Below, piece by piece: positions 1 to 40,608 of a stretch of DNA of 40,608 bases. Every line of letters starts with the position of its first letter. The first letter of the stretch is position 1. The position numbers and the translations under genes are program-made. Source of the DNA: Alphaproteobacteria bacterium (GTDB lineage Bacteria > Pseudomonadota > Alphaproteobacteria > Bin95); assembly GCA_022827685.1 (NCBI GenBank), contig JAJEIH010000148.1, positions 1 to 40,608 of the forward strand, read 5' to 3'. The notes under the pieces were generated by a model, which had not been told where the DNA came from, made no database searches, and saw only the letters and a list, made by a program, of their open reading frames with translations.

Positions 1-277
1 GAGCATAATGGAAAGGGAGCGGACGGGAGAGGACACATGCCCCCGAAAACCCGGCCGACCTCCAATCTGCTTCGCCCGATCGCTAAACCGGACAGCAATG
101 GAACAAGTCCGGGCATGACGGAAGAGCCTGTCGAAGGGGGGCGTTCGGGTATGCCTGACAGGGAGAGGGTTGGGTGAGGGCCGCGCGAAGCGCGGAACGG
201 GCACGGGAGAAGCCGGCGGCTTGCGGCGGGCGGGTCCGGCGGCCATGCTCGCCGCGAACGCAAGGAACGCCGGGCGG
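1..277. repeat. Non-coding leader with intergenic repeat remnants
   Basis: No gene is supported before the P450. The stretch at about 105-180 contains, read on the minus strand, pieces that I recognise as frequent intergenic repeat motifs of GC-rich alphaproteobacteria: a CCCTCACCCAACCCTCTCCC-type motif (about 157-180), a TTCGACAGGCTC-like motif (about 125-137) and a motif resembling GTCATGCCCGGACTTGTTCC (about 100-119). They abut one another, which suggests a decayed mosaic of repeats. An open frame running antisense through this region and into the P450 gene has Ala/Arg/Gly-rich composition and no recognisable domain. The recognition rests on memory of such repeats, not on a search. Confidence 0.4.
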
Positions 278-1498
278 ATGACGGCCACAGACGAGATTTA
301 CGACCCGACCGACCCGGCGACCATCGCCGACCCCTATCCCGCGCTCGCCCGCCTGCGCGCCGGGGCGCCCGTCGCCTGGAGCCGGCGGCTGAAGGCCTGG
401 CTGCTGACCCGCCATGACGACTGCCTCGCCGCGCAGCGCGACCGGCGGCTCTCGGCCGAGCGCATGGCGGCCTATTTCCAGGGGCTCGATCCCGCGCGCC
501 GGCGGCAGTTGCAGCAGAGCGAAGGCGCACTCGGGCGCTGGGCCGTCTTCCTCGACCCGCCGGAGCACACCCGCATTCGCGCCCATCTGAACGGCCGCTT
601 CACCACCGCCGCGCTCGGCGCGATGGCGCCCCGGATCGCGCGGCGGATCGACGCCCTGCTCGGGCCGGCGCTGGACGGCGGGTCGATGGATTTCGTCGCC
701 GACTTCGCCTATCCGCTGCCGGCCGGCGTCATCATGGAAATCCTGGGCGCGCCGCTGGACCGCCTCGCCGACTTCCAGCGCTGGAGCCACGACCTCGCGC
801 TCTTCGTCGGCTCCTCGCAGACCGCGCCCGACAAGCATCTCCGCGCGGAGGCCGCCGTCGCCGGCCTCGATGCGACCTTCCGCGGCCTGCTGAACGACCG
901 CCGCCGCCGTCCGGCCGGCGATCTCATCTCCGAGCTTGCCGCGAGCCCCGGCCTCTCCGACGACGACCTTGTGGCGAACTGCATCCTGCTGCTCTTCGCC
1001 GGCCACGAGACGACCACCGGCCTGCTCGCCAACGGCCTGATGCGCCTAATCGACCATCCCGGCCAGCAGGACCTGCTGCGCCGGGAGCCGGCGCGCGCGG
1101 AGGCGGCGGTGGAGGAAATGCTGCGCTTCGACTCGCCCGCCCCGGCCGTCTCCCGGGTCGCGGCCGAGGACATGGAGATTCGCGGCCGGCGCATCCGGGC
1201 CGGCGAGCGCGTCTTCCTGATGCTGAACGCCGCCAACCGCGACCCGGAGGCGTTCGCGGACCCGGAACGCTTCGACATCGCGCGCCGGGAGGGCCGGCAG
1301 ATCGCCTTCGGCTTCGGCATCCATTTCTGCGTCGGCGCGCCGCTTGCAAGGCTGGAGGCGGCGCTGGCCTTCCCGCGCCTGCTGGCGGCGATGCGGGATA
1401 TCGGGATCGCCGCGGACCGGCTCGACTGGCGCGACGGGGTGAGCCTGCGCGGCGCGGTCTCCATGCCGATCCGCTTCCGCCCCGACGCGGCGCCGTAG
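278..1498 (+). CDS. Cytochrome P450
   Basis: A soluble bacterial P450 of 406 residues that would insert one oxygen atom from O2 into an organic substrate using electrons from a ferredoxin system. All hallmark motifs are present: the I-helix oxygen-activation motif AGHETT at residues 241-246, the K-helix ExxR at E280-R283, and the haem-binding loop FGFGIHFCVG with the thiolate ligand Cys351. The ATG at 278 is chosen because the protein then begins with the usual short lead into DPTDPATIADPYPAL, and an AGGA lies 11 nt upstream; an in-frame ATG at 245 is possible. No ferredoxin or ferredoxin reductase gene is adjacent, so its redox partner must be encoded elsewhere. The substrate cannot be read from the sequence. 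Confidence 0.95.
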   Translation: MTATDEIYDPTDPATIADPYPALARLRAGAPVAWSRRLKAWLLTRHDDCLAAQRDRRLSAERMAAYFQGLDPARRRQLQQSEGALGRWAVFLDPPEHTRIRAHLNGRFTTAALGAMAPRIARRIDALLGPALDGGSMDFVADFAYPLPAGVIMEILGAPLDRLADFQRWSHDLALFVGSSQTAPDKHLRAEAAVAGLDATFRGLLNDRRRRPAGDLISELAASPGLSDDDLVANCILLLFAGHETTTGLLANGLMRLIDHPGQQDLLRREPARAEAAVEEMLRFDSPAPAVSRVAAEDMEIRGRRIRAGERVFLMLNAANRDPEAFADPERFDIARREGRQIAFGFGIHFCVGAPLARLEAALAFPRLLAAMRDIGIAADRLDWRDGVSLRGAVSMPIRFRPDAAP

Positions 1499-1524
1499 GG
1501 TGGGACCGCCGGCCGCCGCGCTGC

Positions 1525-1553
1525 TTGCGCGGTTTCCGGCGCGGGCCTATGTT
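1525..1553 (+). promoter_or_regulatory. Candidate sigma-70 promoter of icd
   Basis: TTGCGC at 1525-1530 and TATGTT at 1548-1553 are separated by exactly 17 bases, a plausible housekeeping promoter about 70 nt before the isocitrate dehydrogenase start. It lies just beyond the P450 stop, so icd can be transcribed independently of the P450 gene. Prediction by eye only. Confidence 0.4.
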
Positions 1554-1624
1554 GCGGCCCTTCCTTTCAACACGGTACGGCCAAGCCTTCGGCGGCCGAC
1601 AAGCACGCCGGGAGCGGCACGCAT

Positions 1625-2842
1625 ATGAGCAAGATCAAGGTTGCAACCCCCGTCGTCGAGCTCGACGGCGACGAGATGACGCGGATCATCTGGGAGTTCA
1701 TCAAGGAAAAGCTGATCCTGCCCTATCTCGATATCGACCTGAAATATTACGACCTGTCGATCCAGAAGCGGGACGAGACCGACGACCAGATCACCGTCGA
1801 GTCGGCCAATGCGATCAAGAAATACGGCGTCGGCGTCAAATGCGCGACGATCACGCCCGATGAGGACCGGGTTGAGGAATTCGGCCTGAAGGCCATGTGG
1901 CGCTCGCCCAACGGCACGATCCGCAACATCATCAACGGCACCGTCTTCCGCGAGCCGATCATCTGCGCGAACGTGCCGCGCCTGGTGCCGGGCTGGGCGA
2001 AGCCGATCATCATCGGCCGCCACGCCTATGGCGACCAGTATCGCGCGACCGATTTCGTCGTGCCGGGCAAGGGCAAGCTCACCATCCGCTTCGAGCCGGA
2101 GGGCGGCGGCGAGGCCATCGAGCGCGAGGTGTTCGACTTCCCCGGCGGCGGCATCGCCATGTCGATGTACAATCTCGACGACTCGATCCGGGGCTTCGCG
2201 CGCTCCTGCTTCAACTACGCGCTGATGCGGAATTACCCCTGCTTCATGTCCACCAAGAACACGATCCTGAAGGCCTATGACGGGCGCTTCCGGGACCTGT
2301 TCGCCGACGTGTTCGAGACCGAGTTCAAGGACCGCTTCGAGGCTGCCGGGCTCTGGTACGAGCACCGGCTGATCGACGACATGGTGGCGCAGGCGATGAA
2401 GCTCGAGGGCGGCTATGTCTGGGCCTGCAAGAACTATGACGGCGACGTGCAGTCCGACACGGTGGCCCAGGGCTTCGGCTCGCTCGGCCTCATGACCTCG
2501 GTGCTGATGACGCCCGACGGCAAGACCATCGAGGCCGAGGCGGCGCACGGCACCGTCACCCGCCACTACCGCCAGCACCAGCAGGGCAACGAGACCTCGA
2601 CCAACTCCATCGCCTCGATCTTCGCCTGGACGCGCGGCCTCGACTATCGCGGCCAGTTCGACGGGACGCCCGAGGTCTCCGAGTTCGCCCGCACCCTGGA
2701 GCGGGTCTGCATCGGGACCGTGGAAGGCGGCGAGATGACCAAGGACCTGGCATTGCTGGCGGGCCCGGACCAGGGCTGGCTCAGCACCACCGGCTTCCTC
2801 GACGCGGTGGACCGCAACCTGAAGCGCGAACTCGGCGCCTGA
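1625..2842 (+). CDS. icd: NADP-dependent isocitrate dehydrogenase
   Basis: Cytosolic TCA-cycle enzyme that oxidatively decarboxylates isocitrate to 2-oxoglutarate and yields NADPH. The 405-residue protein is of the eukaryote-like homodimeric class typical of alphaproteobacteria, not the E. coli type. Its numbering coincides with human IDH1 through the active site: S94, N96 and R100 in the SPNGTIRN loop, R109 in the NGTVFREP segment and R132 in the [17 protein letters not shown] segment, all substrate-binding positions in that family. The C-terminal half holds the NADP-site segment [16 protein letters not shown] sits about 10 nt before the ATG. The gene converges on the CoxL-like gene with a 48-base gap. 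This is core metabolism surrounded by accessory genes and looks intact. Confidence 0.98.
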
Positions 2843-2857
2843 CTGCAGGGCCGGACG

Positions 2858-2883
2858 CCGGCCGACAAGCTCCTTTCGGCCGG
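2858..2883. terminator. Possible hairpin between convergent genes
   Basis: CCGGCCGA (2858-2865) and its exact complement TCGGCCGG (2876-2883) form an 8-bp stem around a 10-nt loop between the convergent icd and CoxL-like stops. There is no T-tract, so it may be a transcript 3' end stabiliser rather than a true intrinsic terminator. Confidence 0.35.
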
Positions 2884-2890
2884 AGCCGGG

Positions 2891-5206
2891 TCAGGCGCGG
2901 TTCAGCGCCCGCCAGACCTTCTCCGGGGTGATCGGCATGTCGATATGGGAGATGCCGAGCGCGTCGGCGACGGCGGCGGTGATCGCGGGCGGTGCGCCGC
3001 AGGCCCCGCCCTCGCCGATGCCCTTGACGCCGAGCTCGTTCGAGGGGTTCGGCACCGGGTTGAAGCCGACATCGATCTCCGGGAAATCGCTGGCGCGCGG
3101 CATGCAGTATTCCATGAAGGAGCCGGCGAGGAACTGGCCGCTCTGCGGCTCATAGGCCGTGTGCTCCAGCAGCGCCTGCCCGAGCCCCTGCCCGACGCCG
3201 CCATGCACCTGGCCCGCGGCCAGCAGCGGGTTGATGACGATGCCGCAATCGTCCACGGCGGTGTATCTGACGACCCGGACCTGCCCGGTCTCCGGGTCCA
3301 CCTCGACCTCGCAAATGTGGCAGCCGTTCGGGAAGTTGCACTCGGTCGGGCGCTGGTAGCGGCAGGTCTCGTCAAGGCCCGCTTCCTCGCCCTCGGGCAG
3401 GGCCGCAGGGTCGTGCGCGATCCGCGCGACCTCCGTCAGCGAGACGGCAAGGTCCGTGCCCGCGACGCGGAAAGACCCGTCCGCGAACTCGATGTCGGCG
3501 CGCGCGGCCTCCAGCCGGTGCGCGGCGATGCGCGAGGCCTTCTCGACGATCTGCGCGCAGGCGCGCGAAACGGAGACGCCGCCCATCTGCGAGGAACGCG
3601 AGCCGCCGGTGCCGTTGCCGAAGGAGACGAATGCCGTGTCGCCCTGGAGGAGCCGGATGTCATCGAGCGCGATGCCGAGCTTCTGGTGGACGATCTGGGC
3701 GAAGGCGGTCTCGTGGCCCTGGCCGTGGCTGAAGGTGCCCATGATGAGCGAGACGCCGCCATCCTCTTCGAAGCGGAGCTGCGCCTGTTCCACCGGCGCG
3801 CCGCCCGAGGCCTCGATATAGTAGCCGAGCCCGAGGCCGCGGCGCTTGCCGGCGGCTTCCGACTCCGCCCGGCGCCGGTCGAAGCCGGCGACATCGGCGC
3901 GCTCCAGCGCCTGTTCCTGGGTTTCCGCAAAGGCGCCCGAATCGATGACCATGCCGACCCGGTTGGTATAGGGCAGGGCGTCCGGCCGGATGAAGTTGCG
4001 CCGGCGGATTTCGGCGGGCGAAAGGCCGAACGCCGCCGCGCCCGCGTCCAGCAGGCGCTCCATCTGGTAGCAGATTTCCGGCCGCCCGGCGCCGCGATAG
4101 GCGTCCGTCGGCACGGTGTTGGTGAAGAGGCAGCGCACGGACAACTGCATGGCCGGCACGTGATAGACCGAGCCGGCGATGCGCGCGCCGGCCACGGTCG
4201 GGATCCTCGGCCCGAAATCGGAGAGGTAGCCGCCGAGATTGGCGAGTGTGCGGGCCTTCATGCCGAGGATGCGCGCCTCACCGTCGAAGGCCATTTCCGC
4301 CGCCGTCAGGTGGTCGCGGCCATGCGGGTCGGCGAGCATGGTTTCCTGGCGGTCGGCCCGCCACTTGACGGGCCTTCCAAGGCGCCGGGCGGCCCAGAGC
4401 ACCATCACCGTTTCCGGGAACAGCTTGCCGCGCAGGCCGAAGCCGCCGCCGACATCGGGCGAGACGACGCGCACCCGGTCCTTCGGCACCTCGAAGGCGA
4501 TGTCGGCGAGGCCGTTGCGCACCCGGACGGCCCCCTGGGTCGGAGAATGCAGCAGATAGCGCTCCGCATCCGCCTCCCACTGCCCGATGGCGACGCGCGG
4601 CTCCATCGGGTTGCCGACGACGCGGTTGTTCGCGAGTTCCACCCTCACGGTCTTCGCCGCCCGCGCGAACGCCGCCTCGACCTCGGCGCCGTCATGGCTG
4701 AGCCAGTGCACGCAGAGATTGGAGCCGACCGCTTCGTGCAGGACCGGCGCGCCCGGCGCATCCGCCTCGGCGGCCGTGGCGACGGCCGGCAGCATCTCGT
4801 ACTCGACCTCGACAAGCTCGGCGGCGTCGCGCGCCTCCTCCGCCGTCTCCGCCACCACGAAGGCGACCGGATCGCCGACATAGCGCACCCGCTCCGTCTG
4901 CAGCACCGCGCGGCCCGGATCGGCCATGCGCGCCCCGCCCGCGCCCGGCACGTCCACCTGGCAGGGCAGCAGCGGCAGGCCGTCAGCCGCCGCATCCTTC
5001 CCGGTAAGCACGGCCACGACGCCCGGCGCGGACCCGGCGGCGCGCGTATCGAGGCTCACGATGCGGGCGTGGGCGTGCGGGCTGCGAAGCACGACCGCAT
5101 GGGTCTGGCCGGCGATGTCGATATCGTCGGTGAAGCGCCCGGCGCCGGTGACGAAGCGCGCGTCTTCCTTGCGCCGCACCGGCTGGCCGATGCCGAATTG
5201 TTCCAT
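2891..5206 (-). CDS. Molybdopterin-binding large subunit, xanthine dehydrogenase / form II CoxL family
   Basis: A 771-residue large subunit of the xanthine oxidase family, which uses a molybdenum cytosine dinucleotide cofactor to hydroxylate its substrate in a heterotrimer with FAD and 2Fe-2S subunits. The N-terminal hammerhead domain begins with the GQPVRRKEDARFVTG segment; a cofactor-contacting GGGFG lies at about 253-257; the signature loop reads AYRGAGR at 369-375, which marks form II CoxL-like proteins rather than true CO dehydrogenases (AYXCSFR). The catalytic Glu is E732 in GIGEGG. The medium and small subunit genes are not next to it, so the complex cannot be complete from this locus. 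The substrate is unknown; calling it a CO dehydrogenase would not be justified by the loop sequence. ATG at 5206 follows a GGAAAGG ribosome-binding site. Confidence 0.92.
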   Translation of the reverse strand: MEQFGIGQPVRRKEDARFVTGAGRFTDDIDIAGQTHAVVLRSPHAHARIVSLDTRAAGSAPGVVAVLTGKDAAADGLPLLPCQVDVPGAGGARMADPGRAVLQTERVRYVGDPVAFVVAETAEEARDAAELVEVEYEMLPAVATAAEADAPGAPVLHEAVGSNLCVHWLSHDGAEVEAAFARAAKTVRVELANNRVVGNPMEPRVAIGQWEADAERYLLHSPTQGAVRVRNGLADIAFEVPKDRVRVVSPDVGGGFGLRGKLFPETVMVLWAARRLGRPVKWRADRQETMLADPHGRDHLTAAEMAFDGEARILGMKARTLANLGGYLSDFGPRIPTVAGARIAGSVYHVPAMQLSVRCLFTNTVPTDAYRGAGRPEICYQMERLLDAGAAAFGLSPAEIRRRNFIRPDALPYTNRVGMVIDSGAFAETQEQALERADVAGFDRRRAESEAAGKRRGLGLGYYIEASGGAPVEQAQLRFEEDGGVSLIMGTFSHGQGHETAFAQIVHQKLGIALDDIRLLQGDTAFVSFGNGTGGSRSSQMGGVSVSRACAQIVEKASRIAAHRLEAARADIEFADGSFRVAGTDLAVSLTEVARIAHDPAALPEGEEAGLDETCRYQRPTECNFPNGCHICEVEVDPETGQVRVVRYTAVDDCGIVINPLLAAGQVHGGVGQGLGQALLEHTAYEPQSGQFLAGSFMEYCMPRASDFPEIDVGFNPVPNPSNELGVKGIGEGGACGAPPAITAAVADALGISHIDMPITPEKVWRALNRA

Positions 5207-5242
5207 TTTCGAACCTTTCCGGAAGCGCGGCGGAGGCCGCGC

Positions 5243-5749
5243 CTATTCGAAATGCTTCTCCATCACTTCCGTGACGGATTTCTGAATGATCGGGATGACG
5301 TGAAGGCTGATATCCGCCATGTAGCCTTTCAGCTTCCTCTCGATGGCCTGCCCCTCGGCCGAACCGTAAAACGTGGTCATGGCCTCGATCTCGGCTGCGG
5401 TGAAGTGCTTGGCGACGATCTTCACCATGATGGTCTCGATGTCGGCCGCGGCGAGTCCCTCGGACACGCCCTGCCGGAAGAGACCGCGTTTTTCTTCCGG
5501 GATCAGCAACAGGACATTGCCTGCCACGCGGTCGGCCATCCGCTCCACCGGCACGAGCTTGAGATACGTCTTCGCCGCCTCCACACGATTTTCCGGCGTA
5601 TCCGGTTGCTGCCCGTTTGCCGCAGACGCGGCGAACAGGCACGCCGGCAACAGGGTCAGGAACAGAATGCGCCGCCCCGCGCAGGAGAGACCGGCGAGAC
5701 TTTCTCGAAGCCGGAAGCGGACAGGCCGCATTCCCGCGGTGTCGTGCAT
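5243..5749 (-). CDS. Secreted DUF2059 domain protein
   Basis: A 168-residue protein starting with a basic segment and a hydrophobic stretch (RRILFLTLLPACLFAASAANG, at about 25-45 of this start) that reads as a signal peptide, so a periplasmic location is inferred. The C-terminal half carries the DUF2059 pattern: KHFTAAEIEAMTTFYGSAEGQ followed by an amphipathic K-rich tail. The function of DUF2059 proteins is not established. The start at 5749 is preferred over an upstream in-frame ATG at 5764 because AGGAG lies 7 nt before it. It sits 36 bases downstream of the CoxL-like start and is transcribed in the same direction ahead of it, so the two may share a transcript; a functional link is not evident. 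Confidence 0.8.
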   Translation of the reverse strand: MHDTAGMRPVRFRLRESLAGLSCAGRRILFLTLLPACLFAASAANGQQPDTPENRVEAAKTYLKLVPVERMADRVAGNVLLLIPEEKRGLFRQGVSEGLAAADIETIMVKIVAKHFTAAEIEAMTTFYGSAEGQAIERKLKGYMADISLHVIPIIQKSVTEVMEKHFE

Positions 5750-5866
5750 GGTGAGGCTCCTCACCGTCCGCAGCGCCGAGGTACCGGGCGTCGCGGCGGC
5801 TCGCCCATGCTGCGCCGAAAGGCGGGCCGCCGCAACTCTTCCCGTGACTGGATGAAATCGGTGCGC

Positions 5867-6190
5867 CTAGCGCTTCGGCTTGAAAAACGGCGCGGCCTGC
5901 AGGATGCGGTTCTCCTGGCTGAGCAGGTAGCCTGCCTCGCCGGAGCGTTCGAGATAGGCCTGCCATTCCGGGTCGGCCTGCATGGCGGCGCGCTTGCTGG
6001 CGCGGTCGGCCGCGTCTTCATAGGCCCAGACATGGACATAGGTGTTGATCGGCCCCGTCTCGGTGATGCCGTAGAGCACCGGCTCTCCGAGGTAGCGGGT
6101 CTGCACGGGGTAGCCGTGCTCCTCGTAGAGGGCCATCGCCTTCGGTACGGTGCCGGGGCGGCAGGTATAGATGCGGTGGTCGAAGATCAT
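5867..6190 (-). CDS. NIPSNAP family protein
   Basis: A 107-residue ferredoxin-like-fold protein. The opening MIFDHRIYTCRPGTVPKAM and the central YVHVWAYEDAADRASKRAAM match the NIPSNAP domain, a small family related to dimeric alpha-beta barrel proteins that often sit beside catabolic genes in bacteria; no enzymatic activity is firmly assigned. The ending with a FKPKR tail is usual. It is divergently oriented to the DUF169 gene with 79 bases between starts, a likely shared control region. It could be transcribed together with the DUF2059 and CoxL-like genes downstream. Confidence 0.85.
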   Translation of the reverse strand: MIFDHRIYTCRPGTVPKAMALYEEHGYPVQTRYLGEPVLYGITETGPINTYVHVWAYEDAADRASKRAAMQADPEWQAYLERSGEAGYLLSQENRILQAAPFFKPKR

Positions 6191-6227
6191 GGGAGCGTTC
6201 CTTCCTCGCGTAACTCCGGCGAGACGC

Positions 6228-6233
6228 TATGAT
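6228..6233 (+). promoter_or_regulatory. Candidate -10 element before the DUF169 gene
   Basis: TATGAT preceded by GC (GCTATGAT) lies 36 nt before the DUF169 start in the divergent NIPSNAP/DUF169 gap. The corresponding -35 region is poor, so this may need an activator or may not be a promoter. Confidence 0.3.
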
Positions 6234-6269
6234 GAGCGCGCCTACCGCCGCAAGGGGAGCCCTCCCGAA

Positions 6270-7058
6270 ATGAGCGAAGAAACCGCCGTCGGCGCCGCCG
6301 AACTCCGCACGCTCGCCGTCAAGCTGCAGGACCTGCTGAAGATCCGCACCTTGCCGATCGGCATGAAGCAGTATGAAAGCCTGGAGGAGATGGAGACGGT
6401 GCCGGGGCTGCGCCGCCCGAAGCCGGGGCGCTTCCACACCACTTGCCAGCTTGTCACGCAGAGCCGGATCGCCGGCTTCACGCTCGGCATCACGGCGGAG
6501 AACGTGCGCCCGCAGTCCAATTGCGGCGGCGTCATGGGCATCGACCTGCCGGACGAGGGCACGCTTTCGGGCGAGCATATGGACGGCGTGTGGTTCGCAG
6601 ACCGCGAGGCGGCGCGCGAGCACCAGGCGCACATGCCCCGCCAGACCTTCGGCAAGTACGTCGGCACGGTTGTCTCGCCCCTGCGCTCCGGCCGCCTCGA
6701 CCCGCCGGACATCGTGCTGTTCTACGGCACGCCGGGTCAGATCATCCTGTTCGTCAACGGCCTGCAATGGAAGCGCTACCGGCGCTACGACATGTCGATC
6801 ACCGGCGAGAGCGCCTGCGCCGACAGCTGGGGCAAGGCGCTGCTGACGCGCGACACCTCGATCTCGATCCCCTGCTATGCCGAGCGCCGCTATGGCGGCG
6901 TGGCGGACGACGAAATGCTGATCGCCATGCCGCCGGAGGAGTTCGCGCGCGGCGTCGAGGGCATGGAGAAGCTCTCCCGCGTCGGACTGCGCTACCCGAT
7001 CCCGCCCTATGGCGCGCATATGGACCCCTCGGAAGGCATGTCCGCCAGCTATGGCTGA
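6270..7058 (+). CDS. DUF169 domain protein
   Basis: A 262-residue member of the DUF169 family, whose biochemical role is not known. Recognisable family features are the LKIRTLPIGMKQYES opening of the domain, the RFHTTCQLVTQSRIAG segment and the ACADSWGKAL stretch; Cys residues in these segments (TTCQ, SNCGG, SACADS, SIPCYAE) are notable and could bind metal or a thiol ligand, which is inference. The ATG at 6270 follows AAGGGGAG by about 10 nt; a longer frame to 6171 has no ribosome-binding site and would overlap the NIPSNAP promoter. The stop overlaps the start of the methyltransferase by 8 bases, so the two proteins are probably made in a fixed ratio and act together. Confidence 0.85.
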   Translation: MSEETAVGAAELRTLAVKLQDLLKIRTLPIGMKQYESLEEMETVPGLRRPKPGRFHTTCQLVTQSRIAGFTLGITAENVRPQSNCGGVMGIDLPDEGTLSGEHMDGVWFADREAAREHQAHMPRQTFGKYVGTVVSPLRSGRLDPPDIVLFYGTPGQIILFVNGLQWKRYRRYDMSITGESACADSWGKALLTRDTSISIPCYAERRYGGVADDEMLIAMPPEEFARGVEGMEKLSRVGLRYPIPPYGAHMDPSEGMSASYG

Positions 7059-8058
7059 GGGCGCGCGCCCCGACACTGTCCGCCTGCAACGCCTCGCCCG
7101 CGCCTACCGGGAGAGCGGGACGCTGCTCGCTGCGGTCGAACTGGAGCTGTTCACCAAGATCGCGCGCGGCGCCGACACGGAAGAGGCGCTTGCTGCCGCG
7201 CTCGGCCTGGAGGCGCCCAACGGGGAGCGGATCATCGTGGCTTGCCTTGGCCTCGGCCTCATCCGGCGCGAGGGGGGCCGGCTGGTCAACGCCCCTGACG
7301 TGGACCGCTTCCTGGTGGCGGATTCGCGCAACTACGCCGCGCCCTGGATGTTCTTCACCAGGCCGGACTGGAACGAGTGGGGCCGGCTCGCGGACCATTT
7401 GCGCCGGCCGGGTCCGCCGCTGGAGCGGAACGCCTCCGTCGCCGACATCACCGTGGAGGAGGCGCGGCGCTACCATGAGGCGACGCGGGCGGTCGGCGCG
7501 GGCGCGGGCCGGCTGTTCGCCCGCACGACCGACCTGTCGGTCAAGACCCGCATGATGGATATCGGCGGCGGCTCCGGCGCCTGGTGCATCGCGGCCTGCC
7601 ATGCGAACCCGGAGCTGCAGGCGGTGGTGCTCGACCTGCCGGCGGTCTGCGAGGTTGCGCGCGGCTACATCGCCGAGGCCGGCCTGTCGGACCGCATCGA
7701 AGCCGTGCCCTGCGATTTCAACAAGGACGATTTCCCGGCCGGTTGCGACCTTGCGGTCATGGCGTCGAACCTGCCGATGTACGGGCGTCGGCAGATCGCG
7801 CGGGTGGTGAAGAAGACCCATGACGCGCTGCTGCCGGGCGGCGCGTTCCACCTGATCGGCGAGGCGCTGGCGCCGGACCGGTCCGGGCCTGCGGACGCCG
7901 CGCTCTGGGGCCTCGCGCAAACGCTGCACGCCTCCACCGGCCTCGCCCATTCGAGCGCCGAGGTCGCGGGCTATTTCGAGGCGGCGGGCTTCCGCGACAT
8001 CACCGTAGAGGACTTCCTGCCCGGCATCCTGGTCCGGGTTTCCGGCCGGAAAGGCTGA
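7051..8058 (+). CDS. SAM-dependent O-methyltransferase family protein
   Basis: A 335-residue methyltransferase with the architecture of plant COMT / bacterial polyketide O-methyltransferases: an N-terminal winged-helix dimerisation domain (about 10-90, including the LAAALGLEAPNGERIIVACLGLGLI-type segment) and a C-terminal Rossmann domain whose SAM-binding motif DIGGGSG is at 170-176, followed by the acidic strand VVLDLPAV. In the region where a catalytic His would be expected the sequence reads LPMYGRRQIARVVKK, so the usual His/Glu pair of O-methyltransferases is not obvious and a C- or S-methyl acceptor is possible. Translation begins at ATG 7051 inside the end of the DUF169 gene (8-nt overlap). 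The substrate is unknown. Confidence 0.85.
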   Translation: MAEGARPDTVRLQRLARAYRESGTLLAAVELELFTKIARGADTEEALAAALGLEAPNGERIIVACLGLGLIRREGGRLVNAPDVDRFLVADSRNYAAPWMFFTRPDWNEWGRLADHLRRPGPPLERNASVADITVEEARRYHEATRAVGAGAGRLFARTTDLSVKTRMMDIGGGSGAWCIAACHANPELQAVVLDLPAVCEVARGYIAEAGLSDRIEAVPCDFNKDDFPAGCDLAVMASNLPMYGRRQIARVVKKTHDALLPGGAFHLIGEALAPDRSGPADAALWGLAQTLHASTGLAHSSAEVAGYFEAAGFRDITVEDFLPGILVRVSGRKG

Positions 8059-8061
8059 GCG

Positions 8062-9225
8062 TCAGCGCCGGGCGTATTGCACGGCGGCGCGGCCGACGGT
8101 CTCGCGCGCGATCACCATCTTGGATATCTGGGCGGTGCCGTCGCCGATCTCGAGGCCCATCACGTCGCGCAGGCGCTGCTGGTGCGGCAGGTCGCGGCTG
8201 TAGCCGAGATGGCCGTGCGTCAGCAGGCACTGATGGATGGTGTCCACGGAGAGCTTCGGCGCCCACCATTTGCACATCGCCGCCTCCTTGGTGTGCGGCA
8301 TCCCACGGTCGCGCAGCCAGAGTGTGCGGTAGCAGAGCAGCCGGCAGCCCTCGACCTGGGTGTCGTATTCGGCGAGCGGAAAGGTGACGCCCTGGAACTC
8401 GGCAATCGGGCGGCCGAAGGCCTCGCGCTCCAGCGTGTAGGGCCAGGTCTCGTCCAGCGAGGCGCGGGCGGGGCCGAGACATTGCAGGCCGATCAGGGTC
8501 CGCGAATAGTCGAAGCCCTGCATGGTCTGGGTGAAGCCGGCGCCCTCGGGGCCGACTCGGTTCCTGTCCGGCACGCGCACGCCGTCGAACCAGATCGAGC
8601 CGCGCCCGACCGCGAGCGAGCCCAGGTCGTCATAGGCCGAGCGCGAGACGCCGGGCGCATCGAGGTCGATCAGGAAGGCGGTCACGCCGCGCGCGCCGGG
8701 GCGGTCGGGGTCGGTGCGCGCCATGGCGAGCACGCTGTCGGCATGGGCCGCCATGGAGATCGAGGCCTTCTCGCCGTCGATCACCCAGTCGTTCCCGTCG
8801 CGCCGGGCGCGCAGCTGCAGGTTGGCCGCGTCGGACCCGCCGCGCGGCTCGGTAAGCCCGAGCGCGATGGTTTCGCGGCCCTCGGCGATGGCCGGCAGCC
8901 GCGCCGCGGCCAGCGCCTCGTCGCCGTGGCGGGCGAGGATGTCGGCGCTGAGCGAGGAGAGCAGCGGCACATAGGCCACATTGAGGTCGCCATAGGCGAT
9001 CTCCTCGATCAGCAGGCCGGCGGTCACGCCGTCGATGCCCATGCCTCCGTAGCGTTCCGGCAGCGAGGGCGCGACCAGGCCGAGGCGGCCCATCTCGCGG
9101 ATGAGCTCGGCGCCCATCGCGGCGTCGTCCTCGCGCTTGCGGTAGCCGGGCAGCAGCACTTCGCGGGCGAAGCGCCCGGCGGCTTCCTTGAGGGCGGTCT
9201 GGTCTTCGGTCAGTCCGAACTGCAT
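8062..9225 (-). CDS. Acyl-CoA dehydrogenase, cyclohexanecarboxyl-CoA dehydrogenase (AliB)-like
   Basis: A 387-residue flavoprotein that would introduce an alpha,beta double bond into an acyl-CoA and pass electrons to ETF. The three domains are clear: N-terminal helical part, FAD-binding middle with LGLTEPRGGSDAANL, and C-terminal helices. In place of the usual YEGTSEIQR catalytic-base segment it has EIGDGTAQISK, putting Asp362 where Glu is expected; the alternative base position used by isovaleryl-CoA dehydrogenase is Ser241 in FDYSRTL. An Asp base is known for cyclohexanecarboxyl-CoA dehydrogenases, and the MQGFDYSRTLIGLQCLG and KWWAPKLS segments resemble that group as I recall it. Its start overlaps the EamA gene end by 16 nt, so it is the last gene of a minus-strand operon. 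A ring-acid CoA ester substrate is a reasonable guess. Confidence 0.88.
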   Translation of the reverse strand: MQFGLTEDQTALKEAAGRFAREVLLPGYRKREDDAAMGAELIREMGRLGLVAPSLPERYGGMGIDGVTAGLLIEEIAYGDLNVAYVPLLSSLSADILARHGDEALAAARLPAIAEGRETIALGLTEPRGGSDAANLQLRARRDGNDWVIDGEKASISMAAHADSVLAMARTDPDRPGARGVTAFLIDLDAPGVSRSAYDDLGSLAVGRGSIWFDGVRVPDRNRVGPEGAGFTQTMQGFDYSRTLIGLQCLGPARASLDETWPYTLEREAFGRPIAEFQGVTFPLAEYDTQVEGCRLLCYRTLWLRDRGMPHTKEAAMCKWWAPKLSVDTIHQCLLTHGHLGYSRDLPHQQRLRDVMGLEIGDGTAQISKMVIARETVGRAAVQYARR

Positions 9226-10091
9226 GGCGCTCTTCGCTCCCGGTGCCGGATATAGAGGCCGCTGGCTATGATGATGGCCGCCGCCGCCAGGGTCCAGCTA
9301 TCGGGGAAGAACCCGAACACCGCGACGCCGAGCGCGACCGACCAGACGAACTCGATATACATGAAGGGTGCCACCAGCCCAGCCGGGGCGGTCTCGTAGG
9401 CGCGGATGAGGACGTATTGGCCGACGGCGCCGAAGAGCGCGGGGAGCGCCAGCAGGCCCCAGCCTGCGAGGTCCGGCTCGCGCCAGAAGAAGGGCACGAC
9501 GGCCGACGTCGCGGCCGCGCCCGTAAGCGCGGCGTAGAAGAGCGCGGTCGGTGCGGGCGCGGCATGGCGGAGCGCGCGCGTCGCGACCTGGTAGAGCGCG
9601 TAGAAGAGCGCCATCCCGAGCGCCAGCAGCACGCCCGCATTCGCCGTCAGCCCGTCGGGTCCCGCCGCCACGGCGACCGCGGCGAAGCCCACGAGCGCCG
9701 CCGCCCAGCGCCTGGCGCCGACGTGCTCCCGGAGCCAGAGAACGGCGAGCGCCATGGTGAACAGCGGCGCCACGAAGGTGATGACGGTCATCTCCGGCAG
9801 CGCCAGTAGCTCCAGCGCCGCGAAGGAGCAGGCGGTCGAGGCCACGAGGAAGCCGCCGCGCAGCGTTTGCAGGGCCGGGCGCCCGGTGCGGAACAGCGCG
9901 CCCAAGCGGTGCGGCATCAGCAGGACGAGCGCCGCCAGATGCAGGGTGAAACGCGCCCAGACGACCTGGACGGCCGGATAGCCCGCCTCCGCGCCCGCCT
10001 TGGCGGCGGCCTGCATGCACACGAAACAGGCCCCTGCCAGCACCGCGAATCCGATGCCGCGCAATGCCGGGGAGGGCGCGGCCGTCGTCAC
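9210..10091 (-). CDS. EamA/DMT superfamily transporter
   Basis: A 293-residue inner-membrane protein with about ten hydrophobic segments arranged as two EamA repeats, the second opening with [21 protein letters not shown] and the C-terminal [19 protein letters not shown] typical of the family. EamA proteins move metabolites such as amino acids, purines or other small organics; direction and substrate are unknown. The start is the GTG at 10091, whose GTGA overlaps the stop of the upstream FAD oxidoreductase; a longer in-frame extension to 10400 is Arg/Pro-rich and is antisense-like shadow of that gene. It also overlaps the acyl-CoA dehydrogenase by 16 nt, so all three are translationally coupled. 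Confidence 0.88.
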
Positions 10092-11197
10092 GGCGCTCCG
10101 GCCAGGCGGGCGACCTCCTCGGCGATGGCGGGCGACGCGGTGAGGCCGGGCGATTCGATGCCGAACAGGTTGACGAGGCCCGGAACTCCATGCGTCTCCG
10201 GGCCCTGGAGGAGAAAGTCCCGCTGCGCCTCGCCGGGGCCGTGGATCTTCGGGCGGATGCCGGCATAGGCCGGTTGCAGCGCGCCGTCGGCGAGCCCCGG
10301 ATAGTAGCGCCTGACGGCGTCGTAGAAACGCTCGGCGCGAGCCGGGTCCACGTCGTATTCCGGGGTCTCCAGCCATTCGAGGTCCGGGCCGAACTTGCAT
10401 TGTCCTGCCATGTCGAGCGTCACATGCACGCCGAGCACGGACGCCTCCGGCATCGGATAGACCAGGCGGCGAAAGGGCTGGCGGCCGGCGACGGAGAAGT
10501 AGTTGCCCTTGGCGAACCGGGCCCGCGGGATATGGCGGGCGTCGAGGCCCTCGATCCTCGCCGCGACCTCCGGCGCCGCCAGCCCGGCGCTGTTGACCAC
10601 CAGCCCGGCGGCGAGCGTCATCGGCTCCGCGCCGCCGACCTCGAGCTCGATGCCGTCGTCGAGCGCGCGGCCGCGGACGACCGGGGCATGGAAGGCGATC
10701 ATCGCGCCCGCCTCCTCCGCATCGCCCTGGAAGGCGAGCATGAGCGCGTGGCTGTCGACGATGCCGGTGGAGGGCGAGAGCAGCCCGGCCGCCGCCTTCA
10801 CCGCCGGCTCCAGCGCCCGCACCTCCGCGCCCGTCAGCAGTTCCAGGTCGGGCACGCCGTTTGCCGCCGCGCGCGCCTGCAGGGCCTCCAGCTCGGGGAT
10901 GCGGTCCTCGTCGGCGGCGACGATCAGCTTGCCGATCCGCTTGTGCGGCAGGCCGCGCTCGGCGCAGTAGTCATAGAGGAAATGCTTGCCCTCGACGCAG
11001 GCCCGCGCCTTGAAGCTGCCGGCGGGATAGTAGATGCCGGCGTGGATGACCTCGCTGTTGCGCGAGCTGGTCTCGGTGCCGATGGCCTCCGCAGCCTCCA
11101 GCACCACCACCTCCAGGCCGGCCATGGCGAGGCGGCGCGCGCAGGCGAGGCCGACAACGCCCGCGCCGATGATGACGCATTCCACCCTCTCCGCCAT
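10088..11197 (-). CDS. FAD-dependent oxidoreductase, L-2-hydroxyglutarate dehydrogenase-like (DAO superfamily)
   Basis: A 369-residue flavoenzyme of the D-amino-acid-oxidase fold. The FAD ADP-binding motif GAGVVG lies at residues 11-16, followed by the acidic strand VVVLEAAE, and the [18 protein letters not shown] segment is characteristic of L-2-hydroxyglutarate oxidase/dehydrogenase relatives. The C-terminal [12 protein letters not shown] and [20 protein letters not shown] segments complete the FAD site. The likely reaction is oxidation of a 2-hydroxy acid to the 2-oxo acid; because it lies in a catabolic operon the physiological substrate may be different from 2-hydroxyglutarate. It is a cytosolic or membrane-associated protein without a signal peptide. 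The stop overlaps the next gene's GTG start. Confidence 0.88.
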
Positions 11198-11269
11198 GCC
11201 CGCCTGTTCCTCCCCGGAAGCGCCGCCGCTTCCGGCGTCACGGTCCGGAAGCCCGCCCGGCCGCCCGCC

Positions 11270-12628
11270 TCAGTGCCGCCAGTGGCCCGGCCGGGGATGG
11301 TCGAGGCCGAGATGGTCGCGGAGCGTGGGGCCGGTGTAGTCCTTGCGGTAGAGGCCGCGCTTCTGCAACTCCGGCACCACATGCGTGATGAGGTCCTCGA
11401 AGCTGCCGTGGAAATGGGTCGCACCGATGACGAAGCCGTCCGAGCCGCGCTCGACGAAGAACTCCTCCATCCTGTCCGCGACCTCCTTCGGCCCGCCGAC
11501 CCAGGGGTCCTTGAGCAGCCCGCGCCCGGTGGCGGTCATGAAGTCGCGCACCGTCGGGTTGGGGTTGCCGGTCACCTGCACGGCGCGGTCGCGCATGGAC
11601 TGCATGCCGGTCAGGCCTTCCATCTCCTCGTCGCTGAACGGCTCGTCCATGCCCTTCTTCGCGAAGTCGTAATTGAGGGCCTCGGAAAGCAGCGAAAGCT
11701 GGTCGGTCTCGTTCGGCAGCGTGTCGTAGAGCGCGCGCTTGTCCTCCGCCTCCATCAGGCTCTCGCCGACCATCGGGTAGAAGAGGCTCGCGATCTTCAT
11801 GCCGTCCGGGTCGCGCCCGTGGGCGGCGCAGTCGTCCTTCAGCGCCTTGTAGGCGGGCTTCGCCGCTTCGAGGGTCGGATAGGCCACGAAGATGAGCTCG
11901 CCCCAGCGCGCCGCGAAGCGCCGGCCCCGCCCGGACTGGCCGGCCTGGATGACCACCGGATGGCCCTGCGCCGAGCGCGGCACGGTGAACGGCCCGCGGG
12001 ACTTGAAGAACGGCCCCTCATGGTCGAGCCGGTGGACCTTGTCCGGGTCGGCGAAGACGTTGTTGTCCTGGTCCAGCACCAGCGCATCGTCGTCCCAGGC
12101 GTCCCAGTGTCCGTGAACAACCTCCATGAACTCGTCCGCCCGGTCGTAGCGCAGGTCGTGCGCGGTCACGCCGTCGCGCCCCATGTTGAGCGCCTCGTTC
12201 TCGTTGACGGAGGTGACGACGTTCCAGGCCGCGCGGCCGCTGGACATGAGGTCGAGCGTGGAGAACATGCGCGCAACGTGGAACGGGTCGTAATAGGTCG
12301 TCGAGCAGGTGGCGCCGAGGCCGAGCCGCTCCGTCGCCATGCCCATCGCCATCAGGGTCACGATGGGGTCCATCTTCACGCAGCGTATGCCGTGCTCGAC
12401 GGTGTGCGCGTGGTCCTTGCCGAACATGTCCGGCATGGCGAGGCGGTCGTCGAAGAAGCCGATATCGAACTTGCCGTGCTCCAGCAGGCGGGCGAGGTCG
12501 CGGTAATAGTCCGCCGTCATGAAGTCCAGCCGCGCGTCCGGATGGCGCCAGGCGGCGGGCAGGGTCGAGCAATTCTGCGCCTGGAGGAAGGCGACCAGGG
12601 CGATCTGGCGGTCTGGTTTTCGGCTCAT
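11270..12628 (-). CDS. FMN-dependent monooxygenase, NtaA/DmoA (luciferase-like) family
   Basis: A 452-residue two-component flavin monooxygenase large subunit. The family is seen from the start (IALVAFLQAQNCSTLPAAWRHP), from the LGATCSTTYYDPFHVARMFSTLD and SSGRAAWNVVTS segments, and from the QAGQSGRGRRFAARW segment; relatives oxidise nitrilotriacetate, dimethyl sulfide, dibenzothiophene sulfone or alkanesulfonates with reduced FMN from a separate reductase. No flavin reductase gene is near. The ATG at 12628 is the only Met before the conserved region; the open frame continues far upstream but only as a shadow of the MFS gene. It begins 32 bases after the MFS stop and lies 72 bases before the FAD oxidoreductase start, in one direction, so one operon is likely. 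Substrate not determined. Confidence 0.92.
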   Translation of the reverse strand: MSRKPDRQIALVAFLQAQNCSTLPAAWRHPDARLDFMTADYYRDLARLLEHGKFDIGFFDDRLAMPDMFGKDHAHTVEHGIRCVKMDPIVTLMAMGMATERLGLGATCSTTYYDPFHVARMFSTLDLMSSGRAAWNVVTSVNENEALNMGRDGVTAHDLRYDRADEFMEVVHGHWDAWDDDALVLDQDNNVFADPDKVHRLDHEGPFFKSRGPFTVPRSAQGHPVVIQAGQSGRGRRFAARWGELIFVAYPTLEAAKPAYKALKDDCAAHGRDPDGMKIASLFYPMVGESLMEAEDKRALYDTLPNETDQLSLLSEALNYDFAKKGMDEPFSDEEMEGLTGMQSMRDRAVQVTGNPNPTVRDFMTATGRGLLKDPWVGGPKEVADRMEEFFVERGSDGFVIGATHFHGSFEDLITHVVPELQKRGLYRKDYTGPTLRDHLGLDHPRPGHWRH

Positions 12629-12660
12629 CTTTCTCGGTTTCCGGCTCCGGTTTCCGTCTT

Positions 12661-13929
12661 TCAGCCTGCCGTCATTCGCGAACGCCGTCCAGCCGCCTCC
12701 GCCCCGAACAGGGCCCCGCGCCAGCGGAACGCGATGAACGCCGTGCCGGCGAGGCCCGCAAGCGCGTAGCTCAGCACGGCGGCCCGGTAGCCGACCGTCT
12801 CGATCAGCGCGCCGCCGAGCGGCAGGCCGATCGCCATGCCGTAAACCGCCAGCATGCGCACGCCCATCACCATGCCCCTCAGCCGGGCATTGCTGCGGCG
12901 CAGGAGGAGGACGGAGAGGCCGATCATCGCTCCGCCCTGTACCGTGCCGACCGCGACCATCACCGCCATGCCGGCCCATTTCTCGGTCATCTGCGAGAAG
13001 ACGACGAGGAGCAGGTACCAGACCGCGACGCCCGCGAACACGGCGCCGACCGGGGACCGGCGCGGACCGCCGCCCACGGCCATCGAGAAGGAGCCGATGA
13101 GCGCGCCGGCGGCGTAGCTCGCCAGAAGGTGCGAAAGGCCGATGGCGTCCAGCCCGTAAACCTCGCGCGCGGCATAGGGCATCAGCCCGCTGGAGACGGG
13201 GAAGCCGGTGAGATTGACCAGGAAGGCCAGCCACATGGCGGCCATCAACGCCGGTGTGCGCCGGATATGCCGGAAGCCGGCCCGGAGCTCCGCCAGCATG
13301 GACAGGCCCCTGCCGCGCGGGCGCGCGCGGCGCCCGCCGACGCCGAAGCTCACCGCGAAGGCCGCCAGGTAGAAGGCGGCGACGACCAGGTAGGCGGGGC
13401 CGATGCCGAGCGATTCGAACAGGGTGGCGCCGATGAGCGCGCCCGCGATGCGGGCAAGGTCCTGCGTCGTCCGCGAGAACCCCATGGCGTTCACCAGCAG
13501 GCGGTCGGCCATGGTGTCGCCGACCAGCGCGTTCCGCATCACAAGGTCGGACGGGCGGACCAGCCCGGCGAGCGCGGCGATGACGAACACGGCGGTCGGG
13601 TCGAGCCTGTCCGTGAGGCCGAGGCCGGCCAGACAGCCTGCGAGCACGAGGTAGAAGCCGCGCATCGCCGCGATCATGGCGCGCCGGCCGAGCCGGTCGG
13701 CGAGCGAGCCCATCGCCGGGGCCAGCAGGGTGCCGAGGAACTGGAGCGCGGCGAACGCGGTCTGGAGCATCACCGACCCGGTCGCGACGAGCACGAACCA
13801 GTTGAGGATCAGCGTCTCCATCTCGAAGGCGAGCGAAGTCAGCAGGTCGCTGGGCCACTGGAACCGGAAGCTGCGCACGGCGAAGGGCGCGAACACGCCG
13901 CGCGGCGGGGAGGAGCGCTCAACCTGCAT
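12661..13929 (-). CDS. MFS transporter (EntS/MFS_3-like)
   Basis: A 422-residue major-facilitator protein with about 12 hydrophobic segments. The signature loop between helices 2 and 3 reads GSLADRLGRRAM, and the central hydrophilic loop is GVGGRRARPRGRGLSMLAELRAGFRHI, a shape I associate with the MFS_3/EntS exporter group. The N-terminal FAVRSFRFQWPSDLLTSLAFEMETLILNW run is also typical. It is first in the minus-strand gene run that includes the flavin monooxygenase, so it may export a product or import the substrate of that pathway. The start ATG at 13929 is separated from the divergent hydrolase start by 65 bases, making a compact divergent control region. Confidence 0.88.
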   Translation of the reverse strand: MQVERSSPPRGVFAPFAVRSFRFQWPSDLLTSLAFEMETLILNWFVLVATGSVMLQTAFAALQFLGTLLAPAMGSLADRLGRRAMIAAMRGFYLVLAGCLAGLGLTDRLDPTAVFVIAALAGLVRPSDLVMRNALVGDTMADRLLVNAMGFSRTTQDLARIAGALIGATLFESLGIGPAYLVVAAFYLAAFAVSFGVGGRRARPRGRGLSMLAELRAGFRHIRRTPALMAAMWLAFLVNLTGFPVSSGLMPYAAREVYGLDAIGLSHLLASYAAGALIGSFSMAVGGGPRRSPVGAVFAGVAVWYLLLVVFSQMTEKWAGMAVMVAVGTVQGGAMIGLSVLLLRRSNARLRGMVMGVRMLAVYGMAIGLPLGGALIETVGYRAAVLSYALAGLAGTAFIAFRWRGALFGAEAAGRRSRMTAG

Positions 13930-13980
13930 GTCGGAAATCGGTTTCTCTCCGGTCCGCCGCGGCCCCGGTCGGCGCCATGC

Positions 13981-13986
13981 TACCTT
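13981..13986 (+). promoter_or_regulatory. Candidate -10 element giving a leaderless hydrolase mRNA
   Basis: TACCTT (within GCTACCTTG) ends 8 nt before the ATG at 13995, so transcription starting at the normal distance would begin at or next to the start codon. No Shine-Dalgarno sequence is visible in this gap, consistent with a leaderless message. The -35 region is weak; this is a by-eye proposal. Confidence 0.3.
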
Positions 13987-13994
13987 GCGTGCCC

Positions 13995-15089
13995 ATGACA
14001 GACGAGAACGACCGCCTTGTCGATGCGATAACGGGCATTCTGCCGCCGCTGCTGAACGCGCTGGACGGCCTCGAATTCGCCGCCCGCAATCTCCACCCGG
14101 AGGGGTTGGAGCGGCTCTGGTCCATCCTCTCCCCGCTCGACGGCGCTCTCCGCAATGCCCGCCCGGCGCTGGAGGAAGCCGCCTGGCCGGACCGGCTCAA
14201 CGGCCCGAAGCAAGCGCTTGCGGGCAGCGCCGACACGGCGCTCGACGCGCTGGCGCGCATGGAGGTGGCGGGAGGAACGGGAGACATGCAGGAGGCGCTG
14301 CGCGGCACGCGCGCCCGCGCCCTGGCGCTGGAATATCTCTACCCGCTTTCGCCGATGCTGCCGCCGGTCAGCAAGTTCTTCCTGGAACCTCCGGCGCGCG
14401 GCGACGAGCAGCGCCTGGAGCGCCTCGCCCGGGCCTCCCGCCCGGAAGCGGGCGTGACGCATTTCGGCAACGGCCGCGGCGAGCGCGGCGGCTGGTCGCT
14501 GTTCGTGCCCGAGGACCTGGAGCCGGAGGAGCCCGCGCCGCTCGTCGTGGCGCTGCACGGCGGCGGCGGCCACGGGCGGCTGTTCCTCTGGAGCTGGCTC
14601 CGGGCCGCGCGCACGGCCGGCGCGATCCTCGCCGCGCCGACCTCGACCGGCCGGACCTGGGCGCTGATGGGGGACGACCCCGACACGCCGCGCCTGCTGG
14701 AGATCGTGGCGGAAATCCGTGAGCGGCATGCGGTGGACCCGGCGCGGCTGCTGCTGACCGGCATGAGCGACGGCGCGACCTTCAGCTATGTCTCGGCCCT
14801 GCCGTCGGATGGCCCCTGGACGCATCTGGCGCCCTTCGCCGGCACCTTCCACCCCATGCTGCTGGAATTCGTGGACGCCGAGAGGCTGAAGGGCCTGCCC
14901 ATCTACCTGGCGCATGGCGCGCTGGACTGGATGTTCCCGGTCGCCGTCGCCCGCGCCGCCCGCGACGCGTTCTCGGCCCGGGGCGCTGCCGTCACATACC
15001 GCGAACTCCCGGACCTCGCCCACGCCTTCCCGACCGATGAATGCGCCGCCGTGCTCGCCTGGCTGAAGGAGACGCCGGCGGCTGCCTGA
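13995..15089 (+). CDS. Alpha/beta hydrolase (PHB depolymerase / esterase-like)
   Basis: A 364-residue protein with an N-terminal all-helical segment (about 1-145) that I do not recognise and a C-terminal alpha/beta-hydrolase domain. The oxyanion-hole loop is LHGGGG at 187-192, the nucleophile elbow GMSDG puts the catalytic Ser at 258, the Asp is probable in HGALDWMFP and the His in LAHAFP near the C-terminus. The order and spacing fit the esterase D / PHB-depolymerase type family. No signal peptide is seen, so the enzyme is probably cytosolic. The substrate is not predictable. The start at 13995 is chosen over an ATG at 13977 because the conserved helical segment starts with MTDENDRLVDAI and the -10-like element overlaps the longer start. 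Confidence 0.8.
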   Translation: MTDENDRLVDAITGILPPLLNALDGLEFAARNLHPEGLERLWSILSPLDGALRNARPALEEAAWPDRLNGPKQALAGSADTALDALARMEVAGGTGDMQEALRGTRARALALEYLYPLSPMLPPVSKFFLEPPARGDEQRLERLARASRPEAGVTHFGNGRGERGGWSLFVPEDLEPEEPAPLVVALHGGGGHGRLFLWSWLRAARTAGAILAAPTSTGRTWALMGDDPDTPRLLEIVAEIRERHAVDPARLLLTGMSDGATFSYVSALPSDGPWTHLAPFAGTFHPMLLEFVDAERLKGLPIYLAHGALDWMFPVAVARAARDAFSARGAAVTYRELPDLAHAFPTDECAAVLAWLKETPAAA

Positions 15090-15100
15090 CCCGCCGGAAG

Positions 15101-15140
15101 TGTCATGGAACGTCATGGTGTGTCATGGAATGTCATGTTT
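15101..15140 (+). repeat. Four tandem 10-bp GTCATG units
   Basis: The units start at 15101, 15111, 15121 and 15131 and read TGTCATGGAA, CGTCATGGTG, TGTCATGGAA and TGTCATGTTT. Units 1 and 3 are identical, so there is also a 20-bp period. The 10-bp spacing places every core on nearly the same face of the helix, as in arrays bound by a DNA-binding protein. It starts 12 bases after the hydrolase stop. Confidence 0.75.
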
Positions 15141-15381
15141 GCCATGCGCGCGGCTCATATCCTGTTGCCGGTTCGGGCATGAAGACGGCCGCCGGATTCT
15201 CTTCTCCCGGCCTCTTCCCGCGAGGCGGGCGAGGAGATTTCCGGCGCCCGGTCCGCCCCGCCGAAGCTGTGTCCGTCCGCCTGGCGCATGATCGTTCCTC
15301 CATCTCGTTTCGTTCCACTCCGTCCCGCTCTCTCCGCCGCCGGCTCGGCCGGGCAGCGGACCCTGATTCGCGCGTATCCCG

Positions 15382-15409
15382 CGCGCGCCTGTGCCGGCGC
15401 GGGCGCGCG
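15382..15409. other. GC-only hairpin in an alternating CG block
   Basis: CGCGCGCC (15382-15389) and GGCGCGCG (15402-15409) are perfect complements with a 12-nt loop. The surrounding 15368-15455 is dominated by alternating CG steps, which could adopt Z-DNA or interfere with replication or sequencing. It has no T-tract. Confidence 0.4.
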
Positions 15410-15602
15410 TATCGCGGCGGCGCGGTTCGCGCGCCTGATTGCGCGCGCGAGACGCAGGGCGCACCTCTCCCGTGCGTTTCTCAGGGATTTTTTCGCGCCG
15501 GCGCCAACGCGAAACAGGAAACGAAGCGGCCCCCGCGAATGCCGCTTCCTTCCCTCCGTCCCATATTGGGTTGGATTTTTATTCTGTCAAGAATTTATCG
15601 GG

Positions 15603-15622
15603 AAATAATTCAAAAATAATTC
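15603..15622 (+). repeat. Tandem AAATAATTC repeat in AT-rich island
   Basis: Two exact copies of AAATAATTC, at 15603-15611 and 15614-15622, with an 11-bp period, in the most AT-rich stretch of the window. The location, about 150 bases before the CmcJ-family start, is compatible with an operator. Confidence 0.5.
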
Positions 15623-15701
15623 GAACAAGCTGGCTTTCCGCTTCGAACCCGCCATGGGGCCGGCGGTCCGGGCGACGATAGGATTTTCGCCGGATAGGGG
15701 C

Positions 15702-15707
15702 TATGTA
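15702..15707 (+). promoter_or_regulatory. Candidate -10 element before the CmcJ-family gene
   Basis: TATGTA within GGCTATGTAT lies about 64 nt before the start at 15771. A convincing -35 box at the proper distance is not seen. Confidence 0.25.
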
Positions 15708-15770
15708 TCGGCATGGCGGGCGGGGTTGCCGCCCGGCCCTCATGGACAGTCAGGAAGCGGAAGACCGGCA

Positions 15771-16769
15771 ATGACCGAAGCAGCGAGAGAAGCGGCCCCG
15801 GAGACTGTGCGCCTCGGCGTGTTCCACTACATGCAGCCGTCGGCGGAATCGTCCCTCTACCGCAACGGCAGGGTGCTGACCCGGCGCGACCTCGACGGCA
15901 GCGACAGCGGCCGGGTGGGCGTCGATCTGGAAGAGCGGGAAATGCCGATCCTCGACGCGCGCGGCCTTGCGCCGGGGGCGCAGCCGACGCTTGCCGCCAA
16001 CGGCTTCGAGTTGCTTCGGCGCCCGATGGCCGACCCCGGCCTCGACTTCCTCGACCATGAGGCCGTGGTGCGCGCCTACTATCCGGAATGCGCCGGGATC
16101 GTGCAGGCGGCGACGGGGGCGGCGGCCGTCGCGGCCTTCGACCACAATATCCGCTCCGCCACGGGCAAGACCGGCCAGCAGCGCATCGCCGGCGGCCAGC
16201 AGGTGCAGGGGCCGGCCCATCTGGTGCATGGCGACTACACGCTGACCAGCGCGCCGCAGCGCCTGCGCGACCTCGCCCGCCCGCCGACCCTGAACGACAC
16301 CTACCGCACGGCGCTGCCCGGGGGCGCGACCCTGCTGGACGGGCAGGCGGTGGAAGAGGCGGTGGAGAGCGGGCGTTTCGCGATCATCAATGTCTGGCGC
16401 AACATCGCCCGCGAGCCGGTGGCGACCCGGCCGCTGGCGCTCTGCGACGCCGCGAGCGTGCGCCCGGAGGAGCTGGTCGTGTTCGAAATCCATTACGGCG
16501 ACCGGATAGGCGAGAACTATTTCGCCAAGCACGACCCGCGCCACCGCTGGGTTTACTGGTCCGCCATGACCCGCGACGAGGCGCTGCTCATCAAGCAGTG
16601 GGACTCGGCGGGCGAACTCGCCCGGTCCGGAGGCGCCAGGGCCGACGCCGGGGACGCGGACGGGCCCTGCACCTTCAGCTTCCACAGCGCCTTCGAGGAC
16701 CCCGCAACCCCGCCCGACGCCCCCGACCGCTGGAGCATCGAGGTCCGCTGCGCCGTGCTCTACGGGTGA
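15771..16769 (+). CDS. CmcJ/NvfI (GA4 desaturase-like) family oxidoreductase
   Basis: A 332-residue protein of the family that includes CmcJ of cephamycin synthesis, fungal AsaB/NvfI and gibberellin GA4 desaturase-like enzymes. Family segments seen are HLVHGDYT (about residues 148-155), the INVWRNIAREPVATRPLALCDA segment and YWSAMTRDEALLIKQWDS, followed by FSFHSAFEDP near the C-terminus; the conserved His/Asp of HGDY, the late His and the Arg are compatible with an Fe(II)/2-oxoglutarate-type site, although the family's chemistry is varied. ATG 15771 follows AGGAAG by about 15 nt. It stands alone between a long non-coding stretch and a convergent ATPase gene, so no pathway is suggested by context. 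Confidence 0.85.
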   Translation: MTEAAREAAPETVRLGVFHYMQPSAESSLYRNGRVLTRRDLDGSDSGRVGVDLEEREMPILDARGLAPGAQPTLAANGFELLRRPMADPGLDFLDHEAVVRAYYPECAGIVQAATGAAAVAAFDHNIRSATGKTGQQRIAGGQQVQGPAHLVHGDYTLTSAPQRLRDLARPPTLNDTYRTALPGGATLLDGQAVEEAVESGRFAIINVWRNIAREPVATRPLALCDAASVRPEELVVFEIHYGDRIGENYFAKHDPRHRWVYWSAMTRDEALLIKQWDSAGELARSGGARADAGDADGPCTFSFHSAFEDPATPPDAPDRWSIEVRCAVLYG

Positions 16770-16818
16770 CGCTGCGGGAGGCAAGCGGATGGCGGGCCGG
16801 AACGGGACCGTCCTTCGC

Positions 16819-18078
16819 TCAGGCTTCCCATAGCATCCTGACGGGCATCGCAAAAAGCCCGGGGCCCGTACGCTGAATGCGCTCGCCATCATGCAGGACG
16901 ATCCCGCAGGCGAACCTGTCGCCCACGGTTTCCTTCAGACGCCGCAGTCCCCTGAAATCCCGGGGATGCGCGGTCGCTCTCGCCTTGACCTCGATTCCTA
17001 CTATGGCGCCCGGCGAACGCTCCAGCACCAGATCGACCTCCACGCCGTCCTTGTCGCGATAGTGAGTGACGGTCGTCATTTCGTCCGAGAGAGCGGCGGC
17101 CTTGGCGATCTCCCCATGCACGAAACTCTCAAGAAGCGGTCCCAGCTTCTGGCGGTCCCGCGCGATGTCCGCAGCTTCCGTCCGCAGCAGCGCCGCAAGC
17201 AGACCTGAATCCAGAAACTGGAGCTTTGGCGTTCTGACCAGCCGCTTCAGTTGGCTGCTGTGCCAGGCGCGAACGCGGCGGATCAGAAACATGTGCTCCA
17301 GCAGCAGCAGCCAGCGATCCACGGTCTTGCCATTGACACCGAGGCGCGCGCCAAGGCCGGACATGTTGAGCAATTGGCCGGCCGAGACGGCCGCATGGTC
17401 GATCAGACGGACCATTTCATCCCGTTTCCCGACAGGCGCGATATCCGGGACATCGTGCTCGGCGAGTGCCCGCGCATAGGCGCGCAGCCAGGAACGCCGC
17501 CGGGCCGCGGCGGGGCGGCCGAGCGCTGCCGGATAGCCGCCGGCAATGACCCGCTCGATCAGATCGGTCGTCGACCCCGTCTCCTCGATAACCGGAAACT
17601 CGCCGGCAAAGGCCCGGTCGAGGAAGCGCGGCGGAGCGGCGCCGGCGATCTCGGCCTGGGAGAACGGCAGGAGTTCGACGGTCTCGACGCGCCCGGCCAG
17701 GGAATCCGGGGAAATCGCGCCCCTGAACAAATCGACCGAGCCCGTGATCAGATAGCGTCCGGGGTCGGGACGCTCGTCGACTTCCTTCTTGAGCGCCAGG
17801 ATCAGGTTTGGAGCGCGCTGAATTTCATCGATCGCCGCGCTTCGCAGTCCCCGGACGAAGCCGGCTGGGTCGTCTTGAGCGAACCGCCTGGATTGGGCAT
17901 CGTCCAAAGAGACGAAGGCCCGGCCCTCGCCATCGGCGATCCGCCGGGCAAGCGTCGTCTTGCCGGACTGGCGCGGCCCCACGATGGCGACGATGCGGGT
18001 GTCGGTGAGCGCCAGGCGAACGGGTGCCTCGGCGTGCCGCGCCAAGAAGGTTTCGGAGGAAAGAGTCCAATTTGGCAC
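16819..18078 (-). CDS. AAA ATPase with DUF4143 C-terminal domain
   Basis: A 419-residue ATP-binding protein of the AAA_14/DUF4143 family. Walker A is GPRQSGKT at 34-41, Walker B ends at D84-E85 in AAIDEIQ, and a sensor-like YLITGS follows. The C-terminal DUF4143 region has a nuclease-like pattern, DGVEVDLVLE and IVGIEVKA, with the acidic and Lys residues of the PD-(D/E)XK fold. The family's cellular role is not settled; such genes are common in accessory and mobile regions. The start is a GTG at 18078. Its sequence uses fewer GC-ending codons than its neighbours by eye, which suggests transfer. It converges on the CmcJ-family gene and is divergent from the acyl-CoA dehydrogenase gene. Confidence 0.88.
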   Translation of the reverse strand: MPNWTLSSETFLARHAEAPVRLALTDTRIVAIVGPRQSGKTTLARRIADGEGRAFVSLDDAQSRRFAQDDPAGFVRGLRSAAIDEIQRAPNLILALKKEVDERPDPGRYLITGSVDLFRGAISPDSLAGRVETVELLPFSQAEIAGAAPPRFLDRAFAGEFPVIEETGSTTDLIERVIAGGYPAALGRPAAARRRSWLRAYARALAEHDVPDIAPVGKRDEMVRLIDHAAVSAGQLLNMSGLGARLGVNGKTVDRWLLLLEHMFLIRRVRAWHSSQLKRLVRTPKLQFLDSGLLAALLRTEAADIARDRQKLGPLLESFVHGEIAKAAALSDEMTTVTHYRDKDGVEVDLVLERSPGAIVGIEVKARATAHPRDFRGLRRLKETVGDRFACGIVLHDGERIQRTGPGLFAMPVRMLWEA

Positions 18079-18085
18079 GGCTTAT

Positions 18086-18122
18086 CGTCCAATCCGGAAT
18101 TATCGTCCGTCCAATCCGGAAT
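18086..18122. promoter_or_regulatory. Direct repeat upstream of the ATPase gene
   Basis: CGTCCAATCCGGAAT occurs twice, exactly, at 18086-18100 and 18108-18122, with a 22-bp period (two helical turns), immediately upstream of the GTG start at 18078. The core also contains the inverted ATCCGGAT-like symmetry. The repeat is well placed to be an operator for autoregulation of the ATPase gene or a site shared with the divergent dehydrogenase. Confidence 0.5.
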
Positions 18123-18191
18123 ATAACGCCGCGCGGTCCGGCAGTCACTCTTGAATCCCGTGTATGCTCGCGGGTCCGTCCACCCGCCCGG

Positions 18192-18220
18192 TTTGCGCGG
18201 CGAGGCGAAGCCGCTACGCT
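18192..18220 (+). promoter_or_regulatory. Candidate sigma-70 promoter of the dehydrogenase/dioxygenase operon
   Basis: TTTGCG at 18192-18197 and TACGCT at 18215-18220 have 17 bases between them. The predicted transcription start is about 20 nt before the ATG at 18248, leaving room for the GAGGAGG ribosome-binding site at 18231-18237. Confidence 0.4.
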
Positions 18221-18247
18221 CTTCGCCAGCGAGGAGGCTTGAGGGCG

Positions 18248-19414
18248 ATGCCGTTCGATCTGGTCGAAGAACATGTGATGCTGCGCGACCTGGTGGCGAA
18301 GTTCGTGGACAACGAGCTGATGCCGCTGGAGAAGGCCGTGATGGCGCGCGAGGCGGCGGGCGGGGAAATCCGGCTGACCGACGAGGAGCTGGCGCCCCTG
18401 CTCGACAAGTGCCGGGAGCTCGGGCTCTGGGCGCTCGACGCGCCGGAGGAGGTCGGCGGCATGAACCTGCCGGCAGTGGCGCTGGTGGGCGTCAACGAGG
18501 AGCTCGGGCGCACGATCACCCCCTTCGTCTTCCCGCCCGACTCGCCCAACCTCCACATGCTGCTCGCGGTCGCCGACGAGCGCCAGAAGAAGCTCTACAT
18601 GGAGCCCTATGCCAGCGGCGAGGCGCATTCCGCCATCGCGATCTCCGAGCCGGGCGCCGGCGGCGACCCGGCCGGCATGGCCACCCGCGCGGTCAAGGAC
18701 GGCGACCACTGGGTGATCGACGGGCGCAAGATCTGGATCAGCCGTGTGCCCTATGCCGATTTCACCATCGTCATGGCGCTGACCGACCCCGAAAAGCGGG
18801 CGCGCGGCGGCATCACCGCCTTCATCGTCGAGAAGGACACGCCCGGCTTCATCGTCGAGCGCGAAATCCCCATGTTGGGCGGCGCGCGCACCTATGAGGT
18901 GGTGTTCGAGAACTGCCGCGTGCATGAGCGCCAGGTGCTGGGGCAGGTGGGCAACGGCTTCGGGCCGATGCAGCTTCGGCTGACCGTGCGCCGGCTCCAG
19001 ATGGGCTCCTGGTGCGTGGGCATGGCGCGGCGCGCGCTCAAGATGCTCTGCGAACACGCCAGCCAGCGCGTGACCTTCGGCGAGCGCCTCGCCGACCGGC
19101 AGGCGATCCAGTGGTGGATCGCCGACGGCGCGACCAAGGTCCATGCCTGCTCGCTGATGGTGATGGATGCGGCGATGAAGCAGGACCGGGGCGAGGATGT
19201 GCGCACCGAGGCGTCGATGATAAAGGTCTATGCCACCGAGATGGCGACCGAGATCGTGGACCATGCCCAGCAGGCCTTCGGCGCGATGGGCGTCACCAGG
19301 GAGCTGCCGCTCCAGCTGATGGCGCAGAAAGTGCGGCTCATGCGCGTCTATGAGGGGCCGAGCGAGGTCCACCGCATGGTGATTGCGCGGCGCATGCTGC
19401 GCGCGCATGGTTGA
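18248..19414 (+). CDS. Acyl-CoA dehydrogenase
   Basis: A 388-residue flavoenzyme that oxidises an acyl-CoA to the enoyl-CoA, donating to ETF. The FAD-contact segment is AIAISEPGAGGDPAGM, followed by HWVIDGRKIWIS, and the catalytic base is the canonical Glu369 in VYEGPSEVHR. The Arg-rich motif RRLQMGSWCVGMARRAL and GERLADRQAIQWWIADG belong to the larger family often seen with aromatic or branched substrates. ATG 18248 is supported by GAGGAGG 11 nt upstream; a longer frame to 18164 would include the promoter. It is followed at once by the cupin and TauD genes on the same strand, so it probably supplies or removes an unsaturated CoA intermediate in the same pathway. Confidence 0.93.
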   Translation: MPFDLVEEHVMLRDLVAKFVDNELMPLEKAVMAREAAGGEIRLTDEELAPLLDKCRELGLWALDAPEEVGGMNLPAVALVGVNEELGRTITPFVFPPDSPNLHMLLAVADERQKKLYMEPYASGEAHSAIAISEPGAGGDPAGMATRAVKDGDHWVIDGRKIWISRVPYADFTIVMALTDPEKRARGGITAFIVEKDTPGFIVEREIPMLGGARTYEVVFENCRVHERQVLGQVGNGFGPMQLRLTVRRLQMGSWCVGMARRALKMLCEHASQRVTFGERLADRQAIQWWIADGATKVHACSLMVMDAAMKQDRGEDVRTEASMIKVYATEMATEIVDHAQQAFGAMGVTRELPLQLMAQKVRLMRVYEGPSEVHRMVIARRMLRAHG

Positions 19415-19427
19415 GGAGGCCGGACCG

Positions 19428-20369
19428 ATGCCGGACAGCGCCCGCTCCATTGCCGAACTCGGCCGCCGCATGCCGGCCGCGCCGGCGAGCCCGGCCGAGG
19501 CCCGCGCCCGCTATTTCAACACCGCCAACGCCTTCGACATGAAGCTGCCGCCCGTGCCGGACGCGGTGTTCACCGAGGAGCCGGCGCGCGCGCTCGATCC
19601 CGCCGCGCCCACGGGGTTCGTCGCCTGCGACATCTCGGCGGAACTGGCCTGCGCCTTCCCCGCCACCTCCCCGCTGGTGCTGGCCCGCTATGCCCGCATC
19701 CGCGCGGGCGGGACGCTCGCCGCCGATTTCAACGCGACCGGCGTGCTGGCCTATGTCATCCGGGGCCGCGGCAGCGTCGAGAGCGCCGGGGAGGCGCTGA
19801 ACTGGGCGGCCGGCGACCTGATGCTGCTGCCGGGCGGCGAGGCGCATCCCTGGGCGGCGGAAGAGGACGCCGTGCTCTGGCTTGTCACCAACGAGCCGCA
19901 GCTTGCGTTCGACCATGCCCGCGCGCCGGGGCCGGGCATGGCGCCGACCGACCCGGTGCATTATCCCGCTGCCGAGATCGCGGAGCAGGTGGACCTGCTG
20001 ATGCGCACCGGCCGGGGCGAGGAGATCCCGGGCTCCGCGCTCATCTTCTCCGCCGAGCGCCAGGAGGCGACGCGCAATGCGCTGCCGACGCTCACCTGCG
20101 CCATGAATGCGCTGGAGCCGGGCCAGAGCCAGCGCCCGCACCGGCACAATTCGGTCGCCGTCAGCCTCATCGTGCGGGGCGAGGGCTGCTACTCGGTCGT
20201 GGACGGGCGGCGCAAGGACTGGGCGCCCTGGGCGACGACGATCACCCCGCCCGTCTCCTCGCATTCGCACCACAATGAGGGGCCCGCCCGCGCGCTCTTC
20301 CTGATCGTGCAGGACGGCGGCATCTTCTACCACGCACGCGCCATGGGGTTCGAGTTCACCGATGCTTGA
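19428..20369 (+). CDS. Cupin-type ring-cleavage dioxygenase-like protein (gentisate 1,2-dioxygenase family)
   Basis: A 313-residue bicupin. The C-terminal barrel carries the metal-binding HRHN (H238, H240) and the later His cluster H279, H281, H282; the N-terminal barrel (about 85-150, VLAYVIRGRGSVE and LPGGEAHPW) lacks the full His set. This matches gentisate 1,2-dioxygenase and 1-hydroxy-2-naphthoate dioxygenase relatives, which bind one Fe(II) and open an aromatic ring carrying hydroxyl and carboxyl groups. The actual substrate is open because distant family members have other roles. ATG 19428 is preferred: GAGGAGG ends 8 nt before it. The TauD gene start overlaps the stop by 8 nt. Confidence 0.82.
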   Translation: MPDSARSIAELGRRMPAAPASPAEARARYFNTANAFDMKLPPVPDAVFTEEPARALDPAAPTGFVACDISAELACAFPATSPLVLARYARIRAGGTLAADFNATGVLAYVIRGRGSVESAGEALNWAAGDLMLLPGGEAHPWAAEEDAVLWLVTNEPQLAFDHARAPGPGMAPTDPVHYPAAEIAEQVDLLMRTGRGEEIPGSALIFSAERQEATRNALPTLTCAMNALEPGQSQRPHRHNSVAVSLIVRGEGCYSVVDGRRKDWAPWATTITPPVSSHSHHNEGPARALFLIVQDGGIFYHARAMGFEFTDA

Positions 20370-21225
20370 GACAAGACCGCTTGCGCCGGAGATCGGCGCG
20401 GAAGTCACCGGCTTTGACATGGGCGAGCCGCTGACCGACGATCTGTTCGAGGATATCCACGCCGCCTGGATGCGCCACAAGGTGCTGGTGTTTCCCGGCC
20501 AGCCTGTCCCGGACGAGGCGCTGCTCGCCTTCGGGCGCCGCTTCGGCGAGCTCGAAGTGTTCCACCAGGACATCATCCGCTCGAAGCGCCTGCCGGAGAT
20601 CTTCCGCGTCTCCAATGTCGATGAGGACGGAAACCTGATGGCCCCGGACGATCCGGTGCAGCACCAGATTTCGCTCGCCCGGCGCTGGCACACGGACAGC
20701 AGCTACCGCGAGAAGCCGTCGGTCGGCTCGCTGCTGCACGGCGTCGAGGTGACGGAAGAGGGCGGCGAGACCATGTTCGCGAACATGGCGGCCGTGCTGC
20801 GCGCGCTGCCGGAGGAGTTGCGCCGCGAGGTCGAGGGCCGGCGCGCGCGGCACGATTTCGAGAACCTCCACCGGCTGAAGCCGCTGAAGCCGCTGACGGA
20901 CGAGGAGCGCGCGCGCATGCCGCCGGTCTGGCAGCCGCTCGTCCGCCGCCATCCGGAAACCGGCGAGGCCTCGCTCTATATCAGCCCGATCTACAACGAC
21001 GCCGTGGAAGGCATGGACCCGCAAGGCGCGGCGGCGCTGGTCGAGCGGCTGGAGGCGTTCATCGACGACGAGCGCTTCATCTACCGCCACCGCTGGCGGC
21101 CGCATGACGTGCTGCTCTGGGACAATCGCTGCACGACCCACCGGGTCACGCCCTACAACCCCGCCCACCGCCGCATCATGCACCGCACGACCATCGCAGG
21201 CAGGGAGCGCGTCGAGGCGGCTTGA
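20362..21225 (+). CDS. TauD/TfdA family Fe(II)/2-oxoglutarate dioxygenase
   Basis: A 287-residue jelly-roll dioxygenase that couples 2-oxoglutarate decarboxylation to substrate hydroxylation. The facial triad is complete: H110 and D112 in WHTDSS and H260 in CTTHRVTPY; the 2-oxoglutarate-binding arginines fit R271 and R275 in HRRIMHRTTI. Family members act on taurine, 2,4-D, alkyl sulfates and similar molecules; nothing here fixes the substrate. The start codon lies within the end of the cupin gene (8-nt overlap), so the two iron dioxygenases are coupled in translation, and with the acyl-CoA dehydrogenase they form a three-gene catabolic operon. Confidence 0.93.
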   Translation: MLETRPLAPEIGAEVTGFDMGEPLTDDLFEDIHAAWMRHKVLVFPGQPVPDEALLAFGRRFGELEVFHQDIIRSKRLPEIFRVSNVDEDGNLMAPDDPVQHQISLARRWHTDSSYREKPSVGSLLHGVEVTEEGGETMFANMAAVLRALPEELRREVEGRRARHDFENLHRLKPLKPLTDEERARMPPVWQPLVRRHPETGEASLYISPIYNDAVEGMDPQGAAALVERLEAFIDDERFIYRHRWRPHDVLLWDNRCTTHRVTPYNPAHRRIMHRTTIAGRERVEAA

Positions 21226-21228
21226 CGA

Positions 21229-21265
21229 GTCCGGCCGCCGGACACCATATCGACATCTGTCCGGC
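21229..21265. promoter_or_regulatory. Palindrome and half-site before soxY
   Basis: GTCCGGC-C-GCCGGAC at 21229-21243 is a perfect 7-bp inverted repeat, and a further GTCCGGC half-site lies at 21259-21265, all in the 60 bases between the TauD stop and the soxY start. It may be an operator for soxYZ or a short stem-loop ending the upstream operon. Confidence 0.35.
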
Positions 21266-21285
21266 GAACACGGGAAGGCGCAGGC

Positions 21286-21705
21286 ATGGCTCCGACGCGC
21301 AGGGATGTGATGAGGCTGGGCGGCTTTGCCGCCGCTGCGGCGATGCTTCCCGCCGGCGCGGCGGCGGATACGAACGGCGTCGCCGGGGCCATCGCGGCCT
21401 TCACGAAAGGCGCCAGGGCGCTGGAAGCCGGCGTATCGCTGGACGTGCCCGAGATTGCCGACAATGGCGGCGCGGTGCCGGTCCGGGTCGCTGCGGAGGG
21501 CGCGCGGCACATTGCGCTTTTCGCCGACGCGAACCCGAATCCCGGCGTGGCCGTGTTTTCCTTCGGGAGGCTGACGCCGCCTGAGGCCACGATCCGCATC
21601 CGGCTCGCCAGGAGCCAGAACGTGATCGCGGTGGCCGAGATGGCGGACGGCACGTTCCGCAAGGCCAGCCGGCAGGTCTCGGTGACGGTCGGCGGCTGCG
21701 GGTGA
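21286..21705 (+). CDS. soxY: Sulfur-carrier protein SoxY
   Basis: A 139-residue periplasmic carrier that binds sulfur intermediates on its C-terminal Cys during thiosulfate oxidation. A twin-arginine signal is present (TRRDVMRLGGFAAAAAM, R5-R6) ahead of a hydrophobic stretch. The fold is recognisable by AAEGARHIALFADANPNPGVAVF. The protein ends VGGCG with the carrier Cys at 138; the canonical tail is GGCGG, so one terminal Gly is missing. soxZ follows 10 bases later. None of soxXA, soxB or soxCD is in the window, so SoxY must work with enzymes encoded elsewhere or in another sulfur pathway. Confidence 0.92.
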   Translation: MAPTRRDVMRLGGFAAAAAMLPAGAAADTNGVAGAIAAFTKGARALEAGVSLDVPEIADNGGAVPVRVAAEGARHIALFADANPNPGVAVFSFGRLTPPEATIRIRLARSQNVIAVAEMADGTFRKASRQVSVTVGGCG

Positions 21706-21715
21706 GGGGCCGGAC

Positions 21716-22042
21716 ATGGCGAAATCCACGCCCCGCGTAAAGTTCCCGAAATCGGTCGAGGCGAACACGCCCTTCACGGTCAGGACGAAAATCACCCACC
21801 CGATGCATACGGGGCTGCGCCGCGACCGCGACGGCAAGCCGATACCCCGCTGGATCGTCAACAGCTTCACGGTGCGGTTCAACGGCGAGGAGGCGCTCTC
21901 CGTCGCGCTGGAGCCGGCGGTTTCGAGCGATCCCTATATCCGGTTCGAGCTGTCCCTGCCGGAGTCGGGCCTGCTCGAATTCGAATGGCGCGACGATGAC
22001 GGCTCGATCTACAGCCTCAGCAGGGAGGTCGCCGTCAAGTAG
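21716..22042 (+). CDS. soxZ: Thiosulfate oxidation carrier complex protein SoxZ
   Basis: A 108-residue immunoglobulin-like partner of SoxY that forms the SoxYZ heterodimer in the periplasm, being exported with SoxY. Recognised by ITHPMHTGLRRDRDGKPIPRWIV near 25-50 and by the C-terminal LLEFEWRDDDGS segment. It has no signal peptide, as usual for SoxZ, which is carried through Tat by SoxY. The gene ends 8 bases from the convergent stop of the YeeE-like transporter, so no terminator room exists between them. Confidence 0.95.
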   Translation: MAKSTPRVKFPKSVEANTPFTVRTKITHPMHTGLRRDRDGKPIPRWIVNSFTVRFNGEEALSVALEPAVSSDPYIRFELSLPESGLLEFEWRDDDGSIYSLSREVAVK

Positions 22043-22050
22043 GGCAGGCC

Positions 22051-23094
22051 TCAATGGCGGCCGGCGAGGACCGCGCCCGCAACCTTCGCGGAGGCGGCCA
22101 TGGCGGCAAGCGCCAGCAGGGCCGCGAGGCTGGCGGTGGACATGCCGGAGAGGCCCGCGCCGACCGTGCAGCCGCCCGCCAGCACGCCGCCCGCCCCCAT
22201 CATCACGGCGCCGGCAAGGTAGCGCCCGGTCTGCCGGGGGCTTTCGAGGCTCTCCCAGCGGAACTCGCCTGCCGCCAGCGCCGCGGCCAGGCTGCCGGCG
22301 ATGACGCCTGCCGCAAGCCCGGTGCCGAAGCCGGCCGGAATGGAGGTTGCCGCCACGGCCCAGAACAGGGTGTCGGCCGTCGGCCCGGTGAAGCCCATCG
22401 ACTGGAGCGGAATCGGGTCGAAATCGTCGAGCAGCAGGAAGCCCGTGCCGATCCACCCCAACGGCACCAGCAGGCCGATTACCCCCGCCATCGCCAGGCG
22501 GGAGGCCGGCGCGCCGGAACGCAGCGCGAAGACCGCCGCCAGCAGCGCGAGGCCGAGCGGCCAGGCTTCTCCGCCGGGCAGGACCGTCAGCGCCGGCGCT
22601 TCGCCGCCATAGACGCTTGCCTCGCCGAGCGCCTGGCGCAGCGGCGCCAGCACCCCCTTCATCGCCGCATGGGCGGTTATCGCAAAGACGACCAGCACGA
22701 AGAGGGCGCGCAGATTGCCGCTGCCGGTGAGCACGGTGAGGCGCGACACGCACCCCCCGGCCAGCACCATGCCGGTCCCGAACAGCGCGCCGCCCAGCAG
22801 CGCGGACAGGACCGGAATGTCCGCGGCGAGAAAGCGGTGCGCCTCGAAGGAAACCAGGTCCATGGCAACCGCCAGCCGGGTTCCGGCTATCGCCGTGGCC
22901 AGCGCCATAACCCAGGCGCCCAGCGCGGGAAGGCAGTCGCGCCACCGGCCGACCAGGCTCCGGCGGAGGCAGAAGGCGCTGCGCTGCGCCAGCACGCCGT
23001 AGAGGCAGCCCAGCACCAGCCCGAGCAGGACGGAAGCCGCCAGCGGCGTCGTTTCCTCGAATCCAAGCGTCTCGAACATCGGCCGGACCGACAC
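22051..23094 (-). CDS. YeeE/YedE family sulfur transporter (TsuA-like)
   Basis: A 347-residue multi-pass inner-membrane protein of the YeeE/YedE (DUF395) family; the characterised member imports thiosulfate by way of conserved cysteines. Two pseudo-symmetric halves each carry the motif: AGGCVSR with Cys115 and AGGCTVGAGLSG with Cys309, and an N-terminal RSAFCLRR. About nine to ten hydrophobic segments are visible. Facing soxYZ tail to tail, it likely moves reduced sulfur across the inner membrane, which could feed cytoplasmic sulfur use or remove sulfur from SoxY. The orientation means separate control from soxYZ. Confidence 0.9.
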   Translation of the reverse strand: MSVRPMFETLGFEETTPLAASVLLGLVLGCLYGVLAQRSAFCLRRSLVGRWRDCLPALGAWVMALATAIAGTRLAVAMDLVSFEAHRFLAADIPVLSALLGGALFGTGMVLAGGCVSRLTVLTGSGNLRALFVLVVFAITAHAAMKGVLAPLRQALGEASVYGGEAPALTVLPGGEAWPLGLALLAAVFALRSGAPASRLAMAGVIGLLVPLGWIGTGFLLLDDFDPIPLQSMGFTGPTADTLFWAVAATSIPAGFGTGLAAGVIAGSLAAALAAGEFRWESLESPRQTGRYLAGAVMMGAGGVLAGGCTVGAGLSGMSTASLAALLALAAMAASAKVAGAVLAGRH

Positions 23095-23145
23095 CTCCCG
23101 TCCGCGCCGCAGCGGTCAGCGTTTCGAATCCGCCCGGCGCAAGGT

Positions 23146-23175
23146 CATATAGTCCGCGCGCCCGAAAACGAAAAC
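23146..23175 (-). promoter_or_regulatory. Candidate promoter region before the YeeE-like gene
   Basis: On the minus strand a TATATG element (23151-23146) lies about 50 nt before the transporter start, downstream of a tandem GTTTTC repeat (plus strand GAAAACGAAAAC at 23164-23175). The -35 match is poor. Confidence 0.25.
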
Positions 23176-23216
23176 GCCGCCGTTCACGGCCGAAAGCCGC
23201 TTCGCCGACGGCCCGG

Positions 23217-23852
23217 CTAGCCGCGCCCGATTTTCGCCCTCAGCCGCCTGGCTTCGAGATCGTCGATGCCGGCGTCCCGGGCGGCCTTGACGGCGCTTAT
23301 CTTGTTCTCGCAAAGGCGCGTCAGCGGCTCGGCGCAGTTCTGCTCGATCCGGGCGATTGCGGCCGTTGCTTCCCTGGCCATCCTTGTCTTCTGGCGGGCG
23401 TAATGGCGGTCCCGCTTTTCGGCGGTCTCGAACGAGAGCGGGGCCAGGAAGACCGTTATCGCGGACGGGTATTCGTGGGTTGCGCCGGTGCCCGCATCGA
23501 CGGCGAGGCCGATCGGCCCCTTCACCACGATCTGGCCGATGCTCAGGTCCCGGCGGGACGCGGCGAGCACGGCGGTTTCATTCTCGTGCAGGGCCTTGGA
23601 GCAGCGAACCGAAATGTCCTGCTTGCTGTTGTCCACATGCAGAAGGCCCGGAGACGACGACACGACGCCGAGCGTTGCACCGTTGCGGCTCAGCACGCAG
23701 TAGGCGCCCGGAGGGTCGGTGAAGACGGTAACGGGCTGTTCGGAACTGTCGATGACGCCGGAACAGGCGGGAAGGGCGAGCAGGACGGCCCAGGGCGCAA
23801 GCCTGCGAAGGCCCGGCAAGGCGGCGCGAACGGGAAGGAGCGGCCTCTTCAT
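23217..23852 (-). CDS. Putative lipoprotein with PEGA-like domain
   Basis: A 211-residue protein starting with a basic N-terminus, hydrophobic stretch and lipobox LPAC, with the lipidated Cys at 30, so an outer- or inner-membrane lipoprotein is expected. The following segment VTVFTDPPGAYCVLSRNGATLGVV has the beta-strand pattern of PEGA-like domains. The C-terminal third is helical and charged (ETAEKRDRHYARQKTRMAREATAAIARIEQNC) with two further Cys. No function is known. The start at 23852 is preferred to a longer frame up to 23990 because the lipoprotein signal begins there. It is divergent from the racemase gene and upstream of the transporter gene on the same strand. Confidence 0.7.
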   Translation of the reverse strand: MKRPLLPVRAALPGLRRLAPWAVLLALPACSGVIDSSEQPVTVFTDPPGAYCVLSRNGATLGVVSSSPGLLHVDNSKQDISVRCSKALHENETAVLAASRRDLSIGQIVVKGPIGLAVDAGTGATHEYPSAITVFLAPLSFETAEKRDRHYARQKTRMAREATAAIARIEQNCAEPLTRLCENKISAVKAARDAGIDDLEARRLRAKIGRG

Positions 23853-23996
23853 CGTCTGTCGTCGGCAGGCACCGGGTTCCGGGTTCGACCGCCCGGACCC
23901 TAGCAGCGATTCGACAGCCCGGCGCCATGCCGCCGGTCCGCTGCCCGCGCCGGAGCCGAACGCGAAAAAGCCGTGGTAATGTGCCTGCAAAGCGGA

Positions 23997-24019
23997 GGCG
24001 GCGACGGGGGCCGCCTTTT
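23997..24019 (+). terminator. Terminator-like hairpin in the racemase leader
   Basis: GGCGGC (23997-24002), a 7-nt loop, GCCGCC (24010-24015) and then TTTT form an intrinsic-terminator shape on the plus strand. No plus-strand gene ends upstream, so it sits in the leader of the racemase gene, 72 nt before its start, and could attenuate it. A TAATGT -10-like element is at 23977-23982. Confidence 0.4.
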
Positions 24020-24090
24020 CATTTCGGAAACGCGATGCAGGCGCGAGGGCATGCGCCCGGCCGCCGGTGCGTTCCGGGGAGGGCGATCGA

Positions 24091-25242
24091 ATGTCGGAAG
24101 CCGCGCATCCCGGCTGGGCCGTTTACGATCTGGACCGGCTGCTGGCCAATCTCGCCGCGATCCGCCGCCGGTGCGCGCCCGGGCAGGCCTGCATCGCCGC
24201 GCTCAAGGGCAATGCCTACGGACATGGCGCCGCGCCCGTGGCGCGGGCGCTCGATGGCGAGGGGCTCGCGGCGTTCATGACGGGCTCCTTCGACGAGGCC
24301 TGCCGGCTGCGCGCGGAGGGGCTGCGCACGCCCGTCGTCATGTTCGCCGGCGCGCTGCCGGAAGGCATGGCCGATCTCGTGGGCGCCGGGCTGGTGCCGA
24401 CAATCGTGGACCGGGCGGGCGCCGAAGCCGCAGCGCAGGCGGCGGCGGGGAAGCCGGCTCCGGTCTATGTCAAGGTCGATGCCGGGCTCGGCCGGCTCGG
24501 CGTGCCGCTCGAGGAGGCCGAGGGTTTCCTTGCCGGTCTTGCCGACATGCCCGGCCTCGAAGTGCAGGGGCTCTATACGCATCTGCCCTTCGGCGATGCG
24601 CGCGGGCGCGACTGGGCCAGGGAACGGTTCGACGCTTTCGACGCGCTGCTCGCGCGCCTCGAAGCGCGAGGGCTGGCGCCGCCGGTCACCCAGGCCGGCG
24701 CCAGCGCCTCCGTCGCCGCCGGACTGCCCGACCGGTCCAATGCGGTCTGCGTCGGCCACCTGCTCTACGGCCTCTCGCCCTTCGCCGATGCCTCGGTTGC
24801 GGATGTATCCGCGTTCAAGCCGGTCCTTGCCGAGGTCGGGAGCCGGCTGGTGCAGGTCTCCGACCATCCCCAGGGAAGCGACATCGCCATCGCCGGCAGC
24901 TACGGCATACGCCGCGGCCGGCGCACCGGGGTCGCGCCCGTCGGCGCCGCACAGGGCCTGGCCCGGCCCGCGCCGGGCAGCCGGCCGGAAGCGCTGATAC
25001 GCGGCCGGCGGGCGCCGATCCTGGCCGTGTCGCTCGAACACCTGACCCTCGACCTCTCGGAGGTCGAGGACGCTGCGGTCGGCGATGCCGTGCTGCTGCT
25101 CGGCGGGGATGGCGGCGCCGCTATCGGGCTGGGCGAGCTCGCCGCCTGGTCCGGGAGGCGGGAGCTCGACACGGTATTGGCGCTCTCGGGCCGGCTGGCT
25201 GCGCATTACCGCGGTGCGGCGGGCGGCGCTACTCGTATTTGA
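24091..25242 (+). CDS. Alanine racemase family protein
   Basis: A 383-residue PLP enzyme of the alanine racemase fold: N-terminal TIM barrel and C-terminal beta domain. The PLP lysine is K39 in KGNAYGHG (canonical KADAYGHG), the phosphate-side GASASVAAGLPD and a VCVGHLLYGLSP segment follow, and the second catalytic base is Y271 in GSYGIRRG. The segment equivalent to the substrate-side GYADG reads VGAAQG, so the second tyrosine of that loop is absent; substrate preference may therefore differ from L-alanine. ATG 24091 follows a GGGGAGGG site. The 3' end overlaps that of the cytochrome fusion gene by 14 bases. Whether it serves cell-wall synthesis or catabolism cannot be told. Confidence 0.85.
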   Translation: MSEAAHPGWAVYDLDRLLANLAAIRRRCAPGQACIAALKGNAYGHGAAPVARALDGEGLAAFMTGSFDEACRLRAEGLRTPVVMFAGALPEGMADLVGAGLVPTIVDRAGAEAAAQAAAGKPAPVYVKVDAGLGRLGVPLEEAEGFLAGLADMPGLEVQGLYTHLPFGDARGRDWARERFDAFDALLARLEARGLAPPVTQAGASASVAAGLPDRSNAVCVGHLLYGLSPFADASVADVSAFKPVLAEVGSRLVQVSDHPQGSDIAIAGSYGIRRGRRTGVAPVGAAQGLARPAPGSRPEALIRGRRAPILAVSLEHLTLDLSEVEDAAVGDAVLLLGGDGGAAIGLGELAAWSGRRELDTVLALSGRLAAHYRGAAGGATRI

Positions 25243-26002
25243 GCGGCTCGGCGAGTTCCGCCGGGGCGAGCGAGGCGGCATAGGCCAGGATCGCGTCGAT
25301 GTCGGCGAGCGTGATCTCCAGCGGCGCGATCGGCGGCGGACGCGCCTCGTCGAAGGGCGGCGTGACGCCGGGGACCTGCGTGAAGGCCGGATGCGGGTTT
25401 AGCGTGAAAAACGCCCGGAAGCGCCGCTCCCAGTCGCCGAGCGTGCGCAGCACGGCGAAGGACGGCGTCGAGTCGATGCCCCCCATGCGGTTCTTCTCCC
25501 CGACCACATGGCAGCGCCCGCAATTGACCAGCGCCAGACGCTCGCCCGCCAGCGCATCGCCCGTCACCGCCGGGCCCTTCACTTCCACTTTGGCGTCCGC
25601 CGCCGGCTCGTAGAGCGCCTTCCCGTCCGGCGCGAAGGACGCCACCGTGCGCTGGCCGATTTCGGAGGCGAGCCAGTCGAGGAAGCGGCCCGCCAGCGCC
25701 TGTTTCGCGCCCGCGCCGGCGCCGGCCAGATAGACCGTCTCCCCGCCGCGGAAGACCGGGCGGCCCCCGTCCACGGCGGGGCCGATCAGCACCTCCGCCT
25801 CAATGCCGGGTTCGAGCGGGACCGAGGTTGCGCGGATGCCGGTCTTCAGCGAAAAGCGCGGCAGCATGTGCTTCAGCAGCCCGCTCTCGATCAGCTCGGG
25901 GCTCGCCGCCACCGTTATGCGGCGCTCCTCAGCCCCTGCGCCGGCCGCCGCCAGCATCAGCACCGCGGCCAGTCCGAGTCTCCACCGGATCGACATCGCC
26001 AT
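25229..26002 (-). CDS. Fusion of TupA-like binding domain and cytochrome c domain
   Basis: A 257-residue secreted protein with a signal peptide (RWRLGLAAVLMLAAAGAGA). Residues about 25-55 (ITVAASPELIESGLLKHMLP) resemble the start of tungstate/molybdate-binding proteins, and residues 105-135 (FLDWLASEIGQRTVASFAPDGK) resemble their C-terminal end, with most of the middle of such a protein missing. The C-terminal half is a mono-haem cytochrome c: C161, C164 and H165 in CGRCH, and a likely distal Met in RMGG. It is therefore a periplasmic electron carrier with a reduced ligand-binding module. No enzyme partner is adjacent. The fusion is unusual; the family of cytochromes ending PHPAFTQVPGVTPPF may well carry it elsewhere. 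Confidence 0.75.
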   Translation of the reverse strand: MAMSIRWRLGLAAVLMLAAAGAGAEERRITVAASPELIESGLLKHMLPRFSLKTGIRATSVPLEPGIEAEVLIGPAVDGGRPVFRGGETVYLAGAGAGAKQALAGRFLDWLASEIGQRTVASFAPDGKALYEPAADAKVEVKGPAVTGDALAGERLALVNCGRCHVVGEKNRMGGIDSTPSFAVLRTLGDWERRFRAFFTLNPHPAFTQVPGVTPPFDEARPPPIAPLEITLADIDAILAYAASLAPAELAEPLKYE

Positions 26003-26164
26003 TCCTCCCGCGCCGAGGAAACGGCTAGCCTAGCCCGGATTTCCCGCCGGGGTCACGGCCGGCATTGTCGAAACCGGCCTGTTCGCTGCAAACTGCCGGA
26101 TCGGCCTTGATTGCGCCGGACACCGCTTCTAGCTTCGGGCGGCAACGAACGGAGCGGCGCGGCT

Positions 26165-26395
26165 GTGGCGAGCATCACGATCCGCAAACTCGACGACGAA
26201 GTGAAAAGCCGCCTTCGCATGAGAGCGGCCGGGAACGGCTGATCGATGGAAGAGGAAGCGCGCGTCATCCTGCACGAGGCCGTCGGGCGCGAACCGAAGA
26301 CGCAGAATCTCGTTACCGTCATTCGCTCCCGTTTCGGGCCCGAGAACGGCGTGGACCTGGAACTGCCCCAGCGGGAACCGATTCGCTTCGATTGA
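26165..26395 (+). pseudogene. FitA/VapB-like ribbon-helix-helix antitoxin with an internal stop
   Basis: Reading from the GTG at 26165, the frame gives MASITIRKLDDEVKSRLRMR AAGNG and then TGA at 26240-26242, after which the same frame continues SMEEEARVILHEAVGREP to a stop at 26393-26395. The two halves join into a typical FitA-type antitoxin in which G-R-S-M-E-E-E-A-R is expected: a single change from CGA (Arg) to TGA explains the stop. About 77 codons in total. No FitB-type PIN toxin gene follows, although one usually overlaps the antitoxin end. Translation could restart at ATG 26246. It is most likely a decaying antitoxin orphan. Confidence 0.72.
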
Positions 26396-26487
26396 TCGGC
26401 CGTTCTCATGCGTAGGCGGCTTTTCCCGGGCGGCCACGAGGTCTGACGTCTCCGGCCCGACGCCGCGCGGACTTTGCGGGGAGTCTT

Positions 26488-26507
26488 CGCTAAACTCCGC
26501 TAAACTC
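26488..26507 (+). promoter_or_regulatory. Duplicated CGCTAAACTC element before the DUF6494/Mrp operon
   Basis: CGCTAAACTC is repeated exactly in tandem at 26488-26497 and 26498-26507, 37 nt before the DUF6494 start. CTAAACT resembles the -10 region of promoters in this lineage, so the copies may be two alternative -10 elements one helical turn apart. A clear -35 is not seen. Confidence 0.4.
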
Positions 26508-26543
26508 GCATGAAACCGGACGGCGGAGCAGGAGGAGGTTCCG

Positions 26544-26747
26544 ATGAGCGGCGATTTCAACATGTCGATGCGCAAATTCCTGAAGCAGGTCGGCGTGACC
26601 TCCCAGCAGGCGATCGAGGAGGCGATGCGCAACGCCGGGGAGGAGCGGACGGCCGGGAAGAGCTTCACCGCCCGCATGGTGCTGACCATCGACGGGCTCG
26701 ACCTCAGCCACAGCGTCGAGGGGCGCATCGACGGGAAGGCCGGATGA
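26544..26747 (+). CDS. DUF6494 family protein
   Basis: A 67-residue protein recognised as DUF6494 by NMSMRKFLKQVGVTSQQAIEEAMR and MVLTIDGLDLSHSVEGRID. It has a helical first half and a beta hairpin in the second; no Cys and no transmembrane segment. No function is known for the family. It has an excellent ribosome-binding site (AGGAGGAGG at 26530-26538) and its TGA overlaps the ATG of the Mrp gene, so it is the first cistron of a coupled four-gene unit and could be an accessory or adaptor of the Mrp protein. Confidence 0.85.
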   Translation: MSGDFNMSMRKFLKQVGVTSQQAIEEAMRNAGEERTAGKSFTARMVLTIDGLDLSHSVEGRIDGKAG

Positions 26748-27811
26748 CCGCAACGCGCGAGGAGGTGCTGGCGGCGCTCAAGGGCGTCACCGACCCGATC
26801 AGCGGGCAGGACCTCGTCTCCGCCGGTCCCGTGCGGGCGCTGACGGTGGACGGCGGCACGGTGCGCTTCGTGCTGGAGATCGACCCGGCGCGCGCGGAGC
26901 TCATGGAAGGCGTGCGGGCCGAGGCGGAAGCGGCGGTGCGCGCGGTGCCGGGCGTCGAGCAGGTGTCGGCCGTGATGACCGCCCACCGCGACGCCGCGCC
27001 GGGGCCGGAACTCAATATCGGCCGGCGTTCCGAGCCGCAGGGGCCCCAGCAGATTCCGGGCGTGGACCGCATCGTCGCCATCGCGTCGGGCAAGGGCGGC
27101 GTCGGCAAGTCCACGGTGACCGCCAATCTCGCCGCAGCGCTGGCGGCCGAGGGGCGCCGCGTCGGCCTGCTCGATGCCGATGTTTACGGGCCGTCGCAGC
27201 CGAGGATGCTCGGCGTTTCCGGCCGCCCGGCCTCGCCCGACGGCAAGACCATCCTGCCGCTGCGCAACCACGGCGTCACCATGATGTCTATCGGGCTGAT
27301 GACGCGCGAGGACGAGGCGGTCGTCTGGCGCGGACCGATGCTGATGGGCGCGCTGCAGCAGATGATGAACCAGGTGCAGTGGGGCGCGCTCGACATTCTG
27401 CTGGCGGACCTGCCGCCCGGCACGGGCGATGTGCCGATGACCCTCTCGCAGAACGCCGAGGTCACCGGCGCCATCGTCGTCTCCACCCCGCAGGACGTGG
27501 CCTTGCTGGACGCGCGCAAGGGCGTGGACATGTTCCGCAAGATGTCCGTGCCGATCCTCGGCATGATCGAGAACATGAGCACGCATATCTGCTCCAATTG
27601 CGGGCATGAGGAGCATCTGTTCGGCCATGGCGGCGTGCGCGCCGAGGCGGAGAAGCTCGGCATCCCGCTGCTGGCGGAGATTCCGCTGGCGCTCGGCATC
27701 CGGCTCGCATCCGACGGCGGCGCGCCCATCGTGGTGTCGAAGCCCGCCTCGCCGGAAGCAGCGGCCTTCCGCCAGGTCGCGCAACATCTGATCGAGACCG
27801 GGGCCGGATGA
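26744..27811 (+). CDS. mrp: Mrp/NBP35 family Fe-S carrier ATPase
   Basis: A 355-residue P-loop NTPase that binds and transfers Fe-S clusters to target apoproteins (Mrp/ApbC, NBP35 family). The N-terminal DUF59/MIP18 domain covers about 5-85; the deviant Walker A is GKGGVGKS at 116-123; LLDADVYGPSQPRMLG and ADLPPGTGD follow; and the cluster-binding CxxC is C283-S-N-C286 in THICSNCGH. Two monomers would share one [4Fe-4S] cluster at these Cys. ATG 26744 overlaps the DUF6494 stop (ATGA), and its own stop overlaps the ligase-like gene. Its location suggests that it serves the proteins of this operon rather than, or as well as, general cluster delivery. Confidence 0.95.
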   Translation: MTATREEVLAALKGVTDPISGQDLVSAGPVRALTVDGGTVRFVLEIDPARAELMEGVRAEAEAAVRAVPGVEQVSAVMTAHRDAAPGPELNIGRRSEPQGPQQIPGVDRIVAIASGKGGVGKSTVTANLAAALAAEGRRVGLLDADVYGPSQPRMLGVSGRPASPDGKTILPLRNHGVTMMSIGLMTREDEAVVWRGPMLMGALQQMMNQVQWGALDILLADLPPGTGDVPMTLSQNAEVTGAIVVSTPQDVALLDARKGVDMFRKMSVPILGMIENMSTHICSNCGHEEHLFGHGGVRAEAEKLGIPLLAEIPLALGIRLASDGGAPIVVSKPASPEAAAFRQVAQHLIETGAG

Positions 27812-28524
27812 GCGAGCCCGTCTTCCCGCCGCTGTTCAGGGGCGAGGCGGTCGGGGGCCGCGTCGATCCCTTCGCCAAGGCCTGCTCCTCGGCGGCGCTC
27901 GGCTGCGACGGCGGAACGATCTTCTACAACATCGCCGCCGACTGGCTGAAGGCGGCCATCGTGTTCGCGCCGGAAGTGCCGCTGGAGGACGCGATGGTGA
28001 TGCTGCCGGCCTGCGGGGTCGGGTTCCAGAATGCGCTGGGCGCGCTTGCGCCGCCGGAGGTCGCCGTGCATCTCACCTGGGAGGGCGGAATCCTGGTGAA
28101 CGGGGCCTCCTGCGGGCGGCTGCGCGCCGACGCTTCCGACTGCGGGCCGGACGAGGTGCCCGACTGGCTGGTCGTCGGCCTCGAAGTGCCGCTCATCGCC
28201 GAGGACGCGGACGCGCCCGGCGCCGCGCCGGACCGGACCTCGCTCTATGAGGAGGGCTGCGTGGAGGTGGCGCCGGATGCGCTGCTGGAAAGCTGGTCGC
28301 GCCACACGCTGGTCTGGATCAACCGCTGGTCCGACGACGGCGCCGCGCCGCTGCACGGGGAATGGCGCGGGCTTGCCCACGGCATCGGCGAGGAGGTTTC
28401 GGTCGGCGGGCGGACGGGCCTCTTCGTCGGCATAGACGAGCGCTTCGGCATGCTGCTGCGCGAGGGCGGGACGACGAGCCTGCTGCCGCTCTCCGGCCTG
28501 CTGGAGCGGGGAGGAGAGACGTGA
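27808..28524 (+). CDS. Biotin/lipoate protein ligase-like protein with DUF4444
   Basis: A 238-residue protein of the biotin/lipoate A/B ligase superfamily. Residues about 20-140 fit the ligase core and residues about 165-235 (LESWSRHTLVWINRWSDDGAAPLHGEWR) the DUF4444 tail. In the segment where biotin ligases have the catalytic KWPND, this protein has L-T90-W-E-G-G, so the catalytic Lys and the Asn-Asp are absent. The GRGRxGR loop is also absent. It is therefore unlikely to work as a normal ligase; a binding, scaffolding or different acyl-transfer role is possible. It starts by a 4-nt ATGA overlap with mrp and ends in a GTGA overlap with the DUF6505 gene. Confidence 0.82.
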   Translation: MSEPVFPPLFRGEAVGGRVDPFAKACSSAALGCDGGTIFYNIAADWLKAAIVFAPEVPLEDAMVMLPACGVGFQNALGALAPPEVAVHLTWEGGILVNGASCGRLRADASDCGPDEVPDWLVVGLEVPLIAEDADAPGAAPDRTSLYEEGCVEVAPDALLESWSRHTLVWINRWSDDGAAPLHGEWRGLAHGIGEEVSVGGRTGLFVGIDERFGMLLREGGTTSLLPLSGLLERGGET

Positions 28525-29000
28525 ATCTCGCGCGCGCCATCCATTTCGACGAAAGCGACCTGCGCATCTTCCACAGCCCGGCGCGCACGGGCGAGTGGTG
28601 CGTTCCGGGCGGCTTCGAGTTCTCCAACTGGTCCGAGGCGGACCTTGTCGGCAAGGCGCGGCAGGCCTTCGCCAATGGCTGGCTCGGCGTCGAGACCTTC
28701 GGGCGCGTCACCTTCGTCGCCGTCACCGCGGTCCGGGAGGAGGAATTCGAGGCGCTGGCGGCGCGGCTCGCCGGGCATTTCGTCCAGGTTTACGGCGCGC
28801 CCTCGGTCGAGGCGGCGCTGCCCGTCGCCAGGGAGGAGCTGGAGCATATGGCCGAGCTCTGCGAGGACCACGACCCCAACACCCTGCTGACGGTCGCGCG
28901 CGAACTCACCGAAGCGGGCGTGCGCGAAAGCTTCCGCTCCATCAAGCCCCAGGACGCCGGCCTCGAACAATTCGCCATCCACGGCGATCTGGAGGGGTGA
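28521..29000 (+). CDS. DUF6505 family protein
   Basis: A 159-residue protein starting at a GTG (28521) that overlaps the ligase-like stop. The family is recognised from RAIHFDESDLRIFHSPARTGEWCVPGGFEFS and FANGWLGVETFGRVTFVAVT. The central part is alpha/beta, and the C-terminus is helical with DHDPNTLLTVARELTE. It is cytosolic and of unknown function. It closes the four-gene unit; a convergent deoxyribosyltransferase gene ends 18 bases further on. Confidence 0.82.
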   Translation: MNLARAIHFDESDLRIFHSPARTGEWCVPGGFEFSNWSEADLVGKARQAFANGWLGVETFGRVTFVAVTAVREEEFEALAARLAGHFVQVYGAPSVEAALPVAREELEHMAELCEDHDPNTLLTVARELTEAGVRESFRSIKPQDAGLEQFAIHGDLEG

Positions 29001-29018
29001 GGGCGCTCGCGCGGCCCG

Positions 29019-29495
29019 TTACCCTTCGTCCTTCTCCAGCCACCGCGCCAGCGCCTTGCCGGGGTCGGCGATTTCCTCGATTGAGGTGTACCAGTGGTCC
29101 TCCCAGCCGGTGGCGGGGAGGCCGGCGAAGACCATGAGGTTGAGGGGGTATTGCTCGCTGTCGGTGCAGCGGCGGAAATCGTCGCGGAAGAGGAAGACCG
29201 GCTTGTCCCAGGCGAACGCCAGGCCAAGCTCCACCATCACGCCCTCGTCCGGCGGGCAGCCGTTCACGACCGCGAACAGCCCGTCCGCCTCGCGCACGTC
29301 GCGCATGTCCGCCTGCGCGATGCGCCAGGCCCAGCCGGCCTCCGCGCGGTCGATCTGGTTGTTGCGCCGGAAGGGCTCCCAAACCTCCGCGCCGACCGCC
29401 TCCAGCGCCGATTCCAGCGCCCGGAGCGGCCCCTCTTTCTGCTGCGCGGAGAAGCCGTAGGGGTTCGCCAGGTAAAGCGTCTTGCGCGCGCTCAT
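29019..29495 (-). CDS. Nucleoside 2-deoxyribosyltransferase
   Basis: A 158-residue cytosolic enzyme that transfers a 2-deoxyribosyl group between nucleobases or hydrolyses deoxynucleoside monophosphates. Recognised by KTLYLANPYGFS at the start, AQADMRDVREADGLFAVVNG and the PPDEGVMVELGLAF segment, in which the Glu of VELG is the expected nucleophile. A GGGAGG site precedes ATG 29495. It is downstream of the ABC transporter genes by 49 bases on the same strand and may be transcribed with them, but there is no evident biochemical link to peptide import. Confidence 0.9.
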   Translation of the reverse strand: MSARKTLYLANPYGFSAQQKEGPLRALESALEAVGAEVWEPFRRNNQIDRAEAGWAWRIAQADMRDVREADGLFAVVNGCPPDEGVMVELGLAFAWDKPVFLFRDDFRRCTDSEQYPLNLMVFAGLPATGWEDHWYTSIEEIADPGKALARWLEKDEG

Positions 29496-29544
29496 TTCAG
29501 CATCCTCCCGGTGACTGTCCGTCCCGCCCCCCGTGCCGGACGCC

Positions 29545-30528
29545 TCAGCTGTCGTTCAGGTGGCAGGCGGAATGCCGGCCGGGGGCGACCTCCTTCAGCG
29601 CCGGCGCTTCCTCGCGGCAGCGCGCCATGGCATGGCGGCAGCGCGGATGGAAGTGGCAGCCCGTCGGCGGGTCAAGCGGCGAGGGGATCTCGCCCCTGAC
29701 CGGCTCGTAGATGCGCCGGCGTGCGTCGAGCGTCGGTGCGCCCGCCAGCAGCGCCTTCGTGTAAGGATGGTTGGGCTCTGCGAACAGCGGCTCGGTGGGG
29801 GACGATTCCACGACGCGGCCCAGATACATGATGACCACCCGGTCGGAGATATGCTCGACCACGCTGAGGTCATGGCTGATGAACAGGTAGGTGAGGTCGA
29901 GGTCCTGCCGCAGGTCCATGAAGAGGTTGAGCACCTGCGCCTGGATCGACACGTCGAGCGCCGCCACGGCCTCGTCGCAGACCAGGAATTCCGGCTTCAC
30001 CGCCAGCGCGCGGGCAATGCCGATGCGTTGGCGCTGGCCGCCCGAGAACTGGTGCGGGTAGCGCCGCTTGAAGGTGGGATCGAGCCCGACCCGGCGCATT
30101 GTGGCGTCGATATACTCGCTGCGCTCGCGCTTCGCGACGATGCCGTGGAGCAGCGGCGCCTCGCCCACGATGTCCTCGACCCGCATGCGCGGGTTCAGCG
30201 AGGCGAACGGGTCCTGGAAGATCATCTGGACCTGGAGCGCGGCTTCGCGCGCCTCCGCGCCCTGCAGGGTCTTCAGGTCCCGGCCCCGGTAGAGGATCGC
30301 GCCTTCCGTCGGCTCCATGATGCCGGCGACGATGCGCCCGAAGGTGGACTTGCCGCAGCCGGACTCGCCGACCAGCCCGACGACCTCGCCGCGCGCAATA
30401 TCGATGTTCACGCCATCGAGCGCATGGACCGTTTCTTCATGGACGTCCGCGCCGAGCCGGCCCGCGATGCGTGCCGCAAGGTCCGGCATCTTCACGAAAC
30501 GCTTGCTGATGCCCCGCGCCTCGATCAT
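29545..30528 (-). CDS. Oligopeptide-type ABC transporter ATP-binding protein (DppF/OppF)
   Basis: A 327-residue cytosolic ATPase of the peptide/nickel importer group. Walker A is GESGCGKST (about 57-65), Q-loop in IFQDPFASLNP, signature FSGGQRQR, Walker B FLVCDEAVAALD and switch FISHDLSV. The C-terminal HPRCRHAMARC segment is the oligopeptide-binding C-terminal extension with Cys residues typical of this family. ATG at 30528 overlaps the DppD-like stop (ATGA). An in-frame extension up to 30900 is shadow sequence. It completes a five-gene importer with DppA, B, C and D types. Confidence 0.95.
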   Translation of the reverse strand: MIEARGISKRFVKMPDLAARIAGRLGADVHEETVHALDGVNIDIARGEVVGLVGESGCGKSTFGRIVAGIMEPTEGAILYRGRDLKTLQGAEAREAALQVQMIFQDPFASLNPRMRVEDIVGEAPLLHGIVAKRERSEYIDATMRRVGLDPTFKRRYPHQFSGGQRQRIGIARALAVKPEFLVCDEAVAALDVSIQAQVLNLFMDLRQDLDLTYLFISHDLSVVEHISDRVVIMYLGRVVESSPTEPLFAEPNHPYTKALLAGAPTLDARRRIYEPVRGEIPSPLDPPTGCHFHPRCRHAMARCREEAPALKEVAPGRHSACHLNDS

Positions 30529-31508
30529 GGCGCCGCCTGCAGCTGCGGGCGGTGGCAGCGCAGCTCGCGGCCGGGCAGCGGGTATGTCGTCTCCGGCTCG
30601 ACGATACAGGCGTCGCCCGCGACCGGACAGCGCTCCCGGAAGGCGCAGCCCGGGGCCAGGTTCAGCAGCGAGGGCGTCATGCCGGGAATCTGGAACAGCC
30701 TGCCGCCGCGCGTATTGCGGCTCGGCACGGAGCCGATCAGACCGCGCGTATAGGGATGCGCCGGCCGGTCGAGTATGTCGCCGGTCTCGCCCTGCTCGAC
30801 GATGCGCCCGGCATACATGACGCAGATGCGGTCCGCGAGGCCGGCGACCACGGCGAGATCGTGCGTGATCCAGATCATCGCCGTTCCCGTCTCCCGACAT
30901 AGCTTCTGGGCTTCATAGAGGATCTGCCCTTGGATGGTCACGTCGAGCGCCGTCGTCGGCTCGTCCGCAATAATCAGGTCCGGCTTGTTGAGCAGCGCGA
31001 TGGCGATGGCGACACGCTGGCGCATGCCGCCGGAAAACTGGTGCGGATAGGCCCGGAGGCGTTCGTCCGGCGAGGGAATGCCGACCTGGCCGAGCGCGTC
31101 CCGCGCCATGGCGCGCGCCTCCTCCTTCGAGACCGCGCTGTGGGCGAGCACCGCCTCGACCATCTGCGTCTCGATGCGCAGCACCGGATTGAGGGTCATC
31201 ATCGGGTCCTGGAAGATCATCGCGATGCGGTTGCCGCGCAGGTTGCGCATCCGCTCGCCGTCCATGCCCACCACGTCCTCGCCATTGTGGAGGATGCGGC
31301 CCTCCACCACCCGGCCCGGCGGGTCCACCAGGCGCATGATCGAGAAGCCGGTGACGGATTTGCCGGAGCCGGACTCGCCGACCAGCCCCATGATCTCGCC
31401 GCGGCCGACCTCGAAGCTCACCCCGTCCACGGCCTTGACGATGCCGGCTTTGGTGAAGAAATGCGTCTTCAGGCCCTCCACGGCCAGGGTGGCGGTCGCC
31501 GCGGCCAT
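30525..31508 (-). CDS. Oligopeptide-type ABC transporter ATP-binding protein (DppD/OppD)
   Basis: A 327-residue ATPase with Walker [11 protein letters not shown]-loop [11 protein letters not shown], signature FSGGMRQR, Walker [13 protein letters not shown] and switch WITHDLAV. The C-terminal [12 protein letters not shown] segment is the oligopeptide-transporter extension. It pairs with the DppF-like ATPase as a heterodimer driving the importer. It begins 4 bases after the DppC-like stop and overlaps the next gene by 4 bases, so stoichiometric expression is expected. Substrate class (peptides, other small organics) is decided by the binding protein, not here. Confidence 0.95.
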
Positions 31509-31512
31509 GACG

Positions 31513-32424
31513 CTATTTCTGCAATCGCGGATTCAGTATGTCGCGCAGCTGGTCGCCCACCAGGTTGATCGACACGATGGTGACGAGCAGCGCCACGCCC
31601 GGATAGACGCTGATCCAGTATTTCATGCTCAGCATGTATTCGAAGCCGTTGGCGATCAGCAGCCCCAGCGAGGGCTCGGTGATCGGCAGGCCGATGCCGA
31701 GGAAGCTCAAGGTCGCCTCCAGCGCAATGGCGTGTGCGGTCTGGACCGTCACTACCACGATCAGCGGCGGCAGGCAGTTCGGCAGCAGGTGGCGGAACAG
31801 GATGCGCCGATGGCTGAGCGCCAGGCAGGTCGCCGCGTCGATATATTCCTTCGAGCGTTCCACCAACGCGCTCGCGCGCACCGTGCGCGCGTAGTAGGCC
31901 CATTGCACCGTCACAAGCGCAATCAGGATCTTGTCCACGCCCTTGCCCAGCACCGCCAGCAGCACCAGCGCCACTAGGATCGAGGGGAAGCTCAGCTGGA
32001 TATCGACGATGCGCATGATGAGCGTATCGACGCGCCCGCCGAAATAGGCTGCGGCAAGGCCCACGGCGCAGCCGATCGCCATGGCGATGACGCCGCTCAT
32101 GACGCCGACGCCGAGGCTGATCCTGAGCCCGTAGCAGATCGCGCTGACGAGATCGCGCCCGGCGCCGTCCGTGCCGAGCCAGAAGATGCGCCCGTCGAAG
32201 GCCTCGGTGCCGGGCGGCATATGCGAGTCCAGCACGCTCACCTGGGCGAGGTCGTAGGGGTCGGTCGGCGCGATCCAGGGCGCAAAGAGCGCGATGAAGG
32301 CGATGACCGCGAACACGATCAGGGCCGCCGTCGCGATGCGGCTTTCCAGAAAGTCCGAGGCGAACCGGCGGAACGGCGTCTCGACCCGGGCGGCCTCCGC
32401 CGGCCTGCCGACACCGGCGGTCAT
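31513..32424 (-). CDS. Oligopeptide-type ABC transporter permease (DppC)
   Basis: A 303-residue inner-membrane permease. The N-terminal cytoplasmic tail is followed by a first membrane segment ([22 protein letters not shown]), a periplasmic loop with [21 protein letters not shown], and four to five further segments including the EAA-type interaction loop [12 protein letters not shown]. The C-terminal [21 protein letters not shown] is canonical for DppC. ATG 32424 overlaps the DppB-like stop by 4 nt. Confidence 0.95.
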
Positions 32425-33398
32425 GCGCTGGCGTCCTGAAGGCGGACCCGGGGGTCCAGGACCGAATAGATGATATCGACCAGCAGGTTGATAATGACGA
32501 ACATCAGCACGACGATCATGAGGTACGCCACGACCACGGGCCGGTCGAGCTCGTGCAGCGAGTCGATGATGAGCTTGCCCATGCCGGGCCAGGCGAACAC
32601 CGTCTCGGTCACTACCGAAAAGGCCACCAGCCCTCCGAATTCGAGGCCGAGCACGGTTACCACCGGGATCATGATGTTCTTGAGCAGGTGGACGAGCACG
32701 ACACGGCTTTCGCTCAGCCCCTTGGCACGCGCGAACTTGATGTAATCTTGGTGGATCACCTCGCGCGTGCCGGCCCGCGCCAGACGAATGACGAGCGAGA
32801 GCTTGAACAGCGACAGGTTGATCGCCGGCAGCAGCAAGTGCTGCAGGCCGTCCCAGGTGAGGAAGCTGACCTGCATGCCGAGGAACGGCACCGTGTCGCC
32901 GCGCCCGGTCGAGGGCAGCCAGCCCAGCATCACGGCGAACAGCATGATCATCATGATGCCGACCCAGAAGCTGGGCAGGCTGAAGCCGAGAATCGAGCCC
33001 GCCATGATCGCTTTCGACGACTTGGCCTCCGGTCTCAGCCCTGCGAGGACGCCGAGCGGGATGCCGAGCACGACGGCGATCAGGAGCGCCGCGATCGCAA
33101 GCTCGAAGGTCGCCGGCATGCGCAGCACGATCAACTGCAGCGCCGGCTCGCCGAAGATGAACGACTTGCCGAGATCGCCCTGGAGCGCGTTGACGACGAA
33201 ATAGCCGTATTGCTCATGCACCGGCCGGTCGAGGCCGAGGTCGCGCATCACCCGCTCGATCTCGGCCTGATCGGCCTCCGGGTTGATAAGCATGTCGACC
33301 GGGTCGCCGACGATGTTGACGCCGACGAAGACCAGCAGCGACATCACCGCAACGACGACCGAACTCTGCATCAGCCGCCGGATAACGAAGACGGTCAT
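32421..33398 (-). CDS. Oligopeptide-type ABC transporter permease (DppB)
   Basis: A 325-residue inner-membrane permease with six hydrophobic segments and the DppB-type start IRRLMQSSVVVAVMSLLVF, the PEADQAEIERVMRDLGLDRP loop and the EAA-type loop before IMIPVVTVLGLEFGGLVAFSVVTE. The C-terminal VDIIYSVLDPRVRL is standard. It is followed by the permease C gene with a 4-nt overlap and preceded, after 65 bases holding a strong hairpin, by the substrate-binding protein gene. Confidence 0.95.
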   Translation of the reverse strand: MTVFVIRRLMQSSVVVAVMSLLVFVGVNIVGDPVDMLINPEADQAEIERVMRDLGLDRPVHEQYGYFVVNALQGDLGKSFIFGEPALQLIVLRMPATFELAIAALLIAVVLGIPLGVLAGLRPEAKSSKAIMAGSILGFSLPSFWVGIMMIMLFAVMLGWLPSTGRGDTVPFLGMQVSFLTWDGLQHLLLPAINLSLFKLSLVIRLARAGTREVIHQDYIKFARAKGLSESRVVLVHLLKNIMIPVVTVLGLEFGGLVAFSVVTETVFAWPGMGKLIIDSLHELDRPVVVAYLMIVVLMFVIINLLVDIIYSVLDPRVRLQDASA

Positions 33399-33422
33399 GG
33401 GGCCTCGGCGCTTCCGCGAGCG

Positions 33423-33454
33423 GGGCGGGCAAGCGGCAGGGCCGCCGCCCGCCC
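33423..33454 (-). promoter_or_regulatory. Intercistronic hairpin between binding protein and permease genes
   Basis: GGGCGGGC (33423-33430) pairs with GCCCGCCC (33447-33454), and inside it GCGGC (33433-33437) pairs with GCCGC (33441-33445) around a 3-nt loop. The stem is all GC and lies between the stop of the binding-protein gene and the start of the DppB gene. Such hairpins between the two genes are known in ABC importer operons to stabilise the upstream message and lower permease expression. No T-tract is present. Confidence 0.55.
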
Positions 33455-33463
33455 GTTTCCCGG

Positions 33464-35053
33464 CTACTTGTCGGAGGTCACGCCCATGGCGATGGTGCGC
33501 TCATCCGCCCGCGCGGTGTAGGACAGGCCCTTCTTCCCGGCCCAGGTGTTGACCTGGTAGTGCGTCGGGATGATGCCCTGGTTGCGCCCGATGGCGAGCT
33601 CTGTGGCCTCTTGCAGCAGCTTGAGGCGCTTCTCATCATCCACCGTGGCGAGCGCATCTTGGACCAGCTTGTCCACCTCGGGGTCGGAGTGCCGGCCCCG
33701 GTTGGACGCGCCGAAGCCCCGGTCCTTGTCATAGGTGTGGAGCAGGGAGCGGAGCGGCGAGGAGGACTCGCCCGTGCCCGAGCCCCAGCCGACGAGGATG
33801 AAGCTGAACTCCGGCGAGCCGTCCGGCCCGCCCCGGCTCGCGCGCCGGAAATAGACCGCCTTGGGCATGGTCTCGACCGCGGTCCTGATGCCGACGCGGG
33901 TCAGCATCTGGGCGACCGCCTCGCAGATCTTTGCGTCGTTGATATAGCGGTCGTTGGGGCCGTGGATGGTAAGCTCGAAGCCGTCCGGGTAGCCGGCCTC
34001 GGCCAGCAGCGCCTTGGCGCCCTCGGGATCGTAGGGCTCCGGTTGCAGGTTGGGCGTGACGCCGAAGAAGCCCTCCGGCAGCAACTGCCCCGCCTTGATC
34101 GCCACGCCTTCCATCACCCGGTCCACGATCGCGTCGCGATCGAGCGCCTTGGAGATCGCCTTGCGCACGCGCACGTCCAGAAGCGGGTTCTTGATCTCGC
34201 CGCCTCCATTCGCCTTCACGAACGGGGAATTCTCCCGGTACTGATCCATGTGCAGGTAGATCACCCGGCTGGAAACGCCCTGGCTCAGCTGCACGTTCTC
34301 GTCGCCCTTGAGGCGGGGAATGTCGATAGGCGGCACATTGTCGATGAAGTCCACATCGCCCGCGAGCAGCGCGGCGACACGCGCCGGGCCGGATTTGATC
34401 GGCTTGAAGACGATCTTCTTCCATTCCGGCTTCGCATCGAAATAGTCCTCGTTGCGCTCAATCACCAACCGGTCGCCGGGCACCCATTCGACGAAGCGGT
34501 AGGGGCCGGTCCCGATGGCGGCCTTGCCCGAATTGAAGTCGGCCGTAGCGACATCGGCGCCCACATCGGCAGAAATGATCGGCACTTGCGCCATATCGAC
34601 CGGCATCAGCGGATAGGGGCGCTCGGTGCTGATACGGATCGTGTAGTCGTCCACCTTGGCGAAGGTCTTGCCCTTGAGATAGGTGCCGAAACTGGACGGC
34701 GACTTGGGCACATTGGGGGCGCGTTCGATGGTGAACATCACATCGTCGGCGTTGAAATCGGACCCGTCGTGGAACTTCACGCCCTCGCGCAGCTTGAACT
34801 CCCAGGTCGTGTCCCCGACCGGTTTCCAGGACACGGCGAGGCCCGGCAGCAGACGGAGCTTGTCGTCCTGCTCCACGAGGCGGCTGAAGTAATGCGCCGC
34901 CATGGAGTTGTTGGGGCCGAGATTGTGGTAGTGCGGGTCGATCGACGACGGCTCCGCCTTGAGGCCGACGGTCAGCATCCCGTCCTGCCCCCAAGCGGGG
35001 ACTGCGGCCAGGCCGGCGAGCGCGCAGCCGATCAGAAGTTTCCGGAACTGCAT
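33464..35053 (-). CDS. ABC transporter substrate-binding protein, family 5 (DppA/OppA)
   Basis: A 529-residue periplasmic binding protein. A signal peptide (RKLLIGCALAGLAAVPAWG) precedes the mature start; the SBP_bac_5 features are GLKAEPSSIDPHYHN, the FKLREGVKFHDGSDFNADDVMFTIER segment and KAISKALDRDAIVDRV. The C-terminal half has the DPEGAKALLAEAGYPDGFEL segment. It delivers a peptide or other extended organic ligand to the DppBCDF-like complex. GGAGAAGGAAG directly before ATG 35053 is a strong ribosome-binding site; the open frame continues upstream only as shadow. The order binding protein-B-C-D-F is complete, so the importer should be functional. Confidence 0.95.
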   Translation of the reverse strand: MQFRKLLIGCALAGLAAVPAWGQDGMLTVGLKAEPSSIDPHYHNLGPNNSMAAHYFSRLVEQDDKLRLLPGLAVSWKPVGDTTWEFKLREGVKFHDGSDFNADDVMFTIERAPNVPKSPSSFGTYLKGKTFAKVDDYTIRISTERPYPLMPVDMAQVPIISADVGADVATADFNSGKAAIGTGPYRFVEWVPGDRLVIERNEDYFDAKPEWKKIVFKPIKSGPARVAALLAGDVDFIDNVPPIDIPRLKGDENVQLSQGVSSRVIYLHMDQYRENSPFVKANGGGEIKNPLLDVRVRKAISKALDRDAIVDRVMEGVAIKAGQLLPEGFFGVTPNLQPEPYDPEGAKALLAEAGYPDGFELTIHGPNDRYINDAKICEAVAQMLTRVGIRTAVETMPKAVYFRRASRGGPDGSPEFSFILVGWGSGTGESSSPLRSLLHTYDKDRGFGASNRGRHSDPEVDKLVQDALATVDDEKRLKLLQEATELAIGRNQGIIPTHYQVNTWAGKKGLSYTARADERTIAMGVTSDK

Positions 35054-35162
35054 GGGTGCTTCCTTCTCCTGCAATGGATTGCCGGGCGGTTCGGGCCGCG
35101 CTTTCGGCAGAACCGCACGATAGGGCGTCGGATCGCTTGCCGCAATCGTGGCCGGCGGCCCG

Positions 35163-36704
35163 TCACCAGTCGGGCGGCGTCCATTCGGCGTCTTCGTCCA
35201 GCGGATAAACCGGACGCGGCAGGCGTTGCCAGCGGAAACGGTCCAGCACCGGCGAAGTGAGGCCGGCCGTGTCCACCTCGAAGACCTGCGAGGGCGGGAA
35301 CCAGGGCATGAAGCCGGCGCGGAAATGGCCGCGCGACTTGACGCAGACAACCCGGGCGTCCGCGATGTCGAGGCCGAAGCTCTCGAAGAACATCGGGTCC
35401 GCGGTCTGGTGGCGTGCGCCGATGACGATGACGGTGATGCCCTCCGGCCCGCCGATCTGCAGCGCGGCCGAGGGCCCGAGCTCCACCAGCCGGTCGCGGT
35501 AGATGCCGAGCCGGCCGACAAAGCGGCCGTCCGTCAGCCTGAGCACCCGCGCGGGCGCCCGGAAGCCCTTGGAGAACTCCGTGTCGCCCTCGCGGTTGAA
35601 CACGGCCTCGAATTCCGCGCCCTCGCCCAGCTCATGCGCCTCCAGCGCCAGCGCGGGGTCGAAGAAGGAGCCGTAATAGACGCGCTGCGCGCCCGCCTCG
35701 ACCAGCGCCTTGAGCAGCCAGGTGGTACGCCCCTCGCCGCCGCCGCCCGGATTGTCGCCGGCATCAGCGAAGATGATCGCCGGACGGGCGGGCTCGGCGG
35801 CGGTTTCAAGCGCGAGTGCGGCCGCTGCCTCCACCGGCATGAGCTCTCGCCGGAAACGCTCGCGCATCGACCAGCCGTATTCCGCGATCTCGCGCGCGAG
35901 CGCGCGCGCCGGCACCTCGTCCTCCCGCGCCGTCACCACGATGGCGATGCCGTTCTTCGGCGTGTCCGAGAAGACGAAGCCGCCGAGAATGGTGACATTG
36001 ATGATTTCGCCGCCCGATTCGCGCATCCGCCGCTGGCCGTGTTGGATCATGTCCGCATAAGGCCCCTCGGCGGTCAGCAGGGTCACGCTCGGCGGCGTCA
36101 GCGGCAGGCGGATGAAGGCCGATTTCGGCCGCATCCCGGCCAGCATCTTGCGCATGGCGAAGGCCGCTTCGTCGCCGCGCTGGCGCATATCGACATGCGG
36201 GTTGGTGGTGTAGCCGATCAGGATGTCGGCGGCCTCGACCAGGCGCTCGGAGAGGTTGGCGTGCAGGTCGTGCGTCACGATGACGGGGGCGTCCGGGCCC
36301 GCGAGCGCGCGCAGCCGCGCCACGATCTCGCCGTCGGGGTCGAGGGTTTCGGTCGTGGTCATGGCGCCGTGATTGGCGATGAAGACGCCGTCCACCGGGC
36401 CCGCCTCCGCCAGCATCGCCCCGATCCGCTCCAGGCAGCCGGCGATGAAGGGCCACTCCGCCGGGCCCCAGGGCGGGTTGTTGGCGAAGAGGAGCGGCAC
36501 CGGCTCCCACGGGCCGGTTGCGTCCATCGCCTGCACGAAGGCCGCCATCTCCGCCGGCATGGCCGAGACCGGGGCCCGCGCGTCCGCCAGCAGCGCCTCG
36601 CCTTCGCGGTAGTAATGCCGGCGGAAGTCGGCCTCCGTCGCCGGCGGGGCGAAGGCGTTGCTTTCCAGCATGATGCCGAGCAGTGCGATGCGGGGCGGGC
36701 TCAT
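35163..36704 (-). CDS. M81 family metallopeptidase (MlrC-like)
   Basis: A 513-residue zinc peptidase-family protein related to MlrC, the enzyme that degrades linearised microcystin peptides. The family is seen in LGIMLESNAFAPPATEADF at the start, IANHGAMTTTETLDPDGE, the metal-site D146 and H148 in THDLHAN, and NPHVDMRQRG; the C-terminal half has FADAGDNPGGGGEG and VKSRGHFRAGF. It is cytosolic by the lack of a signal peptide. It lies 109 bases before the binding-protein gene of a peptide importer, the usual neighbourhood of this family, which suggests it hydrolyses an imported peptide or lactam-like compound. Its start overlaps the RND stop by 4 nt. Confidence 0.92.
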   Translation of the reverse strand: MSPPRIALLGIMLESNAFAPPATEADFRRHYYREGEALLADARAPVSAMPAEMAAFVQAMDATGPWEPVPLLFANNPPWGPAEWPFIAGCLERIGAMLAEAGPVDGVFIANHGAMTTTETLDPDGEIVARLRALAGPDAPVIVTHDLHANLSERLVEAADILIGYTTNPHVDMRQRGDEAAFAMRKMLAGMRPKSAFIRLPLTPPSVTLLTAEGPYADMIQHGQRRMRESGGEIINVTILGGFVFSDTPKNGIAIVVTAREDEVPARALAREIAEYGWSMRERFRRELMPVEAAAALALETAAEPARPAIIFADAGDNPGGGGEGRTTWLLKALVEAGAQRVYYGSFFDPALALEAHELGEGAEFEAVFNREGDTEFSKGFRAPARVLRLTDGRFVGRLGIYRDRLVELGPSAALQIGGPEGITVIVIGARHQTADPMFFESFGLDIADARVVCVKSRGHFRAGFMPWFPPSQVFEVDTAGLTSPVLDRFRWQRLPRPVYPLDEDAEWTPPDW

Positions 36705-39700
36705 CGGGTTATGGCCTCCGGTCCGGGGTCACGTCCGGTCAACACGACCTGCCTTTCGTCCGCGCGCGGCATCCTGGCGAGGCGCCGCAGGTCCTGCCCG
36801 ATGGCCAGCATGGCCGGCACGACGAACAGAATGAGCAGGGTCGCCGTCGCCAGGCCGGCCACGATGGTGAGCGCCACGGGGATCAGGAACTGCGCCTGCA
36901 GGCTGGTCTCGAAACAGAGCGGCAGCAGGCCGCTGATGGTGGTGAGCGAGGTCAGGATCACCGCGCGCAGGCGGTCGCAGGCCCCGTCTTCTATGGCCTG
37001 CAGCGGCGGCTTGCCCTCCTGCTCGTGGTCGGCAATCGCCACGATGAGCACGATCGAATCGTTGATGACGATGCCGGACAGCCCGACCATGCCGATCATC
37101 GACAGGATGGTGAGGTCGAAGCCGGTGAAGAAATGGCCGAGCGAGACGCCGATGAAGCCGAGCGGCACCACAGCCAGCACCGCCAGCGGGCGGGTGTAGC
37201 TGCCGAAGATCCAGGCGAGCACCAGGAACATGCCGGCCAGCCCGATCGCCGCGCCGACGCCCATGTCGGCGAAGGTCTCGGCCTGCTCCTCCGCCTTGCC
37301 GGCGAAGCGCCATTCGAGGCCGGCATCCCCGGCGATCTCCGCCAGGCCGTCGCGCCGGAGCGCGGAGAGCACCACGTTGTTGGTGGTCACGGTCTCGTCC
37401 ACCTCCGCCGTCACCGAGACCTCGCGCCGCCCGCGCTCGCGGCGGATGACGTCGTAGCCGCTGGAGGGCGTCACGGTGACCACGGCGCTCAGCGGCACCT
37501 CGGTCCCGTTCGGGCCGAACAGGTAGAGCGCGCCGAGCCCGCCCGGGTTCTCCTTCTGCCGGACCCTGACCTCGACCTCTTCGTCGCCCCTGGCGAAGCG
37601 GAGCGCGATATCGCCCTCGAGCGCGCTGCGGAGTTGGTTGCCGGCCCGCGCGATATCGAAGCCCATTGCCCGGCCCGCCGGCGTCACCCGAAGCTGCATT
37701 TCCCGGTTGCCGTAGGCGAGGTTGTCCCCGATGGCGCTCACGCCCGGATATGAGGCCAGAAGGGCCTTCACGCGGCCGGCCGCGGCCTTGAGGTCGTCGA
37801 GGCTGTCGCCGGAGAGGCGCACGTCGATTTCGCGGCCGGGCGGCCCGCCGGTCGCGGCGCGGATGGTCAGCGCATCGGCCCCGACGATCGGCCCGTTGCG
37901 GTCCCGCCATGCCTGCACGAAGGCTTCGGTGCGCACGTCGCGCTTGTCGGAATCGACGAGCTGGACGACCACCGCGCCCACCGCGTCGTCGCGCTGGCGG
38001 GGGCCGAAATTGCCCTGGCTGCGCTCGATGCCCTGGACGACGAGCGAGGTATGCACCAGGCCGGGGTCTCCGAAGTCCTTGGCGGTAGCGCGGGCGCCCC
38101 GCTCGATCTGCATCAGGCGTTCCAGCGTTTCCTCGCTGGTCGTGCCCGGGACCATGCGGAGGTTCGCGAAGATGTTATTCGGCTCGACCGAGGGGAAAAA
38201 GGTGAAGCCGATGCGCCCGCTGGCCGCAATGCCGAGGCTGACGAGGAAAAAGCCGACCGCCAGCGCCAGCACCAGGTAGCGGTGGTCGAGCGCGCGCCCG
38301 ACCGTGCGCCGGAACGGCCCCTCGCGGAACCGGCGGAAGCCTTCGTCGAAGCCCCGGCGGAAGCGCGAGGCCCGGCCCTCCGCAGCGGCCGCGGTCGCGG
38401 CGAGCGAGTGGCGCAGATGGCCCGGAAGCACGAGGAAGCACTCCACCAGGCTCGCCACCAGCGCCAGCACGACGATGATCGGGATTTCCCGGATGATCTG
38501 CCCGATCACGCCGCCGATCAGCACCAGCGGCAGGAAGGCGGCGATGGTGGTGAGGCTCGAGGAGAACACCGGGCCCGCCATGCGCCGCGCGCCCTGCATG
38601 GCCGCGTCCAGGGGGCTGTCGCCCCGGCGCGCGCGCGTCTCGGCGTGTTCGGCCACAACGATGGCGTCGTCCACGACGAGACCGATGGCGAGGATGGTCC
38701 CGAACAGGATCACCATATTGATGGCGTGCCCGAGCGCCCAGGCGAGCGCCATGGCGGCGAGAAGGGCGGCGGGGATGCCGGCGGCGACCCACAGCGCCGT
38801 GCGCGCGTTCAGGAACACGAACAGGACGACCAGCACGATGACAAGGCCGCCGACGCCGTTGCGCACCAGCAGGTCGATGCGCTGGTCGATCAGCTCCGCC
38901 GCCGCGTCGTAGCGGTGGACTGAGACCCCCGGCGGCAGGGTCGGCACGAAATCGTCCAGGAACCGGTCGGCGGCCTCGGCGGTTTCGAGCGCGTCGGCCG
39001 TCGTCGCCCGCTTGACGACCAGTTCCACCGCCGGGCGGCCGTCGAACCAGACCCGCGGCTGGTCCTCGTTCCAGGCTTCGCTCACCTCCGCGATCCCGCC
39101 CACCGTCAGCCGGCGCCCGTCCGGGAACGCCCGGACCTCGACGGCCGCGACCTCCTCGGCCGTGCGCGCGAGGCCGAGCGAACGCACCCGCGAGAGCGAG
39201 CGCCCGCCGGTGTCGCCGCCCGGTATGTCGCGCGAGGCGCCCGCAATACGGCTCGATATTTCCGAGATCGGCAGGTCGAGGGCCAGCAGGTCCTGCTGGT
39301 CCGCCTCGACCAGGATCCATTCGTCGCGGGCGCCGACCATCTCCACTTCATCGACCCCGGCGCGGATCAGCCCGTCGCGCATCTGGGTCGCCCACGCCTT
39401 GAGCGTGCGCTCCGGCAGGTCTCCGGCGAGCACGATGCGCAGCAGGTTTTCGTAGCGCACGATGCGCCGTATCCAGGGCGCCTCGCTGTCCTCGGGCAGG
39501 GTCGCGACGCGGGACACGGCCGCCTCCACATCGGCCAGCGCCGCCTGCATGTCGGTGCCGGCCTCGAAATCGACCCTTACGGTGGCGTAGCCCTCCTGGG
39601 AGTTGGAAATCACCGCCTTCACGCGGTCGAGGAAGCGGACCTCGGGCTCGATCGCCTGGACGATGGCGTTGTCCACATCCTCCGCGCCGGCGCCCGGCCA

Positions 39701-39844
39701 TGTCACGGAGACGAGGACCGTGTCGATGCCGAAATCGGGGAAGAACTGCTTGTTCATCCGCCCGAGCGCCAGCAGCCCGACCACCAGCATGGCCGCCATC
39801 ACCAGGTTCGCCGCCGTCGGGTGGCGCGCGAAAAGCGCGATCAT
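36701..39844 (-). CDS. RND-type efflux permease (AcrB/MMPL-like HAE family)
   Basis: A 1047-residue inner-membrane resistance-nodulation-division permease with the standard 12-helix plan: helix 1 at about 10-30, a large periplasmic domain, helices 2-6 at about 330-480, a second periplasmic domain and helices 8-12. The proton-relay pair is D392-D393 in LVVDDAIVVAEH. The second half has the matching VINDSIVLIVAIADHEQEG segment. No membrane-fusion protein gene is adjacent: upstream is only a repeat region and the GIY-YIG gene. An RND pump without its adaptor next to it may use a distant adaptor or work alone. The stop codon overlaps the M81 start (ATGA), which ties export and peptide hydrolysis to one transcript. 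Confidence 0.95.
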   Translation of the reverse strand: MIALFARHPTAANLVMAAMLVVGLLALGRMNKQFFPDFGIDTVLVSVTWPGAGAEDVDNAIVQAIEPEVRFLDRVKAVISNSQEGYATVRVDFEAGTDMQAALADVEAAVSRVATLPEDSEAPWIRRIVRYENLLRIVLAGDLPERTLKAWATQMRDGLIRAGVDEVEMVGARDEWILVEADQQDLLALDLPISEISSRIAGASRDIPGGDTGGRSLSRVRSLGLARTAEEVAAVEVRAFPDGRRLTVGGIAEVSEAWNEDQPRVWFDGRPAVELVVKRATTADALETAEAADRFLDDFVPTLPPGVSVHRYDAAAELIDQRIDLLVRNGVGGLVIVLVVLFVFLNARTALWVAAGIPAALLAAMALAWALGHAINMVILFGTILAIGLVVDDAIVVAEHAETRARRGDSPLDAAMQGARRMAGPVFSSSLTTIAAFLPLVLIGGVIGQIIREIPIIVVLALVASLVECFLVLPGHLRHSLAATAAAAEGRASRFRRGFDEGFRRFREGPFRRTVGRALDHRYLVLALAVGFFLVSLGIAASGRIGFTFFPSVEPNNIFANLRMVPGTTSEETLERLMQIERGARATAKDFGDPGLVHTSLVVQGIERSQGNFGPRQRDDAVGAVVVQLVDSDKRDVRTEAFVQAWRDRNGPIVGADALTIRAATGGPPGREIDVRLSGDSLDDLKAAAGRVKALLASYPGVSAIGDNLAYGNREMQLRVTPAGRAMGFDIARAGNQLRSALEGDIALRFARGDEEVEVRVRQKENPGGLGALYLFGPNGTEVPLSAVVTVTPSSGYDVIRRERGRREVSVTAEVDETVTTNNVVLSALRRDGLAEIAGDAGLEWRFAGKAEEQAETFADMGVGAAIGLAGMFLVLAWIFGSYTRPLAVLAVVPLGFIGVSLGHFFTGFDLTILSMIGMVGLSGIVINDSIVLIVAIADHEQEGKPPLQAIEDGACDRLRAVILTSLTTISGLLPLCFETSLQAQFLIPVALTIVAGLATATLLILFVVPAMLAIGQDLRRLARMPRADERQVVLTGRDPGPEAITR

Positions 39845-39890
39845 GGCCGGGGCTCCGTCCGGGGCGGCGGTCGGCGTATGGCTCCCATGA

Positions 39891-39923
39891 AATTGTCACC
39901 CCGGCCCCCGAGCCGGGGTCCAG
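39891..39923 (+). repeat. Left copy of a 33-bp inverted repeat
   Basis: Exact reverse complement of 40530-40562. It contains an internal hairpin, ACCCCGGC / GCCGGGGT with a 6-nt loop (39898-39919). This type of GTCACCCCGG...CCGGGGTCCAG palindrome is a familiar intergenic repeat in GC-rich alphaproteobacteria, as I recall it. Confidence 0.75.
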
Positions 39924-39955
39924 TTCCGGCGGTGCGGATTGATGGCGGCGCAGGG

Positions 39956-39997
39956 CTGGACCCCGGATCTCCGCTACGCTCCGTCCGGGGTGACAAA
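39956..39997 (-). repeat. Variant copy of the same intergenic repeat
   Basis: On the minus strand this reads as a relative of the 33-bp repeat: it begins TTTGTCACCCCGGACGG and ends CCGGGGTCCAG, with a different middle (GAGCGTAGCGGAGAT). Together with 39891-39923 it makes an inverted pair 32 bases apart. Confidence 0.6.
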
Positions 39998-40103
39998 GGG
40001 GGGCTCCGCTCCATCGGAGGCGGCAAAGGAAGGCGGTGCTTCTTCCGGGGCGGCAAAGGGAGGCGGCGCTTCGTCCGGGGCGGCAATATGGAGGCGGCGG
40101 CGC
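39984..40103 (+). repeat. 30-bp tandem repeat array, about four units
   Basis: Units at 39984-40013, 40014-40043, 40044-40073 and 40074-40103. Units 2 and 3 are closest; each follows the plan TCCGGGGCGGCAAAGG then AGGCGGCGCTTC. The first unit is the end of the preceding repeat, so the array appears to have grown from it. The fourth unit is degenerate. The sequence is open in one frame and would code for a repeated Ser-Gly-Ala-Ala-Lys-Gly-Gly-Gly-Ala-Ser-like decapeptide, but no start signal supports translation. Confidence 0.65.
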
Positions 40104-40221
40104 GCCATGCGGGACGACGGCAAGGGGAAGTCGCACGGGCGGGAGTGACAGAAACGGGAGCGGGCGGGACAATCGCGCCTTCCACATCGGAATTCCGCCG
40201 CCGGTGGAGCAAGGGAGCGCG

Positions 40222-40509
40222 ATGGGCTATTGGGTCTATATCCTCGCAAGCGAACGCAACGGGACCCTCTATGTCGGCGTCACCAACGATCTGGCGCGGC
40301 GGGTGCAGGAGCACAGGAAGGGTGTGGTGCCCGGCTTCACCCGGACTTACGGCGTGACGCGGCTGGTCCATGCCGAGCCCCATGACGACATCCGCATCGC
40401 CATCGAGCGCGAGAAGCGCCTGAAGAAGTGGCGTCGAGCCTGGAAGCTTGCGCTTATCGAAGAGGGTAATCCCGGCTGGCGGGACCTCTATTTCGACCTG
40501 AACCGCTGA
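40222..40509 (+). CDS. Small GIY-YIG nuclease superfamily protein
   Basis: A 95-residue stand-alone GIY-YIG domain of the COG2827 / UPF0213-like type. The core strands are YWVYILAS and LYVGVTNDL, with the Arg of ARRVQEH and the Glu of IEREKRLKKWRR in the expected catalytic positions. These small proteins are widespread single-domain endonucleases of uncertain role. ATG 40222 has AAGGGAG about 9 nt upstream. It is enclosed by the exact 33-bp inverted repeat (39891-39923 and 40530-40562), and its own terminator is probably the right copy, 20 bases after the stop. Confidence 0.88.
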   Translation: MGYWVYILASERNGTLYVGVTNDLARRVQEHRKGVVPGFTRTYGVTRLVHAEPHDDIRIAIEREKRLKKWRRAWKLALIEEGNPGWRDLYFDLNR

Positions 40510-40529
40510 AGCTGCCGCGAGAACCGGTG

Positions 40530-40562
40530 CTGGACCCCGGCTCGGGGGCCGGGGTGACAATT
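40530..40562 (-). repeat. Right copy of the 33-bp inverted repeat
   Basis: Exact reverse complement of 39891-39923. Its hairpin (40534-40555) lies 20 bases after the GIY-YIG stop and ends in AATT, so it could act as the 3' end signal of that gene on the plus strand. Confidence 0.75.
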
Positions 40563-40608
40563 GAAGAGTCCGGGCAATGGCTGAAGGAGCCGGAGCCTTG
40601 CCCGCTTT

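Follow-up and report, generated by a model that had tools for sequence, protein, structure and literature searches.

A single TupA lobe fused to a mono-heme cytochrome c and encoded beside formate dehydrogenase genes in Alphaproteobacteria

The window analysed here, a 40,608-nucleotide stretch of an alphaproteobacterial genome (GenBank assembly GCA_022827685.1, contig JAJEIH010000148.1), encodes on its minus strand a predicted exported protein that joins a domain related to the periplasmic binding protein TupA to a cytochrome c domain. The gene and its features are as follows.

25229..26002, minus strand: whole fusion gene (signal peptide, TupA lobe-A-like domain and mono-heme cytochrome c; 257 amino acids, ATG start, open frame)
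25934..26002, minus strand: predicted Sec signal peptide, residues 1-23, cleaved between AGA and AEE (positive N-terminal end and hydrophobic core on inspection of the translation)
25595..25927, minus strand: TupA lobe-A-like domain, residues 26-136, secondary structure b-a-b-b-b-b-a, pLDDT mostly >90 (sequence search, hhalign and AlphaFold model)
25895..25906, minus strand: position of the TupA oxyanion motif TTTS, here A-S-P-E, residues 33-36 (alignment)
25844..25864, minus strand: LPRFSLK, residues 47-53, containing the conserved P48, R49, F50 and K53 (alignment; neighbouring TupAs mostly acidic at 49 and 53)
25763..25780, minus strand: loop, residues 75-80, a few residues in place of the central strand and lobe B of TupA, ~110-125 residues (alignment, hhalign and model; lobe borders from PMC5517513)
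25565..25594, minus strand: linker between lobe and cytochrome, residues 137-146, variable and of low confidence, pLDDT <50-70 (model and alignment)
25232..25564, minus strand: class-I-type cytochrome c domain, residues 147-257 (Pfam, heme-domain model and fold matches)
25508..25522, minus strand: heme c attachment motif CGRCH, residues 161-165 (translation and alignment)
25376..25396, minus strand: PHPAFTQ, residues 203-209, with P203-H204 invariant in fused and unfused relatives and H204 the candidate distal heme ligand (alignment)

Independent copies of the fusion, 38-97% identical, occur in more than 45 genomes, which establishes 25229-26002 as a true coding gene. It is a real gene under selection, with a mean column identity of 57% across 46 aligned members and invariant positions in both halves. 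Full-length relatives come from four alphaproteobacterial metagenome-assembled genomes (MAGs; 85-96% identity) and one Rhodobacteraceae MAG, and a further relative lies within the genus of the window (G288). An annotation or frameshift artefact merging two genes was considered and ruled out by the open frame in those >45 genomes. In annotated genomes the product is labelled 'hypothetical protein' or 'c-type cytochrome'.

Single-sequence phmmer against PDB sequences placed TupA 5my5 as the top match of the fusion (E 2.8e-4), in two stretches: query residues 22-58 on TupA 21-57, and 61-135 on TupA 198-273. A profile of the fusion family matches the TupA-like structures 3muq, 3cvg, 3lr1 and 5my5. 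Aligned by hhalign with neighbouring TupAs, the N-domain again matched in two separate segments: E-values ran from 4.6e-7 to 5e-8 in the opening segment and from 8.9e-8 to 1.2e-8 in the closing one. Chance similarity is ruled out by 20 column-permuted controls (two test alignments permuted ten times apiece) and a reversed one, none of which fell below 0.038. The earlier note had described this part of the protein as the beginning and end of TupA with the middle missing, and these results bear it out. Scans of the whole fusion against Pfam and NCBIfam returned sub-threshold matches only; the TupA model NF041772 scored 14.4 bits over residues 103-137 alone, under its 400-bit cut-off, and the genome's real TupA (L086) also stayed under the cut-off at 192 bits, yet over its full length.

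In the AlphaFold model of the mature fusion (mean pLDDT 86; pTM 0.51, leaving the relative placement of the two domains uncertain), residues 3-113 superpose on TupA 5my5 with a Z of 15.4 at 1.8 Å over 111 residues (VIA-align), above ModA and iron-binding periplasmic binding proteins at Z 11-13. A lack of binding-protein-fold similarity in residues 20-140 is thereby excluded and, together with the hhalign E-values, this match rejects the alternative that the N-terminal half is a short unrelated domain. Lobe A of TupA comprises A2-R76 and Y201-E251, and lobe B A91-Q200 (PMC5517513); set against these borders, the two segments of the fusion show that one entire lobe has been kept and the other is absent. 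The N-domain, of ~111 residues, is thus a complete TupA lobe A, built from chain start and chain end with lobe B excised and no ragged deletion, and it shares ancestry with that lobe. The 'shortened' module of the earlier note keeps its TupA homology over residues ~26-136, and what seemed a truncation is refined to a structurally whole lobe.

The oxyanion in TupA is thought to be held between TTTS in lobe A and R118, T124 and D170 in lobe B (PMC5517513). The segment bearing the three lobe B ligands is absent from the fusion, and TTS, present in 11/11 neighbouring TupAs, occurs in 0/46 fusions, most of which read A-P-x-x at this position, often with Glu or Asp. With three of four ligand elements in the missing lobe and the fourth lost in all 46 members, the alignment indicates that the ligand site is gone. 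The half-lobe might nevertheless have kept its capacity to bind a small ligand, an oxyanion or other, either as a single unit or as a homodimer that restores the clamshell, as in the ligand-sensing or oxyanion-handling electron carrier proposed earlier; its fold is intact, and the similar folds of the two TupA lobes (PMC5517513) make a two-lobe homodimer conceivable. Against this proposal stand the loss of all four elements, the need for both lobes to form the cleft and the finding that replacing R118 of TupA by an acidic residue (R118E) abolished binding (PMC5517513). We regard retained binding as highly improbable. Metal insertion into formate dehydrogenases of the type considered below is cytoplasmic and precedes Tat export, so that delivery of an oxyanion to the enzyme in the periplasm is implausible as well.

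Conserved basic residues have been gained on the lobe. R49 is present in 46/46 fusions (E in 7/11 neighbouring TupAs), K53 in 45/46 (D/E in 7/11), R57 in 40/46 (E/D in 11/11) and the fusion's own R118 in 39/46 (E/A in 8/11). This pattern suggests a new interaction surface, or the same residues may instead mediate contact between the lobe and the heme domain.

The fusion to a mono-heme c-type domain is confirmed: CGRCH is present in the protein of the window, and C161, R163, C164 and H165 recur in all 46 members. Pfam Cytochrom_C (PF00034) scores 16.2 bits on the fusion of the window against a gathering score of 21.3, and matches 20/46 members at E<=0.01. Modelled alone (pLDDT 83), the heme domain has a predicted cytochrome c fold: the listed structural matches are c-type cytochromes, the best at a middling Z of 7.5 over 83 residues. 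Among 36 fused and unfused cytochrome relatives the only invariant positions are a G, CxxCH, a P, an F and P-H; no Met is invariant, and the one invariant residue that could serve as distal ligand is His204. His204 is thus likely to fill that role, which would give the heme His/His ligation.

Genes on both sides of the fusion place it in a recurrent neighbourhood, one half of which is intact in the window (26544-29000).

24067..25242, plus strand: alanine racemase, convergent, overlapping the 3' end of the fusion gene; a lineage-specific neighbour
26544..26738, plus strand: DUF6494-type small protein, divergent neighbour, in the conserved block
26744..27811, plus strand: Mrp/ApbC Fe-S carrier P-loop NTPase
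27808..28524, plus strand: biotin/lipoate ligase-like protein (BPL_LplA_LipB_2 and DUF4444)
28521..29000, plus strand: DUF6505 protein, end of the conserved block

The racemase and fusion genes overlap tail to tail by 14 bases (25229-25242). Past the racemase, at 21286-23094, lie genes for SoxY and SoxZ and, on the opposite strand, a Sulf_transp (YeeE/YedE-type) transporter gene, at the spot where sister genomes carry formate dehydrogenase (FDH) genes; no soxA, soxB or soxX was noticed nearby.

Twenty of the 21 fusion regions that have both flanks share the gene order DUF6505, LplA-like, Mrp/ApbC, DUF6494, fusion, large 4Fe-4S protein, DUF3305, DUF3306, TorD, fdhA, fdh3B and fdhC, one or two small genes or the cluster end being undetected in some regions. 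The FDH alpha gene (fdhA) lies beside the fusion in the same proportion of these regions (20/21), and tupA, tupB or tupC in 10/21, in agreement with the molybdo- or tungsto-enzyme neighbour anticipated in the earlier note. Annotated plasmids of Sagittula, Sulfitobacter and Tateyamaria carry the same cluster genes, with fdhA/fdh3B linkage cited for Sagittula and Tateyamaria. A second unusual carrier often follows the fdhC end of these clusters, a WD40 beta-propeller that ends in a cytochrome c domain (Pfam WD40 8e-27, Cytochrom_C 2e-8), as at L058:24151-25431 on a plasmid of Sagittula sp. P11 and at L085 ~14028-15269.

The FDH side of the cluster in the genome of the window lies on another contig (C164), which carries the 4Fe-4S, DUF3305, DUF3306, TorD, fdhA, fdh3B, fdhC and WD40-cytochrome genes (fdhA 82% identical; fdh3B above its NCBIfam cut-off), and a complete tupBCA lies on a third. 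Since contigs of sister MAGs carry the fusion together with the 4Fe-4S gene (L001) and, further along, with fdhA (L004), this split reflects rearrangement or an assembly effect.

The cytochrome was found in 91 of 292 sampled genomes of the Rhodobacterales-like order (that of G022), two of these matches (G395, G512) being cytochrome-only, so that the fusion itself occurs in ~89/292 sampled Rhodobacterales genomes, besides the genus of the window. FDH alpha was detected in 90/91 genomes with the cytochrome versus 56/201 without it (Fisher p 1e-34, kinship ignored), and in a class-wide sample in 11/11 versus 30/278 (Fisher p 1e-10, kinship again ignored). The sole FDH-negative exception, G489, holds a copy (C2; L106:9563-10069) that is interrupted by an in-frame TGA and can be matched only up to residue 201; it lies near a contig end and adjoins DUF6494-Mrp-LplA-DUF6505. 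With no FDH alpha match in that genome, the copy looks like decay after loss of the enzyme. Conversely, the FDH clusters L109-L111 have an empty cytochrome slot, which makes the cytochrome optional and inessential to the FDH enzyme. These clusters also bear on a role in which the cytochrome would help to mature the exported FDH or to control its redox quality, for instance by assisting the assembly of Fe-S or heme partners, in place of catalytic electron transfer: the fusion does sit among maturation-type genes (Mrp/ApbC, TorD, DUF3305/3306 and the 4Fe-4S protein), but those genes persist in L109-L111, and we consider such a role very unlikely.

All genomes with the cytochrome (91/91) also encode TupA, and so do 55/56 FDH genomes without it; among TupA-positive genomes, FDH occurs in 90/91 with the cytochrome versus 55/102 without. 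The cytochrome thus tracks FDH and not the transporter as such. This comparison weighs on a model of redox-linked control of tungstate uptake, in which the half-lobe takes the position of TupA lobe A on the TupB permease and the heme domain lets the redox state of FDH or the periplasm tune import. To judge by homology, lobe A of TupA is one of the two surfaces in contact with the dimeric permease (PMC5517513, on lobe symmetry and TupB), tup genes adjoin about half of the fusions, and in one genome (G615) an unfused relative immediately precedes tupB-tupC-tupA. However, the universal presence of TupA is explained by FDH, half of the regions and the genome of the window show no linkage between tupBCA and the fusion, and the charge at several lobe positions is the reverse of that in TupA, so that we judge the model quite improbable.

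Cytochromes of this kind also exist unfused. One occupies the exact cluster slot (G096, L021), and another lies beside both tupBCA and FDH (L022). In G615, at L103:9600-12234, the heme protein directly before tupB-tupC-tupA may be co-transcribed with the tungstate importer. Two lobe-less cytochromes of Rhodobacterales lie away from FDH genes, among apparently unrelated genes (L077:9751-10152 in G512 and L078:9719-10132 in G395). Another unfused relative, in L023 (G079), lies ~2 kb from CoxS/L/M-like genes of molybdenum-hydroxylase type, as judged from sequence starts only. The lobe-less forms in G096, L021, L077 and L078 imply that the heme domain does not need the lobe. In the cytochrome tree seven unfused sequences fall outside the fused group and three inside, with weak support; a single gain of the lobe followed by one or two losses is compatible with this topology. 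The fusion may plausibly have arisen from the recurrent proximity of this cytochrome to tupA.

Given these relatives, the lobe might be a neutral leftover from the joining of tupA and cytochrome genes, stabilising at most, with the heme domain doing all the work. The lobe-less cytochrome of L021, a tree that permits later loss and a lower identity in the lobe than in the heme domain (41% vs 58%) fit such an origin. By contrast, the invariant P48-R49-F50, W110, L111 and G116 and the near-invariant K53 and T119 indicate purifying selection on the lobe, which has moreover been retained in the ~89 Rhodobacterales genomes; we consider a neutral remnant unlikely.

We favour a reading in which the fusion is an accessory periplasmic electron carrier of an FDH3-type Mo/W formate dehydrogenase, with the TupA half-lobe reused for docking, and give it a probability of roughly one half. 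The enzyme would be Tat-exported, and its FdhA-Fdh3B-FdhC cytochrome b complex, together with the second c-type cytochrome of the cluster, would donate electrons to the class-I-type cytochrome c domain, with its heme bound at CGRCH and His204 as the probable distal ligand, and this domain would carry them towards the periplasmic respiratory pool. Lobe A would have been captured from tungstate-uptake genes travelling with the FDH cluster; lacking lobe B and TTTS, it would no longer bind tungstate, and through R49, K53, R57 and R118 it may hold the heme domain docked to another protein, the FDH complex being the likeliest partner. The lobe has probably been put to new use in docking rather than retained to sense tungstate. 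In a broader formulation, which strikes us as rather unlikely, half of the clamshell of a tungstate receptor has become the docking part of a cytochrome c linking tungsten supply to formate respiration, either by parking the heme on W/Mo FDH or by redox gating of the TupBC importer.

The fusion is a clear example, conserved across genomes, in which a periplasmic binding protein has been severed at the border between its lobes and put to new use beside the metalloenzyme that its parent serves. A protein that carried only generic labels gains a neighbourhood and testable predictions, namely formate-dependent heme reduction, no tungstate binding, His/His ligation and a partner for the basic patch. 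Rhodobacterales are an abundant marine group, and ~30% of those sampled encode the fusion. A literature search, mostly of papers outside subscription, returned no described TupA-cytochrome fusion, and the passages of PMC4464133 that were consulted make no mention of one.

Among known proteins, TupA (NF041772; 5my5, 3lr1) shares with the fusion the sequence of lobe A at both chain ends, the lobe A fold, periplasmic export and often an adjoining gene. It differs in that two lobes and a central strand form its cleft, whereas the fusion has lobe A only, is without TTTS and R118/T124/D170, carries a cytochrome c and scores far below the TupA model (14.4 vs 400 bits). With class I cytochromes c (PF00034) the fusion has in common CxxCH, the N- and C-terminal helices and its best heme-domain fold matches (Z up to 7.5 to c-type cytochromes), but it shows no conserved Met as candidate ligand, has an invariant PH motif instead, bears an attached half binding protein and, in the window, scores below the Pfam gathering score (16.2 vs 21.3 bits). 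The stand-alone cytochromes L021, L022 and L103 have the same heme domain with its PHP motif, L021 in the same slot and L022 and L103 beside tupBCA, but are without the TupA lobe. At the level of gene clusters, PMC4464133 describes an FDH3-type formate dehydrogenase operon type with TorD, DUF3305 and DUF3306, whose gene order and accessory genes match those of the fusion clusters.

Follow-up and report, generated by a model that had tools for sequence, protein, structure and literature searches.

Genomic context of the four-gene unit

The window, the whole stretch of 40,608 nucleotides analyzed here, is a 40.6 kb contig (C134) of an alphaproteobacterial genome (GenBank assembly GCA_022827685.1, contig JAJEIH010000148.1). 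Inside it, among unrelated genes, four genes follow one another on the plus strand, and a cytochrome c gene upstream of them points the other way. The families of the four plus-strand genes are given with their Pfam matches.

25229-26002, minus strand: divergent cytochrome c gene, one CxxCH, export signal by eye; conserved upstream neighbor
26544-26747, plus strand: DUF6494 gene, 67 aa (PF20104, E 5.4e-30)
26744-27811, plus strand: Mrp/NBP35-type Fe-S carrier ATPase gene (PF10609, E 5e-98, and PF01883)
27808-28524, plus strand: ligase-like gene (PF16917, E 2e-77, 259 bits, and DUF4444)
28521-29000, plus strand: DUF6505 gene, GTG start, 159 aa (PF20115, E 1.5e-82)

An initial annotation had described four genes joined by 4-nt overlaps, and the ORF coordinates (26544-29000) confirm it: the three junctions read ATGA, ATGA and GTGA, and GGAGGAGG precedes the DUF6494 gene. 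The same annotation suggested that this set of neighbors is conserved in other alphaproteobacteria. This is borne out by a genome scan, in which the best 80 of at least 576 relatives, nearly all Rhodobacterales or relatives of that order, were taken as named loci; the order DUF6494-Mrp-ligase-DUF6505 is contiguous in 74 of these 80. When the start codon nearest to the start of the window protein is used, a 4-nt overlap is found in 72 of 79 relatives at the Mrp-ligase junction, in 51 of 80 at the ligase-DUF6505 junction and in 19 of 74 at the DUF6494-Mrp junction; because it recurs among the 80 relatives, the overlap is not a mere accident of this genome. By eye, none of the four proteins has an export signal, and none belongs to a DNA-binding family in Pfam.

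Two features were overlooked in the initial annotation, namely the divergent cytochrome c gene and an FDH3 formate dehydrogenase cluster on a separate contig. In 66 of the 80 named loci a homolog of the cytochrome lies upstream of the unit at a distance of at most 1.5 kb, while 14 have none at E 1e-4; where both it and the gene for a 4Fe-4S protein were found, it occupies the minus strand between that gene and the unit (62 of 63 loci). CxxCH is present in 77 of 78 cytochrome c rows, four duplicates included. The window protein has no Pfam match at E 0.01. Part of it weakly resembles the tungstate-binding protein TupA (NCBIfam TupA, E 0.019), and it matches PDB 5my5, an 'ABC transporter periplasmic substrate-binding protein' that we take to be a TupA, at E 2.8e-4.

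Linkage and co-occurrence with FDH3

In this genome, the FDH3 cluster lies inside a 45 kb contig (C164) and comprises genes for a 4Fe-4S protein, DUF3305, DUF3306, TorD, formate_TAT, FdhA, Fdh3B and FdhC (G000:C164, FDH3 match of 344 bits; the whole cluster is in L056); tblastn finds no FDH3-cluster gene in the window. In Methylobacterium extorquens PA1, fdh3 has been described as the periplasmic formate dehydrogenase (PMC12180729). A twin-arginine motif stands at the FdhA N-end in 39 of 40 loci, that of the present genome included, the 40th being an N-terminally partial match, and a CTHCSVGC-type Fe-S motif and a Cys active site (QARICH) are found in the 40 proteins.

An FDH3-region gene is present at the unit's locus in 78 of the 80 named loci, FdhA in 74 and the 4Fe-4S protein alone in four. 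Locus L163, from strain SZCCDBG043, has the complete unit together with FdhA, TorD and the 4Fe-4S gene. The two loci without FDH3 genes belong to the window's own lineage: L102, with a 99% identical DUF6505, and L103, from a Defluviicoccus bin (82%). Their genomes carry FDH3 beta on a separate contig (344 and 346 bits), and the separated state of the unit and FDH3 is present in both sister genomes. The genome's own FdhA groups with Rhodobacterales-type FDH3 (SH-aLRT 99 in a quick tree). Because the FdhA tree and the Mrp tree (below) place both with Rhodobacterales-type genomes, the two halves appear to share ancestry; both were probably transferred from a Rhodobacterales-like donor and separated later. 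The moved block comprises five genes, since the cytochrome c gene accompanies the unit, and that these five stayed together once FDH3 had been separated from them is an argument for their acting jointly.

The linkage extends well past the named loci. A phylum sample of 398 genomes has DUF6505 in 27. Of these, 21 were new, including three from outside Alphaproteobacteria, and every one of the 21 holds the ligase-like gene, DUF6505 and two or more FDH3-cluster genes within 20 kb. The same single-locus linkage is seen in 17 of the 21 ligase-like genomes of a class sample; the ligase-like gene lies away from the FDH3 locus in three (G000, G135, G105), and the contigs of the last (G071) are too broken to judge. 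Plasmids carry the association too: in six of six annotated plasmid regions (Alloyangia, Sulfitobacter, Sagittula, Sinorhizobium, Bradyrhizobium and Microvirga) the neighborhood of the ligase-like gene and DUF6505 includes DUF3306, TorD and FDH3 genes. Two DUF6494 plasmid regions that carry no annotation (S. meliloti, Azospirillum) have no ligase-like gene by tblastn.

Co-occurrence was assessed over the class sample, which draws evenly on Alphaproteobacteria (190 genomes); 27 of these genomes have FDH3 (beta over cut-off). With kinship ignored, FDH3 is present in 17 of 19 genomes with DUF6505 (p 2e-15), 19 of 21 with the ligase-like gene (p 7e-18) and 19 of 32 with DUF6494 (p 7e-12); FDH3 beta is likewise found in 22 of 25 DUF6352 genomes and 27 of 30 DUF3306 genomes. 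Two ligase-like genomes have no FDH3 beta over the cut-off: G127 carries FdhA at a contig end, and the broken contigs of G071 include DUF3306 and DUF6352. G119 has no FDH3 but does match DUF6505 over the cut-off (79 bits, one internal stop); a DUF6505 match in G091 fell below the cut-off and was left out. The 27 FDH3 genomes include eight without the ligase-like gene, ten without DUF6505 and six without both, so these two genes are not universally needed. Within this set the two genes are only loosely tied to each other (both in 15 genomes, ligase-like alone in four, DUF6505 alone in two, neither in six; p 0.025), and neither of them shows a tie to DUF6352. The idea that ligase-like loss marks one FDH3 branch was rejected: the seven clusters of this kind that were placed on the FdhA tree are scattered there; loss takes six changes, at least four of them forced, and 167 of 500 shuffles are as low.

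The targets of the unit had been called unknown in the initial annotation. Linkage and co-occurrence now make FDH3 a very probable one, and the link between the unit and FDH3 is well supported.

A ligase-like protein without ligase motifs

The closest functional class to the ligase-like protein is BirA, with which the strand around W91 and VNG aligns. The degenerate motifs initially reported for the window protein (T90, Gly-Gly, no GRGR loop) prove real when it is aligned with the genome's own normal BirA (L002; GRGRSGR, KWPNDV, AKLAGI): it reads T90-W-E-G-G where that BirA reads KWPND, and GCDGGTI at the positions of the GRGRxxR nucleotide loop. Across 107 members, mostly of Rhodobacterales type, which weights all counts toward that order, the KWPND Lys is absent in 107 (Thr90 in the window protein). 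The initial annotation named this Lys alone; the second ligase Lys (BirA AK-LAG) is lost too, in 102 of the 107 (Ser101 in the window protein), and the five members with a Lys at that site all come from the 80 named loci, none from a smaller, more diverse set. The Arg positions of GRGRxxR are C/A, A/P/G and V/I/L in most members. Other positions are conserved instead, each in at least 101 of the 107 (W91, P118/W120, E149-G150, E161, R165 and H166), a pattern that matches a family that kept its fold and changed its job.

The fold itself can be recognized from two sides. PDB 3BFM, a solved structure of the same family (PF16917 plus PF14563, that is, DUF4444) deposited as 'Biotin protein ligase-like protein of unknown function', matches residues 2-232 of the window protein at E 4e-87. 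BirA-type structures match a BirA-free profile of the family (A5) at 1e-7; a profile with one BirA row, L084 (A2), gave 1e-11, and removing that row left the match in place. A phmmer search with the single window protein returned only 3BFM and a chance row, and no BirA. Judged by these alignments, the protein is a BirA-like fold that lacks the catalytic lysines and the GRGR loop.

PF16917 alone is a poor marker, as 124 of the 190 genomes match it at E≤0.001, mostly weakly, and the ligase-like protein was counted only above 110 bits, a limit chosen after the scores were seen. A match of 115 bits in G087 was dropped since it reads as BirA; the weak match of G000 also reads as BirA, and the remaining weak ones were assumed to be BirA.

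Mrp and the two small families

Mrp family members are Fe-S carriers, and Mrp is the sole unit protein with known biochemistry. The window Mrp has the P-loop GKGGVGKS (deviant Walker A) at 116, and its CxxC, initially noted as intact, is indeed present as C283-S-N-C286; this motif is kept in 88 of 88 Mrps from FDH3 or ligase-like loci. It is the second full-length Mrp of the genome and falls into an FDH3-linked clade of Rhodobacterales type (22 rows, support 97/95), far from the genome's other Mrp. Mrps outside this clade also stand at FDH3 or ligase-like loci (L062, L218, L219, L227, L228, G135); in G135 the one full-length Mrp gene stands immediately before ligase-like-DUF6505-DUF6352 and apart from FDH3. 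On the Mrp tree the FDH3-locus label needs four changes, and well-supported branches force only two of them.

The initial annotation proposed a dedicated Fe-S delivery module. Its dedicated carrier is supported by the extra Mrp copy in the FDH3-linked clade; the single obligatory module does not hold. Mrp is found at the ligase-like locus in only two of 17 class genomes (four window-type genomes set aside) and four of 13 phylum genomes (five window-type and three non-alphaproteobacterial loci set aside), the ligase-like gene is missing in the eight FDH3 genomes mentioned above, and DUF6494, present in 32 of the 190 alphaproteobacterial genomes in varied settings, occurs in 13 that have no FDH3 beta over the cut-off. 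The role of DUF6494 may thus be wider than FDH3. In two genomes DUF6494 stands alone beside an iron-type ABC transporter, named by eye from sequence.

DUF6505 and the ligase-like gene keep closer company: among the 19 DUF6505 genomes of the class sample, 15 have them at most 1 kb apart, and L131 keeps the two at a locus in which neither DUF6494 nor Mrp was found. The AF2 model of DUF6494 (pLDDT 93.3) predicts a long helix and a beta hairpin and has no Foldseek match at E 0.001; that of DUF6505 (pLDDT 77) is predicted alpha+beta and gave no Foldseek match at E≤0.001 and no convincing fold match with VIA-align, whose best Z of 3.0 fell on ribosomal-protein rows. These fold searches say nothing on the function of either family. 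In the literature searched, where absence is not absence in print, there is no mention of 3BFM, TM1040_0394, DUF6505, DUF6494, DUF4444 or DUF6352, and no description of the four-gene set.

Proposed role and alternatives

On balance, the unit is probably the accessory (maturation) set of a Mo/W formate dehydrogenase of the FDH3 type, which is exported by Tat and has its structural genes on another contig. Its mechanism we infer as follows. The four proteins would act in the cytoplasm, as the lack of a visible export signal suggests. Tat-exported enzymes of the FdhA kind have their cofactors loaded in the cytoplasm before export (PMC10924467), and FdhA and Fdh3B would receive their Fe-S clusters and cofactor at this stage. 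Mrp would supply [4Fe-4S] clusters, and the pseudo-ligase would dock or hold an FDH3 subunit without catalysis, reusing the fold by which BirA grips its acceptor protein. DUF6505, from the adjacency of the genes, would be the closest genetic partner of the pseudo-ligase, and DUF6494 may be a small adaptor. We favor a reading in which FDH3 is loaded with Fe-S clusters and the pseudo-ligase acts as a binding partner. A sharper version, which we put forward tentatively, is that a catalytically stripped biotin-ligase paralog, a dedicated Mrp and DUF6505 form a complex specialized in Fe-S insertion into one target, a Tat-exported W/Mo formate dehydrogenase; an acceptor-gripping fold would now grip an apo-metalloenzyme.

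The ligase-like/DUF6505 pair could instead aid insertion of the metal or the bis-PGD cofactor, alongside FdhD/MobA and a tungstate transporter, with Mrp merely sharing the operon. FdhD, MobA, MobB and Glp do adjoin FDH3 in a number of loci, and TupA-like substrate-binding proteins near the FDH3 cluster in L043 and L044 (186 and 238 bits, against an NCBI cut-off of 400) give a hint of tungsten as the FDH3 metal; the co-moved cytochrome c has its weak TupA-like part, and no Mrp is seen at the ligase-like locus in 15 of the 21 class-sample genomes that have one. However, Mrps of more than one ancestry stand at FDH3 or ligase-like loci, and the FdhD/MobA-type genes lie outside the conserved four-gene unit, which makes this reading rather doubtful. 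We regard it as improbable that the unit regulates or protects FDH3, through oxygen or redox sensing or electron transfer to the cytochrome c, instead of serving its maturation: the divergent cytochrome c gene is a frequent neighbor and DUF6494 also occurs alone, but proteins with neither a visible export signal nor a DNA-binding family, one of them from a family of Fe-S carriers, fit such a role poorly.

Fold conservation, with its matches to 3BFM and to BirA-type ligases, and the second-site Lys of five members would be compatible with a modified ligase activity, or with binding of biotinyl- or lipoyl-AMP, directed at an FDH3-linked acceptor. This is very improbable given the motif losses described above; the genome has its separate normal BirA, and Pfam finds no lipoyl/biotinyl-type domain in the four unit proteins or ten FDH3-cluster proteins. 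That unrelated housekeeping genes share one operon by chance is hardly credible: the unit does stand among unrelated genes in the window, but its contiguity in the named loci, its conserved overlaps and its linkage to FDH3 across many families already contradict chance.

Relation to known systems and significance

The window Mrp has the P-loop, the CxxC and the two domains (PF10609 and PF01883) of Mrp/ApbC/NBP35 carriers but is an extra, FDH3-linked copy beside FDH3 accessory genes; Ind1/NUBPL is an example of a target-dedicated Mrp-type Fe-S carrier. Unlike BirA, the ligase-like protein lacks the GRGR loop, the KWPND Lys and the second Lys. TorD/NarJ-type maturation proteins and DUF3305/DUF3306 occur in the same formate dehydrogenase loci as the unit, but no unit protein is TorD-like. 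DUF3305/3306 genes have been described upstream of fdhGHI, with DmsD/TorD, in a report whose main text does not contain 'Mrp' and has 'biotin' in passages on biotin sulfoxide reductase (PMC4464133).

The proposal gives the DUF6494, DUF6505 and DUF4444/PF16917 families, together with the orphan structure 3BFM, a testable role, and for a dedicated bacterial Mrp it points to a likely client. Interest in W/Mo formate dehydrogenases comes from CO2/formate conversion, and for another of them, FDH1, maturation of the alpha subunit has been named as the main bottleneck when the enzyme is produced heterologously (PMC13396061). Absent accessory genes could contribute to a comparable production problem for FDH3.

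Distribution of DUF6352, DUF6505 and DUF6494

Among the 27 genomes of the alphaproteobacterial class sample that encode FDH3, the Tat-exported formate dehydrogenase, 22 also carry DUF6352 (PF19879). The family was noted at loci L060-L063, L213 and L222. The five FDH3 genomes that lack it are the window's own genome (G000), G022, G096, G154 and G075, and the first four of these (4/5) are genomes of the window type that carry Mrp.

Two members of the unit were also found in other settings:

L067, 7736-8215, minus strand: DUF6505 apart from FDH3
L240, around 9815: DUF6505 apart from FDH3
L088, 8674-8874, and L089, 3089-3295 (G008 and G142): DUF6494 beside an ABC transporter

DUF6505 lies away from FDH3 in G028 and G159, genomes of one family, with no ligase-like partner within the stretches examined (L067 and L240). 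In G008 and G142, two small genomes that likewise share a family, DUF6494 is adjoined by an iron-type ABC transporter, whose solute-binding, permease and ATPase parts were named by eye from sequence; these neighbors hint that DUF6494 may have an iron-related role.

Upstream region of the unit

25229-26002, minus strand: single-heme cytochrome c fused to a weakly TupA-like stretch; small protein
26035-26463: ~430 nt segment upstream of DUF6494, between this gene and that of the cytochrome c; apparent insert

Comparison with L102, a sister contig of the same lineage, revealed that the latter lacks the ~430 nt. The segment contains the start of a FitA-like antitoxin gene (26111-26242, Pfam E 1.6e-10), interrupted by an in-frame stop, and is apparently a decayed insertion within the divergent promoter region. 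The Pfam scan also identified SoxY and SoxZ close to the unit, together with a membrane protein of the Sulf_transp family (21286-23094), a possible sulfur-oxidation locus or its remnant. The cytochrome c protein had no match in the Pfam scan; its gene is conserved next to the FDH3 accessory genes, and the product is possibly an electron acceptor or metal sensor of FDH3.
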